From an uncultured Paracoccaceae bacterium (lineage in GTDB: Bacteria; Pseudomonadota; Alphaproteobacteria; Rhodobacterales; Rhodobacteraceae), in assembly GCA_947488175.1 (NCBI GenBank), contig CANKYO010000003.1, forward strand, positions 124,001 to 188,000: a stretch of DNA of 64,000 bases. The letters are read 5' to 3'. Shown one piece after another: positions 1 to 64,000 of the stretch. The notes beneath the pieces are model-generated. The model was given only the letters and a program-made list of their open reading frames with translations, had not been told where the DNA came from and did not search any database. Position 1 is the first letter of the stretch. Each line of letters opens with the position of its first letter. Made by a program: the position numbers and the translations under genes.

Positions 1-129
1 AGCCAGGACAAGATCACGAGCGGCATCAGGGACGCGTTTGATGACCTGAACGTGCCACTTCGGATTGTCTCGGCCCTGCTCGACGCCGAAGCCCAGGCAG
101 ACAAGGTCGTGGCCGGTCAGCAGGCCTAG
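1..129 (+). CDS. C-terminal end of an unidentified protein (partial)
   Basis: The first 42 codons of the window form an open frame closed by TAG, the tail of a gene that begins outside. The visible residues include ITSGIRDAFDDLNVPLRIV followed by a charged Ala/Gln-rich tail ending in AGQQA. The stretch has no motif I can assign to a family. It ends four bases before the convergent GNAT gene, so the two genes are packed tail to tail. Function unknown; the reading frame itself is fairly secure because it is uninterrupted and codon use looks like its neighbours. Confidence 0.55.
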   Translation, partial: SQDKITSGIRDAFDDLNVPLRIVSALLDAEAQADKVVAGQQA

Positions 130-132
130 GCG

Positions 133-591
133 TCAAAGCGCCTTTTCCAACTGTACTTCCTTGCCTGACCGCTTGCCCGTCAGCGCATACCCAAGCGACT
201 GATACATCCCGATCGCCGCAGCATTGTCCTCGACCGCTTGAATCTGCACGCAGCGCCGCCGGCGCTCTCGCGCCCAGTCTTCGGCAAAGGCCATCGCCGC
301 CTTGCCATAGCCTTGCCGCTGGAAATTCTTGCCAATCGACAATCGCCAGACATAGACCGCGTCAGGCGCGTCAATCTCTTCGCGATCTTCATGTTCGGCC
401 ATATCGATCAACGCGATAAGCCCGACCCGTGTGTCCCCATCCCAAAGGCAAAAATCATAAGCCCCGGTTTCGAATCGCGCCTGTGCGATGGTCACAATGT
501 TAGGCGCGATAAAGCGGTCCTGATCAGCATGGACGGTGATCTTTTCTAACGGAGAAACATCCTTGCCAGTGATCGGGCGCGCCTCAAGCAC
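133..591 (-). CDS. GNAT-family N-acetyltransferase
   Basis: A 152-residue protein with the GNAT fold signature: the acetyl-CoA-binding motif FQRQGYGKAAM in the second half, followed by the typical NAAAIGMYQSLGY segment of motif B. It should transfer an acetyl group from acetyl-CoA to an amine; the substrate cannot be told. The reading frame opens with GTG only five bases after the argG stop, with no clear ribosome binding site of its own. This suggests translation coupled to argG. The pairing with argG is positional only and does not show a role in arginine metabolism. Confidence 0.85.
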   Translation of the reverse strand: MLEARPITGKDVSPLEKITVHADQDRFIAPNIVTIAQARFETGAYDFCLWDGDTRVGLIALIDMAEHEDREEIDAPDAVYVWRLSIGKNFQRQGYGKAAMAFAEDWARERRRRCVQIQAVEDNAAAIGMYQSLGYALTGKRSGKEVQLEKAL

Positions 592-596
592 AATGA

Positions 597-1817
597 CTAT
601 CCTTCCGTGCGCCTGTTCCGCGCCGCCAACAGCTTCAACCGCAGCGCATTCAACTGAATGAACCCTTGCGCGTCCGATTGATCGTAAGCGCCCATATCTT
701 CCTCAAACGTCACATGCGCCTCGGAATAAAGGGTGCTGTCGGACCAGCGCGCCACCGTATTGCAGGACCCTTTATACAGTTTCACCCTTACGGTCCCGGA
801 CACATGCTCCTGTGATTTATCGATCAAAGCCTGCAGCATCTCGCGCTCGGGCGAGAACCAGAACCCGTTATAGATCAACTCCGCATAGCGCGGCATGATG
901 CTGTCCTTCAGATGGCCCGCCCCGCTATCAAGCGTGATCTGTTCAATGCCGCGATGGGCTTCCAGCAACACGGTGCCGCCCGGGGTCTCGTAAATCCCCC
1001 GCGATTTCATCCCGACAAACCGGTTTTCCACCAGATCAAGACGACCCACACCATGCTTGCCGCCCAGCTCATTCAGCTTGGTCAGGATCGTGGCAGGTGA
1101 CATCGCCTCGCCATTGATCGCCACCGCGTCACCCTTTTCAAAGGTGATCTCGACCATCTCGGGTTGATCCGGGGCATCTTCCGGGGCGACGGTGCGCTGA
1201 TAAACGTAATCCGGCGCTTCTACGGCCGGGTCCTCCAGCACCTTCCCCTCGGACGAGGTATGCAGCAGGTTCGCATCCACACTGAACGGGGCCTCGCCGC
1301 GTTTGTCCTTGGCAATCGGGATCTGATGCTTCTCGGCAAAATCAATCAGTTTGGTCCGACTGCCAAGGTCCCATGTCCGCCACGGGGCCACAACCTTGAT
1401 CTCGGGGTTAAGGGCATAGGCTGCCAGCTCAAAGCGGACCTGATCGTTGCCCTTGCCTGTCGCGCCATGGGACACAGCATCGGCACCTTCAGCCGCCGCA
1501 ATCTCAACCAGCCGCTTTGAAATCAAAGGCCGCGCAATGGACGTCCCCAGCAGATACAGACCCTCATAAAGCGCATTCGCCCGGAACATCGGGAACACGA
1601 AGTCACGGACAAACTCTTCACGCAGATCCTCGATATAGATGGCGCTCGCGCCCATCATCTCGGCCTTCTTGCGGGCGGGCTCAAGCTCCTCGCCCTGACC
1701 CAGATCGGCGGTAAAGGTGACGACCTCACAGCCATACTCCGTCTGCAGCCATTTCAGAATGATCGAGGTATCAAGTCCGCCGGAATAGGCGAGAACGACT
1801 TTCTTCGGAGCAGTCAT
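597..1817 (-). CDS. argG: argininosuccinate synthase
   Basis: This 406-residue protein joins citrulline and aspartate with ATP to give argininosuccinate, the penultimate step of arginine synthesis in the cytoplasm. The N-type ATP pyrophosphatase loop SGGLDTS is at residues 12-18, and the family motif [14 protein letters not shown] is near 117-130. Length and start match the family. It precedes the GNAT gene on the same strand with almost no gap and lies 74 bases after the dehydrogenase gene. A second arginine gene, argJ, occurs in this window about 40 kb away, so the pathway is scattered. Confidence 0.98.
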
Positions 1818-1891
1818 GCGCAGAACCCTTGCGTCAGATGTATCTGAGCCCGCGCGATATCGGTTTTCCGGACAAGGGGCAAGACGGCCCC

Positions 1892-2767
1892 TCAGGCGAG
1901 GGCCTTCAGCGATTGATCCACGACATCCTTTCCGAAAGCCGGATCAAAAACCTTGTCCCAAACGTCACTCGAGCCTTTGGCGTTATAGTCATATACCTGC
2001 CCGGATTGTGATGCCTCATCCATCAAAACACGGCACCCCGCAGCGGCGGAATTGGCCGGAGTGCTTGCGCCGGGAATGACACGGGTAAAGATAGGAAGCA
2101 CGCGCCGCCAGACCCATTGCACAGGTGCGGGGGCTGTACGCACCAGTCCCGTGCCCGGCATCAGCCCCGGATCAAGCGTCAGAAAACGGGTTTCAGGATG
2201 GCGTCGGGCCATTTCAGCGGCGGTCGCCATGAACAGAAGCTTGCTGGTGGCATATCGGTCCATCCCGGCCTTCTGGTCATTGGCGGCATCCATATCGCCA
2301 CGGGCCAGCGCCGCGATCGACGAAAACCGGCCGCCGCGAAAGCCAAATATCTTGGCAATGCGATCATCCGGGTTATGTGTCCCGCTCCCGACACCTAGCA
2401 CGACGCCATCCTTCAGCCATGGCAGCAATCCCATGGTCAGTTGCAAAGGGCCAAGATGGTTAACCGCCAGCGTCATCTCGACATCGTCCGGTGAAAACTG
2501 GATCGGACCGCTAAACTGCAATCCCGCATTGTTGATCAGCGCAAACAAGGGCTCTGACCATCCCTCGACAAAGGCCTGGATCGACGCGCGCGACGCCAGA
2601 TCAAGCTGCATCGCCTGCACATGCGGACCCAATGACGCCGCAACCGACTGACCCGCCTTCAGATCGCGCACGGCCAGAACAATTTTTGCATCCTGCAGCT
2701 TGCACAGCTCTCTGGCAAAGGCAAGGCCCAGACCCCTTGTCGCGCCAGTGATCAGGATTGTCTTCAT
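1892..2767 (-). CDS. short-chain dehydrogenase/reductase (SDR) family oxidoreductase
   Basis: A Rossmann-fold NAD(P)-dependent oxidoreductase of about 291 residues. The cofactor loop TGATRGLG is at residues 7-14, NNAG at 79-82, the catalytic Ser near 128, and the YATSK active-site motif (Tyr172, Lys176). I chose the ATG directly ahead of [11 protein letters not shown] because it has a GGAG site at good distance; a longer open frame upstream adds 26 unlikely residues. The substrate is unknown. It is divergent from a TetR-type regulator, a usual arrangement for a locally regulated enzyme. Confidence 0.9.
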
Positions 2768-2859
2768 GGTTGGCTCCGTTTGATTTTGTGTTCCATATCT
2801 GTCAAACAAAGAATATGAATGATCCTTCAGTTTTGGAATTCGCATTTCAGGAACCGCCC

Positions 2860-3480
2860 ATGCAAGCCACGAAAACTCAACGAAAACAACCGGTTCAGAA
2901 GAGGTCGCAGATCACCTGCGACGCTATTGTCCAAGCAACTATTCAGGTTCTGCTACGCGATGGGGCGGCCCGGCTGACGACAACGCGGGTGGCAGAGCGT
3001 GCGGGCGTATCGGTCGGAACGCTGTACCAATATTACCCCAACAAATCCGCGCTGATCGAAGCGGTTCGCGCACGCTATTTCGGCTTGATGTCAGCGGTGG
3101 TGCAGAAAATTGTCGGACAGGGCGCCGATGGCAGTCTGGAGCAGGTGATGGATCAGGCGCTGACCGCCGTCATCGAAATGAAGCAGCAGAACCTCCCCCT
3201 CAGCCGGGCACTGGCAGAGCTGCCGGGCGACCCGGATCAACCCGACTTCGCGGCAGAGGTTGTGGGCCATTTTGCAGAATTCATCCTGCCATTAATCTCG
3301 CCTGACGCACCTCCAACCGCTGCGCAGCGATCTCATGCGCTTGCCACAATGGCGGCACTGGAAGGGCTGCTGTCCTACGCGGTCAAAAACGCACCCGATT
3401 GGCTGGGACAGCCATGGTTCCTGGCGCGATCCAAAGCATTGGCGCATTCGGGTCTGTCCGACCCTCCGACCAACTATTGA
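2860..3480 (+). CDS. TetR/AcrR-family transcriptional regulator
   Basis: A 206-residue one-domain repressor type. The helix-turn-helix spans about residues 39-60 and ends in the diagnostic VSVGTLYQYYPNK. The C-terminal half is the variable ligand-binding and dimerisation region. The chosen ATG has an AGGA site seven bases upstream; in-frame ATGs at 2758 and 2815 lack one. The gene diverges from the SDR gene across 92 bases and is followed by the Acg-type nitroreductase gene. It probably controls one or both of these enzymes, in response to an unknown small molecule. Confidence 0.9.
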   Translation: MQATKTQRKQPVQKRSQITCDAIVQATIQVLLRDGAARLTTTRVAERAGVSVGTLYQYYPNKSALIEAVRARYFGLMSAVVQKIVGQGADGSLEQVMDQALTAVIEMKQQNLPLSRALAELPGDPDQPDFAAEVVGHFAEFILPLISPDAPPTAAQRSHALATMAALEGLLSYAVKNAPDWLGQPWFLARSKALAHSGLSDPPTNY

Positions 3481-3554
3481 TATCGCTCAACTCGGCCCCG
3501 CCATGCCGGTGTATGCCAGCCCACGTCAATCAGGTGCAGATCCAGGGGGCGGCG

Positions 3555-4640
3555 ATGATTTCACGACGGGGATTGATCATGACCACAGTGTCGGCAGCAG
3601 CCATAGGTGGCATCGGTTACGGGCTCTGGCCGCGGCTCGACGGGTATCAGGAATTGTTGGAACAGCAGCGACGGCTGTTGTCGGCTGACCCAGATCTGAC
3701 TGAACTTGTGCGGCTCTCGAGCCTCGCCGCGAATGGCCACAACACGCAACCATGGGTGTTTCAACTGCGCGAGAACGGCCTGAGCATCCACCCCGACCTC
3801 ACGCGCCGGACGGCAGTAGTCGATCCTGATGATCACCACCTTTATGTCAGCGTTGGCTGTGCCGCTGAAAATCTGGTCATCGCGGCGGCTGCTACAGGTC
3901 GGTCGGCAGATGTCGGTATTGCAGGCGGTGCTGAAACGTCCATCGACGTCGCCTTTGAAAGCGGCCCAGTAAACGAGGGACCCCTTTATCAGGCCATCCC
4001 CCAGCGCCAATCAACACGTTCGGCGTATGACGGGCAGCCGATATCAGCCAGCGATATCGGCTTGTTGGAAGCAGCAGCGCAGGAAGAGGGTGTTTCTGTT
4101 CAGTTCTTCACAGAGGCGTCCGACCGCGATGCAATCCTTGAAATGGTAATCGAAGGCAATAGCGCGCAGATCGATGATCCGGCCTTCGTGGCAGAGCTGC
4201 GTGACTGGATCAGGTTCAGCTCCGGGCGCGCGGTAGCAACCGGCGACGGGCTTTTCAGCGCGTGTTCCGGCAACCCGGTGACGCCGGAATGGTTGGGCGG
4301 CTTTTTATTCAACGCGGTCTTCACGAAGGATGCCGAAAATGACAAGTATCGCGATCATATTCGGTCCTCTGCAGGGGTCGCGGTCTTTATTGGTGACCGC
4401 GCTGACCCGGACCATTGGATCAAGGTTGGCCGCAGCTTCGAGCGCTTTGCCCTGCAGGCTACGGCGCTGGGCATCCGTAGCGCCCATATCAACCAACCCA
4501 TCGAAGTACCGTCACTGCGTCAGGAACTCGCGGGGTGGCTGGGGATGCCGGATGTGCGACCGGACCTTGTCGTCAGATTTGGTCGTGCGTCGGCTTTGCC
4601 AATGTCACTGCGACGCCCGGTCGAGGCTGTAATTGTCTGA
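3555..4640 (+). CDS. Acg-type nitroreductase-like protein with Tat signal
   Basis: A 361-residue protein resembling the Acg family of nitroreductase-fold FMN proteins, with SSLAANGHNTQPWVF at about 56-69 and a second fold-typical stretch AGVAVFIGDRADPDHWIKVG. The N terminus MISRRGLIMTTVSAAAIGG is a twin-arginine signal followed by a short hydrophobic segment, so it is probably exported or membrane-anchored in the periplasm. The start has an AGGGGG ribosome binding site. In mycobacteria Acg is thought to sequester flavin rather than reduce nitro compounds; whether this one is an enzyme cannot be told. It follows the TetR gene on the same strand. Confidence 0.75.
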   Translation: MISRRGLIMTTVSAAAIGGIGYGLWPRLDGYQELLEQQRRLLSADPDLTELVRLSSLAANGHNTQPWVFQLRENGLSIHPDLTRRTAVVDPDDHHLYVSVGCAAENLVIAAAATGRSADVGIAGGAETSIDVAFESGPVNEGPLYQAIPQRQSTRSAYDGQPISASDIGLLEAAAQEEGVSVQFFTEASDRDAILEMVIEGNSAQIDDPAFVAELRDWIRFSSGRAVATGDGLFSACSGNPVTPEWLGGFLFNAVFTKDAENDKYRDHIRSSAGVAVFIGDRADPDHWIKVGRSFERFALQATALGIRSAHINQPIEVPSLRQELAGWLGMPDVRPDLVVRFGRASALPMSLRRPVEAVIV

Positions 4641-4658
4641 GCCTGCAGGCTGCTAATT

Positions 4659-4861
4659 CCTTAACACCACATTAGGATTCCGACCGCGCGCTGCCTTAAC
4701 CCACCAAAATGCCACAAAAGGGTCCGACGCAAGTCCGACGCTTGGCCGACGCGATGCCGACCGGCAAGTTTAGCCAAAACCCCAGTGTTAACTGATGATT
4801 CGCAAAAACGCCGATCCCGGGGTGTTGCGTCACCCCGCCCGACCCACCGAACGTTGCGCGG
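4659..4861. repeat. dispersed repeat, copy A, with four phased CCGAC blocks
   Basis: This stretch aligns without gaps (constant offset 36084, one base more at the very end) with 40743-40946. The best-conserved core is 4720-4802, where about 70 of 83 bases are identical. CCGAC starts at 4724, 4735, 4746 and 4757, an exact 11-base period. Other shared parts are CCTTAAC at the left end, a TTAAC...GATTC block, and CCACCGAACGTTGCGCGG at the right end. The right end overlaps the last codons of the minus-strand Nudix gene. I know no named element of this type. Confidence 0.75.
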
Positions 4862-5297
4862 TCCCGTTCAACCTTTCCAGAAATGCGGCGTCGCCCCGGT
4901 TGAACAAAAGCGGTACTGCTGCCGCCAGATCCATCCAGATCGCCGTATGTTCAGGCTCGGTCGGGTCGCTCAGCCGACGTACGGGAAAGGCCTGATAGAT
5001 ATGGCAGATTTTCTCGGCCCATTTGTCATATTCGGGCATATAGGCAAACCGCCGAAACGCCCCCAATCTCCGCGGCCGGGCGATGGTCCAGCCGGTTTCC
5101 TCGAACACCTCCCGATGCAACGCACGGACCATGCTTTCGCCCGGATCAACCCCGCCGCCGGGCAGTTGCAGCTCGTTATGGATACCGCCCTGCCAGGTCA
5201 GCAACACCTGACCCTCGCGCAACAAGACCCCATAAGCCCCGTGCCTTACCTGATACCGCTGCCCGTTTTTTGGCACCTCGCCATACCGCCTGATCAT
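4830..5297 (-). CDS. Nudix hydrolase
   Basis: A 155-residue pyrophosphohydrolase with a complete Nudix box at residues 48-70 (G-x5-E-x7-REVFEETGW), which binds the metal and hydrolyses a nucleoside diphosphate linked to some group X. The substrate is unknown. The last ten residues (TAQRSVGRAG) are encoded inside the dispersed repeat, so the natural C terminus may once have ended nearer FLERLNG. It diverges from hslO across a short intergenic region. The paralogue mutT near 41 kb also has a repeat copy directly at its 3' end. Confidence 0.9.
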   Translation of the reverse strand: MIRRYGEVPKNGQRYQVRHGAYGVLLREGQVLLTWQGGIHNELQLPGGGVDPGESMVRALHREVFEETGWTIARPRRLGAFRRFAYMPEYDKWAEKICHIYQAFPVRRLSDPTEPEHTAIWMDLAAAVPLLFNRGDAAFLERLNGTAQRSVGRAG

Positions 5298-5373
5298 AGC
5301 TCACCCCTTGGACGCTGGCTTGCTCCGCCTATATAGGCGCGGTATGCCAACTCCTGATAAGTTAGGAAAGCCC

Positions 5374-6366
5374 ATGAGCCTCAGTGCGCAAATCGCCTGG
5401 GACGATACCGTCCTGCCGTTCCAACTGGACGCCTCCGACATCCGTGGCCGGGTGGCGCGTCTGGATGGCGTGCTGGAACAGGTCCTGTCGCAGCACAACT
5501 ATCCGCCCATGATCGAAGGGCTTGTGGCCGAGATGGCCTTACTGACCGCGTTGATCGGGCAGACGGTGAAACTGCGCTGGAAACTGTCCTTGCAAGTGCG
5601 CGGGTCAGGGGCGGTGCGCCTCATCGCCACCGACTATTACGGCCCCACCGAAGACGGTGAACCGGCCCGCATCCGTGCCTATGCATCCTATGATGCAGAC
5701 CGGCTTGATCTTGATGGTGATCCGTTCCCCCAGATCGGGCAGGGGTACTTTGCCATCCTGATTGATCAGGGCGAAGGAATGACGCCTTATCAAGGGATTA
5801 CGCCCATCGCAGGTGGGTCGCTGTCGGCCTGTGCAGAAACCTATTTTGCCCAGTCCGAACAGCTGCCGACCCGGTTTTCGCTGACCTATGGGCAGTCGCA
5901 AATGCCCGGCGAAGGCACCCATTGGCGCGCCGGCGGCGTGATGCTGCAGCACATGCCAAAGGCGTCACCATTCGCCAAGGGCGAAGGGGGTTCCGGCGAA
6001 GACGGGCTCTTGGATGCGACTGACATCCTGACCGAAGACGAAGGCGAAAACTGGACCCGCGCCAACGCCCTGCTCGACACGGTCGATGACATCGAACTGA
6101 TAGGTCCGTCAGTGACGCCGACCGACCTGCTGGTGCGCCTTTTCCACGAAGAAAAGCCGCGTGTGTACGATGCCCAGCCGGTGAAGTTTGGATGCAGTTG
6201 CTCCGAAGACAAGGTGCGCCAAAGCTTGTCGATCTACTCGGCCAAGGACATCAGCACCATGGTCACCGACGAAGGCACGGTGACAGCAGACTGCCAGTTC
6301 TGCGGGTCCCATTACGTTTTTGAGCCCGAAACACTGGGGTTCGAGGCAAAGAACGCCAGTGCCTGA
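5374..6366 (+). CDS. hslO: Hsp33-family redox-regulated chaperone
   Basis: A cytoplasmic holdase chaperone of 330 residues that is switched on by oxidation. The C-terminal zinc switch is present: Cys274 and Cys276 in GCSCSEDKVRQSL and Cys307 and Cys310 in DCQFCGSHY. The start has AGGA seven bases upstream; earlier in-frame starts lack a site. Compared with E. coli Hsp33 there is an insertion around residues 205-225 rich in Gly and acidic residues. The 3' end overlaps the GTG of the next gene by eight bases, making it the first gene of a four-gene overlapping chain. Confidence 0.95.
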   Translation: MSLSAQIAWDDTVLPFQLDASDIRGRVARLDGVLEQVLSQHNYPPMIEGLVAEMALLTALIGQTVKLRWKLSLQVRGSGAVRLIATDYYGPTEDGEPARIRAYASYDADRLDLDGDPFPQIGQGYFAILIDQGEGMTPYQGITPIAGGSLSACAETYFAQSEQLPTRFSLTYGQSQMPGEGTHWRAGGVMLQHMPKASPFAKGEGGSGEDGLLDATDILTEDEGENWTRANALLDTVDDIELIGPSVTPTDLLVRLFHEEKPRVYDAQPVKFGCSCSEDKVRQSLSIYSAKDISTMVTDEGTVTADCQFCGSHYVFEPETLGFEAKNASA

Positions 6367-6943
6367 CCTGAAAACACGCCTGACTGATGCGCTGTCCCGA
6401 CCGGGCAGCGCATCATCGGATTTCGATCTGAACAAGGATGTGCAGGTTCCCGATTGTAGGCTGACGCCTGCTGCGGTGCTGGTTGGTGTCAGGGCCGAAA
6501 CGGAATCCGTGATCCTGACCAAACGGTCGGCCCGGTTGAAACACCATCCGGGCCAGATCGCCTTTCCGGGCGGCAAACAAGACGACACCGATGCAACGAT
6601 CATCAACGCCGCCCTGCGCGAGGCGGAAGAGGAAATCGGCCTGCCCGCTCAACTGGTCGAAACCCTTGGCACCTTGCCGCCCCATCAGACCGTCACCGGA
6701 TATCAGGTGACGCCGGTGCTGGCGCTGGTGTCAGGTCATTATGATCCGGTCCCCGAAGCCGGTGAAGTCAGCGAAGTCTTTGAAGTCCCGCTATCCCATC
6801 TGGCGGACCCATCCATGTTCCGCATCGAAGGGCGGATCTGGCAGGGCCGCAAGCGCCTCTACTACACCGTGCCCTACGGCCCCTATTACGTCTGGGGCGC
6901 CACCGCGCGTATCCTGCGCGCCCTGGCGGACCGGATGTCGTGA
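6359..6943 (+). CDS. CoA pyrophosphatase-type Nudix hydrolase (NudL/YeaB-like)
   Basis: A 194-residue Nudix protein carrying the family's CoA-type motif LKHHPGQIAFPGGK at about 60-73, followed by the Nudix helix LREAEEEIGL (86-95). Relatives split coenzyme A and its derivatives into phosphopantetheine and 3',5'-ADP. The first Glu of the generic Nudix box is not obvious, which is tolerated in this subfamily. The start is a GTG overlapping the hslO stop by eight bases; an ATG at 6320 would give a longer overlap. Its own stop overlaps the GTG of the next gene. Confidence 0.88.
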   Translation: MPDLKTRLTDALSRPGSASSDFDLNKDVQVPDCRLTPAAVLVGVRAETESVILTKRSARLKHHPGQIAFPGGKQDDTDATIINAALREAEEEIGLPAQLVETLGTLPPHQTVTGYQVTPVLALVSGHYDPVPEAGEVSEVFEVPLSHLADPSMFRIEGRIWQGRKRLYYTVPYGPYYVWGATARILRALADRMS

Positions 6944-8076
6944 CCCGATTGACCGACCCATGGCTGACGCAGCCAGCATCGCAGACCGTTTGTCGAATGC
7001 TGACCGATGCAGGGTATCAGGCGTGGTTCGTGGGTGGCTGTGTGCGCAATTCCCTGCTGGGCGAACCTGTCGCCGATCTTGATCTGACGACCGATGCGCA
7101 TCCTGACAAGGTGACGGAACTGGCCGAAGCCGCGAACCTCAGGGTCGTGCCGACAGGGATCGACCATGGGACCGTCACCGTGATCGTCGACGATGTACCC
7201 TTTGAAATCACAACCTTCCGCCATGACGTCGCAACCGACGGGCGGCGCGCAACGGTCGCATTTGCCGACAACATGACCGACGACGCCCGTCGGCGCGATT
7301 TTACCATGAACGCGCTTTATGCAGCCCCCGATGGCACCATCGCCGACCCTCTTGGCGGGTTGCCGGACCTGCACGCCCGGCGGATCCGGTTTATCGAAGA
7401 TGCGGATCAGCGGATCAAAGAGGACTACCTGCGCATCCTCCGGTTCTTCCGTTTTCACGCATGGTACGGTGACGCTAACGAAGGGCCAGACGCTGACGCG
7501 CTCGCAGCCTGTGCCGCCAATATCGAAGGCTTGCAGGGTCTGTCGGTCGAACGTGTGACCAGCGAAATGCTGAAATTGCTCGCCTCACCTGACCCCGCCC
7601 CAGCCGTCGCCTCCATGGCGTCCACTGGCGGGCTGGCGCAAATCCTGCCCGGTGCCGCAACCACCGCGCTTGCCGTGCTTGTGCATCTTGAGCAGCAGGC
7701 GGGACACACGCCGGACCCGATCCGGCGCCTCGTCGCGCTTGGCGGTGATCCCGTAACCGCACTGCGCCTGTCGAAAGATCAGACAAGGCAGATCGAACGG
7801 ATCGGGTCAGACATGACCCATGCCGAAGCCGCCTATCGGTTCGGGGTCGGGATCGGGATGGATCGGCTATTGATCGAAGCGGCATCGCTGGGCGCCCCGA
7901 TTGACCCTGCACAGATCGAAACGGTTGAACACGCGGCCAAACAGACCTTTCCCCTCAAAGCCGCCGATCTGATGCCTGATCTGCAAGGGGCGGCGCTGGG
8001 CGCTGCGCTGAAACAGGCTGAACAACGCTGGATCGCATCGGGCTTTACCCTCACAAAGGCCGATCTGCTTGGCTGA
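6940..8076 (+). CDS. cca: CCA tRNA nucleotidyltransferase
   Basis: A 378-residue class II nucleotidyltransferase that adds or repairs the CCA end of tRNAs. The active-site signature GGCVRNSLLG starts at residue 32, with the metal-binding Asp pair DLD at 46-48, then RRDFTMNALY and the tRNA-binding domain around EDYLRILRFFRF. A poly(A) polymerase of the same superfamily is an alternative, but the length and lack of an Arg-rich tail favour CCA addition. The start codon is GTG, overlapping the previous stop by four bases; the end overlaps the TTG of the LysE gene. Confidence 0.92.
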   Translation: MTRLTDPWLTQPASQTVCRMLTDAGYQAWFVGGCVRNSLLGEPVADLDLTTDAHPDKVTELAEAANLRVVPTGIDHGTVTVIVDDVPFEITTFRHDVATDGRRATVAFADNMTDDARRRDFTMNALYAAPDGTIADPLGGLPDLHARRIRFIEDADQRIKEDYLRILRFFRFHAWYGDANEGPDADALAACAANIEGLQGLSVERVTSEMLKLLASPDPAPAVASMASTGGLAQILPGAATTALAVLVHLEQQAGHTPDPIRRLVALGGDPVTALRLSKDQTRQIERIGSDMTHAEAAYRFGVGIGMDRLLIEAASLGAPIDPAQIETVEHAAKQTFPLKAADLMPDLQGAALGAALKQAEQRWIASGFTLTKADLLG

Positions 8077-8650
8077 CCTGCTGCCCCTGTTCGGTTTCGT
8101 CTTCTTTGGCCTGTTCTCGCCCGGACCCAATGTCATCCTGCTCACCGCATCCGGGGCGCGCTTTGGCTTCCGGCGGACTGTGCCGCATATCCTTGGTGTG
8201 GCCTTCGGCGTCGGGATCACGTCGGGGATCACCGGATTGGGCATCGGCGCGCTACTCGCGGCACAGCCCATGCTGACATTAGTGCTGAAAATCGGGGCCA
8301 GCTTTTGGATATTGTGGATGGCATGGACCCTCTGGCACGCCGACCCGGCCAAGACCCGTGACCGCGACCGTCCTTTCACCTTTGTCGAGGCGGTCCTGTT
8401 CCAATGGATCAACCCCAAGGTCTGGGCAGTTGCCTTCAGCGCCACCGCCTATGTCGCCACATTGCCCCCAACGAAACAGGCCATCACCCTGGCCACCACT
8501 TTTTCGGGCCTCAACCTGGGTGTCTGCCTGTTCTGGGCCATGGCAGGAACCCTGCTGTCCTACTTGCTGAAAAACCCACCGGCCTGGCGTATCTTCATGC
8601 GCATTATGGCGCTCGCCCTTGGCGTGTTCTCTCTTCTGGTTTTCCTCTGA
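8069..8650 (+). CDS. LysE-family amino acid/metabolite exporter
   Basis: A 193-residue integral inner-membrane protein with about six hydrophobic segments and the LysE/RhtB N-terminal signature FSPGPNVILLTASGARFG at about residues 16-33. Such proteins export amino acids such as lysine or homoserine lactones; the substrate here is not evident. The start appears to be TTG, placed eight bases before the end of cca; no ATG in frame would leave the signature intact. It is the last member of the overlapping hslO chain. Confidence 0.88.
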   Translation: MADLLPLFGFVFFGLFSPGPNVILLTASGARFGFRRTVPHILGVAFGVGITSGITGLGIGALLAAQPMLTLVLKIGASFWILWMAWTLWHADPAKTRDRDRPFTFVEAVLFQWINPKVWAVAFSATAYVATLPPTKQAITLATTFSGLNLGVCLFWAMAGTLLSYLLKNPPAWRIFMRIMALALGVFSLLVFL

Positions 8651-8695
8651 TCGAAATCTTGTTATGTCACCGGCATTAACCCGGAAGGCAGACCC

Positions 8696-10540
8696 ATGTT
8701 TCGTTGGTTCGAAGGTCTTGTCGATCCCTATACCAAGTATCAGGAGACCGACACGCCGCCCAAGCGGCTCTATCCGTTTCTGCGTATCTACGCGGAACCG
8801 TTCAAATGGGTATTGCTGGTCACCGCCATCGGGTCTGTGGTTATCGCAGGCGTGGAAATCTGGCTTTTGGGCTATGTCGGGCGGCTGGTGGACACGCTTT
8901 CGAGCGGTGCACCGGCAGAGGTTTGGGCGCGGCATGGCCTCGAATTCATCCTTGTGGCATTGTTCATCCTGACCGTGCGCCCGATCCTGCATATCGCGCA
9001 GGTCATGTTGCTGCACCAGACGATCCTGCCAAACTTCACGACACTCGTGCGCTGGCGGGCGCACCGCCACGTGCTGCGCCAGTCGGTCGGCTGGTTTGAG
9101 GATGATTTTGCGGGCCGGATCGCCAACCGGATCATGCAGACGCCATCGTCAGCGGGCGAGGTGGTGTTTCAGCTCTTCGATGCGCTGACCTATGCGGCGG
9201 CTTATGTCATCGCTGCCGCCATCCTGTTGGGCCAGGCCGACATTCGGCTGGTTATTCCGCTGCTTATGTGGCTGATCCCCTACCTCGTGCTGTTGCGCTG
9301 GGTCGTCAGACGCATCGGGCCTGCATCAGAGGCCGCATCAAATGCGCGCAGCAAGGTCACCGGCCGGATTGTGGACAGCTACACCAATATTCATTCGGTC
9401 AAGATGTTCGCCCATCACGACCGCGAAATCGCCTATGCCAAGGACGCGATGGAACAAAGCCGCCAGACCTTCCAGGCGGAAATGCGGCTTTACACGATCA
9501 TGGATGTGGGGCTCATGATCCTGAACGGTCTGTTGATCGTCGGCGTTGTCGGCTGGGCCATGTGGCTCTGGGGTCTGGGCACAGCGACAGTCGGCGTGGT
9601 TGCCGTGGCAACGACTCTGGCCTTGCGCCTGAACGCCATGTCCGGCTGGATCATGTGGGCGACCAGCAACTTCTTCCGGGAACTGGGGGTCGTGTCAGAA
9701 GGCATGCAAACCATCGCCCAGCCGATCAAGCTGCTCGACCAGACGGTCAAGCCGCTGGAGGTCACCCACGGCAAGGTCGAGATCACCAACCTGTCGCATC
9801 ACTACGGCAAAGAAGCGGGCGGTCTTGACCGGATCAACCTGACCATCGCACCGGGTGAAAAGATCGGGCTGGTCGGGCAATCCGGTGCAGGTAAATCGAC
9901 GCTGGTGAAGCTGCTGTTGCGCTTCTACGATGCGGAGAAAGGAACAATCTCTATCGACGGCCAAAGCATCATGGATGTGACGCAGGACAGCCTGCGCCGC
10001 AACATCGGCATGGTCCAGCAGGACAGCGCGCTGTTGCACCGGTCGGTGCGCGACAATATCGTCTATGGCAACCCGGACGCAACCGACGATGACATGATCG
10101 CGGCCGCGCAAAAGGCCGAGGCGCATGATTTTATCCTCGGGCTGGAAGACAGCGAAGGCAACAAAGGCTACGACGCCAAGGTCGGCGAACGGGGTGTGAA
10201 ACTGTCGGGCGGGCAACGCCAGCGGATCGCCCTTGCGCGAGTCATTCTGAAAGATGCCCCCATCCTGCTCTTGGATGAGGCAACCAGCGCCCTAGATAGT
10301 GAGGTCGAAGCCGCCATTCAGCGCACGCTTTACGGCATGATGGAGGGCAAGACGGTGATCGCCATCGCCCACCGCCTGTCTACCATCGCGCGCATGGACC
10401 GGATCATTGTCATGGATCAGGGCCGGATCATCGAAGATGGCACACATGACGCGCTGCTGGCGGAAAACGGACAATATGCACGGTTCTGGGCGCGGCAATC
10501 TGGCGGCTTTCTGGGGCAGGATACACAGGTAGCGGAATGA
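8696..10540 (+). CDS. ABC exporter half-transporter (permease plus ATPase), first of pair
   Basis: A 614-residue half-transporter with a six-helix membrane domain (about residues 35-320) and an ATPase domain (about 345-600). Walker A GQSGAGKST is near 393, the signature LSGGQRQR near 503, ILLLDEATSALDS near 523 and the switch AHRLST near 558. All catalytic residues are intact. The next gene is a clear paralogue that overlaps by four bases (ATGA), so the two likely form a heterodimeric exporter in the inner membrane. Substrate unknown: lipid, drug or peptide are all possible. Confidence 0.93.
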   Translation: MFRWFEGLVDPYTKYQETDTPPKRLYPFLRIYAEPFKWVLLVTAIGSVVIAGVEIWLLGYVGRLVDTLSSGAPAEVWARHGLEFILVALFILTVRPILHIAQVMLLHQTILPNFTTLVRWRAHRHVLRQSVGWFEDDFAGRIANRIMQTPSSAGEVVFQLFDALTYAAAYVIAAAILLGQADIRLVIPLLMWLIPYLVLLRWVVRRIGPASEAASNARSKVTGRIVDSYTNIHSVKMFAHHDREIAYAKDAMEQSRQTFQAEMRLYTIMDVGLMILNGLLIVGVVGWAMWLWGLGTATVGVVAVATTLALRLNAMSGWIMWATSNFFRELGVVSEGMQTIAQPIKLLDQTVKPLEVTHGKVEITNLSHHYGKEAGGLDRINLTIAPGEKIGLVGQSGAGKSTLVKLLLRFYDAEKGTISIDGQSIMDVTQDSLRRNIGMVQQDSALLHRSVRDNIVYGNPDATDDDMIAAAQKAEAHDFILGLEDSEGNKGYDAKVGERGVKLSGGQRQRIALARVILKDAPILLLDEATSALDSEVEAAIQRTLYGMMEGKTVIAIAHRLSTIARMDRIIVMDQGRIIEDGTHDALLAENGQYARFWARQSGGFLGQDTQVAE

Positions 10541-12369
10541 AACCGGAACGCTGGATCGACCCTTTTGAGCGGGCCGAAGGGCCACCGCCCCAGACGCTGA
10601 TCGCGTTTTTGGGCTGGTGCCTGCGTGGCAGCACGAAAGTTACCATTCTGGCCGGATTGGTCTCGGCGCTGGCCGGTACGCTTGAGGTGCTGACAGCGCT
10701 GATGCTGGGCTGGGTGATCGATGCGGCACTGACATCCGAAAGTGGCAGCTACTTCTCTGACAACATGATCCTGCTGCTTGGGGTCACGGTGTTCTTTGTG
10801 GTCCTGCGCCCGATCATCCTCGGCGTCTCGGGCGTCATGCAGGCCGTTGTCGTCGGCCCGTCGCTCAGCAACCTGATCCTGTCACGGCTGCATCGGCATT
10901 CGCTGGGTCAGTCCGTTACCTTCTTTGACGATGATTTTGCAGGTCGCATAGCGCAAAAACAGATGCAGGCGGCACGGGCAACAACAGACCTGATCGTGGA
11001 CATGATCCACACCGTCGCCTTCGCGCTCGCTTCTCTTGTCGGTTCGGTGATCCTGCTTCTGACTATCGATATGCGCACGGCGGCCCTGCTGGCGCTGTGG
11101 GTTGTGGCCTATATCTGGATGATCCGCTTTTTCATGCCTCGGATCCGTAAACGGTCCAAGGCGCGGGCGGCAACGCGCGCTATGGTCACCGGGCAGGTTG
11201 TCGACACGATAACCAATATCAAGACGGTCAAGCTGTTCGCCCATGACGATCACGAGGACCGGGCAGCCATCGACGCCATGGCGAACTACTGGGGTACTGC
11301 AGTCAACTATGGCTGGTTGTCTGCGTCTTTCCGGTTCTGGCTGATGGCGCTGGGCGGGCTGCTGCCCATCCTGCTGGTCGGTGCCACACTCTATTTCTGG
11401 ACAGCCGGTGCCGCGACTGCGGGTGATATTGCCGCGGCCGGGGCGATTGCCCTGCGCCTGTCGCAGATGACGGGTTGGGTCAGTTTCACGCTGATGGGCA
11501 TGTACGCCAATGTGGGTGAGATCGAGGACGCCATGCTCACGCTCAGCCCGCCGCACAAGCTGACCGATGCCGATGACGCGGATCAGCTAACGGCCCATAA
11601 AGGCGCGATTGATCTAAGCCATGTCAGTTTCAGCTACGGCGGCGGACCGGGCGGTTTGAATGATGTCAGCCTAATGGTGGCACCGGGCGAAAAACTGGGG
11701 CTGGTTGGCGCATCTGGTGCAGGGAAATCCACGCTCGTCGCGTTGCTGTTGCGGCTTTATGATACCGAAGAGGGCAGCGTGCTGATCGACGGGCAGGATG
11801 TGCGCGAGGTGACGCAGGAAAGTCTGCGCCGCCAGATCGCCATGGTCACGCAGGAAACGGCGATGTTCAATCGGTCCGCCCGTGACAATATCCGCTACGG
11901 GAAACCCGACGCCACGCAGGATGAGATTGAGGCGGCGGCCAGACAGGCCGAAGCGCATGATTTCATCCTCGACCTTCAGGATCACAAGGGGCGCACCGGC
12001 TATGACGCGCATCTGGGCGAGCGCGGTGTCAAACTATCCGGCGGCCAGCGCCAGCGCATTGCGATAGCGCGCGCCATCCTGAAAGACGCGCCTATCCTCG
12101 TGCTAGACGAAGCCACCAGCGCGCTTGACTCCGAGGTTGAGGCGTCGATCCAGCACGCGCTGGAAACCATCATGCACGGCAAGACCGTCATCGCAATCGC
12201 CCACCGTCTTTCGACCCTCGCCCAGATGGACCGGATCATCGTGCTTGACGCCGGGCGCGTGGTCGAGGAAGGGACTCACGCCGATCTGCTGGCCAAGGGC
12301 GGGCTTTACGCGCGCTACTGGAACCGGCAGTCGGGCGGGTTCATCAATGCGCAGGAAGCGGCGGAATAA
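10537..12369 (+). CDS. ABC exporter half-transporter (permease plus ATPase), second of pair
   Basis: A 610-residue paralogue of the preceding protein with the same layout: six membrane helices, Walker A GASGAGKST near residue 390, LSGGQRQR near 500, ILVLDEATSALDS and AHRLST. In many heterodimeric exporters one ATP site is degenerate; here both partners keep the catalytic Glu and His, so both sites look active. Matching tails (WARQSGGF and WNRQSGGF) support origin by tandem duplication. The RNA methyltransferase gene starts at the base after its stop. Confidence 0.93.
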   Translation: MKPERWIDPFERAEGPPPQTLIAFLGWCLRGSTKVTILAGLVSALAGTLEVLTALMLGWVIDAALTSESGSYFSDNMILLLGVTVFFVVLRPIILGVSGVMQAVVVGPSLSNLILSRLHRHSLGQSVTFFDDDFAGRIAQKQMQAARATTDLIVDMIHTVAFALASLVGSVILLLTIDMRTAALLALWVVAYIWMIRFFMPRIRKRSKARAATRAMVTGQVVDTITNIKTVKLFAHDDHEDRAAIDAMANYWGTAVNYGWLSASFRFWLMALGGLLPILLVGATLYFWTAGAATAGDIAAAGAIALRLSQMTGWVSFTLMGMYANVGEIEDAMLTLSPPHKLTDADDADQLTAHKGAIDLSHVSFSYGGGPGGLNDVSLMVAPGEKLGLVGASGAGKSTLVALLLRLYDTEEGSVLIDGQDVREVTQESLRRQIAMVTQETAMFNRSARDNIRYGKPDATQDEIEAAARQAEAHDFILDLQDHKGRTGYDAHLGERGVKLSGGQRQRIAIARAILKDAPILVLDEATSALDSEVEASIQHALETIMHGKTVIAIAHRLSTLAQMDRIIVLDAGRVVEEGTHADLLAKGGLYARYWNRQSGGFINAQEAAE

Positions 12370-13572
12370 ATGCTGACCATCGAAAGCCTGACACATCTCG
12401 GCCTTGGCCGGGCCTCTGACGGTCAGTCACTGCTGCCGCGTGTGCTACCGGGGGAAGAGGTCGACGTGGCACAGGACGGAAAGGTCCGGATCGTGACGCC
12501 CTCGACCGACCGTGTCGCCCCGCCTTGCCGACATTTCAAATCCTGCGGCGGCTGCGCGATGCAGCATGCCCACGACATGTTCGTGGCCGAATGGAAGCTG
12601 TCCATCGTGGCCAAAGCGTTAGAAGCGCGAGGGTTGCAGCCGCGCCTCCGGGATATCGTTACATCCCCGTGGCGTTCGCGCCGCCGCGCCAAATTCTCGG
12701 GGCGCCGCACAAAAAAGGGCGCACTGGTCGGGTTTCACGCCAAAGGCTCTGACACGCTGGTTGCCATCCCGGATTGTATGCTGATCACACCGGCATTGGT
12801 CGCCTGCCTGCCAGCGCTTGAGGCGCTGACCGTTATGGCGTGTTCACGCAAGGGCGAGATTGATCTGACGGTCACTGACACAATTAGCGGCCCCGATATT
12901 CTTGTTGAAACTGACAAAGATCTGACACCGCAGCTGCGGCTGGAACTGGCGGCCTATGCGCAGACCCACAATGTGGCCCGACTTGTCTGGAATGATGGAC
13001 CCGTTGTCACCCTGAGCGCCCCGGTTCAGAATTTTGCGGGCACGCAGGTCACACCGCCGCCCGGCGCGTTCCTGCAGGCGACCAAAGATGGGGAGCTGGC
13101 CCTGCTTGCCGCGGTGAACGACATCACCCAGGGTGCTGCACGCATCGTCGACTTGTTCGCCGGATGCGGAACCTTCGCGCTGCCCTTTGCAAAACGTGCC
13201 GAGGTTCACGCGGTGGAAGGCGAGGCCGAAATGCTGGCGGCACTGGATCGCGGCTGGCGCGCGGGCCGCAACCTGCGCCGTGTCACCACTGAGGCACGTG
13301 ATCTGTTCCGACGTCCGCTCGAACCGGATGAATTGCGTTCTTACGATGCTGCCGTCATCGACCCGCCCCGTGCGGGTGCCGAAGCGCAAATCGAAACGCT
13401 CGCATCATCGGACATCAAAACGGTCGCAATGGTGTCCTGTAACCCCGTGACATTCGCCCGGGACGCCAAGACGCTGGTTCATGCCGGGTTCACTATGCCC
13501 TGGGTGCAGGTGGTCGATCAGTTCCGTTGGTCACCGCATGTGGAAATTGTGGCACCATTCACACGGAAATGA
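12370..13572 (+). CDS. class I SAM-dependent RNA m5U methyltransferase (RlmD/TrmA family)
   Basis: A 400-residue protein with the three parts of this family: a short N-terminal region, an iron-sulfur site (Cys53, Cys59 and Cys62 in CRHFKSCGGC, with Cys near 136), and a Rossmann methyltransferase domain with LFAGCGTFALPFAK and DPPRAG. The nucleophile is the Cys of MVSCNPVTFARD near 357, which attacks the uracil. The cluster points to RlmD or RlmC-type enzymes that methylate 23S rRNA rather than TrmA; which position is modified is not decided here. It starts immediately after the ABC pair. Confidence 0.9.
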   Translation: MLTIESLTHLGLGRASDGQSLLPRVLPGEEVDVAQDGKVRIVTPSTDRVAPPCRHFKSCGGCAMQHAHDMFVAEWKLSIVAKALEARGLQPRLRDIVTSPWRSRRRAKFSGRRTKKGALVGFHAKGSDTLVAIPDCMLITPALVACLPALEALTVMACSRKGEIDLTVTDTISGPDILVETDKDLTPQLRLELAAYAQTHNVARLVWNDGPVVTLSAPVQNFAGTQVTPPPGAFLQATKDGELALLAAVNDITQGAARIVDLFAGCGTFALPFAKRAEVHAVEGEAEMLAALDRGWRAGRNLRRVTTEARDLFRRPLEPDELRSYDAAVIDPPRAGAEAQIETLASSDIKTVAMVSCNPVTFARDAKTLVHAGFTMPWVQVVDQFRWSPHVEIVAPFTRK

Positions 13573-13660
13573 GCGCTTGCCCCATGTTTTTCTACCGTTA
13601 ACCGTAAATTTGGTGTAGCACATCATAAACGGCGCAGACCGGTGAACGAGGCACAGTATT

Positions 13661-14149
13661 ATGATTTCAAGACGATCCATGATGGTGGGGGCCGCACTTG
13701 GCGTTGCGGGCTGCAGCGCGAAGGTGCCGCAGTATAAAGGCCCCGAAGTCACGCGCATTCAGGTATTCAAAGGCAAGCGGCACATGCAGCTGCTGCATAA
13801 CAACAATCTGTTGAAAGCCTATAACTTCCAGCTTGGATTTGCGCCCACCGGTCACAAGGTTCGCGAAGGGGACGGGCGCACACCCGAAGGCGCCTATCTG
13901 ATCGACCGGCGCAATCCCTACAGCCGGTTTCACCTGTCGCTTGGCATTTCATATCCAAACGCGAATGATATCGCCTATGCCCGTGCGAATGGGCTTGATC
14001 CGGGCGGCGACATCTTCATCCATGGTACGCCAAGCCGCGCCGTTGGCATCCCCGATTGGACATGGGGCTGCATCGCCGTTCAGAATAACGAAATGGATGA
14101 AATCTATGCGATGGTAAAAAACGGCACAAAGATTTTTATCTACGCCTAG
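13661..14149 (+). CDS. L,D-transpeptidase family lipoprotein (YkuD domain)
   Basis: A 162-residue protein with a YkuD domain, which makes 3-3 peptidoglycan crosslinks or attaches proteins to the wall. The catalytic pair is His121 in IFIHG and Cys137 in DWTWGCIAV. The DWT-GC form resembles the YafK branch rather than the usual S-H-G-C motif. The N terminus MISRRSMMVGAALGVAGC ends in a lipobox, so it is probably lipid-anchored at Cys18 in the periplasm. The stop overlaps the stop of the convergent CAP-domain gene by four bases. Confidence 0.9.
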   Translation: MISRRSMMVGAALGVAGCSAKVPQYKGPEVTRIQVFKGKRHMQLLHNNNLLKAYNFQLGFAPTGHKVREGDGRTPEGAYLIDRRNPYSRFHLSLGISYPNANDIAYARANGLDPGGDIFIHGTPSRAVGIPDWTWGCIAVQNNEMDEIYAMVKNGTKIFIYA

Positions 14150-14697
14150 AACGCTGCACTCGGGATGGGGCGGCTGACCGCAGGGTCGCTGCCCATGTTC
14201 AGTGTCCACCACAATTTGCCGGCGGGTTCCTGGAACCAGGCAAACCCCATCTGTCGCGCGTTGGGGTCCAGAATGACCGCTCGTGTGTCGGGTTGTTCCA
14301 TCCACGCCGCCAGTGTCGGCAACTCACCCTCATAGGATTCAGAAATGTTTTCGCCCAACAAGCGGCCAGGGAAGCCCACGCGCCGCGCCCGGTCCAGCGG
14401 GCTCGATCCGTCAGAACCAAAGAGCCACGGGCGGTTCTGGATCGACATATCGCGTGAATGCGTTGCGGCAGCCGCATTGAGCTGCGCGTTCAGTTCGACC
14501 GGCGCCAGGCTACGTGCCGTGCGCAGGGCGTTGACGCTATCCAGCATCCGGAACTGGATTTCAGCCTCCTGCCCCGGCCTGATCCGATAAATTGTGGGCA
14601 AGGGCAGGCCGTCCGGCCCGATCCGGCCTTCGGGTACTTGCGAACAGGCAGCTATGCCCGCTGCGGCCAGTCCCAGAATCAAATTGCGTCGGTACAT
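14146..14697 (-). CDS. CAP (SCP/PR1)-domain lipoprotein
   Basis: A 183-residue exported protein. MYRRNLILGLAAAGIAACS carries a lipobox with Cys18. The body looks like a CAP domain: LNAQLNAAAATHSRDM, then GENISES and a closing WWTLNMGS strand. Bacterial CAP proteins are secreted or wall-associated and mostly of unknown activity. The chosen ATG has AAGGTGA upstream. It lies between two L,D-transpeptidase genes, convergent with one and divergent from the other, which suggests a role at the cell envelope; this is inference from position. Confidence 0.8.
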   Translation of the reverse strand: MYRRNLILGLAAAGIAACSQVPEGRIGPDGLPLPTIYRIRPGQEAEIQFRMLDSVNALRTARSLAPVELNAQLNAAAATHSRDMSIQNRPWLFGSDGSSPLDRARRVGFPGRLLGENISESYEGELPTLAAWMEQPDTRAVILDPNARQMGFAWFQEPAGKLWWTLNMGSDPAVSRPIPSAAF

Positions 14698-14863
14698 CGT
14701 TGCTTCACCTTGATAAGTCATCGTTCCTTAGCGGGAATGGTGTGACAGTTCAAACCCGGTTGCACGGAACCTTCTTTGCCTGACGTTTGTGTGAATTGCG
14801 AATGGGGGCGGGACACTTTAGATTGCAGCTTTGAAAGAGTGTTTGCCCCGAACGGAGTAACTG

Positions 14864-15457
14864 ATGTCAAAAGACACGATGAATGGCCTGTCACGCCGTG
14901 GTTTTCTGGCGGCCACCGCTGCCACAATCGGGACGGGTGCAATGGCGCAGACTGCCAACACGACCGAAATCGAAAGCGACATAAGCGCGGGCGTCAAAAG
15001 GAACATCTCCAGTTTCCGGTCGCTGGACTGGCAGCCCTATTTCAGCAACCTGAACAACGGGGCCATTCTGGTCGATATCCAGTCGCGGGCGCTGCATTAC
15101 TGGTCCGAAGACCAGTCGATCTACAAGCTGTACCCGACCAGCGTCCCCCTGACCGAGGATCTGACCCGCAAAGGCCGGACGGAGATTACCCGCAAGGTCG
15201 AAGGCCCGAGCTGGGCACCCACACCGGCGATGAAGCTGCGCAACCCCGAATGGCCCGATTTCATCGGCCCAGGCCCGGATAATCCGCTGGGAACACACGC
15301 GCTTCACCTGTCATGGCAGTATTACCGGATTCACGGTACACATGACACACGCAAGATCGGTCGCCGGTCGTCGAATGGATGCATTGGGCTTTACAATGAA
15401 CAGATTGCAGAGCTTTACGGCTACTCCAAGGTCGGCACGCAGGTTCTGTTGATCTAA
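14864..15457 (+). CDS. L,D-transpeptidase with Tat signal
   Basis: A 197-residue periplasmic YkuD-type enzyme. The N terminus SRRGFLAATAATIGTGAMAQ is a twin-arginine signal with an AMA-Q cleavage site. The active site is the usual form, with His157 in YRIHGTHD and Cys173 in SSNGCIGLYN. It should crosslink peptidoglycan stem peptides. The start has GGAG upstream. It is not closely similar to the YafK-like enzyme 0.7 kb upstream, so the pair is not a recent duplication. An inverted repeat follows the stop. Confidence 0.93.
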   Translation: MSKDTMNGLSRRGFLAATAATIGTGAMAQTANTTEIESDISAGVKRNISSFRSLDWQPYFSNLNNGAILVDIQSRALHYWSEDQSIYKLYPTSVPLTEDLTRKGRTEITRKVEGPSWAPTPAMKLRNPEWPDFIGPGPDNPLGTHALHLSWQYYRIHGTHDTRKIGRRSSNGCIGLYNEQIAELYGYSKVGTQVLLI

Positions 15458-15486
15458 GCTTGGACTGAAACAAGCATTGATAATGG

Positions 15487-15510
15487 GCGCATCCGATGGA
15501 TGCGCTCTTT
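15487..15510 (+). terminator. hairpin after the L,D-transpeptidase gene
   Basis: A perfect 8-base stem (GCGCATCC with GGATGCGC) with a three-base loop, followed by TCTTT. It lies 29 bases after the stop codon and probably ends the transcript, though the T run is short. Confidence 0.6.
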
Positions 15511-15656
15511 CCCGTTCAAGGGTCTGTTGTCAAAGGGCTCGGTAGTGATGACATCTACCAGTCGACCACCACGCTGGGTGAGGCGATACGCTGACAGATT
15601 AGCGACCTGAAGGAACATACCGCAACCGCCGCTGCCAAGACTGTAGCCGTATTAGA

Positions 15657-17063
15657 TCAGTGGAGCAGCGTTTTCGCGATACTCGCAACACTCTGGGGGT
15701 CTTGCTGGACAATGACGATCGCCAGCAGGATAACCATCCAGCTGGCGCGGATCTTGTTCATGCGCCGCCAGAATTTGGACCGTAGGCCCGATGGCATGGA
15801 CAAGCGGCGACCTGATGGTGCGTCATCGGCTTCCAGATATTCATCCTCATCCAGATCATGGCTGATTTCGTCCGAACTACTTGGCGCAGGCGCCCGATCT
15901 CTGGCGGCCGGCGCTTTTTGATCAGTGGGTGGCAGCGTTTGTGAAGTTTCTTCATTGAACTCGCGCACCCAGTCCGGGATTGATACCACAGGTTCTGCCT
16001 TTGGGGGTTTTTGCGGCTCTGCTTTGCGCGGTTCGGATTTCAGCACGTATTCATTGGTTTCCGAAACAAGGCGGGTCAGTGTCTTGCTCAGGTCATTCTT
16101 CTGCGACAGGACCAGTGGCGAGGGCCGCTTCTTGTTAGGGTCCAGCATATCCATCCAGTCGCGGGCGGATTGCAGGCGTTCCTTGGGCAGAACGCGCATG
16201 GCCCGGTCGATGGCTTGCAGGAATTCCGGGGCGTAGTCGTCAAACCGGCCGTCCAGCGGTTCACACGGGTCTTCGCCGCCACCGGCAACCTCGGCCATAC
16301 GGGTCTGGCTGTTGGGTGGGACGGTGCCCGAGATCAGGTGATAAAATGTGGCTGCGAGTGCATAAAGATCACTGCTTGGGGTCTGCTTTCCGCCCGAGAA
16401 ATAGAACTCCTGCGGTGAATACCCATCCTTGACGATCAGCACAGCAGATAGCGCACGGGTTTCGCGGCTCGCCTCTTCGCGGGCGGCGCCAAAATCGATC
16501 AAGACAGGGTTGCCCCATTTGTCGATCAGGATGTTGTCAGGCGAAATGTCACGATGCAGCAGGTCTTGCTGGTGCACCACATCAACCGCATCCAGCAGCT
16601 TATGCAGCATGTTCCTGATCTGGTCAGGCGTCAGTGTCTGGCTGTCATTCTTGATAATGTCGAGGAGGTCCCGGCCTTCGATCAGATCAAGCGCCATGTA
16701 GGCCGTATCGTTATCCTCGAATACCCGGTGGACCCCGATGATATTGGGGTGGCGCAGCTTGGCTATGCTGCGCGCCTCGCGCATGAACATATCGACGATG
16801 GACCGGTATTTGTCATGGTTCGCGGTGGATCGCACGAGGACCGATTTTCCAGCCCGGTGACAGAACACTTCGGGAAAGCATTCCTTGATGACAACAGTGC
16901 GATCAAGAAAACTATCCTCGGCCAGATAGGTGATGCCGAAACCACCCTTGCCGATCTGCTTTTTGATTGTGAACTGGTCGCCCAGAAGCCGCGTTCCCTC
17001 GGGAAGCGCCTCACTCCGTTCTTCCGGAGGTCCTTCGAGCTCTGTGCTCTGTGCCGAAGTCAT
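15657..17063 (-). CDS. membrane-anchored serine/threonine protein kinase
   Basis: A 468-residue Hanks-type kinase. The glycine loop GKGGFG is at 38-43, the ATP-binding Lys60 in VVIKE, the catalytic HRDISPDN from 170, and DFG at 190-192. All key residues are present, so it should be active. A Pro/Glu-rich low-complexity linker follows the kinase domain, and one hydrophobic segment (WMVILLAIVIV, from residue 442) lies 27 residues from the end, putting the kinase in the cytoplasm with a tail anchor. I chose the ATG ahead of TSAQSTEL; an earlier one adds 16 residues. No phosphatase or FHA partner is adjacent. Substrate unknown. Confidence 0.93.
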   Translation of the reverse strand: MTSAQSTELEGPPEERSEALPEGTRLLGDQFTIKKQIGKGGFGITYLAEDSFLDRTVVIKECFPEVFCHRAGKSVLVRSTANHDKYRSIVDMFMREARSIAKLRHPNIIGVHRVFEDNDTAYMALDLIEGRDLLDIIKNDSQTLTPDQIRNMLHKLLDAVDVVHQQDLLHRDISPDNILIDKWGNPVLIDFGAAREEASRETRALSAVLIVKDGYSPQEFYFSGGKQTPSSDLYALAATFYHLISGTVPPNSQTRMAEVAGGGEDPCEPLDGRFDDYAPEFLQAIDRAMRVLPKERLQSARDWMDMLDPNKKRPSPLVLSQKNDLSKTLTRLVSETNEYVLKSEPRKAEPQKPPKAEPVVSIPDWVREFNEETSQTLPPTDQKAPAARDRAPAPSSSDEISHDLDEDEYLEADDAPSGRRLSMPSGLRSKFWRRMNKIRASWMVILLAIVIVQQDPQSVASIAKTLLH

Positions 17064-17447
17064 CTGCCACCATGTCCTGTGCCTGAAAAAAGCACGTCCC
17101 GTTCCAACCAAACGAGTCCTTCCTGCAGCGCAAATATGTTTGCTTTGCGGCCAACATGGGAAAAGTTATGGGTATTTGGCTGATCATTGCCGATGTGTTG
17201 CTGCCGCGCAAATCTTATTTGACATTGATTCTGTCAGCGGCATCAAGTCTGCCTTTCGTACAAAAAAGTCATTATATCATATTGGAGTCAATGGTTTACC
17301 CCATTTTGTAACCTAAGAGTCACCCCCGGTAGCCTGAAATCCAAAGCGCTTTGGATGCATGATCCTTTCAGCGAGCGTGGGGCCGCGTTTTGAATGAACG
17401 GTTTTCCGGGTCTCATCGCTCTTTTTGAAGTCATTAGGAGGGATGCA
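17064..17447. other. 384-base non-coding region between kinase and MerR operon
   Basis: This divergent, AT-rich region should hold the promoters of both the kinase (minus) and the small-protein/MerR operon (plus). A perfect TATAAT on the minus strand lies at 17276-17271, but the bases 17 upstream match a -35 box poorly. An 18-base palindrome lies at 17339-17356. I see no convincing gene here. Confidence 0.5.
17339..17356. promoter_or_regulatory. perfect 18-base palindrome, possible operator
   Basis: ATCCAAAGCGCTTTGGAT equals its own reverse complement over all 18 bases. It lies about 90 bases before the start of the small gene that precedes the MerR regulator gene. MerR dimers bind dyads of this size, so it is a candidate operator for autoregulation; that is inference. 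Confidence 0.45.
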
Positions 17448-17579
17448 ATGCGTAATACACAACACACCATGACCACTGCCCCAAAGGGCGCTGCCGTTTT
17501 CGAAGCAGTCGAGGAACTGGCGGCAATGCTGTTTGTGCGTCCTCGCCTGGACAACGTAAAGCGGGAGGTGGCCCAATGA
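17448..17579 (+). CDS. 43-residue protein translationally coupled to MerR regulator
   Basis: A short gene with one of the best ribosome binding sites in the window, AGGAGG six bases before the ATG. It encodes 43 residues (MRNTQHTMTTAPKG... ending VKREVAQ) with an amphipathic helix-like middle, FEAVEELAAMLF. Its stop overlaps the MerR start as ATGA, so the two are almost certainly co-translated. I recognise no family. It may be a small partner of the regulator or a leader that sets its translation level. Confidence 0.65.
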   Translation: MRNTQHTMTTAPKGAAVFEAVEELAAMLFVRPRLDNVKREVAQ

Positions 17580-18061
17580 CATCCGATCTGATGACCATCC
17601 GTGCCATTTGCGATGCATTCGATGTCACCGCTCGCACCCTGCGGTTTTACGAAGCGAAAGAGTTGTTGTTCCCGATCCGCGAGGGGCAGAAGCGGTTGTT
17701 TACACCCCGTGATCGTGCCCGGCTCAAGCTGATCCTGCGCGGCAAGCGTTTTGGCTTTACCCTGGAAGAAATGCGCCAGCTTCTGAACCTCTATGATGGT
17801 GAGGATGGCGAACGGGCCCAATTGCGCGAGTGCCAGAAGATTGCAGCACTTCGTCTCGAAGATATGGTGCAGCGGCATGCCGAACTGGAAGCGACGATCG
17901 CGGAACTGCGTGACCATATGGATCGCGGTGCGGCGATGCTGGCGCAGTTGCGGACAAAGCTGCACGTTGTCAGATCCCAAGAGCGTCCAAGTCCTGCCGC
18001 ACATGTTATCGACATTCAGCCTTCGGACAGATCAGCGGTTCGTAAGTTTGCTCGTCTGTAG
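17576..18061 (+). CDS. MerR-family transcriptional regulator
   Basis: A 161-residue regulator with the MerR winged helix-turn-helix at about 5-75 (TIRAICDAFDVTARTLRFYE, then the second wing around RLFTPRDRARLKLILRGKRFGF) and a long coiled-coil dimerisation helix at about 85-130. There are no conserved metal-binding Cys residues in the tail, so it is not a metal sensor of the usual kind. Similar regulators in related bacteria sit near acyl-CoA dehydrogenase genes (from memory), but no such gene is adjacent here. It overlaps the upstream 43-codon gene by four bases. Confidence 0.9.
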   Translation: MTSDLMTIRAICDAFDVTARTLRFYEAKELLFPIREGQKRLFTPRDRARLKLILRGKRFGFTLEEMRQLLNLYDGEDGERAQLRECQKIAALRLEDMVQRHAELEATIAELRDHMDRGAAMLAQLRTKLHVVRSQERPSPAAHVIDIQPSDRSAVRKFARL

Positions 18062-18138
18062 GTCAGGTATGGCTTTCAGGCTGGATCAGCCGCGTCGGGC
18101 TTAATCGAATGTCAACGCATGGGGTTTAGCACTCCTCT

Positions 18139-18159
18139 CGGGCAGGAAATTCCTGCCCG
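18139..18159 (+). terminator. hairpin after MerR gene
   Basis: CGGGCAGGA pairs with TCCTGCCCG around an AAT loop: a 9-base perfect stem between the MerR stop and the chemoreceptor start. There is no T run, so it may be a weak terminator or an mRNA-stabilising structure in the chemoreceptor leader. Confidence 0.5.
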
Positions 18160-18188
18160 CGTGCGTTATTGGCATTGGAGACGGCGAT

Positions 18189-20483
18189 ATGACAAAGCCT
18201 TGGAACGGCAAGAACCGGCGCAATAGATGGCGGCGTCTGAAGTTGAAATACAAAATGCCGATCCTGATCGGTGTGCCAACACTGGTCTTGATGATTGCCG
18301 TGTCGGCCCTATCGATCGTGACCGCTCAGTCGGCCCTGACCACGCAGCGGAATGTCGCCTTCGAACAGTTACTTGAAGACAAGACAATCGGCCTGCAAAA
18401 ATGGCTTTCGGCGGTCGAGCAGGATATTCGGATCCTGGCCGATGACACGACCACGCAGCAAGCGATTATGGCGTTCCGCGATGGATGGGCGCAGCTCGGC
18501 GATCAGCCAAAACAGCGTCTCCAGCGTCTTTACATCACTGATAATCCCAATCCGGTAGGTCAGAAGGACAAATTGATTGATGCTGATGATGGTTCCGCCT
18601 GGTCGGAGGCGCACGCCACGTTTCACGACAGCTTCCTGAGCCTTCAATCGGTCCGGTCCTACTACGACATCTTCCTGTTCGATCTGGAGGGAAACCTGAT
18701 CTATTCGGTTTTCAAGGAGCTTGATTTTGCGACAAATTTCCGGGCCGGCACATATGCCAACAGTGATCTTGGCGTTGCCTATCGCACCGCCGCGACACTG
18801 GGCCGCGGCGACATCCATGTGACCGATTTTGCCTCTTACGCCCCCAGCAATGGTGCTGCCGCCAAATTCGTGGCGATGCCGGTTTTTGATAATGCTGGCG
18901 AACGGATCGGCGTTGTGGCGCTCCAATTGCCGATAGATGAAATTGGCGTGATCCTGTCGCAATCACCCCTTCTGGGTGAAACGGGTCGGGTCTACGCGAT
19001 TGGTTCCGATGGAACCGCCCGGTCAGGCTCTTCCGGGAACGGTGGCTTTGACATTCTTGATCGTCTGCCGGACCTGCCACAGACTTTGGCAGCCCGGGAT
19101 GGCGTAGAAACGACCTTTTCCCATGCGCCCGGATTATCCGGCAACCCGGTGATCGCCTACACCAAAGTGTTCGATTTCTTCGGGACAGAATGGCGAATGG
19201 TCCTAGAACAGGACCTGAGCGAGGCAAACGCAGCCGCCAATCGACTGTTGTCGTTTGCAACGCTGCAGACTGCAGTTGTGATACTTATCCTCGTGGCCCT
19301 GGCCTTTTGGATCGCCAGCACCCTGACGAGCCGCATCATCGCGCTGGCCAATAGCGTGAACGGCATCGCAGAGGGAGATTTCGAAAGCATCGTCGCCCAG
19401 ACAAAGACAGGTGACGAGCTGGGCGATATCGCCCGCGCGCTGGAGCGGTTCAAGGCCGAGCTTGCAGAGGGCAAGGCGGCGATAGCTGATCGTGTCGAAA
19501 GCGCCGAGGTGCAGGCAAAAGTCATGAAAAAGGTAGAGACATCACTGGAAAGCCTGGCCGACGGATCGTTGGACTGCGTGATTTCGGAAGAGTTTCCCGA
19601 AGCTTATGAACCGCTTCGCCGCAATTTCAACCAGACTGTCATCGCTCTGTCAGAGATTGTGAGCAGCCTGCAAGCCAATGCTAACTTGATCAATACCGAC
19701 GCAACCAAGCTGAGCGACGCGACCGGCAACTTGTCCCGCCGCACCGAAAACCAGGCTGCAACGCTTGAACAGACAGCTGCCGCCATGGACGAGATCAGCG
19801 CGAGCGTGAATTCAACGGCCAGCGGTGCGCGCGGTATTGTGCAAGCTATTGATGTGGCTCGCGATCAGGCCAAACATGGTGAAGACGTGCGATCACACGC
19901 CGTTGTGGCCATGAAAACAATCGAGGAGTCATCCGATCAGATCGGTCAGATTGTTCAGTTGATGGATGATATCGCGTTTCAGACTAACCTTTTGGCTCTG
20001 AATGCCGGGGTCGAGGCTGCCCGAGCGGGCGAGGCCGGGCGTGGCTTTGCCGTTGTTGCATCGGAAGTGCGGGCACTGGCGCAGCGATCATCAGAAAGTG
20101 CGGCACAAATCCGCGACTTGATTGTTAACTCGAATGAAAACATCACACATGGCGTCAAGCTTGTCGCGGATATGGGCACGGCCATCGAACAAGTTCTGAA
20201 CAGTGTGAGCGAAGTATCAGAACATATTCGTGACATTGCCAGCGGGGCTGAAGAACAGGCCACCGGCCTGTCTGAAATCAACACTGGCATCCTGATGTTG
20301 GACAAGGTGACTCAGGAAAACGCCGCTATGGTTGACGAAAGCGCCAATTCATCACGGGTGCTGCAGCAAAAGGCAGACGAAATGCAACATCTGGTCGCCC
20401 GGTTCCGGCATAGCCAGCGCCATTCAGAGCCCATGGCCATCGCACTACCGGAGCCGGATTTTCACCTGGCCCGATCAGCATAA
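18189..20483 (+). CDS. methyl-accepting chemotaxis protein
   Basis: A 764-residue chemoreceptor. The first membrane segment is at about 24-45, a large periplasmic sensor region of Cache-like size spans about 46-350, and the second membrane segment is at about 355-377. HAMP follows, then a long signalling coiled coil whose hairpin tip reads AFQTNLLALNAGVEAARAGE. The tip should dock CheW and CheA. No C-terminal CheR-binding pentapeptide is visible. No other chemotaxis gene is in the window, so it must feed a distant pathway. The ligand is not evident. Confidence 0.93.
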   Translation: MTKPWNGKNRRNRWRRLKLKYKMPILIGVPTLVLMIAVSALSIVTAQSALTTQRNVAFEQLLEDKTIGLQKWLSAVEQDIRILADDTTTQQAIMAFRDGWAQLGDQPKQRLQRLYITDNPNPVGQKDKLIDADDGSAWSEAHATFHDSFLSLQSVRSYYDIFLFDLEGNLIYSVFKELDFATNFRAGTYANSDLGVAYRTAATLGRGDIHVTDFASYAPSNGAAAKFVAMPVFDNAGERIGVVALQLPIDEIGVILSQSPLLGETGRVYAIGSDGTARSGSSGNGGFDILDRLPDLPQTLAARDGVETTFSHAPGLSGNPVIAYTKVFDFFGTEWRMVLEQDLSEANAAANRLLSFATLQTAVVILILVALAFWIASTLTSRIIALANSVNGIAEGDFESIVAQTKTGDELGDIARALERFKAELAEGKAAIADRVESAEVQAKVMKKVETSLESLADGSLDCVISEEFPEAYEPLRRNFNQTVIALSEIVSSLQANANLINTDATKLSDATGNLSRRTENQAATLEQTAAAMDEISASVNSTASGARGIVQAIDVARDQAKHGEDVRSHAVVAMKTIEESSDQIGQIVQLMDDIAFQTNLLALNAGVEAARAGEAGRGFAVVASEVRALAQRSSESAAQIRDLIVNSNENITHGVKLVADMGTAIEQVLNSVSEVSEHIRDIASGAEEQATGLSEINTGILMLDKVTQENAAMVDESANSSRVLQQKADEMQHLVARFRHSQRHSEPMAIALPEPDFHLARSA

Positions 20484-20565
20484 GCGCACTGCCAAGCCTG
20501 CATCGAGAAAACCAACGGCACGGTTCGAATGCCAGGGTGTTTTCAGGGCTGCGCCATTTGGCTTT

Positions 20566-20599
20566 GTTGCGATGGCCCGAAAACTTGGGTCATCGCAAC
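20566..20599. terminator. 13-base-stem hairpin between convergent genes
   Basis: GTTGCGATGGCCC pairs with GGGTCATCGCAAC (one G-T wobble) around an eight-base loop. It sits between the chemoreceptor and ferrochelatase genes, which point at each other, and could end transcription from the chemoreceptor side. There is no T run. The rest of the 257-base gap shows nothing else clear. Confidence 0.5.
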
Positions 20600-20740
20600 A
20601 CTATTCACACCCTTCGGTGTCCCCTGCGACTTTTGTGATCTGAAACATGTCGTTTGCTGGGAAAAATGTGTTCACGCCACTGCAAATACCTGCCGCGCGG
20701 CGGGCGGGTATCCGAAGGTCAGCCCCAGATCTCGGCTGGT

Positions 20741-21820
20741 TTACCCTAGCCACCCCTTGAGGTTCCTTTCGACAATGCCAGACAAGGCATCAATATGTGC
20801 CGCGTCATCGTTGAGGCAGGGGATATAGGTGAAATGCTCGCCGCCCGCCTCTTCAAAGCTTTCCTTGATCTCTTCGTTGATCTCTTCCAGCGTTTCGATG
20901 CAATCGGCGGAAAAGGCCGGTGCGCAGACGGCGATGTTTTTGATCCCGTCTTCCTCTGCCAGCCGGGCGACCTCTTCCACGGTGTATGGCTTCAGCCATT
21001 CCTCTGGCCCGAACCGCGACTGGAAGGTGGTTATGATCTGAGTATCGTCCCAACCCAGCCGTTCCTTCAGTAGTCGCGTCGTTTTCTGGCATTGGCAATG
21101 ATAAGGGTCGCCTTCGCGCAGATACCGTTCGGGGACGCCGTGGTAAGAGCAGACGAGCTTTTGCGGTTTTACCTCGGCCGCGGCATAAGCTCGCTCGATG
21201 GATTGGGCCAAAGCCTCGATATAGGCCGGGTCCGCGTAATAGGGTTCGACGACCCGGGCAATCGGTTGCCATTTTTCCTCCATCAAGGCGCGGAAAAACT
21301 GATCATTTGCCGTCGCTGACGTGGCCCCGGCATAATGCGGATAAAGCGGGAAGAACAGGATCCTGGTGCATCCGGCCTCGACCATTTCGCGCACCTTGGA
21401 TTTGGTCGATGGGTTGCCGTATCGCATGCAGAAATCGACGCGCACATCGTCGCCGTAGCGGTCGATCATACGCTGTTTGATCGCTGCGGTCTGCGCCTTG
21501 GTAATGGTCATTAGCGGGCTTTCGTCCGCGTCTTCGTTCCAGATGGATTTATAGGCAGCACCCGATGAAAAGGGCCGCTTGCTGAGGATCACAAGTTGCA
21601 AAAGCGGCTGCCAGATCCAGGCGGAATAGTCGATAACCCGCTTGTCAGATAGAAATTCGTTCAGATAGCGGCGCATTGACCAGTAATCTGTTCCGTCCGG
21701 CGTGCCCAGATTGGCAATCAGAATACCGACGCGGGCCGGTTTGATCTTGGGGTGATCGGCTGGCGCATGCGCGGGGCATGTTGCTGGGCGCTCTGCGGCC
21801 TGGCTTTGTGCGTCGAACAT
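20741..21820 (-). CDS. hemH: ferrochelatase
   Basis: A 359-residue enzyme that inserts ferrous iron into protoporphyrin IX, the last step of protoheme synthesis. The family's N-terminal strand VGILIANLGTPD, the active-site His in LVCSYHGVPERYL, and the C-terminal DCIETLEEINEEIKE (metal-proximal Glu) are all visible. Two start codons lie six bases apart (MKM); the second has AGAGGG at proper distance and is used here, the first would sit too close to it. An N-terminal extension of about 30 residues rich in Ala and Pro precedes the enzyme core. Confidence 0.97.
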   Translation of the reverse strand: MFDAQSQAAERPATCPAHAPADHPKIKPARVGILIANLGTPDGTDYWSMRRYLNEFLSDKRVIDYSAWIWQPLLQLVILSKRPFSSGAAYKSIWNEDADESPLMTITKAQTAAIKQRMIDRYGDDVRVDFCMRYGNPSTKSKVREMVEAGCTRILFFPLYPHYAGATSATANDQFFRALMEEKWQPIARVVEPYYADPAYIEALAQSIERAYAAAEVKPQKLVCSYHGVPERYLREGDPYHCQCQKTTRLLKERLGWDDTQIITTFQSRFGPEEWLKPYTVEEVARLAEEDGIKNIAVCAPAFSADCIETLEEINEEIKESFEEAGGEHFTYIPCLNDDAAHIDALSGIVERNLKGWLG

Positions 21821-21878
21821 TTTCATGACCCTCTACGTAGCGTGATTAGTGATGCAGTTAAATGGAATACGGCTCGCG

Positions 21879-22706
21879 TCAATCTTTGGACCTGTCTAAA
21901 GGCGTTTCAGTCGTGCCCAATGCGTCGGCAAGTCGCGCCGTGGCACTGCCTGGGCGTAAAGGTTGTTGTTGCGTGTCGGAGGGCGCCCACCCGGTCAAGG
22001 TGATAATCTCAAAGGTCGCATTCACCCGACCGTCTTCGTTGCCAAAACTGGCGGCATAGATACTGTCCGCTTCGGTCAGCACATTGCGCCGTGTCGGATG
22101 TTTGATCCGGTCGGTCAGCGCATTATTTTCCCCCATTTTGCGCAGATCGTGCATCACGTGAAAGGCATTGGTATAGCTGGCGGTCAGCGGCGCGCTGTCG
22201 GCCACGGGCAAGGCAAAACCGGCGCGCTGCAACAGCCCGCCCAGATCGCGGATTTCCCCCATTGGCGCAATGCGCGGGGACAAACCACCGGTGATCGCGG
22301 CCTCGGCCTCGGCCAGAGACGCGCGCAATTCATTCAGAGTCTGGCCACCAAGAAAGGCGCAAAGCAGCAGCCCGTCAGACTTGAGCGCATGCCGGCATTG
22401 GACCAGTTGCCCGACAGGATCGTTGGCCCAATGCAGACACATGCAGTGTAAAATCAGATCATGCGCGGCAGGCTCAAGCGCGAGCGTGTCATCGTCAGCG
22501 ACGATAGTCGCGTCTGGGTAATGCGGCGCCCAGAAATCCGGAAAACCCGTCACGATCGCGATTGATTTAAAGGTTCTGTTAACCTCGATCAGTCTTTCTT
22601 GCAGCTCATCGGCCACGGCTTCTTGCAAGAACAGCGCGTCGGGTTCGGCGCGCGCGCGATTTCGGGCGAGTGCTGTGCGGTCAACAAGGTCGGGCATTTT
22701 GTCCAT
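21879..22706 (-). CDS. NDUFAF5-like methyltransferase-fold protein
   Basis: A 275-residue protein of the alphaproteobacterial group related to mitochondrial NDUFAF5, a complex I assembly factor. The motif LILHCMCLHWANDPVGQLVQ and the segment FGGQTL-like AFLGGQTLNELR followed by GGLSPRIAPMGEIRDLG are typical. The glycine-rich SAM loop expected near the N terminus is replaced by SIAIVTGFPDFW, so SAM binding is doubtful by sequence alone; relatives I recall share this. It diverges from comF across 23 bases. An ATG three codons in is an equally good start. Confidence 0.8.
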   Translation of the reverse strand: MDKMPDLVDRTALARNRARAEPDALFLQEAVADELQERLIEVNRTFKSIAIVTGFPDFWAPHYPDATIVADDDTLALEPAAHDLILHCMCLHWANDPVGQLVQCRHALKSDGLLLCAFLGGQTLNELRASLAEAEAAITGGLSPRIAPMGEIRDLGGLLQRAGFALPVADSAPLTASYTNAFHVMHDLRKMGENNALTDRIKHPTRRNVLTEADSIYAASFGNEDGRVNATFEIITLTGWAPSDTQQQPLRPGSATARLADALGTTETPLDRSKD

Positions 22707-22729
22707 GGACCACCATTTAGGGTGCTGGC

Positions 22730-23452
22730 ATGCGGTTGCAAAGCGTCATTCGTGCGATCTACCCGGCCCAATGTGTGGCCTGTGATGCGCAAACCGAGGC
22801 AGAGTTCGGGCTTTGCGGGCCATGCTGGCGCAACACGCAGTTCATTGGCGGGTTGGTTTGTGACACTTGTGGAACACCATTGCCAGGCGAAGATCAGGGC
22901 GAGGCAATACAATGCGACGACTGCATGACCATCGCCCGACCTTGGGATAGGGGCCGCGCGGCGCTGGTCTATACGGGCATCGGGCGCCGACTGGTGCTGC
23001 GGTTGAAACATGGGGATCGGACAGATCTGGCACGCCCTGCATCACTATGGATGGCACGGATCGCGCGCCCGCTGTTGCGGGATGATACGGTTCTGGTGCC
23101 TGTGCCATTGCATTGGGTACGGCTGGCGCGGCGACGCTATAATCAGGCGGCATTGCTGGTGAACGGATTGGGGCGGGTTCTGGAGCGTCCTGTTTGTGCC
23201 GACGCCCTGCTTCGGCCCAAAAAAACAAAACCGCTGGAGGGGCATAGCCGCGACGCCCGGTTTGCAGCACTTGCGGATGCGATTGTGCCAAATCCCAGGC
23301 GTGTTCCGATCATCAAGGGTAAATCGGTCCTGCTGGTTGATGATGTCATGACGTCGGGGGCGACACTGGCCGCAAGCGCGGAGGCCGTGAAAGCGGCCGG
23401 TGCCGCGAATGTGTCGATTGTTACACTGGCAAGGGTGGTCAAAGACGCCTAA
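22730..23452 (+). CDS. comF: ComF-family phosphoribosyltransferase-like protein
   Basis: A 240-residue double-zinc-ribbon plus phosphoribosyltransferase protein. Cys pairs occur in CVACDAQTE, CGPCW, CDTCGTPLPG and CDDC near the N terminus. The PRPP-loop motif VLLVDDVMTSGATL is near the C terminus. ComF proteins are required for DNA uptake in naturally competent bacteria, but they are kept in many species not known to be competent. The glutaredoxin gene follows by 32 bases on the same strand. Confidence 0.9.
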   Translation: MRLQSVIRAIYPAQCVACDAQTEAEFGLCGPCWRNTQFIGGLVCDTCGTPLPGEDQGEAIQCDDCMTIARPWDRGRAALVYTGIGRRLVLRLKHGDRTDLARPASLWMARIARPLLRDDTVLVPVPLHWVRLARRRYNQAALLVNGLGRVLERPVCADALLRPKKTKPLEGHSRDARFAALADAIVPNPRRVPIIKGKSVLLVDDVMTSGATLAASAEAVKAAGAANVSIVTLARVVKDA

Positions 23453-23484
23453 ATGATTGGGAAACCGATCCAAGGACCCGATCA

Positions 23485-23742
23485 ATGTCGACTGTTGAGA
23501 TTTATACCAAGCCCACATGTGGCTTTTGCTTTATGGCCAAACGACTGCTTAAGTCGAAAGGTGTAAGCTTTGCCGAGGTCAATATTTCCGCCCAGCCGGA
23601 ACGCCGGGCCGAAATGATCCAGCGCGCCAATGGTGGCAGCACCGTGCCGCAGATTTTCATCGACGGCAAACATGTGGGCGGCTGCGACGACCTGATGGCG
23701 CTTGAGCGTGGCGGCAAACTGGATGCTATGCTGGCCGCATGA
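23485..23742 (+). CDS. grxC: glutaredoxin 3
   Basis: An 85-residue dithiol glutaredoxin with active site CGFC at residues 12-15, the TVPQIFI cis-Pro strand and the GGCDDL glutathione-binding loop. It reduces disulfides and mixed glutathione disulfides in the cytoplasm. Length and fold match the bacterial GrxC group; CGFC replaces the more usual CPYC. Its last bases overlap the start of the nitrilase-type gene (ATGA), so the two are co-translated. Confidence 0.95.
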   Translation: MSTVEIYTKPTCGFCFMAKRLLKSKGVSFAEVNISAQPERRAEMIQRANGGSTVPQIFIDGKHVGGCDDLMALERGGKLDAMLAA

Positions 23743-24569
23743 AGGCGGCGCTGATCCAACTCAACTCAGGCGATGACCCGGTAGCAAACCTGCCCCGGAC
23801 ATGTGACTTGATTGCCGAGGCGGTAGGTCAAGGGGCCGGTTTTGTGCTGACGCCAGAGGTGACGAACTGCGTGTCACAGGACCGGGCGCATCAGAACCGG
23901 GTGCTGCAGCATGAGGCGGATGATCTGACGCTGAAGGGTCTGCGCGAAACGGCGATCCGGCATGGCATCTGGCTATCTATCGGCTCCCTGGCGCTAAAAA
24001 CTGATGACCCGGATGGCAGGTTTGCCAATCGGTCCTTCCTCATCGATCCGGCAGGTCAGATTCTAGCGCGCTACGACAAGATCCACATGTTTGATGTCAC
24101 CGTGTCTGAAACCGAAACCTATCGCGAATCCGCCGGTTATCGACCAGGAAAACAGGCCGTCATCGCGAACACGCCTGTTGCCAAAATCGGCCTGAGCATC
24201 TGTTACGATATCCGGTTTGCCTATCTTTACAGGGCCTTGGCGCAAGCGGGGGCTGAGGTTCTGCCAATCCCGTCCGCCTTTTCACCCGTCACCGGTGCTG
24301 CCCATTGGCAACCGCTGTTGCGGGCGCGGGCGATTGAAACCGGGTCCTATGTGCTGGCCGCCGCCCAAACCGGCACCCATGCCGCGACCGCAGGCAAACC
24401 GCGCCAAACCTATGGGCATTCCATGGCGATTTCGCCCTGGGGCGAGGTGTTGGCGGATTTGGGCACAGATACCGGTATCGCATTGGTTGATCTTGACCTA
24501 AGGGAAGTGTCACAAAGCCGCAAACGTATCGCGGCCTTATCCCATGACCGCCCTTTCGAAGGACCCTGA
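23739..24569 (+). CDS. carbon-nitrogen hydrolase (nitrilase superfamily, Nit-like)
   Basis: A 276-residue amidase-type hydrolase with the catalytic triad of the superfamily: Glu in VLTPEVTN, Lys in YDKIHMFDV, Cys in LSICYDIRF. The closest group I recognise is the Nit1/deaminated-glutathione amidase branch, which repairs a side product of glutathione metabolism; the location right after a glutaredoxin gene fits this. It overlaps the glutaredoxin gene by four bases and the MarR gene by one. Confidence 0.9.
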   Translation: MKAALIQLNSGDDPVANLPRTCDLIAEAVGQGAGFVLTPEVTNCVSQDRAHQNRVLQHEADDLTLKGLRETAIRHGIWLSIGSLALKTDDPDGRFANRSFLIDPAGQILARYDKIHMFDVTVSETETYRESAGYRPGKQAVIANTPVAKIGLSICYDIRFAYLYRALAQAGAEVLPIPSAFSPVTGAAHWQPLLRARAIETGSYVLAAAQTGTHAATAGKPRQTYGHSMAISPWGEVLADLGTDTGIALVDLDLREVSQSRKRIAALSHDRPFEGP

Positions 24570-25012
24570 TGTCTGAAACGTCCTCCAATCTCGCCGTATC
24601 GCTCTTCAGCGAGATTTTGGCAGTGGATCAGCTGGCGCGCGCAAGCGTAGCGCGGGTCCTGCCCAAAGGGATGGAGCTGTCGCATTTCTCCGTTCTCAAC
24701 CATCTCGCCCATGCGGGGGCGGAACGCTCACCCGCCCAATTGGCCAAGACATTCCACCTGACCCGCGGGGCGATGACAAATACCCTTCACAAGCTGGAAT
24801 GGGCGGGCTGGGTGCATATCCGCCCCGACTGGGACGATGCACGGCGCAAGATGGTCGCGATCAGCCCGTCGGGCCACGCCGCCCGCGAGGCCGCATTGGC
24901 CGCCATCGCACCCGTGATCGCCGAGGTCGTGGGCAAAGTCGGCGAAGACAAGGTACGGATCGCCTTGCCAGTCCTGCGGGAAATGCGGCTGAAACTCAGC
25001 CAGATCGAATGA
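24569..25012 (+). CDS. MarR-family transcriptional regulator
   Basis: A 147-residue winged helix-turn-helix regulator. The recognition region reads AQLAKTFHLTRGAMTNTLHKLE and the wing IRPDWDDARRKMVAISPSG. No conserved Cys redox switch is visible. It overlaps its neighbours on both sides: one base with the nitrilase-type gene, four with the GNAT gene. It thus seems part of an operon grxC-hydrolase-MarR-GNAT, and its targets may lie in that operon. Confidence 0.9.
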   Translation: MSETSSNLAVSLFSEILAVDQLARASVARVLPKGMELSHFSVLNHLAHAGAERSPAQLAKTFHLTRGAMTNTLHKLEWAGWVHIRPDWDDARRKMVAISPSGHAAREAALAAIAPVIAEVVGKVGEDKVRIALPVLREMRLKLSQIE

Positions 25013-25797
25013 TGTTTCGGGCATTGGCGCTGGCAAGCGATGCGCTGGTCATGCAGGGCCAATCGGTGTTCGAGGCATATGAAGACCGCGTTGTTATGCG
25101 CACGCCGGACGAACCTGATTACTGGCATGGCAATCTGATCATCATGAAACATCCGCCAGGGGATGCGCTAGCGCAGGTGTCGCAGTTCCAGACCGATTTC
25201 CCCGATGCGACGCATCGAACCATCATATGGGACGTGCCCGACCTTGATCCCGCACCGTTGGCCGCCACCCTGACACCCCACGGTTACGAGGTAGGAACGT
25301 CGGATACGCTAGCCCTCGGTGATAAAATACAAGATGTGCGGAGGCCGGAGGGCATCATCTTGCGGACGCTCAACAGTGACGCCGACTGGACCGCTTTGAC
25401 AGATCTTCAGGCCGAAGTAGCGCTTGAGGAAGGTTATGATCCAAAGCTTCATACCCCTTTCCTGCAACGCCGGAATACCGCGCGCCGTAAACAGATTGCC
25501 GATTGGATGGGCGCATGGTTTGGCGCCTTTGACGGCAGTATTCTCGTGGGGTCGATGGGCATGTTTCACGACGACCGGATCGCCCGATATCAGGCAGTTG
25601 AAACACGCGCCTCGCACCGGCGGCGCGGGATCTGTGCCGCACTTCTGGTGCAGGCAGCGAAATGGGCGCTCGGCCGGGCACCAAAGGCGCGCCCCGTCAT
25701 CGTGGCAGAGGCGAAAAGCGATGCCGGCCGCCTTTACCGGCGAATGGGCTTTCGCCTTGCAGAGACGTTGGTCGAAGCAACAAAACCCGGCTACTAG
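25009..25797 (+). CDS. GNAT-family acetyltransferase
   Basis: A 262-residue protein whose C-terminal half is a GNAT domain: the acetyl-CoA motif ASHRRRGICAALLVQ and the later DAGRLYRRMGFRLAE. The N-terminal 110 residues may be a second, degenerate acetyltransferase fold. Two adjacent ATGs (MM) make the exact start uncertain by one codon; the first overlaps the MarR stop as ATGA. Substrate unknown. A row of three hairpins follows its stop. Confidence 0.85.
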   Translation: MMFRALALASDALVMQGQSVFEAYEDRVVMRTPDEPDYWHGNLIIMKHPPGDALAQVSQFQTDFPDATHRTIIWDVPDLDPAPLAATLTPHGYEVGTSDTLALGDKIQDVRRPEGIILRTLNSDADWTALTDLQAEVALEEGYDPKLHTPFLQRRNTARRKQIADWMGAWFGAFDGSILVGSMGMFHDDRIARYQAVETRASHRRRGICAALLVQAAKWALGRAPKARPVIVAEAKSDAGRLYRRMGFRLAETLVEATKPGY

Positions 25798-25798
25798 C

Positions 25799-25870
25799 CA
25801 ATTTTTGACCCAAAAATTGTAACCAAATCCTCTTGCAGGATTTGCAAACAGACTTTCGGCGAAAGTCTGT
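25799..25870. terminator. three consecutive hairpins between convergent genes
   Basis: Three perfect stems of 8, 8 and 9 bases, each with a five-base loop, fill the gap between the GNAT and ubiG genes: CAATTTTT/AAAAATTG (25799-25819), CAAATCCT/AGGATTTG (25824-25844) and ACAGACTTT/AAAGTCTGT (25848-25870). Symmetric stems can end transcription from both sides. The first has T-rich arms usable in either direction. Confidence 0.7.
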
Positions 25871-25876
25871 ACCCCG

Positions 25877-26626
25877 TCACGCCGGTTTTGTCGCCGCAGT
25901 CACATAATTCACCGAAAGGTCCCGGTCAGAGATCGACCATGTGAAACGGGCAAAGTTGAAAACAAACCCCTTGCGGTCCACCGGTGTCATGCCCGCCTTT
26001 TCCAGCAGGGCGAACAATTCATCCGGCGTGATGAACTTGTTCCACTCATGGGTCCCCTTGGGCAGCCAGCGCATCACCCATTCGGCCCCGACAATCGCCA
26101 TGGCAAAGCTTTTGGGATTGCGGTTGATCGTCGAACAGATGTGAATGCCGCCCGGTTTCATCAATTGCTGGCAGGCGGTCAGGTATCCTTGGGGGTCGGC
26201 CACATGTTCGACCACTTCCATATTCAACACGGCGTCGAACTGTTCGCCGCTTTCGGCCAATGCCTCTGCCGTGGTGTGGCGATAATCAATCTCCAGCCCT
26301 GATTGTTCGGCGTGAATGCGGGCGACCGGAATGTTGCGTTCGGCCGCATCAGCCCCAACGACCTTTGCCCCCAACCGGGCCATCGGTTCGCACAGCAAAC
26401 CGCCACCGCAGCCGATATCAAGAATGCGCAGGTCTTTGAACGGTTCCGGTCCGTTCAGGTCGCGCCCGAACTCTGCCGCGATCTGGCGGGTGATGTAGTC
26501 CAACCGTACCGGGTTCATCATATGCAGCGGCTTGAACTTGCCGTCGAGATCCCACCATTCCGCCGCCATCGCCTCGAATTTCGCGATCTCGGACGGGTCG
26601 ACAGTGTTGGTGGCGGTTGCTGACAT
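25877..26626 (-). CDS. ubiG: ubiquinone biosynthesis O-methyltransferase
   Basis: A 249-residue SAM methyltransferase that carries out both O-methylations in ubiquinone synthesis. The SAM loop is [19 protein letters not shown], followed by [11 protein letters not shown]. The N-terminal [23 protein letters not shown] is diagnostic of UbiG. I chose the ATG with GGAG upstream; a longer frame adds 20 unlikely residues. It diverges from the iminopeptidase gene across about 50 bases. Confidence 0.96.
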
Positions 26627-26678
26627 TTTGCGGCTCCGAATGATGGTCAGTCGTGTCGATAGGGGATATAGATCGGTT

Positions 26679-27674
26679 ATGGACAAAGTCGTAGGACAAA
26701 AGCGCCCAGGTGCACATCTTTACCAGCCCATTGATCCCTTCGATCAACGGATGCTGGATGTGGGTGATGGGCACCGGATCTATGTCGAACAATGTGGTAA
26801 TCCCGATGGGGTGCCCGTTGTTGTCCTGCACGGGGGTCCTGGTGGCGGGTGCAGCCCCGCGATGCGCCGGTATTTCGACCCGAATATCTTTCGGGTGATC
26901 CTGTTCGATCAGCGTGGCTGTGGCCGATCACGGCCCCATGCCAGCGTTCAGGCCAATACCACATGGCATCTGGTGGCGGATATCGAACTGATCCGCAAAA
27001 CGCTGGGCATTGATCGCTGGATCGTGTTTGGCGGGTCATGGGGGGCGACGCTGGCCCTGATCTATGCCCAAGCCCACCCCGACCGGGCCGCGGCGCTGAC
27101 CCTGCGCGGCGTATTCCTGATGACCCAGCCGGAACTGGACTGGTTCTATGGTGGCGGCGCGGGCAAATTCTGGCCGGAATTGTGGGAAAGCTTTGCCAGT
27201 CTCATCCCGAAAGACGAGCAGGATAACTTTATCGCGGCCTATCACAGGCGGCTGTTCTCTGGCGATCTACCGCAAGAGACGCGCTATGCACGCGCCTGGG
27301 CATCATGGGAAAACGCGCTGGCCTCCATCGACAGTGACGGGATCACAGGAGAAAGCCCTGCCGACTACGCCCGCGCCTTTGCACGGCTGGAAAACCACTA
27401 CTTCTACAATGCCGGGTTCCTGTCAGAGGATCAGCAAATCCTGAACCCGGCCCAGATGAACAAGATTGCCGATATTCCGGGTGTGATCGTGCAAGGGCGG
27501 TACGATATGATCTGCCCACCGATTTCGGCACACCGGCTGGCGCAGATGTGGCCCAAGTCGCGGTTGACCTTGATCGGTCGGGCAGGCCATGCTTTGTCCG
27601 AACCGGGGATCAGCGCGGAACTGGTGCGCACGATGGATATGATGGGTGCCCAGCGCGGAACGCTCGGGCTTTAG
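26679..27674 (+). CDS. pip: proline iminopeptidase
   Basis: A 331-residue alpha/beta-hydrolase that removes N-terminal proline from peptides (S33 peptidase family). The oxyanion motif HGGPGGG is at 51-57, the nucleophile Ser120 in GGSWGA, and the catalytic His in [10 protein letters not shown] near the C terminus. Start codons at 26640-26643 are possible but the family starts near this ATG. The gene leads into a full peptide ABC importer 59 bases downstream on the same strand, which fits uptake followed by cytoplasmic cleavage of peptides. Confidence 0.92.
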
Positions 27675-27733
27675 GGTTTACAGGTGAAAACCAGCCGCTA
27701 AAGTTCATCAAGACTAACGGGGAACAAAAGCTT

Positions 27734-28726
27734 TTGGGCAATGTCCTGACGATTATCCTGCAACGCCTGCTATTGGGCGTGCTGACCTTGCTCATTGTCT
27801 CGGTTGTGATCTTTACGGCAGTAAACCTGCTGCCTGGCGATTTCGCACAGAATATCCTTGGCCAGGGGGCTACCCCAGATGCGGTGGCGTCAATCCGGCG
27901 TGATCTGGGGCTCGATCAGCCGCCGATCACGCGGTATTTCGACTGGCTGGGTGGCGTGCTGCGCGGCGATCTCGGCACCAGCTTTGCACAGGCCAATTTC
28001 GCAAGCTTTACCGGCACGGACTCGGGCGCAACGACTGTCGCCGCTCAAATCGCACCCCGCTTTGCCAACACAATGTTTCTGGCCATGGTGACGGCGGCGA
28101 TTGCGGTGCCTTTTTCGATCATCCTTGGTATTTTGGCAGCGCTGTATCGCAATACTGTCTTTGACCGCGCAACCAACATCTTCACGCTGTCGTCGATTTC
28201 CAGCCCGGAGTTCTTCCTCGCGTATATCCTGATCCTGTTTCTTGCGGTTCTGAACCCAATTTTCCCATCGCTTTCGAATATATTTGAGGGGATGGCCTTC
28301 AGTGAACGACTAGAAAAGTCGATGCTGCCGGCATTAACCCTGACCCTGGTGGTCACCGCCCACATGATGCGGATGACCCGCGCGGCCATCATCAACCTGT
28401 TAGCCTCACCCTACATTGAAATGGCGCGGCTCAAGGGCCTGTCGCCGATGCGGGTGATTGTAAAGCACGCCCTGCCCAACGCGCTGGCGCCGATTATCAA
28501 CGTGATTGCGCTGAACCTTGCCTATCTGATCACCGGTGTTGTGGTGGTCGAAGTGGTGTTCGTCTACCCGGGCATTGGCCAGCTCTTCGTCGATAGCGTG
28601 AAAATCCGCGATATCCCGGTCGTTCAGGCCTGCTGCTTGATCTTCGCCGCGGCCTATATCCTCTTGAACCTGACGGCCGATATCCTGTCGATCCTGTCCA
28701 ATCCGCGTTTGAGGCATCCGAAATGA
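27734..28726 (+). CDS. peptide ABC transporter permease (DppB/OppB type)
   Basis: A 330-residue inner-membrane permease with about six helices, the N-terminal ILQRLLLGVLTLLIVSVVIF segment of this family, and the ATPase-contact loop EMARLKGLSPMRVIVKHALP. No ATG is in frame at the right place; a TTG with GGGGA upstream is the best start, and the longer frame reading back into the iminopeptidase gene adds residues foreign to the family. It overlaps the next permease by four bases. Confidence 0.9.
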   Translation: MGNVLTIILQRLLLGVLTLLIVSVVIFTAVNLLPGDFAQNILGQGATPDAVASIRRDLGLDQPPITRYFDWLGGVLRGDLGTSFAQANFASFTGTDSGATTVAAQIAPRFANTMFLAMVTAAIAVPFSIILGILAALYRNTVFDRATNIFTLSSISSPEFFLAYILILFLAVLNPIFPSLSNIFEGMAFSERLEKSMLPALTLTLVVTAHMMRMTRAAIINLLASPYIEMARLKGLSPMRVIVKHALPNALAPIINVIALNLAYLITGVVVVEVVFVYPGIGQLFVDSVKIRDIPVVQACCLIFAAAYILLNLTADILSILSNPRLRHPK

Positions 28727-29922
28727 TTATCTGGATCCTAGCCACTTTGGTCGGCATGGGGGCACTGGCCTGGGGTTTCCGCTTTGCCGGGCAGGCCGCT
28801 ACGGGCAATGCGCCGAAATTCCGTGATATGCCTTTTGGCGTCGCCTATGGCTATGTTCTTGGTGCCGTTGTCCTGCTGTGGCTGGGTTGGGCCTATCTGC
28901 AGGGACGCAGCGCGGATCCGCTGGTCGCCAACAAGTTCTTTTTCCTTCGCATCGCAATCGAAGGTTTCATTATCTTCGCCATCGCCGCATGGCTCTTCCG
29001 CATCCTTGGCCGGTCGGTCGGCACTGCTTGGACCAAGAAGATGTTCCGCTCCATGCCGCTGACCGCCTCTTTTGGCATCCTGACGATCCTGATCTACGCC
29101 ATTCTGGCGATTTTTGCGCCCGCCATCGCCCCCTATGGACAGGAACAGATCATCCCCGGCGTTGCTGCCAACATCACCCCCGGCGGTGATCCTGCGCTGG
29201 GCGGCAGCCCCGATTTCCCGCTTGGCACCGACCAGATTGGCCGCGATATCCTCAGCCGCCTGATCTATGGGGCCCAGAACACCGTTGGCATCGCCTTTGC
29301 CACCACATTGCTGGCATTCCTGCTGGGCGGCACATTCGGGTTTCTGGCGGCCACATTGGGCGGCTGGCTTGATCAGGTCCTGTCGCGCCTTGTCGACGTG
29401 CTGATGGCTATCCCCTCGCTGATCTTTGCGCTTCTCCTGATGACCATCGCCAGCGTCTGGGCGCCTGAACTTGGCATACCTCTTACGGTCTTCATGGTTC
29501 TGATCATCGCCGTCATCGACAGCACGCGCGTCTACCGGCTGGCGCGGGCCGTCGGGCAGAACATCGTGGTGATGGACTATATCGAGGCGGCCAAGCTGCG
29601 GGGCGAAGGCCTGGGTTATCTGGTCTTCAAGGAAATCCTACCCAACGCCACAGCCCCTCTGCTGGCCGAATTCGGGCTGCGCTTCTGTTTTGTCTTCCTG
29701 ACCATCGCAGCGCTGTCCTTCCTCGGGGTCGGCATCCAGCCACCGCTCGCGGACTGGGGCACCATGGTGCGCGATCTGGGCGGTTTCGTAAACTACGCGC
29801 AGTTCGCACCGATGGCCGCCACTGCACCACTGCTCGCGGCCGGGGCGATCGCTTTGCTGACCGTTGCGGTCAATTTTGTGGTTGACTGGATGCTGCACAA
29901 ATCATCGGGGCTAAAAGAATGA
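28723..29922 (+). CDS. peptide ABC transporter permease (DppC type) with N-terminal extension
   Basis: A 399-residue permease, about 100 longer than ordinary DppC/OppC proteins. The family core starts near MFRSMPLTASFGILTILIYA (about 106) and includes GTDQIGRDILSRLIYGA and the ATPase-contact loop EAAKLRGEGLGYLVFKEIL. The extension carries three additional hydrophobic segments (about 1-22, 44-63 and 77-98). The gene overlaps its partner permease and the ATPase gene by four bases each. Confidence 0.9.
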   Translation: MIIWILATLVGMGALAWGFRFAGQAATGNAPKFRDMPFGVAYGYVLGAVVLLWLGWAYLQGRSADPLVANKFFFLRIAIEGFIIFAIAAWLFRILGRSVGTAWTKKMFRSMPLTASFGILTILIYAILAIFAPAIAPYGQEQIIPGVAANITPGGDPALGGSPDFPLGTDQIGRDILSRLIYGAQNTVGIAFATTLLAFLLGGTFGFLAATLGGWLDQVLSRLVDVLMAIPSLIFALLLMTIASVWAPELGIPLTVFMVLIIAVIDSTRVYRLARAVGQNIVVMDYIEAAKLRGEGLGYLVFKEILPNATAPLLAEFGLRFCFVFLTIAALSFLGVGIQPPLADWGTMVRDLGGFVNYAQFAPMAATAPLLAAGAIALLTVAVNFVVDWMLHKSSGLKE

Positions 29923-31571
29923 GCGACGAAACCCCCCTCGTCAAAATGCGCGGCGTCAAGCTTGAAGGTCGTAGCGATGAAACTTGGAACCTGATCATCA
30001 ATGGGGTCGACCTGACCCTTGCTCGGGGTGAGGTGCTGGGTCTGATCGGTGAATCAGGGGCTGGCAAATCTACCCTTGGGCTGGCCGCCATGGGCTATAC
30101 GCGTGACGGCGTGAGGATCAGCGAAGGCACCGTAGAGTTTGACGGGATCGACCTGTTGACCGCCTCGGCTGCGACCAAGCGGGAACTGCTTGGCAAACGC
30201 ATCGCCTATGTGGCGCAATCCGCTGCCGCCAGCTTCAACCCAGCCCACAAGTTGATGGACCAGCATGTGGAAGGACCCGTGCAGCACGGCGTCATGGGTC
30301 GGGGTGAAAGTGAGGCGGACGGGATCGAGCTCTATCGCAAGCTGCGCCTGCCTAACCCCGAGGAGATTGGTTTTCGCTATCCGCATCAGGTGTCCGGCGG
30401 GCAATTGCAGCGGGCGATGACGGCAATGGCCATGTCCTGCCGCCCCGATCTGATTATCTTTGACGAACCGACAACCGCGCTCGACGTGACCACCCAGATC
30501 GAGGTTCTCGCCTCCATCCGGGATATCGTCGAACAGTTCAATACTGCCGCAATCTACATCACTCACGATCTTGCGGTCGTGGCGCAGATGGCCGACCGCA
30601 TCAAGGTACTGCTGAAAGGTGATGAGGTCGAAACCGCAGACACCCGCACCATGCTGGCCGCCCCGACGCAGGACTACACCAAATCGCTCTGGGCCGTGCG
30701 CAGTTTTGAACGACCACGCAAACCCGATGTCATCACCGGATCAACCCCGGTGGTGAGCGTGCAGAATGTGGATGCGGCCTATGGCAAGGTTCCCGTATTG
30801 TACGACGTTAGCTTTGACATGCATGCAGGCCGAACGGTGGCGGTCGTCGGCGAAAGCGGATCGGGCAAATCGACCACCGCCCGTTGTATCACAGGGCTGT
30901 TGCCACCGACGGCGGGACAGATCATGCTCGATGGCGAGGTGCTGCCACCAGACTATCGCAAACGGTCCAAGGATCAGTTGCGGCAGGTCCAGATGATTTA
31001 CCAAATGGCCGATACGGCCCTGAACCCGCGCATGTCCATCGGCCAGATCATCGCGCGGCCCGTGCAGTTCTATCTGGGCCTGACGGGCGGCGCAAAACGT
31101 AAACGGGTCGATGCGCTGCTGGAACAGATCGAACTGGAACCGACAGAATACTACAACCGGCTGCCGTCCGAACTTTCTGGCGGGCAGAAACAGCGGATCG
31201 GCATCGCACGGGCGCTTGCAGCCGAACCCAAATTCATCATCTGTGATGAGGTCACATCGGCCTTGGACCAACTGGTCGCCGAAGGTATCCTGCGACTCCT
31301 CGCCAAATTGCAGGATGACCTGTCGCTGACCTATATGTTCATCACCCACGACCTTGCCACCGTGAAAGCGATTTCGGATGAGGTGGTGGTGATGAAGGAT
31401 GGCCGCGTGGTCGAACAGGGGCCAAAAGATGACATGTTCAAACCGCCTCACCACGCCTATACCGACCTTTTGCTGTCGTCGGTCCCAGAAATGGACCCCG
31501 ACTGGCTGACCAATCTGCTGGCGGAACGCGGAGTTGATAACATCGGCGATGCCGCAGTTGATAAGATGTAA
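29919..31571 (+). CDS. peptide ABC transporter ATP-binding protein, DppD-DppF fusion
   Basis: A 550-residue protein with two complete ATPase domains in one chain. The first has GESGAGKST near residue 44 and [10 protein letters not shown]; the second has GESGSGKST near 312 and [10 protein letters not shown]. Both have Walker B with catalytic Glu or Asp nearby ([11 protein letters not shown] and [11 protein letters not shown]). One chain therefore drives the two permeases in the same operon. The carboxylate in the second is preceded by Asp-Glu as usual, so both sites look active. Confidence 0.94.
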
Positions 31572-31624
31572 TGCGAATCAGGCGCCCTGACGGGTGCGGA
31601 TAAAACGAACCAGGGAGAACGATC

Positions 31625-33166
31625 ATGAATGGAATTAGTAGACGCGGGCTGCTCAAGACAGGGGCCGCCGCCGGTGTTCTAAGCCTTTCGGGCATGCCGC
31701 TGCGCGCGCAGACCCGTGGCGGTAAACTGACCGCGGGCCTCAGCGGCGCAAACACGACAGACAGTTGGGATGGCCGGACCCATTCCGATCTTTTCATGAT
31801 CGCGTCTGCACAAGGTACCGTGTTCGACAGCCTGACCGAAATTGCCGCTGACGGATCGCTCAAGGGCGAATTGGCCGAAAGCTGGGAGGCATCCGCCGAC
31901 GCCAAAACCTGGACATTCAACCTGCGCCAGGGCGTGACCTTCCACAATGGCAAAGCCTTTGGTGCGGATGACGTGATTGAATCACTCCAGATGCACCTTG
32001 GTGAAGAATCCAAATCAGCGGCCAAGCCAATCGTCGAAGCCATCACCGAGATGACGAAGATCACCGATCATCAGGTCCAGTTCACCTTGGCTGCCGGCAA
32101 CGCGGATTTCCCCTATCTGATGTCGGACTATCACATCCTGATTTTCCCCGCCGGACAGATCGAGGAAGGCATCGCCAAAGGGATCGGTACAGGCCTCTAT
32201 CAGGTCCAGGCATTCGACCCCGGTGTGCGCATGGTCGCTACCCGCTATGCCGACCACTACAAGGGCGACAGCGCCGGCTTCTTTGATGAGATCGAATATA
32301 TCGCCATCAACGACAACACCGCCCGGATGAATGCGCTGATGACCGGACAGGTCGACGCGATCAACCGGATCGACTTCAAGACCGAGGCCTTGCTGCGGGC
32401 GAACCCCGCCCTGCGCATTCAGGAAGTGACCGGCAACCAGCATTACAGCTTCCCGATGCTGACCAAGACGGCGCCGTTTGACGATGTGAACGTCAGGCAG
32501 GCCCTGAAATACGGCATCAACCGGCAGGAAATGGTCGACAAGATCCTGCTGGGCCATGGCCAGGTCGGGAACGACACGCCCATCGGCCCCGCAAACCAGT
32601 ATTATGCCGGTGATATGGAACAACTGGCCTACGATCCCGACAAGGCCAAATTCCACCTACAACAGGCCGGGCTGGACAGCATCAATATCGACCTGTCCGC
32701 CTCGAACGCCGCCTTTGAAGGGGCCGTTGATGCGGCTCAGCTGTTCCAAGCCTCTGCAGCGGCCGGTGGTATCAACATCAATGTCGTGCAGGAACCGTCA
32801 GACGGCTACTGGTCCAATGTCTGGCTGAAAAAACCATTCTGCGCCTGCTACTGGTCCGGTCGCGCGACCGAAGACTGGATGTTCTCGACCGCCTACGAGG
32901 CTGGCGTGCCATGGAACGACAGCCAGTGGGATCACCCACGGTTCCAGGAATTGCTGCTGACCGCCCGCGCCGAACTCGACAGCGACAAGCGCCGCGAACA
33001 GTACGGGGAAATGCAACAGATCCTGCGTGACGAAGGTGGTGTGCTGATCCCGATGTTCGCCAACTATGTGCAAGCGGTGAACAACCGGATTGCAACGCCG
33101 GACACGGTGGGCAACCTCTGGCAGATGGACAACGGCCGCATGGCCGAACGGTGGTCTATCGCCTGA
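31625..33166 (+). CDS. peptide ABC transporter substrate-binding protein (family 5), Tat signal
   Basis: A 513-residue periplasmic binding protein. The twin-arginine signal is SRRGLLKTGAAAGVLSLSG with cleavage likely after LRAQ. Family-5 features include LAESWEASADAKTWTFNLR and VTFHNGKAFGADDV. Export by Tat is common for this family in Rhodobacterales. The 53-base gap before it contains a short stem (GCGCCC/GGGTGC, 31582-31597), of the kind that stabilises a separate binding-protein transcript. The substrate is inferred to be a short peptide from the neighbouring iminopeptidase. Confidence 0.93.
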   Translation: MNGISRRGLLKTGAAAGVLSLSGMPLRAQTRGGKLTAGLSGANTTDSWDGRTHSDLFMIASAQGTVFDSLTEIAADGSLKGELAESWEASADAKTWTFNLRQGVTFHNGKAFGADDVIESLQMHLGEESKSAAKPIVEAITEMTKITDHQVQFTLAAGNADFPYLMSDYHILIFPAGQIEEGIAKGIGTGLYQVQAFDPGVRMVATRYADHYKGDSAGFFDEIEYIAINDNTARMNALMTGQVDAINRIDFKTEALLRANPALRIQEVTGNQHYSFPMLTKTAPFDDVNVRQALKYGINRQEMVDKILLGHGQVGNDTPIGPANQYYAGDMEQLAYDPDKAKFHLQQAGLDSINIDLSASNAAFEGAVDAAQLFQASAAAGGININVVQEPSDGYWSNVWLKKPFCACYWSGRATEDWMFSTAYEAGVPWNDSQWDHPRFQELLLTARAELDSDKRREQYGEMQQILRDEGGVLIPMFANYVQAVNNRIATPDTVGNLWQMDNGRMAERWSIA

Positions 33167-33191
33167 TCCTCTGACAGGGTCTGATTTTTCG

Positions 33192-33219
33192 AAACGCCCC
33201 GCCAATCCGTGGGGCGTTT
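33192..33219 (+). terminator. terminator of the peptide transporter operon
   Basis: AAACGCCCC pairs with GGGGCGTTT around a ten-base loop, 25 bases after the stop of the binding-protein gene. The T-rich right arm is followed by GTCATTTT. Confidence 0.8.
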
Positions 33220-33801
33220 GTCATTTTACCGATCTCAAATGAAAGTTTTTTGAATGAAATTTTGGCCATTTATTTATCTTAACGTGCTAAACCTTTGGAA
33301 AATAATCGTTTCCTCACTATTTTCCGACAAAACCTAACATCTCCAGATAACGAATTGTTCAACAGTGGTTCACGCAGAATGCTGTAAGTATTCTGATATT
33401 GTGATGTTTTGGATGTCAGGGCGACAATCTGCCTTCCACAGATGGCAGGACCGAGCTCTATCAAACAGCCCTGGGTTTCCGACTCCTCTTTTTGTGTCTT
33501 AGTGAACGAGTGGACTGAGGTATCAGTAGTGGTTACGCAAACACCCCGCCAAACGGCGGGGTGTTTCGTTTTCAGGGTTTCAGGCGCGTAAACCTAAAAG
33601 TCTCAAAAATTTAACAGCAGATTTCCGCCGGTCGCGGTACGGCTGTTCATCTTCGCGCATTAACACCCATCCAGAAAATCTCATGCTTTACAAACTGTTA
33701 TGAAGATTTGACGCGGAACTCCAACATAACAAGCAGTTCATGCGTCATTCACAGCACCGCTGATACGCCTGAATGGTCGAATTAACGGGAAAGGTACAAA
33801 C
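33220..33801. other. 582-base AT-rich non-coding region
   Basis: The longest stretch without a gene. It is clearly more AT-rich than its neighbours in its left half. Its one clear element is a strong terminator at 33539-33566, with no gene directly upstream on either strand, which suggests an unannotated transcript such as a small RNA. I could fold no tRNA in it and found no short frame with a good ribosome binding site. Confidence 0.5.
33539..33566 (+). terminator. orphan strong terminator
   Basis: A perfect 12-base stem, AAACACCCCGCC with GGCGGGGTGTTT, and an AAAC loop, followed by CGTTTTC. It lies 320 bases after the terminator of the transporter operon and 235 bases before the next gene, so it does not end any visible gene. 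Confidence 0.75.
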
Positions 33802-34422
33802 ATGACCTCGATTCTCAACACGCTTCTCAAGACCAGCGCTGTTGCGCTCATTCTTTCTACGACCGCTGCAACGGTGACACTCATGTCGACCACTGAGGCT
33901 TACGCCGAACGCGGCAAAGGGAATGGCAATGGTAACGGGCGCGGCAATGGTGGCCGGGATCGCGCTGAAAGCCGCGGAAATCAGCATGCCAGCGCGAACG
34001 GCAACGGGCGCGGTAACGGCAACAGCAACGGGCGCGGCGCGCTCGCTCGCGAACTTGGCGGCCTGAACGCGGCACACGCCAACCCCAACGCGCTGCGCAA
34101 CGCCTCGCCCAACAGCATGCCAGGCAAACTTTACGCCTATCAACAGGCGCGGGGCGACTTTGCGGATGTCGTTGCCGTTCAGGATGAAGCCTACGCCGAA
34201 TACCAGCGCCTCATCGGCCTAAGCGAAGAAGAAATCACCGCAGAATTCCCCGAAGGCGGATATGAAGATGCAGTGACAACCGCCGCCGATGAATATCAGG
34301 CGGCACGGGACGATGCGTTGGACGCGCAGGCGGAAACCCAAGAAGTCCTCGCCGCTCTGACTGGCGGGTCAGATCTGTCGCCCGCTGCGCTGGCCGAACT
34401 CAACCGTTTACTTGGGCTTTAA
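33802..34422 (+). CDS. secreted Gly/Asn-rich protein of unknown function
   Basis: A 206-residue exported protein. Residues 1-35 form a signal peptide (hydrophobic core VALILSTTAATVTLM, cleavage near AYA-E). Residues 37-80 are a low-complexity run built from GNG, GRGN and similar units. The C-terminal 100 residues are acidic and helical, with DEAYAEYQRLIGLSEEE and ending ALAELNRLLGL. I know no function; related Roseobacters seem to carry similar proteins. Two hairpins follow the stop. The low-complexity run should be exposed and flexible. Confidence 0.75.
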   Translation: MTSILNTLLKTSAVALILSTTAATVTLMSTTEAYAERGKGNGNGNGRGNGGRDRAESRGNQHASANGNGRGNGNSNGRGALARELGGLNAAHANPNALRNASPNSMPGKLYAYQQARGDFADVVAVQDEAYAEYQRLIGLSEEEITAEFPEGGYEDAVTTAADEYQAARDDALDAQAETQEVLAALTGGSDLSPAALAELNRLLGL

Positions 34423-34441
34423 AGCAGCGATCCTGACCAGA

Positions 34442-34504
34442 GGATCATGGTCGTAGTCCACTGACGACCGTGATCCAGGACCGGCCCTTTGCGGGGCCGG
34501 TCCT
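34442..34504 (+). terminator. double hairpin after the Gly/Asn-rich protein gene
   Basis: The first stem pairs GGATCATGGTCGT with ACGACCGTGATCC (one mismatch, nine-base loop). Directly after it AGGACCGGCCC pairs perfectly with GGGCCGGTCCT around a six-base loop. Together they likely end the transcript and isolate it from the rimP leader. Confidence 0.65.
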
Positions 34505-34643
34505 GATGTTATCTACATCCCCGATGGCCCCCTGCGCAGGCGTCATGAAATCATGCCCCTTGCAGACTCAGTCCACTCTGCGTATATCACCATCAATAGC
34601 GGCGTTTTGGCTTCCACCCCCAAGGCTCCACCGGGAAATATCG

Positions 34644-34666
34644 ACGGGCCGCGCGCCCGTTTTTTT
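34644..34666 (+). terminator. terminator-like hairpin in the rimP leader (possible attenuator)
   Basis: ACGGGC pairs with GCCCGT around a CGCGC loop and is followed by an uninterrupted run of seven T. It lies only 23 bases before the rimP start, so it cannot be the end of the upstream gene, which already has its own hairpins 140 bases earlier. Its position suggests regulated readthrough into the rimP-nusA-infB operon. Confidence 0.65.
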
Positions 34667-34689
34667 GTGCCGCAATGGCGGATTTGACC

Positions 34690-35268
34690 ATGACGAATGA
34701 CCTGATTGCAAAGGCGGCGATTGACCGCCGTGTCGCGGAAATCGTGACCCCTGTCGTCGAAGACATGGGATTCGAAGTCGTGCGCGTCCGCCTGATGAGC
34801 GGCAAGGAAACGATCCTGCAAATCATGGTGCAGCGCCCCGATGGCCAGATTGAGGTTGATGAATGCGGCCAGATATCGACCGCTCTCAGCGCTGTGCTGG
34901 ACGTGGAAGACCCGATTGTCGATGTCTACAACCTCGAGGTCTCAAGCCCGGGCATCGACCGGCCATTGACCCGGCTCAAGGATTTCGATCAGTGGGAGGG
35001 GTTCGAGGCCAAGATCGAAACCGAACAGTTGATCGACGGTCGCCGCCGGTTCAAGGGGCCGCTGGCGGGCACCGAAGGCGACGAGGTGTTGATCACGATC
35101 GAGGAAGGCACCATCGGGCTGAAATTCGACTGGCTGTCCGACGCCAAGCTGGTCCTGACAGATGAACTGATCCGCGACGTACTGCGCGGACGCAAGGATG
35201 CGGGTCAGATAGACGAGACCCAATTTGATGAAATCGAAACGATAATTGAAGGTGAGGAGAACACCTGA
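34690..35268 (+). CDS. rimP: ribosome maturation factor RimP
   Basis: A 192-residue factor for 30S subunit maturation, with the N-terminal domain [19 protein letters not shown]...[14 protein letters not shown] and the typical [16 protein letters not shown] motif in the middle. An ATG five codons upstream is possible, but it lies just after the T run of the leader hairpin and has no binding site. It is the first gene of the conserved rimP-nusA-ylxR-infB order; the stop overlaps the nusA start by one base. Confidence 0.95.
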
Positions 35269-36878
35269 TGGCAATCACATCAGCCAACCAGCTCGAGCTT
35301 CTGCAAACAGCAGAGGCCGTGGCCCGCGAAAAGATGATCGACCCCAATCTGGTGGTCGAAGCGATGGAAGAATCGCTCGCCCGTGCGGCGAAATCCCGTT
35401 ACGGGGCCGAAATGGACATTCGCGTGTCCATCGACCGCAAGACCGGCAAGGCGACATTCACCCGCGTCCGCACCGTGGTCGAGGATGAAGAGCTGGAAAA
35501 CTATCAGGCTGAATTCACCGTCGAACAAGCCAAGCAATACATGGAAAACCCCGAGGTCGGCCAACAGCTGATCGAAGAGGTGCCACCGGTCGAACTGGGT
35601 CGGATCGCGGCGCAATCGGCAAAGCAGGTGATCCTGCAAAAGGTCCGCGAAGCCGAGCGTGACAAACAATACGAAGAATTCAAGGATCGCGCCGGCACGA
35701 TCATCAATGCGCTGGTCAAGCGCGAGGAATACGGCAACGTCATCGTCGATGTGGGCGCGGGTGAGGCGATCCTGCGCCGCAATGAAAAGATCGGTCGCGA
35801 GGCTTACCGCCCCAACGACCGCATCCGCTGCTACATCAAGGAAGTGCGCCGCGAACAGCGCGGCCCGCAGATTTTCCTGTCGCGCACCGCGCCGGAATTC
35901 ATGGCGGAGCTCTTCAAGATGGAAGTGCCTGAGATTTACGAAGGCATCATCGAAATCAAGGCGGTCGCCCGTGATCCCGGTTCGCGCGCCAAGATCGCGG
36001 TTATCAGCTACGACAACTCCATCGATCCTGTCGGTGCCTGTGTCGGTATGCGCGGTTCGCGCGTGCAGGCCGTCGTGAACGAACTGCAGGGCGAAAAGAT
36101 CGACATCATCCCTTGGAACGAAGACATGCCGACCTTCCTCGTCAACGCATTGCAGCCCGCCGAGGTCAGCAAGGTGGTCCTGGACGAGGAAGCCGGCAAG
36201 ATCGAAGTCGTGGTGCCAGAAGAACAACTGTCACTCGCCATCGGTCGCCGCGGTCAGAACGTGCGTCTGGCCAGCCAGCTCACCGGCCTCGACATCGACA
36301 TCATGACCGAAGAAGAAGAATCCAAGCGGCGTCAGGCTGAATTCGAGCAGCGGACAAAATTGTTCATGGACACCCTTGATCTGGACGAATTCTTTGCCCA
36401 ACTACTGGTGTCCGAAGGCTTCACAAATCTAGAAGAAGTCGCCTATGTCGAAATTGACGAACTTCTGGTGATCGAAGGCGTCGATGAAGACACTGCCGGT
36501 GAATTGCAGGCACGTGCTCGTGATTACCTTGAAGAACAGGCCAAAAAGGCGATGGAAGCCGCTCGTGCACTGGGTGTCGAAGACAGCCTTGCCAATTTTG
36601 AAGGGCTGACACCGCAAATGCTCGAGGCGCTGGGCAAGGATGGCGTGAAAACGCTGGAAGACTTTGCCACCTGTGCTGACTGGGAACTGGCTGGCGGCTG
36701 GACGACGGTGGATGGCGAACGGGTCAAGGACGATGGCGTGCTGGAACCGTTTGATGTGTCGCTTGAAGAAGCGCAGAACATGGTCATGACCGCGCGCGTC
36801 ATGCTGGGCTGGGTCGACCCGGCCGAGCTTGAGGCAGCAGCCGAAGAAGAAGAGACAGAAGAGGAGGCGGAGGCCTGA
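35268..36878 (+). CDS. nusA: transcription termination/antitermination factor NusA
   Basis: A 536-residue RNA polymerase-associated factor. In order: N-terminal polymerase-binding domain (about 1-125), S1 domain (about 130-200), two KH domains with VGMRGSRVQAVVNEL and IGRRGQNVRLASQLTG, then two C-terminal helical repeats around VEDSLANFEGLTPQMLEALG, and an acidic tail of Glu-Ala repeats. NusA controls pausing and termination; in some bacteria it regulates its own operon, which is relevant to the hairpin before rimP. Confidence 0.97.
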   Translation: MAITSANQLELLQTAEAVAREKMIDPNLVVEAMEESLARAAKSRYGAEMDIRVSIDRKTGKATFTRVRTVVEDEELENYQAEFTVEQAKQYMENPEVGQQLIEEVPPVELGRIAAQSAKQVILQKVREAERDKQYEEFKDRAGTIINALVKREEYGNVIVDVGAGEAILRRNEKIGREAYRPNDRIRCYIKEVRREQRGPQIFLSRTAPEFMAELFKMEVPEIYEGIIEIKAVARDPGSRAKIAVISYDNSIDPVGACVGMRGSRVQAVVNELQGEKIDIIPWNEDMPTFLVNALQPAEVSKVVLDEEAGKIEVVVPEEQLSLAIGRRGQNVRLASQLTGLDIDIMTEEEESKRRQAEFEQRTKLFMDTLDLDEFFAQLLVSEGFTNLEEVAYVEIDELLVIEGVDEDTAGELQARARDYLEEQAKKAMEAARALGVEDSLANFEGLTPQMLEALGKDGVKTLEDFATCADWELAGGWTTVDGERVKDDGVLEPFDVSLEEAQNMVMTARVMLGWVDPAELEAAAEEEETEEEAEA

Positions 36879-36903
36879 TTTCAGGTCTCCGGTGGGGCAA
36901 CAG

Positions 36904-37536
36904 ATGGCGCGGGGCGGCCATAACAAGGATCGGGACGATGCTGAACGCAAATGCATCGTCACCGGTGAGGTGCAGCCAAAGGCTGGACTGATCCGCTTTG
37001 TTGTGGGCCCCGACAATCAGGTTGTACCTGATATTTTGGGTAAGTTGCCGGGACGTGGTATATATGTAACCGCCGACCGCAAGGCACTGGAAGACGCCCG
37101 CAAAGGCCAGTTTTCCAGATCAGCCAAGCAAGCGGTCACCGTGCCCGATGGTCTGGTTGATGAGGTGGAACGCCAATTGGCGCGCCGGGTCGTGGATCTG
37201 ATCGCGTTGGCCCGCAAGGCCGGCCTTGCCGTCTGCGGGTTTGAAAAGGTAAAGGGCTGGCTTGCCGGTGGTGAACGGGTCCGCGTTCTTGTTCAGGCCT
37301 CTGATGGGTCCGAACGCGGGAAAACGAAATTATGGACGCCCGAAGGGGCCCGCTATTTCGGGTGCCTCACGTCAACCGAATTGGGTTTGGCATTTGGGCG
37401 GCAAACTGTGATACATGGCGCGCTTGCCACTGGTGGACTCAGCAATCGTGTTGTAGAGGAAGCCACAAAGCTACGTGGTCTGCGCGAAGTGAACGGTGGT
37501 GATACGGCCGCCGGGAAGGATAAAGAAGCTAGATGA
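36904..37536 (+). CDS. YlxR (DUF448) plus L7Ae-like RNA-binding protein
   Basis: A 210-residue fusion of two proteins that are separate in Firmicutes. The YlxR part (about 1-85) has [19 protein letters not shown] and [18 protein letters not shown]; the L7Ae-like part (about 90-195) has [20 protein letters not shown]. Both bind RNA. The fused form between nusA and infB is typical of alphaproteobacteria. I chose the ATG ahead of [10 protein letters not shown]; an earlier in-frame start lies inside nusA. It overlaps infB by four bases. Confidence 0.93.
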
Positions 37537-40019
37537 GCGATAACGACGGTAAAAAGACACTCGGCCTGGGTGGTTCGCGTCCAAGCAACGTGAAGCAAAG
37601 CTTTAGCCATGGGCGGACCAAGAATGTGGTGGTGGAAACCAAGCGCAAGCGCGTTGTGGTGCCCAAGCCTGGTGCGGCCAAGCCGACAGCAAAACCCACA
37701 GGTCCGATTGGCGGTGATCCGTCCAAACGTCCGGCAGGCATTTCGGATGTCGAACTCGAACGCCGGATGAAGGCGCTTGCCAACGCCAAGGCACGCGAGG
37801 CTGAAGAAGCAGCCAAACGCGAAGCCGAGGAAAAGGAACGCGCCGCCGAACGCGAGGCACGCCGTGCTGAGATTGAGGCCAAGGAAGCCGAAGACAAGGC
37901 ACGTGAAGAACGTGCCAAGGCCAAGGCTGACGAAGAAGAACGCAAGCGTGAAGAGGCCGCAAAGGCCAAGGCCGTTGCCGATGCTCCACCCGCCGCTGCT
38001 GCCGTGCCTGGCGAGACTGCGGTCTCGCGTCCAACAGCCGCGCCGCGCAAGACGGACCGTGGCGGGGACGACCGCGACAAGGGTGGCAAGTCCAAGCCGG
38101 GTCGCGGTGGCGACGATGGCCGCCGGTCCGGCAAGCTGACACTGAACGATGCGCTGACCGGTCGCGAAGGCGGACGCCAGCGATCCATGGCCGCAATGAA
38201 ACGCAAGCAGGACCGTGCCCGCGCCAAGGCGATGGGCGGATCTGTCGAGCGTGAAAAGATCTTCCGCGATGTGGCCCTGCCAGAGGCGATTACCGTCTCG
38301 GAACTGGCCAACCGGATGACCGAGCGTGTGGCTGATGTGGTCAAGGCCCTTATGAATAACGGGATCATGGCGACCCAGAACCAGACGATCGACGCGGACA
38401 CCGCCGAACTGATCATCGAAGAATTCGGGCACAAGGTCGTGCGCGTCTCTGACGCCGACGTCGAAGACGTCATTCAAGCCGTCGAAGACAAACCCGAAGA
38501 CCTCAAATCACGCCCACCGATCATCACGATCATGGGCCATGTCGACCACGGCAAGACATCGCTGCTTGACGCGATCCGCAACGCCAAGGTTGTCGCGGGC
38601 GAGGCTGGCGGGATCACCCAGCATATCGGTGCCTATCAGGTGACAACCGATAGCGGTGCGGTGCTGTCATTCCTCGACACACCCGGCCACGCCGCGTTTA
38701 CATCCATGCGGTCGCGCGGGGCGCAGGTGACGGATATCGTCGTGCTTGTGGTCGCTGCAGATGACGCCGTGATGCCCCAGACGATCGAGGCGATCAACCA
38801 CGCCAAGGCCGCCAACGTGCCGATGATCGTGGCGATCAACAAGATCGACAAACCATCTGCGAACCCTGACAAGGTGCGTACCGATCTGCTCCAGCACGAG
38901 GTCATCGTCGAAAAGATGTCCGGCGAAGTGCAGGATGTCGAAGTATCGGCAATCACCGGTCAGGGCCTCGACAATCTGCTCGAAGCCATTGCGCTGCAGG
39001 CCGAAATCCTCGAATTGAAAGCCAACCCAGACCGCGCCGCCGAAGGTGCCGTGATCGAGGCGCAGCTTGACGTGGGTCGCGGCCCCGTGGCCACCGTTCT
39101 GATCCAGAACGGTACGCTGCATCAGGGTGACATCTTCGTTGTCGGCGAACAGTACGGCAAGGTCCGGGCGCTGATCAACGACAAGGGTGAGCGGGTCCAG
39201 GAAGCAGGCCCTGCCGTTCCGGTCGAGGTGCTTGGTCTGAATGGCACGCCAGAAGCGGGTGACGTTCTCAACGTCGTCGAAACCGATGCGCAGGCGCGTG
39301 AAATCGCTGAATATCGTGAAAAAGCGGCCAAGGAAAAACGTGCGGCTGCCGGTGCGGCAACCACGCTTGAACAGCTGATGGCCAACGCCAAGGAAAACGA
39401 AAACGTCAGCGAACTGCCCATCGTGGTCAAGGCCGACGTGCAGGGTTCCGCCGAAGCAATCGTGCAGGCGATGGAAAAAATCGGCAACGAAGAGGTGCGC
39501 GTGCGCGTCCTGCATTCCGGCGTCGGTGCCATCACCGAAACCGATATCGGCCTGGCCGAAGCATCCGGCGCGCCGGTCTTTGGCTTTAACGTGCGTGCCA
39601 ACGCGACCGCACGGAACACCGCCAACCAGAAGGGCGTCGAAATCCGGTACTATTCGGTGATCTACGACCTAGTGGACGACGTCAAAAAAGCGGCCTCCGG
39701 CCTGCTCTCGGCTGAGATCAAGGAAAAGTTCATCGGCTACGCCTCCATCAAAGAGGTCTTCAAGGTCTCCAATGTGGGCAAGGTCGCCGGCTGTATCGTC
39801 ACCGAAGGTGTGGCGCGCCGCTCTGCCGGTGTGCGTCTACTGCGCGACAACGTCGTGATCCACGAAGGTACGCTGAAAACCCTGAAACGCTTCAAGGACG
39901 AAGTGCCAGAGGTCCAGTCCGGTCAGGAATGTGGCATGGCCTTCGAAAACTACGAAGATATCCGGCCCGATGATGTGATCGAAATCTTCGAGCGGGAAGA
40001 GGTCGAACGCAACCTTTGA
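37533..40019 (+). CDS. infB: translation initiation factor IF-2
   Basis: An 828-residue GTPase that brings initiator tRNA to the 30S subunit. The N terminus is a long charged region rich in Lys, Glu and Ala (about 75-160, probable coiled coil or helix). The G domain starts near residue 331 with [13 protein letters not shown], then DTPGHAAF and [10 protein letters not shown]. Domains II to IV follow with normal length. Its final gene order differs from many bacteria in that rbfA and truB do not follow; a terminator does. Confidence 0.98.
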
Positions 40020-40038
40020 TCCGGTCAAACAGACATCG

Positions 40039-40070
40039 AAAAAGGGGCGGTCCTGCAGGGCCGCCCTTTT
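40039..40070 (+). terminator. terminator of the rimP-infB operon
   Basis: AAAAGGGGCGGTCC pairs with the complementary arm GGGCCGCCCTTTT (one bulged G and a G-T pair), 19 bases after the infB stop, and runs into TTTTCGTTTG. Confidence 0.8.
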
Positions 40071-40188
40071 CGTTTGTGGTTGAAATCCGCAAAATACATA
40101 TGGATATCCATCGTGATCGCGTGATGAACCGGCAAAGATCGGTTAACGTGATGATCATGGCACCCGTCAAACCACAAGTGAGAGCATT

Positions 40189-40698
40189 ATGAGATTTTCC
40201 GCCGTCCTGCCCGTCGCGCTGTCATTGGCTGCAATGCCAGCTTTGGCTCCCGCGCAAGACGCTGACTATTCAGGGCTAGGGCAGACCTACGAGCTTGCCC
40301 AGAACCGCGACTATACCGACGTCGTACGCGGGTTAGAGGCGGTGGATTATCAGATCGAAGGGGTCACCACGACCACGCTCGGGCGTACCCGTATCACGGC
40401 CAATAATGGGGAACACCGGCGCGAGGTAATTGTCAGCCAGACCACGGGCGGGGTGCTGTCGGACATGATCACGGACACCCAACCCGACGCGGACGCCATC
40501 GCGCTGCAATCAGCACTGGATGCCGCCAGTGATCCGCGCCCGGATAACGGTGAGTCCGGGATCGAATTCAGTGGCTCCCTGACATTCGGCTTCAATAACA
40601 AATCCGGCCGTTCTGCCAGCGGCAGTGTCACGGCGCGACGGGAAAACATAGGCGGGTCCGGCATCACCGGATCAATCACCTATGGCAGAAGCAACTAA
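40189..40698 (+). CDS. small secreted protein of unknown function
   Basis: A 169-residue protein with a signal peptide (MRFSAVLPVALSLAAMPALA, cleavage near PAQ-D). The middle, YQIEGVTTTTLGRTRITANN, alternates hydrophobic and polar residues like beta strands. The end is Gly/Ser-rich with SGSLTFGFNNKSGRSASGSV. No Cys and no family I recognise. It stands alone after the infB terminator, with AGAG near its start, and is followed by the second copy of the dispersed repeat. Confidence 0.7.
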   Translation: MRFSAVLPVALSLAAMPALAPAQDADYSGLGQTYELAQNRDYTDVVRGLEAVDYQIEGVTTTTLGRTRITANNGEHRREVIVSQTTGGVLSDMITDTQPDADAIALQSALDAASDPRPDNGESGIEFSGSLTFGFNNKSGRSASGSVTARRENIGGSGITGSITYGRSN

Positions 40699-40742
40699 GC
40701 AGATTTGAGTTTGTGCGCCTGCAGCTCAACTCGACCGCAAAA

Positions 40743-40946
40743 CCTTAACGCCGCATTTACGTTTACACCGCACGCGGCGTTAATCCCGCAGAACCGCTGA
40801 TAGGGGTCCGACGCAAGTCCGACGTTTTGCCGACGCGATGCCGACCGCCCAAATTGGCGAAAACACCAGTATTAACGAATGATTCGTGGATTCCGGCTAA
40901 ATCACCGCGCGGTACCCCCTACGCAACACCACCGAACGTTGCGCGG
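40743..40946. repeat. dispersed repeat, copy B, with four phased CCGAC blocks
   Basis: The partner of 4659-4861. CCGAC starts at 40808, 40819, 40830 and 40841, again an exact 11-base period, and the flanking CCTTAAC, TTAACGAATGATTCG and CCACCGAACGTTGCGCGG blocks are in the same order and spacing. It ends four bases before the stop codon of mutT on the minus strand, whereas copy A runs 32 bases into its Nudix gene. Confidence 0.75.
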
Positions 40947-40950
40947 CGGC

Positions 40951-41349
40951 CTATAACCAGTCGCGCAAAATCGGGATCAGCGGGATGTCCGCCGCAGGCA
41001 TCGGATAATCCCGCAGCTCATTTGCGCGCACCCATTTCAGCGCCTGTCCTTCCCGCGATTGCGGCGCGCCTTCCCACTTGCGGCAGGCGAAAAGCGGCAT
41101 CAGCAGATGAAAATCATCATATGAATGGCTCGCAAATGTCAGCGGGGCCAAACAGGATGCCCAGGTGTCGATCCCCAGTTCTTCATGCAATTCGCGGATC
41201 AAAGCCGCCTCCGGCGTCTCTCCCGCTTCGACCTTGCCGCCAGGAAACTCCCACAGGCCCGCCATGGATTTGCCTTTCGGGCGTTGGCCCAGCAGCACAC
41301 GACCATCCACGTCAATCAGCGCGACCGCCGAAACAAGAACTGTCTTCAC
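40951..41349 (-). CDS. mutT: 8-oxo-dGTP-type pyrophosphohydrolase MutT
   Basis: A 132-residue Nudix enzyme with a textbook box at residues 38-60 (GKVEAGETPEAALIRELHEELGI) and the MutT start LVSAVALIDVDGRVLLGQRP. It should clear oxidised guanine nucleotides such as 8-oxo-dGTP from the pool and so prevent mutations. Its start overlaps the argJ stop by four bases, making it the last gene of a parvulin-argJ-mutT operon. The dispersed repeat lies directly after its stop. Confidence 0.92.
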   Translation of the reverse strand: MKTVLVSAVALIDVDGRVLLGQRPKGKSMAGLWEFPGGKVEAGETPEAALIRELHEELGIDTWASCLAPLTFASHSYDDFHLLMPLFACRKWEGAPQSREGQALKWVRANELRDYPMPAADIPLIPILRDWL

Positions 41350-42560
41350 GACCGATAATCCGCGTTAATGCTGATATATCCGTGGGTTAGATCACAGGTC
41401 CAGACGGTGCTGGCGCCATCGCCAATACCCATATCAACGCCGATGACCAGTTCATCGTTCTTCATATAAGCCGCTGCGGCCTCTTCAGAATAATCCGGTG
41501 CGCGCCAACCATTTTCGGCGACAGTGATATCGCCAAAGCGGATCGACAGCGTATCCCGATCCGCCGCCGCGCCTGACTTACCGACCGCCATGACCACGCG
41601 ACCCCAATTGGCGTCCTCGCCCGCGATGGCGGTTTTGACCAGTGGCGAATTTGCGACTGAAAGCGCGACCTTACGGGCATCATCATCATTTGCAGCACCC
41701 GTGACGCCGACGGTCACGAACTTACTGGCCCCTTCACCATCGCTGACAACCTGATGCGCCAAGTCCAGCATGACCCGATGCAGGGCTTCGGAAAATGCAG
41801 CGTTTCCAGTAACATCGACCCCAGACGCCCCGGTTGCGCCCATGATCAGCGTATCGGATGTCGAAGTATCACTATCGACCGTGATGCAGTTGAAGGTCTT
41901 GTCATTCCACTCCGAAACCAGCGCTTGCAGATCATCCTGCGCGATCAGCGCATCGGTAAAGATATAGACCAGCATCGTCGCCATGTCGGGTGCGATCATG
42001 CCCGAACCCTTTGCAATTCCTGCAATTTTTACCGACTTGCCGCTGATATCGACCGTCGCGGTCGCACCCTTTGGAAAGGTATCGGTGGTCATGATCGCAC
42101 GCGCGGCATCAGTGATCGACGTCGCCGATTGCGCGTCATAAAGGTCTGACAGCTTTGCGGTAATCCGTTCAAAAGGCAGCGGTTCGCCGATCACGCCAGT
42201 CGATGCCGTGAAAACCCGTTTGGCGTCTATGCCAGTAACCTCAGCAACGGCAGAGGTCAGCGCGGCAACCGCGTCAATCCCGTTCTTGCCGGTGAAGGCA
42301 TTTGAATTACCAGAATTCACCAGAACAGCCGCAGGTCCCGACGGATCACCGCCCAGTTTCGCCTGGCAATCCAGCACCGGCGCTGATCGCGTCGCCGACC
42401 GTGTGAATACCCCCGCAACGGCGCTGCCAGGCGCAAGAAGCGCCAGCATGACATCCGCGCGACCCTTGTATTTTACGCCAGCAGAGGCTGCAGCGAAGGT
42501 AACCCCATCAATAACCGGCAGGTCAGGGAACGCGGCCGGGGCAAGTGGTGATATCGCCAT
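41346..42560 (-). CDS. argJ: bifunctional glutamate N-acetyltransferase / N-acetylglutamate synthase
   Basis: A 404-residue enzyme that moves the acetyl group from N-acetylornithine to glutamate and, in the bifunctional form, makes N-acetylglutamate from acetyl-CoA. It cleaves itself at an Ala-Thr bond; the site is [10 protein letters not shown] with nucleophile Thr195. [11 protein letters not shown] and KGSGMIAP match the family. With argG at the other end of the window it confirms arginine synthesis. The parvulin gene ends six bases upstream. Confidence 0.97.
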
Positions 42561-42566
42561 TGGCGC

Positions 42567-43412
42567 TTACTCGATCAGCTCAAGACGGTCGATGATATTG
42601 GGGTCGAAATCGCCTGCCGCTGGTTTGACAACTTCTTGCGCTGCCGCCAGTTCATCCAGACGGGCGGTGATGGCAGCCTCCTGAATGTCATTGGCCAGCT
42701 GATTGCGCATCTGTTCCAATGTCGGTTGCGGCTGAACCCGTGTTTCGTTCAGCGTTGCCACATGCCATCCGAATTGCGTTTCAAACGGATCCGAAACAGC
42801 GCCGACTTCAAGATTTGAGATCACTTCCTCAAATTCCGGCACCATCGCGCCCGGCGCAAACCAACCCAGATTTCCGCCATTTGGCCCCGTCGGTCCGGTC
42901 GACACATCCCGCGCCACATCGGCAAAGGCGGCACCCTCATCCACCCGCGCCTTGGCAGCCAGCGCCTCTTCCTCGGTTGCGACCAGAAGGTGAGAGGCAT
43001 TGAATTCATTGACCTCTTCCACATCCGCGAATGCGGCGTCATAGGCGGCCTGGATCGCCTCGTCGGTCACGGCTTCGGCTGAGATGACATTGACCAATTC
43101 ACCGGCCATCAACGACCGGCGTTCGTTCTGCAACGTGTATTCGATCCCTGACGGGACCTCCTCCAGCGCGTCCGCCAAAAGCTGTTGTTGGATCAGCTGC
43201 TCAATCAGCCCGTCGAACAGCGCTTCGTTGGGGAACTGGCTGTATTGTTGGGGCAATTGGGCGCGCGCGATGATCAACTGGCCCACGGTAATTTCTGTAT
43301 CGCCCACCTTGGCCACAACGGTGTCGCCCGTGATCTCGTCCTGCGCGGCAGTCTGTGTCGCAACGGACAGGGCCAGCACGGCTGAGCCCAAAAGTGTAAC
43401 ATGTTTCAGCAT
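42567..43412 (-). CDS. periplasmic parvulin-type peptidyl-prolyl isomerase
   Basis: A 281-residue exported protein: signal peptide MLKHVTLLGSAVLALSVATQ..AAQ, a helical SurA-like N-terminal region, and a rotamase domain at about 135-230 (NASHLLVATEEEALAAKARV, GGNLGWFAPGAMVPEFE, TQFGWHVATLNE). It should help fold periplasmic or outer-membrane proteins. The ATG with AGGGA upstream is used. It diverges from secA, and both serve protein export. It is not SurA proper, which has two rotamase domains. Confidence 0.9.
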   Translation of the reverse strand: MLKHVTLLGSAVLALSVATQTAAQDEITGDTVVAKVGDTEITVGQLIIARAQLPQQYSQFPNEALFDGLIEQLIQQQLLADALEEVPSGIEYTLQNERRSLMAGELVNVISAEAVTDEAIQAAYDAAFADVEEVNEFNASHLLVATEEEALAAKARVDEGAAFADVARDVSTGPTGPNGGNLGWFAPGAMVPEFEEVISNLEVGAVSDPFETQFGWHVATLNETRVQPQPTLEQMRNQLANDIQEAAITARLDELAAAQEVVKPAAGDFDPNIIDRLELIE

Positions 43413-43449
43413 TATACGATCCCTTGATAGCCCACGCGGGCGCGCGGCG

Positions 43450-43478
43450 TTGACACTGCATATCCGGCCCCTTACATC
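43450..43478 (+). promoter_or_regulatory. candidate sigma-70 promoter of secA
   Basis: TTGACA, 17 bases, then TACATC, about 118 bases before the secA start. The -35 is perfect and the -10 matches half of the consensus. No T-rich alternative lies closer to the gene. Confidence 0.5.
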
Positions 43479-43595
43479 CCATGAATGCCTCGAGGGGGCT
43501 GGTCTTGGCCCTTTGTATGTGGCCCGCAACGGGCCTACAAGCGACCTCCTCTCAAATAGATGTCAGACAGGCGCCGTCGCGCCGCCGGAGTGAAT

Positions 43596-46286
43596 ATGCT
43601 GGGTATCGGAACGATCGCCAAAAAGGTGTTTGGCACACCCAATGACCGCAAAGTCAAATCTGTGCGTTCGCTGGTCGACAAGATCAACGCGCTGGAGCCG
43701 GAATACGAAAAACTGACCGACGAGCAGATCAAGGAAAAAACTGAAAGCCTGGCGCAACGGGCCATGGGAGGCGAAAGCCTGGATGCGCTGCTTCCAGAAG
43801 CCTTCGCCAATTGCCGTGAGGCGGCCAAGCGCGCATTGGGCCTGCGTGCTTTTGATGTTCAATTGATCGGCGGCATTTTCCTGCATCAGGGCAATATATC
43901 TGAGATGAAAACCGGTGAGGGGAAAACCCTTGTCGCAACTTTCCCCGCCTATCTGAATGCCCTGACCGGCAAGGGTGTGCATATCGTCACCGTGAACGAT
44001 TACCTTGCCCGGCGCGACGCGGAATGGATGAGCAAGGTTTACGGCGCGCTTGGCCTGACCACCGGTGTGGTTGTACCGCAGCAGCCCGAAGACGAAAAAA
44101 AAGAGGCCTACGCCTGCGACGTCACCTACGCCACGAACAACGAGCTTGGGTTCGACTACCTGCGCGACAACATGAAATCTGACCTGGCCCAGATCTATCA
44201 ACGGCACCATAACTTTGCGATTGTGGATGAAGTTGACAGTATTCTGATTGATGAGGCGCGGACGCCCTTGATCATTTCCGGCCCCGCGCAGGATCGCAGC
44301 GAAATGTATGCCACGATTGATGAAATCGTGCCTAATATCGACGAAGCGCATTTTACGCTGGATGAAAAGACACGTCAGGCGACCTTTACAGACGAAGGCA
44401 ACGATTGGCTGGAAGAAAAGCTGTCCGCGCGAGGTTTGCTGCCGGAAGGTCAGACGCTCTATGATCCGGAAAGTGCGACGCTGGTCCATCATGTCAATCA
44501 GGCCCTGCGTGCGCACAAGCTGTTCACCAAGGACAAGGATTATATCGTTCGTGATGACGAGGTCGTCCTGATTGATGAATTTACAGGGCGCATGATGGTT
44601 GGCCGCCGTCTGTCTGACGGGTTGCATCAGGCGATTGAGGCCAAGGAAAACGTGTCGATCAAGCCAGAGAACGTCACGCTGGCCTCCGTCACGTTCCAGA
44701 ATTACTTCCGTCTTTACGACAAGCTGGCCGGTATGACCGGTACGGCCCTTACCGAGGCCGAGGAATTTCAACAGATTTACGGGCTTGGTGTGGTTGAGGT
44801 CCCGACGAACCGACCCATCGCACGTGTAGATGAAAATGATCAGGTTTACCGCACCGCACGTGAAAAATTCGAAGGCGTTGTTGCAGCAATCAAGGATGCA
44901 CATGGCAATGGTCAGCCAATCCTTGTCGGGACCACCTCGATCGAGAAATCAGAACATCTGGCAAACCTGCTGAAGTCGGAAGGCATCTCATATAACGTCC
45001 TCAACGCGCGGTTGCACGAACAAGAGGCCCAGATCATTGCCGATGCCGGCAAACTGGATGCCGTGACCATTGCTACCAACATGGCCGGTCGCGGGACCGA
45101 TATTCAGTTGGGCGGGAACGTGGAAATGCGCGTACTGCAGGCGATGGACGAAAATCCGGACGCTGATCCGGAAGAGCTGCGCAGCACCATCGAGGCTGAA
45201 GTCGCCGACGAAAAGGAAAAGGTCAAGGCCGCCGGAGGTCTGTTTGTTCTGGCGACTGAACGCCATGAAAGTCGGCGAATTGACAACCAGCTGCGCGGCC
45301 GTTCGGGCCGTCAGGGTGACCCGGGTCGGTCGTCATTCTTCCTGTCATTGGAAGATGACCTGATGCGTATCTTTGGATCAGAACGGCTGGACAAGGTTCT
45401 GTCGGGCCTTGGCATGAAAGAGGGCGAGGCGATCGAACACCCATGGGTGAACAAATCGCTGGAACGTGCGCAGTCCAAGGTTGAAGGCCGCAACTTTGAC
45501 ATCCGCAAGCAGCTTCTGAAATTTGATGACGTGATGAATGATCAGCGGAAAGTGATCTTTTCGCAGCGGCGCGAGATTATGGAAGCGTCTGATCTGTCCG
45601 AGATTGTGCAGGACATGCGCCATCAGGTGATCGATGACCTTGTAGCGGAGTATATGCCGCCGAAAAGCTATGCTGATCAATGGGATACCGAAGGACTCTA
45701 TGCTACCGTAATCCGCGATGTTGGTGTCGATGCGCCGGTCATGGAATGGGCCGAGGAAGAAGGCGTTGATGACGATGTGATGCGTGAGCGGCTTGAAGAA
45801 GCCTCTGACAAGTTCATGGAAGAAAAAACCGCAGCCTTTGGTCCGGATGCCATGCGCAGCATTGAAAAGCAGCTGCTTTTGCAAACCATTGACGCGAAAT
45901 GGCGCGAACATCTTCTGACGCTGGAGCATCTGCGCTCTGTTGTTGGTTTCCGCGGCTATGCCCAGCGTGATCCGCTGAACGAGTACAAGACCGAAGGGTT
46001 CCAACTGTTTGAACGGCTTTTGGACGGGTTGCGCGTGGATGTGACACAAAAGCTGGGTCAGATCCGCCCGATGTCAGAAGAAGAGCAGGCAAAACTGATT
46101 GCGCAGTTCCGCGAACAGCAACAACGCGCTGCCGCGCAGGCAGCACCCAGTTTGGAAAAGCCGGAATCCGCCGCCGACGGGTTTGACGAAAACAACCCTG
46201 AGACGTGGGGGAATCCGGGCCGGAACGACAGCTGCCCGTGCGGCTCTGGCAAGAAATTCAAGCATTGCCATGGGCGTCTTGCCTGA
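43596..46286 (+). CDS. secA: preprotein translocase ATPase SecA
   Basis: An 896-residue motor that pushes proteins through SecYEG. Walker [12 protein letters not shown] is near residue 103, Walker [16 protein letters not shown] near 210, the second motor domain follows with [16 protein letters not shown], and the C-terminal zinc tail is [14 protein letters not shown], which binds SecB and the ribosome. I chose the ATG with GGAG six bases upstream; an earlier start would add 12 residues. It diverges from the parvulin gene. Confidence 0.98.
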
Positions 46287-46365
46287 AACCTGACATAATT
46301 GCGTCGTGCTAGGGCCACCGTTTGCTGCGATGAGCCGCAGGAGAGGGTACACGTGGGAGTTGGGT

Positions 46366-47361
46366 ATGTCCCTTATGCGCTATGGCGTAACAGCAATCGC
46401 AACGGCGACAATTGTTCTGGGGCTCGGCTACATCGTCCAGAGTGACGGGACGTCGGACACGCGTTCCGTGCGCAAGGCCAGCCAGCCGACGGCTAGCGCG
46501 GTGTACAGTGTCACAAGTTCCACCAATACCGTCGGCGCTGCTATTTTTGGAATGCCTCGCGCCATTGACGCCCCAGCCATCCACCAATTTGAAGGTGAAG
46601 CAGCGCTTATTGCGGTCGATGCTCGATTTTCTGAAATGGAGACGCCGCAGGCCAGTTTTATGCCTGCTTCGCCGCTGGATAGTTGTGAAACCGATCTGAT
46701 CGCTGAACCGCGTTTTGCGGCGATGGTCGGTCTGACGCTTCAATCGCCCTGCCATCCTAATGCCGAACTTGTGGTCTGGCACGAGCAGATGATGTTTTCG
46801 GCCCGGACCGATGACGTGGGTGGTCTGGCACTGGATGTTCCGGCGCTAAGCAGTTCAGCTACGTTTGTCGTCACCGTTGACAACATCGAAGAGGCGCGCA
46901 CAACCGTTCATGTGCCGGACGCCGATATGTTTGATCGCGCAATCCTGCAATGGCGCGGTACTGGCAACTTGCAGCTTCATGCGATGGAATTCGGCGCGAC
47001 AATTGGCGATCCCGGTCATATCTGGTCCGCATCGACCCATAGTCCGGAACTTGCGCATGATGGCGAACGCGGGTTCATGACGCGGCTTGGCACATCGAAC
47101 GCGACGATTCCGTATTGGGCAGAGGTCTATACCTATCCCACTGGCCTGGTCAGCCGCGATGGTCAGATCAAGCTTCAGGTCGGGGCGGCAGTAACCGAGG
47201 AAAACTGCGGTCGAGAGCTGGATGTGAAAGGGATCCGTACCAATGCGGGCGGATATCTGGCCTCCAGCGCGTTCGAGATCCAGATGCCGGGCTGCGACAC
47301 GGTTGGCCAGTCATTCATGCGGCCGGATTTGTTTGACACGCTGACGCTGGCCGCCCGTTAA
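46366..47361 (+). CDS. membrane-anchored periplasmic protein of unknown function
   Basis: A 331-residue protein with one N-terminal hydrophobic segment (VTAIATATIVLGLGYIV, about 8-24), so an uncleaved signal anchor or signal peptide. The rest is beta-rich, with four Cys in pairs (SCETD, SPCHP, ENCGRE, PGCDT) that could form periplasmic disulfides. I recall such genes after secA in Roseobacters being labelled translocase, but nothing here looks like one. The ATG with GGAG six bases upstream is used. It ends overlapping the stop of radC. Confidence 0.75.
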   Translation: MSLMRYGVTAIATATIVLGLGYIVQSDGTSDTRSVRKASQPTASAVYSVTSSTNTVGAAIFGMPRAIDAPAIHQFEGEAALIAVDARFSEMETPQASFMPASPLDSCETDLIAEPRFAAMVGLTLQSPCHPNAELVVWHEQMMFSARTDDVGGLALDVPALSSSATFVVTVDNIEEARTTVHVPDADMFDRAILQWRGTGNLQLHAMEFGATIGDPGHIWSASTHSPELAHDGERGFMTRLGTSNATIPYWAEVYTYPTGLVSRDGQIKLQVGAAVTEENCGRELDVKGIRTNAGGYLASSAFEIQMPGCDTVGQSFMRPDLFDTLTLAAR

Positions 47362-48116
47362 GACAACAACCCTTGTGCCCGAAAACTGAGTTCACAGGAT
47401 TTTCCGACAATCAGGTGATCGTGAACCGTAATTCCCAGCGCTTTGGCCGCACTGTCGATCTGCGCAGTCATCTGGATGTCAGCCTGGGATGGTGTAGGAT
47501 CGCCCGATGGATGATTGTGAACCAGAATGATGGATGCCGCGTTCAATTCAAGGGCGCGTTTGACCACCTCCCGCGGGTAGACGGGCACATGATCCAGCGT
47601 GCCTTTCGCCTGTTCCTCATCCGCGATCAACACGTTCTTTGTATCCAGATAAAGGATGCGAAACTGCTCGATGTCGCGATGTGCCATCACCGTATGGCAA
47701 TAATCCAGCAGGGCATCCCAGCTTGAAACCACATGCCGCTTCATCACCCTGGCGCGCGCCAGCCGGTGTGCTGCAGCTTCAACCACTTTCAATTCGACAA
47801 CGACCGAGTCGCCGACGCCCTTGATCTGTTTCAGTTGGGCGATAGGGGCCGATAAAACACGATTGAAGTCGCCGAACCGCTCAATCAGTGCGCGGGCAAG
47901 GGGTTTGACATCCTGCCGGGGGATTGCGCGGAACAGGACCAGTTCCAGAAGCTCGTAGTCGAGTACAGCCGTCGCGCCACCGGCCATGAACCGTTCACGC
48001 AGGCGTTTTCTGTGATCGCGCATATAGGACGGCGTGCGGCCCGTTGGTATCGGCGTGACAATGGCGACGTCATCATGATCAGCAAACAAGGATCGGGATT
48101 CGGCAAAGTGAGACAT
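47358..48116 (-). CDS. radC: RadC-family JAB/MPN-domain protein
   Basis: A 252-residue protein with a helix-hairpin-helix (LKQIKGVGDSVVVELKV) and a JAB metalloprotease-like domain whose metal site reads ILVHNHPSGDPTPSQAD. The conserved Glu upstream is in the VPVYPREVVKRAL region. The family is named for DNA repair, but its true activity is unsettled. It converges with the unknown membrane protein gene, sharing four bases, and follows dnaJ at a distance. Confidence 0.93.
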   Translation of the reverse strand: MSHFAESRSLFADHDDVAIVTPIPTGRTPSYMRDHRKRLRERFMAGGATAVLDYELLELVLFRAIPRQDVKPLARALIERFGDFNRVLSAPIAQLKQIKGVGDSVVVELKVVEAAAHRLARARVMKRHVVSSWDALLDYCHTVMAHRDIEQFRILYLDTKNVLIADEEQAKGTLDHVPVYPREVVKRALELNAASIILVHNHPSGDPTPSQADIQMTAQIDSAAKALGITVHDHLIVGKSCELSFRAQGLLS

Positions 48117-48157
48117 GGCCCCACTTTGCCGAGGGTTTGGTTACCGGCGCGTTAATG

Positions 48158-49297
48158 TCAGCTTTTCATCGAATCCCAGAAGCTTTTCACTGACTTGAAG
48201 AAGCTGGACCCTTGCGGGTTGTTTTCTTCGCTCAACTTGTCGAACTCCTTGAGCAATTCGCGCTGGCGTGAGGTCAGTTTTACAGGTGTTTCTACCGCCA
48301 GTTCGATGAACATATCGCCGGAACCGCCACCGCGCAGCGCTGGCATTCCTTTGCTACGCAAGCGCATTTGTCGCCCGGATTGCGATCCTTCGGGCACCTT
48401 CACCCGGCTACGTCCACCGTCGATGGTTGGCACTTCGATTTCGCCGCCCAACGCCGCCGTCGCCATGGAAACTGGCACCCGGCAGAACAGGTTTGTACTT
48501 TCCCGTTCAAACAGCGCGTGGCTATTCACCTCGATAAAGATGTAGAGATCGCCGGTTGGCCCGCCGCGCATCCCTGCCTCGCCTTCGCCAGCCAGCCGGA
48601 TCCGTGTGCCGGTTTCAACGCCAGCCGGGATGTTGACGGACAACGACCGTTCTTTTTCGACACGGCCAGCGCCATGGCAGGTTTTGCACGGGTTCTTGAT
48701 GGTCTGTCCCATGCCGGAACATGTCGGACAGGTACGTTCGACGGTGAAGAAACCTTGTTGCGCGCGCACTTTGCCCATGCCGTTACATGTGGGGCAGGTT
48801 TGTGGTTCTGATCCACCTTCGGCACCTGTACCATTGCAGGCGTCACAGCCAACAGATGTCGGCACTGTGATGGTCTTTTGCATGCCTGAATAAGCATCTT
48901 CAAGATTGATACGCAGGTTGTAGCGTAGGTCATTGCCGCGTTGAGCCCCGCTGCGGCGGCCACCGCGTTGGCCACCCATGAAATCGCCGAACAGGTCGTC
49001 GAACACATCCGAGAACGCGCTGGCAAAATCGCCTTGCTGCCCGCGCGGCCCGCCACCGCCGCCCATGCCGTTTTCAAACGCGGCGTGACCATACCGGTCA
49101 TACGCGGCTTTCTTGTTCTCGTCTTTCAGGACTTCGTAAGCTTCATTCGCCTCTTTGAACTGCGCTTCTGCATTTGGATTGTCGGAGTTGCGGTCCGGAT
49201 GAAGTTCTTTCGCCTTTGCCCGATAGGCTTTTTTGATCGTTGCGGCATCAGCACCTTTGGCGACACCCAGCACATCATAATAGTCACGTTTTGCCAT
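48158..49297 (-). CDS. dnaJ: chaperone DnaJ
   Basis: A 379-residue type I Hsp40. The J domain has HPD at 33-35, then a Gly/Phe-poor linker with [11 protein letters not shown], four zinc motifs ([32 protein letters not shown]) and the C-terminal peptide-binding domains. It stimulates DnaK and delivers clients. It follows dnaK by 75 bases, with a terminator-like hairpin between, so its level may be set by readthrough. Confidence 0.98.
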
Positions 49298-49325
49298 GAT
49301 ACTCTTCCCCTTTGGGAACGGAAAA

Positions 49326-49350
49326 GACCGGCCCGGTATGTGGGCCGGTC
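49326..49350 (-). terminator. partial terminator between dnaK and dnaJ
   Basis: Read on the minus strand, GACCGGCCC pairs with GGGCCGGTC around a seven-base loop, followed by TTTTCC. It lies between dnaK and dnaJ and should lower dnaJ expression relative to dnaK. Confidence 0.7.
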
Positions 49351-49372
49351 ATATCCCTTGCGGTTTACCGCC

Positions 49373-51292
<1,920 letters not shown>

Positions 51293-51402
51293 TTTTCAAA
51301 TCCCTCTAGTTCAGGCGGTTTGAGCAGCGCGAACCCGTTTCGGCACCCGCGCCTATTACATGAATCTGATCAGGAGCTTATCCCCGATCTTCGATCTTGG
51401 CG

Positions 51403-51431
51403 TATATAGGGACGGGAAATGGGGCCTGCAA
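51403..51431 (-). promoter_or_regulatory. candidate promoter of dnaK
   Basis: On the minus strand TTGCAG (51431-51426), 17 bases, then TATATA (51408-51403), about 110 bases before the dnaK start. The spacer contains CCCCATTT, a heat-shock sigma-factor -10 look-alike, but no matching -35 box stands at the right distance. Confidence 0.55.
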
Positions 51432-51508
51432 CCGCCGCTTCCACATGAACGTAAGGAAAATATCGGATTTTTGCAGGTGCCGATTACCGTTTGTTAACGA
51501 AGTCGCGT

Positions 51509-52330
51509 CTAGCGCCCTGCCGTCCAACTGGCTGACACGTGACGCCGCGTATAGAATTCGCCCATGAAGCCGATCAGCAGCAGGATGATGGCAACTTTCA
51601 ACGCGTATTCCCATGATGAAAAATGCGGGTTGTAGTGCAGGAACACATATCCCCGTAGCTGGTCAATGATGTGAAAAAGCGGATTCCAGTCAAACAGCAC
51701 CAGTTTCGACGAAGGAAGCGTGTTAGCCACAAACATTTTTCCCGACGCGATCATGTTCACCCGAATGTAAATGGTCGAGATGATACTGACGAGTCCCGGT
51801 GCCCAAGGCTTGAGACCAAGGAAAACCATGCCAACAGCGCAGCCTGAAAACCACGCCAACAGAAACATCCCCATCGCACTGATTGGATCCAGTATATAAA
51901 CAGGCGTGAATGTTATGTGATAGATCGTCAAAATGATGAAAAGAGACAACAGTTGGATATAGAGTGACGAAATCGATGATGCGCATATCGCCACAAATGT
52001 GTTCATGGGCGCATGTTGCATCATCGGCGATGCGGGCCCTTCGGAGTTCATCACCGCATTCACAGCTTTGATATGCGTCAAGTACACAAAGATGCCAGAC
52101 ATGATGTAAAGCAGGAAATCGCCCCGTAACGCGGCGCCGCGCAAGCCGAGCAACTGAAACATCACGAAGAAGGCGCCAACCATAATAACCGCCTGCATCA
52201 TGTTGATCAGCAGGCCGATGACAGCGTTCCGATGCGACTGCCGAAGCGACCGCACAATGCTGAAATAGATCAGTTCCAGTAAACTGACCGCCCCCCGCAT
52301 CTTGTTCGTTCGTGTTGCCGCCTGAAACAT
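51509..52330 (-). CDS. ABC-2-type permease of the polysaccharide export kind
   Basis: A 273-residue inner-membrane protein with about six helices, resembling KpsM/Wzm-type permeases that export capsule or O-antigen chains. The N-terminal amphipathic region SLLELIYFSIVRSLRQSHRN and the order of helices fit. No ATPase gene is next to it, so the partner must be elsewhere. It diverges from cysQ and stands at the edge of a glycan gene region. Codon use looks slightly different from its neighbours, with more AT-rich codons. Confidence 0.8.
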   Translation of the reverse strand: MFQAATRTNKMRGAVSLLELIYFSIVRSLRQSHRNAVIGLLINMMQAVIMVGAFFVMFQLLGLRGAALRGDFLLYIMSGIFVYLTHIKAVNAVMNSEGPASPMMQHAPMNTFVAICASSISSLYIQLLSLFIILTIYHITFTPVYILDPISAMGMFLLAWFSGCAVGMVFLGLKPWAPGLVSIISTIYIRVNMIASGKMFVANTLPSSKLVLFDWNPLFHIIDQLRGYVFLHYNPHFSSWEYALKVAIILLLIGFMGEFYTRRHVSASWTAGR

Positions 52331-52440
52331 CTGTGCTTTCTTACTGGATTGCCGAAGCCTGCGCTGACCGCTTGCCGTTTACCTGACGCCCGACCATAAG
52401 GGGAAAAGCGCTTATTTTCAATGAACATGGGGCCTTGGAG

Positions 52441-53247
52441 ATGGAAAAGTTGGATTTTGACCACATGGGTCAGGTTATGCGCGATCTGGCTCTCAAGGCT
52501 GGCGATGCAATCATGGATGTTTATCAGTCGCCCGACTTTGATGTGCGATCAAAAAGTGACAACAGCCCCGTTACCGCAGCCGATGAAGCGGCTGATCAGA
52601 TCATCAGCGAGGGTCTGCGCACGGCTTTTCCCGGCATCCCGCTTGTGACCGAAGAACAGGCAGCGACCCACGCTCAGAATGTCAGCGCATTCCTGATCGT
52701 TGATCCGCTGGACGGCACCAAGGAATTCATCAAGCGGCGCGGCGATTTTACCGTCAATATCGCCTATGTTACTGACGGCGTTCCGATCCGTGGCATTGTT
52801 TATGCCCCTGCGAAATCTCGTATGTTCTACACGTTGTCCGAAGGCAAGGCGGTCGAGGAGGCTGGCCCATTTGATCAGCGATCCGTTGGTTCACTGACCG
52901 AATTGCAGGTTTCCAGACCCGATAACGATGCGCTGTTGGTTGTGGCGTCGAAATCGCATCGCGATCAGGCCACTGATGATTACATCAGCCGATACAAGGT
53001 TGCTGATATGAAAAGCGCCGGGTCTTCGTTGAAGTTCTGTCTGGTCGCGACGGGCGAGGCGGATTTGTACCCACGTCTTGGCCGCACGATGGAGTGGGAC
53101 ACCGCTGCAGGTCATGCGGTGTTAAGAGGTGCAGGTGGTGATGTCGTGCGCTTCGATGATCATGCGCCCCTGATGTACGGCAAGCCGGGTTTTGAGAACC
53201 CGTTCTTCATTGCCACATCGCCGGGTGTCACATTGGAGAAACCGTGA
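52441..53247 (+). CDS. cysQ: 3'(2'),5'-bisphosphate nucleotidase CysQ
   Basis: A 268-residue member of the inositol monophosphatase superfamily. It hydrolyses 3'-phosphoadenosine 5'-phosphate (PAP), the by-product of every PAPS-using sulfotransferase. The metal site DPLDGTKEF and the later EWDTAAGHAVL are intact, and KSDNSPVTAADEAAD is the family start motif. The start is uncertain: this ATG is abutted by GGAG, a TTG six bases earlier or an ATG at 52465 are alternatives. A sulfotransferase-like gene lies 6 kb downstream. Confidence 0.9.
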   Translation: MEKLDFDHMGQVMRDLALKAGDAIMDVYQSPDFDVRSKSDNSPVTAADEAADQIISEGLRTAFPGIPLVTEEQAATHAQNVSAFLIVDPLDGTKEFIKRRGDFTVNIAYVTDGVPIRGIVYAPAKSRMFYTLSEGKAVEEAGPFDQRSVGSLTELQVSRPDNDALLVVASKSHRDQATDDYISRYKVADMKSAGSSLKFCLVATGEADLYPRLGRTMEWDTAAGHAVLRGAGGDVVRFDDHAPLMYGKPGFENPFFIATSPGVTLEKP

Positions 53248-54047
53248 TGGCTGTTCTGATCGTTATCCCGGCACGGTACGCATCGACACGCTATCCCGGT
53301 AAGCCACTGGTCAACCTGCGCGGGACCACCGGTCAGGACAAGAGCTTGATCCATCGGTCATGGGACGCGGCAATGGCTGTGGACGGTATTGATCGGGTTG
53401 TCGTTGCAACCGATGATGATCGGATCAGAGATGCGGCAGAGGCGTTCGGGGCGGAGGTTGTCATGACCTCAGATGCTTGTCAGAACGGGACGGAGCGCTG
53501 CGCGGAGGCGTTGAGCCATCTTGGCGATGCCTATGATATCGTCGTGAATCTACAAGGTGACGCGCCGTTGACCCCGGCGTGGTTCATCGAGGATCTGGTT
53601 GCAGGGTTGCGGGCCAACCCGCAGGCAGCGGTCGCCACACCCGTGCTGCGCGCCGACGGACGCGCCCTGAATGGTTTCCTTGAAGATCGTCGTGCGGGTA
53701 GGGTCGGTGGGACGACCGCCGTGTTTGGTACTGATCGAACCGCACTTTACTTTTCGAAGGAGGTCATCCCGTTCACCACCAGAAAGTATGATGATGACGA
53801 GCAAACGCCAGTTTTCCACCATGTGGGTGTCTATGCTTATCGTCCGGCTGCCCTGATGGATTATCCCACATGGGCCTCCGGCCCGCTTGAGCAACTGGAA
53901 GGCCTAGAACAATTGCGATTCCTCGAACGGGGGACGCCTGTGCTTTGCGTTGAGGTGTCGGCCCAGGGGCGGCAGTTCTGGGAGCTCAACAATCCTGAAG
54001 ATGTGCCCCGGATCGAAGGTATGATGCAGCAGATGGGCATCGCATGA
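53247..54047 (+). CDS. kdsB: 3-deoxy-manno-octulosonate cytidylyltransferase
   Basis: A 266-residue enzyme that activates Kdo as CMP-Kdo for LPS core or capsule linkers. The nucleotide loop is VIPARYASTRYPGKPLV and later parts read VVNLQGDAPLTP and HHVGVYAYRP. The start is the ATG that overlaps the cysQ stop by one base (a GTG one codon earlier is possible), so the two genes form an operon. Some homologues in this group act on other sugars, so exact substrate is a likely, not a certain, call. Confidence 0.85.
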   Translation: MAVLIVIPARYASTRYPGKPLVNLRGTTGQDKSLIHRSWDAAMAVDGIDRVVVATDDDRIRDAAEAFGAEVVMTSDACQNGTERCAEALSHLGDAYDIVVNLQGDAPLTPAWFIEDLVAGLRANPQAAVATPVLRADGRALNGFLEDRRAGRVGGTTAVFGTDRTALYFSKEVIPFTTRKYDDDEQTPVFHHVGVYAYRPAALMDYPTWASGPLEQLEGLEQLRFLERGTPVLCVEVSAQGRQFWELNNPEDVPRIEGMMQQMGIA

Positions 54048-54206
54048 TCACCGTCAGGCCAGTTTTGGCCATAATCCCGCATTTTGTCGGTGTTTTTGTG
54101 CTTACGATGCCTTAAAGTATTGATCATTGTTAATGAAATTCTGCAAAGAGCATTTGTATTTCACCGGGGTCTCATTCGCCGGGCCCCTTGGTAAGAGAGA
54201 TTAGAG

Positions 54207-55100
54207 ATGAAGAAAAAAGTTACGAAAGCAATCTTTCCCGTCGCCGGTTTGGGAACGCGGTTTCTGCCGGCAACCAAGTCCGTTCCGAAAGAGATCATGA
54301 CTCTGGTGGACCGCCCATTGATCCAATACGCGATTGATGAGGCGCGGGCGGCGGGTATCGAGGATTTCATTTTCGTGACATCGCGCGGCAAGACTGCGCT
54401 TGAGGACTATTTCGACCTTGCCCCTGATCTGGAGGCTGCGCTGGAAGGCGCGGGCAAAACCGAACTTCTGGATATTCTGCGCACCACCAACATGGATAGC
54501 GGTGCCATCGCCTATATCCGCCAGCACAAGCCGCTTGGGCTTGGCCACGCGGTGTCCTGCGCAAGCAAGCTGATCGGAAACGAACCCTTTGCCGTAATTC
54601 TGCCCGATGACGTGATTGCCGCCGACAAACCTTGCCTCCAGCAGATGGTAGAGGCGTATGAGGAAACAGGCGGTGCCATGGTGGCTGCGATGGAAGTGGC
54701 ACCTGAAAAGACGTCGTCTTACGGTATTCTTGATGTGAAAGGCGGCGATGGACCAGTGGTGTCCGTAAACCGCATGGTTGAAAAGCCCAAACAGGGAACA
54801 GCACCGTCGAACCTTGCGGTGATCGGTCGCTATATTCTGACACCCCATGTCATGCAGAACTTTGCCCATATCACCAAGGGTGCAGGCGGGGAGGTCCAAT
54901 TGACCGATGCCATCGCGGCTGAGATCAGCCAGGGACGTGATGTGTTTGGGTTCCGGTTTGACGGGCAACGTTTTGACTGCGGGTCCAAGGCTGGTTTCCT
55001 GCAGGCGACGGTGGCCTTTGCCCTCGCGCGGGACGAATTGCGCGACGACTTGTATGGTTACCTGACTGAAATGGTATCGGTCGACAAGGCCGCACAATAA
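54207..55100 (+). CDS. galU: UTP-glucose-1-phosphate uridylyltransferase
   Basis: A 297-residue enzyme making UDP-glucose, the donor for many surface glycans. The nucleotide loop AGLGTRFLPATKSVPKE starts near residue 11; VILPDDVIA and NRMVEKPK match the family. It has its own 159-base upstream region after kdsB and is followed after three bases by the first glycosyltransferase gene, so it heads the glycan operon. Confidence 0.96.
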   Translation: MKKKVTKAIFPVAGLGTRFLPATKSVPKEIMTLVDRPLIQYAIDEARAAGIEDFIFVTSRGKTALEDYFDLAPDLEAALEGAGKTELLDILRTTNMDSGAIAYIRQHKPLGLGHAVSCASKLIGNEPFAVILPDDVIAADKPCLQQMVEAYEETGGAMVAAMEVAPEKTSSYGILDVKGGDGPVVSVNRMVEKPKQGTAPSNLAVIGRYILTPHVMQNFAHITKGAGGEVQLTDAIAAEISQGRDVFGFRFDGQRFDCGSKAGFLQATVAFALARDELRDDLYGYLTEMVSVDKAAQ

Positions 55101-55103
55101 CCC

Positions 55104-56153
55104 TTGTTCGCATCTGGTCCCAAACCGCGCAGGGGGGCCCTTGCTGAATTTAAGCTCGCCTATCGCCTGCGTTGGAAACGCAGGCGATTGCTGTTTCGCA
55201 TTCTGCGCAAACGCAGGCAGCTTGCTGTGCAGATGGACCGGACGGGCGAAATAGCGGCAGGCGACATTCTAGCCTTTTGTTGCGTCCGAAACGAAATGCT
55301 GCGGCTACCCTATTTCCTACAGCACTATCGCGACCTTGGCGTTGGTCACTTCCTGTTTGTGGACAATGGCAGTGACGATGGCACTGCTGAACACCTGACG
55401 GCGCAACCCGATGTATCGCTTTGGGTTACCGATGATAGCTACCGCCTGGCCCGCTTTGGGATGGACTGGTTGGGGTGGCTGCAGTTTCGGTTTGGCCACG
55501 GGCATTGGTGTCTGACGGTCGATGCTGATGAGTTGCTGATCTATCCACACCATACGGATAGGAAACTGCCGGAGTTAGTCGGATGGCTGGATGAACGGAA
55601 ACGGGTGTCATTCGGTGCCCTGATGATTGATCTCTATCCAAAGGGACCAGTCGCTGACCACGCCTATGCACCGGGCGACAATCCGGTGCAGGCCCTTCCC
55701 TATTTCGACCATGACAATCATCGATCGCAGTGGCATCCGGTTTACGACAATCTTTGGATACAAGGTGGGGTTCGGGATCGTGTGTTTTTTAAGGATGAAC
55801 CGACGCGCGCGCCTACCCTCAATAAGACCCCATTGGTCAAGTGGCATCGGCGTTATGCTTATGTCAGTTCCACTCACCAACTGCTACCGCGCAGGTTGCA
55901 TGATGTGTTCGGGTGCAGTGAGGATGATCGCGTCACTGGCGCCCTGCTTCATACGAAGTTTCTCAACAGCATAACTGCAAAGTCCGAAGAAGAACTTTTG
56001 CGTCGACAACACTTTGAAAACAGCGCGCTTTATGTACAATACCACGAAGCCCTGGCGCAGAACCCCGATCTTTGGCACCCGGGCGCTTGCCGCTACGAGG
56101 GCTGGCAACGGCTTGTAGACCTCAGGTTGATGTCAAAGGGACACTGGGTCTGA
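55104..56153 (+). CDS. family-2-like glycosyltransferase, first of tandem pair
   Basis: A 349-residue cytoplasmic protein of the family-2-like glycosyltransferase type. CVRNEMLRLPYFLQHYRDLG and FLFVDNGSDDGTAEHL start the GT-A fold, and TVDADELLIYP holds the metal-binding DxD. The N terminus is very basic (LRWKRRRLLFRILRKRRQ), likely to lie on the membrane. The start is TTG three bases after galU; no better codon exists before the conserved part. It is clearly related to the next gene, both ending MSKGHW or MSKGNW plus one residue. Confidence 0.85.
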   Translation: MFASGPKPRRGALAEFKLAYRLRWKRRRLLFRILRKRRQLAVQMDRTGEIAAGDILAFCCVRNEMLRLPYFLQHYRDLGVGHFLFVDNGSDDGTAEHLTAQPDVSLWVTDDSYRLARFGMDWLGWLQFRFGHGHWCLTVDADELLIYPHHTDRKLPELVGWLDERKRVSFGALMIDLYPKGPVADHAYAPGDNPVQALPYFDHDNHRSQWHPVYDNLWIQGGVRDRVFFKDEPTRAPTLNKTPLVKWHRRYAYVSSTHQLLPRRLHDVFGCSEDDRVTGALLHTKFLNSITAKSEEELLRRQHFENSALYVQYHEALAQNPDLWHPGACRYEGWQRLVDLRLMSKGHWV

Positions 56154-56192
56154 TAGGATGTCGATAGCCACAGGGCGAAACGGGACGATTTT

Positions 56193-57203
56193 TTGACAGT
56201 CTTTACGTCATACATGCTGCGACTGCAGCGCAAACGGTGGAAGTTTCGTGCCTTTCGTAAGCGCCGCGAGTTGTCGGTTGTGCAGAACCGGACAACAACT
56301 ATCAAACCCGGTGATATCCTGCTGTTTTGCACCTTTCGAAACGAAGATATCCGTCTACCCTACTTCTTCGAGTATTACCGCAATCTGGGTGTCGATCACT
56401 TTCTGATGGTCGATAACGGTGGCAGCGATGGCGGTTCTGCATTCGCCGCAGAACAACCTGACGTATCGCTTTGGTCAACCGAGGCCGGCTATGGCAATTC
56501 CCGCTTTGGGATGGATTGGCTGACATATCTGCAATGGCGCTATGCCCATGGGCATTGGGCGCTGACCGTCGATGTGGACGAGTTTTTTGTCTATCCGTTC
56601 TGCGACACCCGCCCGCTGGCGGCGCTGGGCGACTGGCTGGATGCGTCTGATGTCCGATCATTCGGCACCATTATGCTGGATATGTACCCGAAAGGACCCG
56701 TCAGTCAGGCGGTGTATGAGCGCGGTATGGACCCATTGCAGATTGCCGATTGGTTCGACACAGGCAACTATACGATCAGCCGCAACAAACGGATGCGGAA
56801 CCTTTGGATACAGGGTGGACCGCGCGCGCGTGCCTTTTTCGCGGATAATCCTGAGAAAGCACCCGCTTTGAATAAAGTACCATTCGTGAAGTGGAGCCGT
56901 CGTTATACCTATGTCAGCTCCACCCATATGATCCTGCCGCGCGGTCTGAACTTGGTCTACGATCAGCAAGGCGGAGAGAAGACATCGGGCGTTCTGCTGC
57001 ACGCCAAGTTCCTGAACACATTCGGTGACCGGGCCAAAGAAGAGGCATCGCGCGGTGAACATTACGGCGGAGCTGACGAATACCGACGCTACGCCGATAT
57101 ACCCGAACAAGAGGCCGACCTCTGGTCAAAGTGGAGCGCGCAGTATCTGAACTGGCGGCAGCTTGAGGGCCTTGGCCTGATGTCAAAGGGAAACTGGGCA
57201 TGA
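56193..57203 (+). CDS. family-2-like glycosyltransferase, second of tandem pair
   Basis: A 336-residue paralogue of the preceding protein with the same blocks: FRNEDIRLPYFFEYYRNLG, FLMVDNGGSDGGS, RFGMDWLTYLQWRYAHGHW and TVDVDEFFVYP. It has the same basic N terminus. The TTG with GGGA seven bases upstream is the best start; an ATG seven codons later has no binding site. The two copies have diverged along their whole length, so they probably add different sugars. It overlaps the next gene by four bases. Confidence 0.85.
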   Translation: MTVFTSYMLRLQRKRWKFRAFRKRRELSVVQNRTTTIKPGDILLFCTFRNEDIRLPYFFEYYRNLGVDHFLMVDNGGSDGGSAFAAEQPDVSLWSTEAGYGNSRFGMDWLTYLQWRYAHGHWALTVDVDEFFVYPFCDTRPLAALGDWLDASDVRSFGTIMLDMYPKGPVSQAVYERGMDPLQIADWFDTGNYTISRNKRMRNLWIQGGPRARAFFADNPEKAPALNKVPFVKWSRRYTYVSSTHMILPRGLNLVYDQQGGEKTSGVLLHAKFLNTFGDRAKEEASRGEHYGGADEYRRYADIPEQEADLWSKWSAQYLNWRQLEGLGLMSKGNWA

Positions 57204-58897
57204 GCGTCGGGGTGATCATGCTGGTGCATACGGCGCTGGACCGGGCCGAACAGGCAATCCGGCATTGGGTCGATGGCGGTTGCCCGGTCGTCGTGCATGT
57301 GGATCGCAAGGTGGGGCCAAAGCAGTATGCCAGCTTTGTTGATGCGCTATCAGATCTTGAAACCGTGCAGTTTTCGCGCCGTCACACATGTGATTGGGGT
57401 ACATGGGCGCTGGTGGCCGCCACGCAGGACGCCGCAACACAGTTGTTGGACAGTTTCCCGAAGGTACGTCATGTCTATCTGGCCTCAGGGGCCTGTTTGC
57501 CGCTGCGTCCAGTGTCAGAGCTTTGCGCATATCTTGATGCGCGGCCCGAGACAGATTTCATCGAAAGTTCCACCACCGCTGATGTCCCTTGGACAGTTGG
57601 TGGGCTTGACAAAGAGCGGTTTACGCTGCGGTTTCCGTTTTCCTGGCGGCGGCATCGCAAGATTTTTGACCTCTATGTCAAACTGCAGCAGCTGATCAGG
57701 TTCAGGCGCAGGATTCCCGATGGCGTGATCCCTCACATGGGATCACAATGGTGGTGCCTGACACGCCAGACGCTCAGCGCGATTCTGAAAGATCCCAAAC
57801 GTCCCGCCCATGATCGCTATTTCCGCAAGGTCTGGATTCCCGACGAAAGCTATTTCCAGACAATGGCGCGACTGCACTCCACCAAGATCGAAAGCCGTTC
57901 ACTTACCCTGTCGAAGTTCGACTATCAGGGCAAACCACATATCTTTTATGATGATCATCTGGCGATGCTTCAGCGCTCTGGCTGCTTTGTGGCACGTAAA
58001 ATCTGGCACCGTGCCTCGAAACTTTATGACGCTTTTCCAGAACCTCTGAACAGCGTGAAAGGTTTGGTAGAACCTAACCCAAGCTCGGTGGACCGCGTTT
58101 TTTCCAATGCGGTTGATCGGAGAACCAGGGGACGGCCCGGTTTGTATATGCAAAGCCGTTTCCCGACGATTGATCGTGAGAACGCCGTGACGGTTGGGCC
58201 CTATTCGGTACTGCAAGGCTTGGCGGAAACGTTTGAGGGGTTTGAGGCCTGGCTCGCCAATCAGACCGGCGCGGACGTACATGGACATCTTTACGCGCCT
58301 GACCGCGCTCACTTTGCCGACCAAAGCAGCGTGTATATCGGCGGGTTGTCTGATGACCCGACCTTGCGCGACTACAATGCAAAGATGTTTCTGACCAATC
58401 TATTGTGGAACACGCGAGGGACGCATCAGGCCTTTCAGTTTGGGCCGACAGACACACAAACCATCAACTGGATGATCGCCAAAGATACCAATGCACGCAT
58501 TACGGTTGTGGCCGGGGCATGGATCATCCCGCTGTTTCGTGCGCGTCAGACCTTTTCCGATATCCGTCGGGAGGCCGCACGGCTGCAACGCATCGAGCAC
58601 AAACAGCTCAAGATCCTGCGGTCACCATTCGCTAAGGCACGGGTGAGGGTCCAGACGCTCGCTGAATTTGTACGATCACCCATGGATACGCTGCAAACCA
58701 TTGTCGATGAGATGAGCGGCCAACCCCGCCCACGCCTGACCGAAGTACCCAATATGGTTGATCTGTCTGGCTTCGGGGCGTTTCTGCAAGAGTTGCGTAA
58801 TCAAGGCATGCATCCTTTCCTGACGGGCGAATTTCCTACGGATTTCGATGTGCGCCCGGATGATCACCCTCATCGCAAACCCTATCTGGTTCGCTAG
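57200..58897 (+). CDS. GT14-like (core-2/I-branching type) glycosyltransferase with large C-terminal domain
   Basis: A 565-residue protein. Residues 1-250 resemble the beta-1,6-N-acetylglucosaminyltransferase/xylosyltransferase group: IMLVHTALDRAEQAIRHWV, VVHVDRKVG, YLASGACLPLRP and MGSQWWCLTR. Residues 300-565 form a separate domain (around SVYIGGLSDDPTLRDYN and FLTNLLWNTRG) that I cannot assign beyond a DUF I recall from Roseobacter annotations. It overlaps the preceding glycosyltransferase gene and ends two bases before the sulfotransferase gene. Confidence 0.82.
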   Translation: MSVGVIMLVHTALDRAEQAIRHWVDGGCPVVVHVDRKVGPKQYASFVDALSDLETVQFSRRHTCDWGTWALVAATQDAATQLLDSFPKVRHVYLASGACLPLRPVSELCAYLDARPETDFIESSTTADVPWTVGGLDKERFTLRFPFSWRRHRKIFDLYVKLQQLIRFRRRIPDGVIPHMGSQWWCLTRQTLSAILKDPKRPAHDRYFRKVWIPDESYFQTMARLHSTKIESRSLTLSKFDYQGKPHIFYDDHLAMLQRSGCFVARKIWHRASKLYDAFPEPLNSVKGLVEPNPSSVDRVFSNAVDRRTRGRPGLYMQSRFPTIDRENAVTVGPYSVLQGLAETFEGFEAWLANQTGADVHGHLYAPDRAHFADQSSVYIGGLSDDPTLRDYNAKMFLTNLLWNTRGTHQAFQFGPTDTQTINWMIAKDTNARITVVAGAWIIPLFRARQTFSDIRREAARLQRIEHKQLKILRSPFAKARVRVQTLAEFVRSPMDTLQTIVDEMSGQPRPRLTEVPNMVDLSGFGAFLQELRNQGMHPFLTGEFPTDFDVRPDDHPHRKPYLVR

Positions 58898-58899
58898 CC

Positions 58900-60333
58900 A
58901 TGTCGAAATTTGACTACTTTGTCATCTTCGCAGAGATGCGGACGGGGTCCAACTATCTGGAAGCAAATATCAACCATTTTGACGGGCTGACCTGTCACGG
59001 TGAGGCGTTCAACCCCAGCTTTATCGGTTACCCGCAAGTTGACAATATTCTGGGCATTACGCTGGAGCGGCGCGAAGGCGATCCCGGTGCCCTGATCAAT
59101 GCGATCAAGGCCGCCGATGGTCTGGCAGGATTTCGGTTCTTTGGTGATCACGATCCACGCGCGCTTGAAATCTGTCTTGCTGACCCACGATGCGCCAAAG
59201 TCATCCTGACTCGAAATCCGATCGACAGTTTCGTCAGTTGGAAAATCGCCAAGGCGACGGGGCAATGGAAACTGACCAACGCGACCCACGCCAAGTCAGA
59301 GCATGTGCATTTCGACGCTGATGAGTTCGAGACATTTCTGGCTCGGGTGCAGCTGTTTCAGACGCAGTTGCTAAATCACCTGCAGAGGACAGGCCAAACG
59401 GCATTCTATCTGGCCTATGACGACCTGTCTGATGTGGAGGTGATGAATGGTCTGGCGTCATTTCTGGGTTGTCACGACCGTCTCACATCTCTCGACCGGA
59501 AACTGAAAAAGCAAAACCCCGAAGCGTCGATCGATAAGGTGGTGAACCCGGCAGATATGGAGGCTGCCCTGGCGCGGCTGGATCGTTTCAACCTGAACCG
59601 AACACCAAATTTCGAGCCGCGTCGCGGGCCCATGATCCCCGCCTATATGGCTGCACCGGAAAGTGGACTTTTGTATCTGCCCTTGCGCGGCGGGCTGGAT
59701 CACCGGGTGGGTGACTGGCTGGCAGCAGTCGACGGCAAATCGCGTTCGGCACTGAAAACCAAGTTCACACAGAAGACATTACGCCAATGGAAACGTGATC
59801 ATGCCGGCCACCGCAGTTTTGCCGTTTTGCGGCACCCGGTTGTTCGAGCGCATCATGCGTTTTGCACCCATGTGCTGTTTGACGGGCCCCGCAACTTTCC
59901 AAAAATTCGCGAGACGCTACGCAAGGTCCATAAGCTGCCCATACCGCAAGAGCCGCTGTTGAAGCGAAACCTGAAAGGGTACGATATCAACGCGCACCAC
60001 AATGCCTTTCTGGCCTTTCTGGTCTTCTTGAAGCACAACTTATCTGCGCAAACAGCGGTCCGCATTGATCCGGCATGGGCCAGCCAGCTTTCGGTACTAC
60101 AGGGTATGGCGCAGTTTGGTTTGCCTGATGTGATCCTGCGCGAGGAGCGCCTGGTTAATGATCTGGATTTTCTAGGATCGCAGGTCGGCCTCAACAACCT
60201 TCCAGTGATGCCACCAGACGAGGATGTCGAGACAACATTGCTTGCGGAGGTTTATGATGCAGCCATAGAAAAGGCTGCACAAGAAGCATATGCCCGGGAC
60301 TACCTGGCGTTCGGGTTTGCCGGTTGGGTCTAA
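58900..60333 (+). CDS. two-part sulfotransferase (NodH-like)
   Basis: A 477-residue protein. The N-terminal half (1-250) has both PAPS-binding elements of a sulfotransferase: the 5'-phosphosulfate loop EMRTGSNYLEANI and the 3'-phosphate segment VILTRNPIDSFVSWKIAK. The C-terminal half resembles a second sulfotransferase at FAVLRHPVVRAHHAFCTHVL, but the usual Ser there is Ala or His and no second 5' loop precedes it. It should sulfate a glycan using PAPS. In Roseobacters such genes are often labelled NodH. It follows the GT14-like gene by two bases. Confidence 0.8.
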   Translation: MSKFDYFVIFAEMRTGSNYLEANINHFDGLTCHGEAFNPSFIGYPQVDNILGITLERREGDPGALINAIKAADGLAGFRFFGDHDPRALEICLADPRCAKVILTRNPIDSFVSWKIAKATGQWKLTNATHAKSEHVHFDADEFETFLARVQLFQTQLLNHLQRTGQTAFYLAYDDLSDVEVMNGLASFLGCHDRLTSLDRKLKKQNPEASIDKVVNPADMEAALARLDRFNLNRTPNFEPRRGPMIPAYMAAPESGLLYLPLRGGLDHRVGDWLAAVDGKSRSALKTKFTQKTLRQWKRDHAGHRSFAVLRHPVVRAHHAFCTHVLFDGPRNFPKIRETLRKVHKLPIPQEPLLKRNLKGYDINAHHNAFLAFLVFLKHNLSAQTAVRIDPAWASQLSVLQGMAQFGLPDVILREERLVNDLDFLGSQVGLNNLPVMPPDEDVETTLLAEVYDAAIEKAAQEAYARDYLAFGFAGWV

Positions 60334-60334
60334 C

Positions 60335-60799
60335 TCAGGCGGCTTGCGTTGCGTGAACTTCTGTCAGGATCGTATGCAGCGTTGCCGCATCGCTATTTGC
60401 GCGCAACTTCGCACACACGGCCTGATCACGCAGGGTTCGTGATACAAGCGCAAGCGCCTTGAGATGTTCAACGCCAGCATTTTGCGGGGCGAGCAGCGCG
60501 AAAACCAGATCAACGGGCTGCCGATCAACGGCGTCAAAGCTCAAGGGTTTTTCAAGGCGCAGAAAAATACCTTTGACACTGTCGATATCGGAAAGCCGGG
60601 CATGGGGCAGCGCAACGCCATGTCCGACACCCGTTGGGCCCAGTCCTTCGCGCTCGATCAATGCATCAATGACTGATGTCGGGTTTAGATCATAGCAGCT
60701 TTCGGCCAGCTCACCCAGATCGTGAAAGAGGCGCTTCTTGCTCGTGCACGAGGCGATTGTCTTAACCGCGCCGGCCCCAAGAATATCAACAAGTTGCAT
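60335..60799 (-). CDS. ptsN: nitrogen-type PTS IIA protein PtsN
   Basis: A 154-residue IIA protein phosphorylated at His66 (in GVALPHARL). It belongs to the regulatory PTS that signals nitrogen, potassium or stress state, not to sugar uptake. It follows hpf by 29 bases on the same strand, the usual alphaproteobacterial order. It converges with the sulfotransferase gene with one base between the stops. Confidence 0.94.
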   Translation of the reverse strand: MQLVDILGAGAVKTIASCTSKKRLFHDLGELAESCYDLNPTSVIDALIEREGLGPTGVGHGVALPHARLSDIDSVKGIFLRLEKPLSFDAVDRQPVDLVFALLAPQNAGVEHLKALALVSRTLRDQAVCAKLRANSDAATLHTILTEVHATQAA

Positions 60800-60828
60800 A
60801 AGTCACTTCTCTCACAGTCATCTATGGA

Positions 60829-61404
60829 TCAACCCGTCGCCCGGGGATCGATCCAGCCAATGTTTCCGTCGTCCCTTCTGTAGACGACATTGATTCCGCT
60901 ATGTTTTTCGTTCCGGAATACAAGCACTGGCGCACTTGCGATTTCCATTTGCATGACAGCCTCACCAACAGAAAGCGATGGGATTTTCGTCTCCATCTCG
61001 GCCACGATCATGGCGTTCACACTATCTTCGGCGGCCTCTTCCGACTCATCCCTTGATTCGAGGATATAAGAACCTGCGTCGGAAAGTGCAACGGGTTGCG
61101 AGCGTTCCCTGTGGTGGTCTTTCAGGCGGCGTTTATACCGGCGCAACTGCTTGTCCATCTTTTCGCCGCAGCTGTCGAACGCCGCATAAATTTCGGCCGC
61201 GCGGCCGGTCGCCTGCGCTGTCAAACCCGTGGAAAGATGAACGACCGCTTCACAGTTGAATTCATGGCCCGACTTCGAAAACACGACGTAGGCCTCGGTT
61301 GGACGCCCGGCATACTTGCTCAGGATTTCGTCCATTTCCGATTTGACATGTGTCTGCAATGCTTCGCCGATGTCGATTTGCTTACCACTGATTTGATACC
61401 GCAT
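60829..61404 (-). CDS. hpf: ribosome hibernation promoting factor, long form
   Basis: A 191-residue protein. The N-terminal domain (1-100, MRYQISGKQIDIGEALQTHV) binds the decoding and tRNA sites of idle ribosomes; the C-terminal domain (about 125-190, ending YRRDDGNIGWIDPR) dimerises and joins 70S ribosomes into 100S pairs. I chose the ATG with AGGAG upstream; a longer frame adds 21 residues. In many Proteobacteria rpoN lies just before it; here a 226-base non-coding region and then lptB do. Confidence 0.95.
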   Translation of the reverse strand: MRYQISGKQIDIGEALQTHVKSEMDEILSKYAGRPTEAYVVFSKSGHEFNCEAVVHLSTGLTAQATGRAAEIYAAFDSCGEKMDKQLRRYKRRLKDHHRERSQPVALSDAGSYILESRDESEEAAEDSVNAMIVAEMETKIPSLSVGEAVMQMEIASAPVLVFRNEKHSGINVVYRRDDGNIGWIDPRATG

Positions 61405-61599
61405 CGTTTCTCCTATGTGTTGTCTGACGACGTAGCGAATAGCCCGCAATTGCGGACGATACGTCATACTATTGGAAAACGATAACGTCCCGTGTCGCTG
61501 ATGTTCCCTCGGTATGCAGGCATTTCTGCGGCACGATTGGGGAAAAGTTGAGCGGGCCAGTCATCCTCTTCATTTGGCGACAGAACGGGGCTGTTTGTC

Positions 61600-61620
61600 A
61601 ATGATGCAGTCAGCATCATT
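61600..61620 (-). terminator. hairpin after lptB
   Basis: AATGATGC pairs with GCATCATT around a five-base loop, 11 bases after the lptB stop on the minus strand. There is no T run, so termination is possible but not certain. The rest of the gap to hpf should hold the hpf-ptsN promoter. Confidence 0.5.
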
Positions 61621-61630
61621 CTGGCCTGAT

Positions 61631-62392
61631 TCAATTTACGCGGAAGTTGTCGCCCAGATATACACGCCGAACATTTTCGTTTTGCACGACTTCGTCGGTT
61701 GTCCCACTCATAAGGACTTTGCCATCATGCAGGATGTAGGCGCGATCAACGATTTGCAGTGTTTCCTGCACGTTGTGGTCGGTGATCAGCACGCCGATGC
61801 CGCGGTTCTTGAGGTCTGCAACCAGATGCCGGATTTCGCCGACCGCGATGGGGTCAACCCCTGCGAACGGTTCGTCCAAAAGCACATATTTCGGACCCGC
61901 CGCCAAGCAACGGGCAATCTCGACCCGCCGCCTTTCGCCGCCGGACAGGGCCATCGCGGATGCCCGGCGCAGGTGTTCGATAGAAAACTCCGACAACAGT
62001 TCTTCCAGCCGTTCGCGGCGTTTGTGGCGGTCATCCACCGCAATTTCGAGAATTGCCATGATGTTGTCTTCAACATTCATACCGCGGAAAATCGACATTT
62101 CCTGCGGAAGATATCCGATCCCCAGCTTTGCCCGGCGGTACATGGGCAATGTCGTCACATCGCGACCATCAATGATCACCTTGCCACCCTCTGGCGTGAT
62201 CAGCCCGGCAATCGCATAAAAGCAGGTCGTCTTACCAGATCCGTTCGGGCCAAGGAGGGCAACAACTTCGCCCCGGCCAAGGTCGATACTTACATCGCGA
62301 ATGACCGGGCGCTTACGATAGCTTTTGCGCAGGTTGACGATATTCAGGCCAACCTCGCCATCTTGCACAGTAAGTGTTGGCGCATCCGTCAT
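61631..62392 (-). CDS. lptB: LPS export ABC transporter ATPase LptB
   Basis: A 253-residue cytoplasmic ATPase that powers LPS transport with LptFG. Walker A LLGPNGSGKTTCFY is near residue 39, the signature LSGGERRRVEIARCL near 145 and YVLLDEPFAGVDPIAV follows. It overlaps the lptA stop by one base and completes the row kdsD-lptC-lptA-lptB. Confidence 0.97.
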   Translation of the reverse strand: MTDAPTLTVQDGEVGLNIVNLRKSYRKRPVIRDVSIDLGRGEVVALLGPNGSGKTTCFYAIAGLITPEGGKVIIDGRDVTTLPMYRRAKLGIGYLPQEMSIFRGMNVEDNIMAILEIAVDDRHKRRERLEELLSEFSIEHLRRASAMALSGGERRRVEIARCLAAGPKYVLLDEPFAGVDPIAVGEIRHLVADLKNRGIGVLITDHNVQETLQIVDRAYILHDGKVLMSGTTDEVVQNENVRRVYLGDNFRVN

Positions 62393-62904
62393 CAGTTCTC
62401 GCCTTGCTGTAAAACCGTGCGCACACGGCCTTCCATCACGGCAGAACCATCCGTGACATTTACCACCATCTTTTCGGCCGAGATTGCGCTGGCCCCTTGG
62501 GTCAGCAGGACATCACCGGTCAGGGTCAAAGTGCCATCTGCCAGATTATAGTCCGCATCTTGCGCCTCTGCGGCATCTGTCGCAGTCACAAAGGTCACGC
62601 CGCCGGACGCGATCAGTCGCTCAATTTGTCCACTCGCTTCGGCATAAATCACCTCAACACTGCTGGCTGACAGCTTCAGCTCACCTTGTCCCACAATAAC
62701 ATTGCCGGAAAAAACAGCCGTTCCGGTCTCCTGATCCACAGCAAGACTGTCCGCTGTCACCTCGACCGCGTCGGTACTATCTGTCGTGACACCGCCCAGA
62801 TTGATATTGGTCTGGGCCTGCGCCGCGGCAATGCCACAAACAAACACGATAGCGGCAAGCGCAAAATTCTTGAACACGGCGAGGGTTTCCTTTGATGACA
62901 TCAT
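62392..62904 (-). CDS. lptA: LPS transport periplasmic protein LptA
   Basis: A 170-residue periplasmic bridge protein with signal peptide (AVFKNFALAAIVFVCGIAAA, cleavage near AQA-Q) and the OstA-like strand pattern: VEVTADSLAVDQETGTAVFS, then IERLIASGGVTF. It passes LPS from LptC to the outer membrane. A second Met follows the first, so the start is uncertain by one codon. The lptC stop lies four bases upstream. Confidence 0.93.
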   Translation of the reverse strand: MMSSKETLAVFKNFALAAIVFVCGIAAAQAQTNINLGGVTTDSTDAVEVTADSLAVDQETGTAVFSGNVIVGQGELKLSASSVEVIYAEASGQIERLIASGGVTFVTATDAAEAQDADYNLADGTLTLTGDVLLTQGASAISAEKMVVNVTDGSAVMEGRVRTVLQQGEN

Positions 62905-62908
62905 CTGG

Positions 62909-63508
62909 TCAGTCTTGCGGTCTGTATATCAGCCGGACCCCTTCGGTGAAAAGCATCTGCTGACCGGTATCTTCCGCAGATACTTGAAAAGTAACCTGCC
63001 CAGCCGTCAATTCGCCAAATGGCGCCCGGATTTCCAACAAACCGTTTGAAGTGACAACACCTGTATCAAGCTTGGCGGTCAGACCGTTCGTCTCCATCTC
63101 GTACCCGGTGGATGTGACAAGGCGAGCAAGGCCCAGAAAATGCGCGATCTCGGCGCGCCCATCAACCTCACCACTTGTTGCTGTCACATTGATGTGGCTT
63201 CCATCAGGATTATCCATGCGCATAGCCATGCGGTCGATACTGACGGTGTCGGGCCGGGTAAGATCAGGCTTGGCGCTATGTGCGGATATCGCGATGATTG
63301 CGCCGTCATCTGTCACGCCGGAAAAGCGCGGCGCGCTGATGCGCTGATCACGGGCGATCGCTTCGATCTCCGCAAATGGAATGTCGGGTTGTTGACCGGG
63401 GTTGCGAGAGAACAGAAATAATGTCGACAACAGCCCAAGCGCAAAAAGCGGCAGAAGTATTTTGGACCAGCCCACCAATTGCGAGTGAAAATTGTCGCGG
63501 CTGCTCAT
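62909..63508 (-). CDS. lptC: LPS export system protein LptC
   Basis: A 199-residue bitopic protein with one N-terminal helix (WSKILLPLFALGLLSTLFLF, about 14-33) and a beta-jellyroll periplasmic part with VTDDGAIIAISAHSA and a late FTEGVRLIYR strand. It receives LPS from LptBFG. It starts three bases after the kdsD stop, so these genes are one operon. Confidence 0.92.
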   Translation of the reverse strand: MSSRDNFHSQLVGWSKILLPLFALGLLSTLFLFSRNPGQQPDIPFAEIEAIARDQRISAPRFSGVTDDGAIIAISAHSAKPDLTRPDTVSIDRMAMRMDNPDGSHINVTATSGEVDGRAEIAHFLGLARLVTSTGYEMETNGLTAKLDTGVVTSNGLLEIRAPFGELTAGQVTFQVSAEDTGQQMLFTEGVRLIYRPQD

Positions 63509-63511
63509 CTT

Positions 63512-64000
63512 TCAGATCACCCCTGCACGCAAGCAATCATGAATGTGCAAGATACCCGCGACTTGCCGCTTTGCGTCCTTTTTCAGCACGAAAAGGCAGG
63601 TAATCTGACGCTCGTTCATGATCGAAACGGCCTTTTCGGCCAGCGCATCGGGTTCGATCGTTGTAGGGTTTTCAGTCATGACTTCACTGGCATTGCGATC
63701 CAGCAACCCGGTCATGTGACGCCGCAGGTCACCATCGGTGATAATGCCGATCAGGGCGCCATCATCACCCGTCACACCCACAACCCCAAATCCCTTTTGG
63801 CTGATCGTGAGAAGCGTGTCGCCCATCGGTGTGTCGCGCGCGACCAGCGGCACGTTATCGCCCTTGTGCATTAGATCACCAACTTTGGACAGCCGCGCGC
63901 CCAGTTTGCCGCCGGGGTGGAATTCGCGAAAATTTTCGGGGGTAAATGCCCGATGCTCCATTAACGCCACCGCCAACGCATCGCCCAGCGCCAGCGTCAT
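63512..64000 (-). CDS. kdsD: arabinose-5-phosphate isomerase, C-terminal part
   Basis: The C-terminal 162 residues of a sugar isomerase with tandem CBS domains. ALGDALAVALMEHRAF and FHPGGKLGARL are typical of KdsD/KpsF, which makes arabinose 5-phosphate for Kdo. The two CBS modules follow (VGVTGDDGALIGIITDGDLRR and CLFVLKKDAKRQVAGILHIHD). The frame is cut by the window edge; the Met at the edge lies inside the gene. It belongs to the Kdo/LPS transport operon and supplies the pathway that KdsB continues. Confidence 0.93.
   Translation of the reverse strand: MTLALGDALAVALMEHRAFTPENFREFHPGGKLGARLSKVGDLMHKGDNVPLVARDTPMGDTLLTISQKGFGVVGVTGDDGALIGIITDGDLRRHMTGLLDRNASEVMTENPTTIEPDALAEKAVSIMNERQITCLFVLKKDAKRQVAGILHIHDCLRAGVI

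Follow-up and report, generated by a model that had tools for sequence, protein, structure and literature searches.

The sequence repeated in the analysed DNA is one of about a hundred elements of roughly 200 bp that are spread fairly evenly through the genome of this marine bacterium, and each carries a four-fold array of short boxes which relatives spell differently at some of the same places, suggesting that an unidentified, fast-evolving DNA-binding protein uses them genome-wide. The window (the whole stretch analysed, 64,000 nucleotides of contig CANKYO010000003.1 of assembly GCA_947488175.1, from an uncultured Paracoccaceae bacterium) contains two copies, which align without gaps except for one base near the right end. 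The sequence-only reading had placed these copies at 4659-4861 and 40743-40946, and had inferred a many-copy repeat family, matching no family that could be named, with no transposase and no target-site repeats. The observation is confirmed, with boundaries shifted by a few bases, and the inference is supported, although the family goes well beyond what could be seen in two copies, i.e., it is a fixed-length, multi-site element with an exchangeable iteron core.

Architecture and copy number of the element

The motif GGTCCGACGCAAGTCCGACG occurs exactly twice in the window, against 0.01 expected. A BLAST search of the window's own genome (4.74 Mb, hereafter G000) using copy 1 as the query found about 40 copies at E<1e-11, and a subsequent search with a 128-position profile found 103 places at E<=0.01, 99 of them at E<1e-5, of which about 66 carry the full frame and 33 carry little more than the core. 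At least 62 copies were found in each of four sister genomes. Alignment of 24 full-length genomic copies showed sharp ends (left AAAc-CTTAAC, right CACCGAACGTTGC) and a nearly constant length of 202±3 bp, with 23 of 24 copies measuring 201-205 bp and one measuring 207 bp. The two copies in the window, and the parts recognised in each, are as follows.

4656..4857 (+): copy 1, full length (202 bp), between a nitroreductase-like gene (3513-4640, +) and a NUDIX gene (4830-5297, -), which point towards each other (Pfam); profile hit G000:C3:128682-128806
4661..4675 (+): left-end box TTAA-N7-TTAG (family consensus TTAA-N7-TTHA, a CtrA-like 11-bp direct repeat, not the perfect CtrA site)
4683..4699 (+): ACCGCGCGC...TTAA, the conserved left frame (CCGNRCG N5 TTAA)
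4723..4762 (+): iteron core, TCCGACG-CAAG-TCCGACG-CTTG-GCCGACG-CGAT-GCCGACC, four 7-bp boxes at 11-bp spacing
4788..4802 (+): TTAAC followed at 8 bp by TGATTCG (GANTC at 4797-4801), a GcrA/CcrM-type motif
4819..4836 (-): inverted repeat GGGGTG-TTGCGT-CACCCC in the right arm, facing the 3' end of the NUDIX gene, with a weak terminator-like signal
4845..4857 (+): right end CACCGAACGTTGC, of which the final CGTTGC is invariant in the 24 aligned copies
40740..40942 (+): copy 2, full length (203 bp), between ORF 40189-40698 (+) and a NUDIX gene (40951-41349, -), the right end lying 8 bp from the NUDIX stop codon; profile hit G000:C3:164766-164890
40745..40759 (+): left-end TTAA-N7-TTTA box
40767..40783 (+): ACCGCACGC...TTAA, the left frame
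40807..40846 (+): iteron core, TCCGACG-CAAG-TCCGACG-TTTT-GCCGACG-CGAT-GCCGACC, carrying the commonest linker set in this genome (16 of 32 cores)
40872..40886 (+): TTAAC plus TGATTCG (GANTC at 40881-40885)
40903..40943 (+): alternative right module, CACCGCGCGGTA followed by CGCAAC-ACCACCGAAC-GTTGCG (an inverted repeat over the right end); the same alternative module occurs in the aligned loci L011, L027, L028 and L029

Both copies in the window lie next to the 3' end of a NUDIX gene, whereas other genomic copies do not, so this is probably coincidence.

Read from left to right on the + strand, the family consists of AAAC; the TTAA-N7-TTHA box; CCGNRCG N5 TTAA; about 22 bp; four KCCGACG boxes, each followed by a 4-bp linker; A/T tracts; TTAAC; YGAKTCK, nearly always TGATTCG; a variable right module (GGGTGTTGCGC, or CACCGYRCGGTG plus CGCAAC...GTTGCG); and CACCGAACGTTGC. 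The TTAA-N7-TTHA box is present in 35 of 57 full-frame copies, against 0.06 in shuffled sequences; however, the perfect CtrA site, TTAA-N7-TTAA, is present in only 3. YGAKTCK is present in 55 of the 57 copies (shuffled mean 2.7), on the + strand in 54 against 2, and lies 8 bp from the start of TTAAC in 42 copies and 16 bp in 8. This sequence is exactly the extended GANTC motif associated with GcrA-activated genes in Caulobacter (PMC7987155). In addition, GANTC is strongly depleted in the window (58 observed against 139 expected from a Markov model), as would be expected where CcrM acts. Of 62 variable columns of the alignment, 15 keep the G/C or A/T class while the base varies, against 0.5 expected, suggesting that part of the frame is constrained at the level of DNA shape.

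Placement in the genome

Nearly all copies are intergenic, and they lie in both orientations. Of 54 full-frame copies with flanks, 33 have the right-hand gene ending at the element, and in 16 of these the stop codon is within -1 to +2 bp of the right end, although the gene calls come from a simple codon-usage finder and individual distances may be off. In 21 of 35 copies whose right gene ends at the element, the right arm read from that gene looks like an intrinsic terminator, against 4 of 21 copies where the right gene starts away from it and about 6 of 56 in shuffled sequences. The clearest case is acs, with GGCCGCGCAACACCCTTGTGCGGCC-T6. In two sister genomes, an extra stretch of about 110 bp with its own inverted repeat (AATCCCCTAACGC...GCGTAAGGGGATA) sits between the acs stop codon and the element.

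The copies are spaced more evenly than under random placement, with a gap CV of 0.68 against 0.93 expected (P=4e-4) and 2 pairs closer than 5 kb against 9.5 expected (P=0.002). However, the null is uniform and does not model gene structure or operons. In the closed genome G021, 38 sites of another spelling (see below) also avoid closeness, with 3 gaps under 30 kb against 9.4 expected (P=0.003). An oriented, KOPS-like polar motif was also considered and rejected, as the two orientations are mixed and the strand runs in G021 are not unusual (17 against 19.9).

Respelling of the core between lineages

A pattern for the left frame alone found the frame in other members of the genus, but with a different core, in which four boxes GYRTACG again stand at 11-bp spacing. 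A subsequent search with a pattern for that core found 47, 41, 27, 21, 18, 16 and 15 copies in seven genomes, few or none in the clade of the window's genome, which uses KCCGACG, and none with the reversed control pattern. GYRTACG is the spelling in most of the genus. Several sites, read by eye from the sequences, look orthologous between the two spellings, i.e., mraY|murD, the Lrp/AsnC gene, a lipoprotein gene, cobB, and arfB|queT. At the promoter of one gene for a 142-aa protein, genome G066 has clean GYRTACG boxes, G043 and G058 have degenerate forms, and G017 has a hybrid CATACG-TCCGACG-TCCGACG-GCCGACC, all inside the same frame. A different, REP-like inverted repeat (GTAGGGTGGGTG...CACCCACCCTAC) lies beside the element site upstream of this gene in two genomes.

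A core-free frame pattern was then searched across 293 genomes of the order (113 genera) and hit only this clade and one place in each of two other genera, both of which contain a four-fold 11-bp array with yet other spellings, CCATACG and ACCGACG. Because the core was not in that pattern, this is independent support that the four-fold array is intrinsic to the frame, although these two spellings rest on one copy each. CCGACG arrays also occur outside the genus, as shown by copies in Candidatus Rhodobacter lobularis and by the metagenome-assembled genome Co_bin.241, which has many core-only arrays (GCCGACGTNNT x4) without the frame, often next to gene ends.

The linkers are homogeneous within the window's genome (CAAGT 22/32, TTTTG 19/32, CGATG 25/32) and different in its sisters. 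At acs, where the element is shared throughout the clade, G000 and genome G065 differ in 8 of 9 linker bases but in only 12 of 60 bases just left of the core, which points to unit turnover or gene conversion of the core. The boxes themselves cannot be scored for constraint in this comparison, since most sites were found with a pattern that fixes them, which weakens the direct evidence for unit constraint between orthologues; one locus (L197) shows that departures occur.

Possible role and alternative readings

With moderate confidence, we propose that the element is a native, DNA-level docking site for several proteins. The four boxes stand exactly 11 bp (one helical turn) apart, so all face the same side of the DNA, and the simplest reading is that a sequence-specific protein, not yet identified, binds them side by side as an oligomer. 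We further infer that its specificity has changed several times in the family Rhodobacteraceae and that the boxes of the whole set followed, helped by unit turnover or gene conversion, and that the methylatable TGATTCG and the TTAAC box make the site responsive to replication passage and the cell cycle through CcrM/GcrA and possibly CtrA. The most likely role of the set is chromosome organisation (nucleoid anchoring, domain or segregation sites) rather than classical promoter control, because the sites lie at gene ends as well as starts, in both orientations and at intervals. Where a gene ends at the element, the right arm appears to have been adapted as the transcription terminator of that gene. 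However, these are inferences from sequence, and a genome-wide coordinated change of spelling could also come from gene conversion of a selfish unit without any binding protein. Furthermore, copy number varies from about zero to 100 within one genus, which is odd for an essential organiser. One family of possible binders, the OmpR/PhoB response regulators, was tested. Direct repeats of a 7-bp box plus a 4-bp spacer suit this family; however, seven orthologue groups shared by CCGACG and GYRTACG users have identical recognition helices, so this family is not supported.

The geometry resembles that of the sites of CdbA, a ribbon-helix-helix nucleoid-associated protein of Myxococcus xanthus (PMC7156744), which has hundreds of GC-rich, frequently intergenic chromosomal sites with direct repeats separated by 4 bp. 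However, CdbA sites are two-box and are not inside a conserved 200-bp frame, and no lineage-specific respelling is reported in what we consulted of that work. The known extended GANTC sites of GcrA/CcrM are promoter sites, whereas here the motif is part of a dispersed composite element, often between convergent genes. Iteron centromeres, such as the 11-bp repeats of parC of plasmid R1 and the stb repeats of R388, probably share direct repeats at about 11-bp spacing on one face of the DNA, but appear to be one or two loci next to their partition genes, and no partition gene was seen near the element. The sites of MatP (matS), Noc and SlmA likewise seem to be chromosome-wide sites of one organising protein, but probably as single short palindromes with regional bias. 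No paper in the literature searched holds these core sequences, and keyword searches for such repeats found no description.

Among the alternatives, the one that survives best, although we consider it doubtful, is a non-autonomous mobile or selfish element (MITE- or REP-like) that amplified in this clade, with the core homogenised by gene conversion or repeated insertion and the evenness and site sharing as by-products. In its favour, copy number explodes in five related genomes and is low elsewhere, linkers are homogenised within a lineage (CAAGT and CGATG here, against TTTTG and CTTTG in relatives), and the acs comparison amounts to block replacement. In addition, the cobB site is occupied only in G000 within its clade, although the flanks are rearranged, cobB being followed in the sisters by a meaB-like GTPase gene with the element at the breakpoint, and this is not a clean empty site. 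However, the left and right ends do not match as inverted repeats (at most 6 of 16 identities), and there is no sign of target-site duplication, the longest word shared by a copy's own two flanks averaging 3.21 bases against 3.47 for mismatched flanks. No transposase was seen nearby, without a genome-wide family search for RAYT, although a protein that looks like a REP-associated (IS200-like) transposase (MSKYRRPKRPGASVFFTVNLADR...) lies beside one element site in two genomes. The REP/BIME elements of enterobacteria (PMC2817692) are probably similar in being dispersed, intergenic, present in many copies at gene ends, and mosaic, but the present element is longer, of fixed length and in orderly spacing, its boxes are direct repeats, and no conserved hairpin was found in its consensus structure. 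Orthologous positions keep the element between species, copies avoid one another, TGATTCG is conserved at a fixed distance, and the same four-fold architecture recurs with unrelated spellings in other genera, which amplification alone does not predict. Plasmid or phage origin was also rejected, as no meaningful match was found in plasmid and phage records, and pattern hits in IMG/VR lack the frame and look like unrelated tandem repeats. In one such viral/plasmid contig (L341, 14026-14062), four TGTACG boxes at 11-bp spacing lie directly upstream of a ParA-family gene, possibly an unrelated iteron centromere of similar geometry.

It is also unlikely, in our view, that the element is the operator of an ordinary but large regulon. 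Some copies do lie upstream of gene starts (divergent or tandem), e.g., at the lipoprotein promoter, four direct repeats at one-turn spacing would suit a regulator, and GcrA- and CtrA-like motifs are promoter motifs. However, the right-hand neighbours are mostly genes ending at the frame, convergent sites are common, no functional theme among the neighbours was apparent, and OmpR/PhoB-family regulators do not co-vary with spelling. A gyrase- or HU-type wrapping site, recognised mainly by shape and analogous to BIME-2 gyrase sites, is very unlikely. A/T tracts recur every 9-10 bp in the arms (peak period 9.7 in the right arm, 107-160, empirical p<5e-4), the S or W class is conserved where the base is not, and copies lie at gene 3' ends; however, the peak period of the whole element is 9.0 rather than 10.5, and the core is strictly conserved in sequence within a lineage and respelled between lineages, which a general shape-reading protein would not require. 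A family of small RNA or terminator elements acting as RNA is equally improbable, despite the terminator-like right arm of some copies, as there is no Rfam match in the window at gathering thresholds, RNAalifold finds no supported structure over 24 copies (covariation term -0.24), and the core lacks pairing potential and lies beyond the terminator.

A bolder reading, possible but rather unlikely, is that of a chromosome-wide organising system in which an unidentified protein and its roughly 100 four-box arrays repeatedly change recognition sequence together while the sites stay in place, a bacterial counterpart of fast-evolving site–protein pairs such as PRDM9 hotspots or centromere proteins, and wired to cell-cycle DNA methylation. 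If the docking-site model is right, these bacteria carry an overlooked genome-wide set of binding sites that leads directly to an unknown DNA-binding protein. The set offers natural experiments in how a protein can change its recognition sequence when about 100 target sites must change with it, as hybrid arrays and orthologous sites in different spellings are already visible. The attached TGATTCG/GANTC site suggests that the sites report replication passage, which would link chromosome architecture to the alphaproteobacterial cell cycle.
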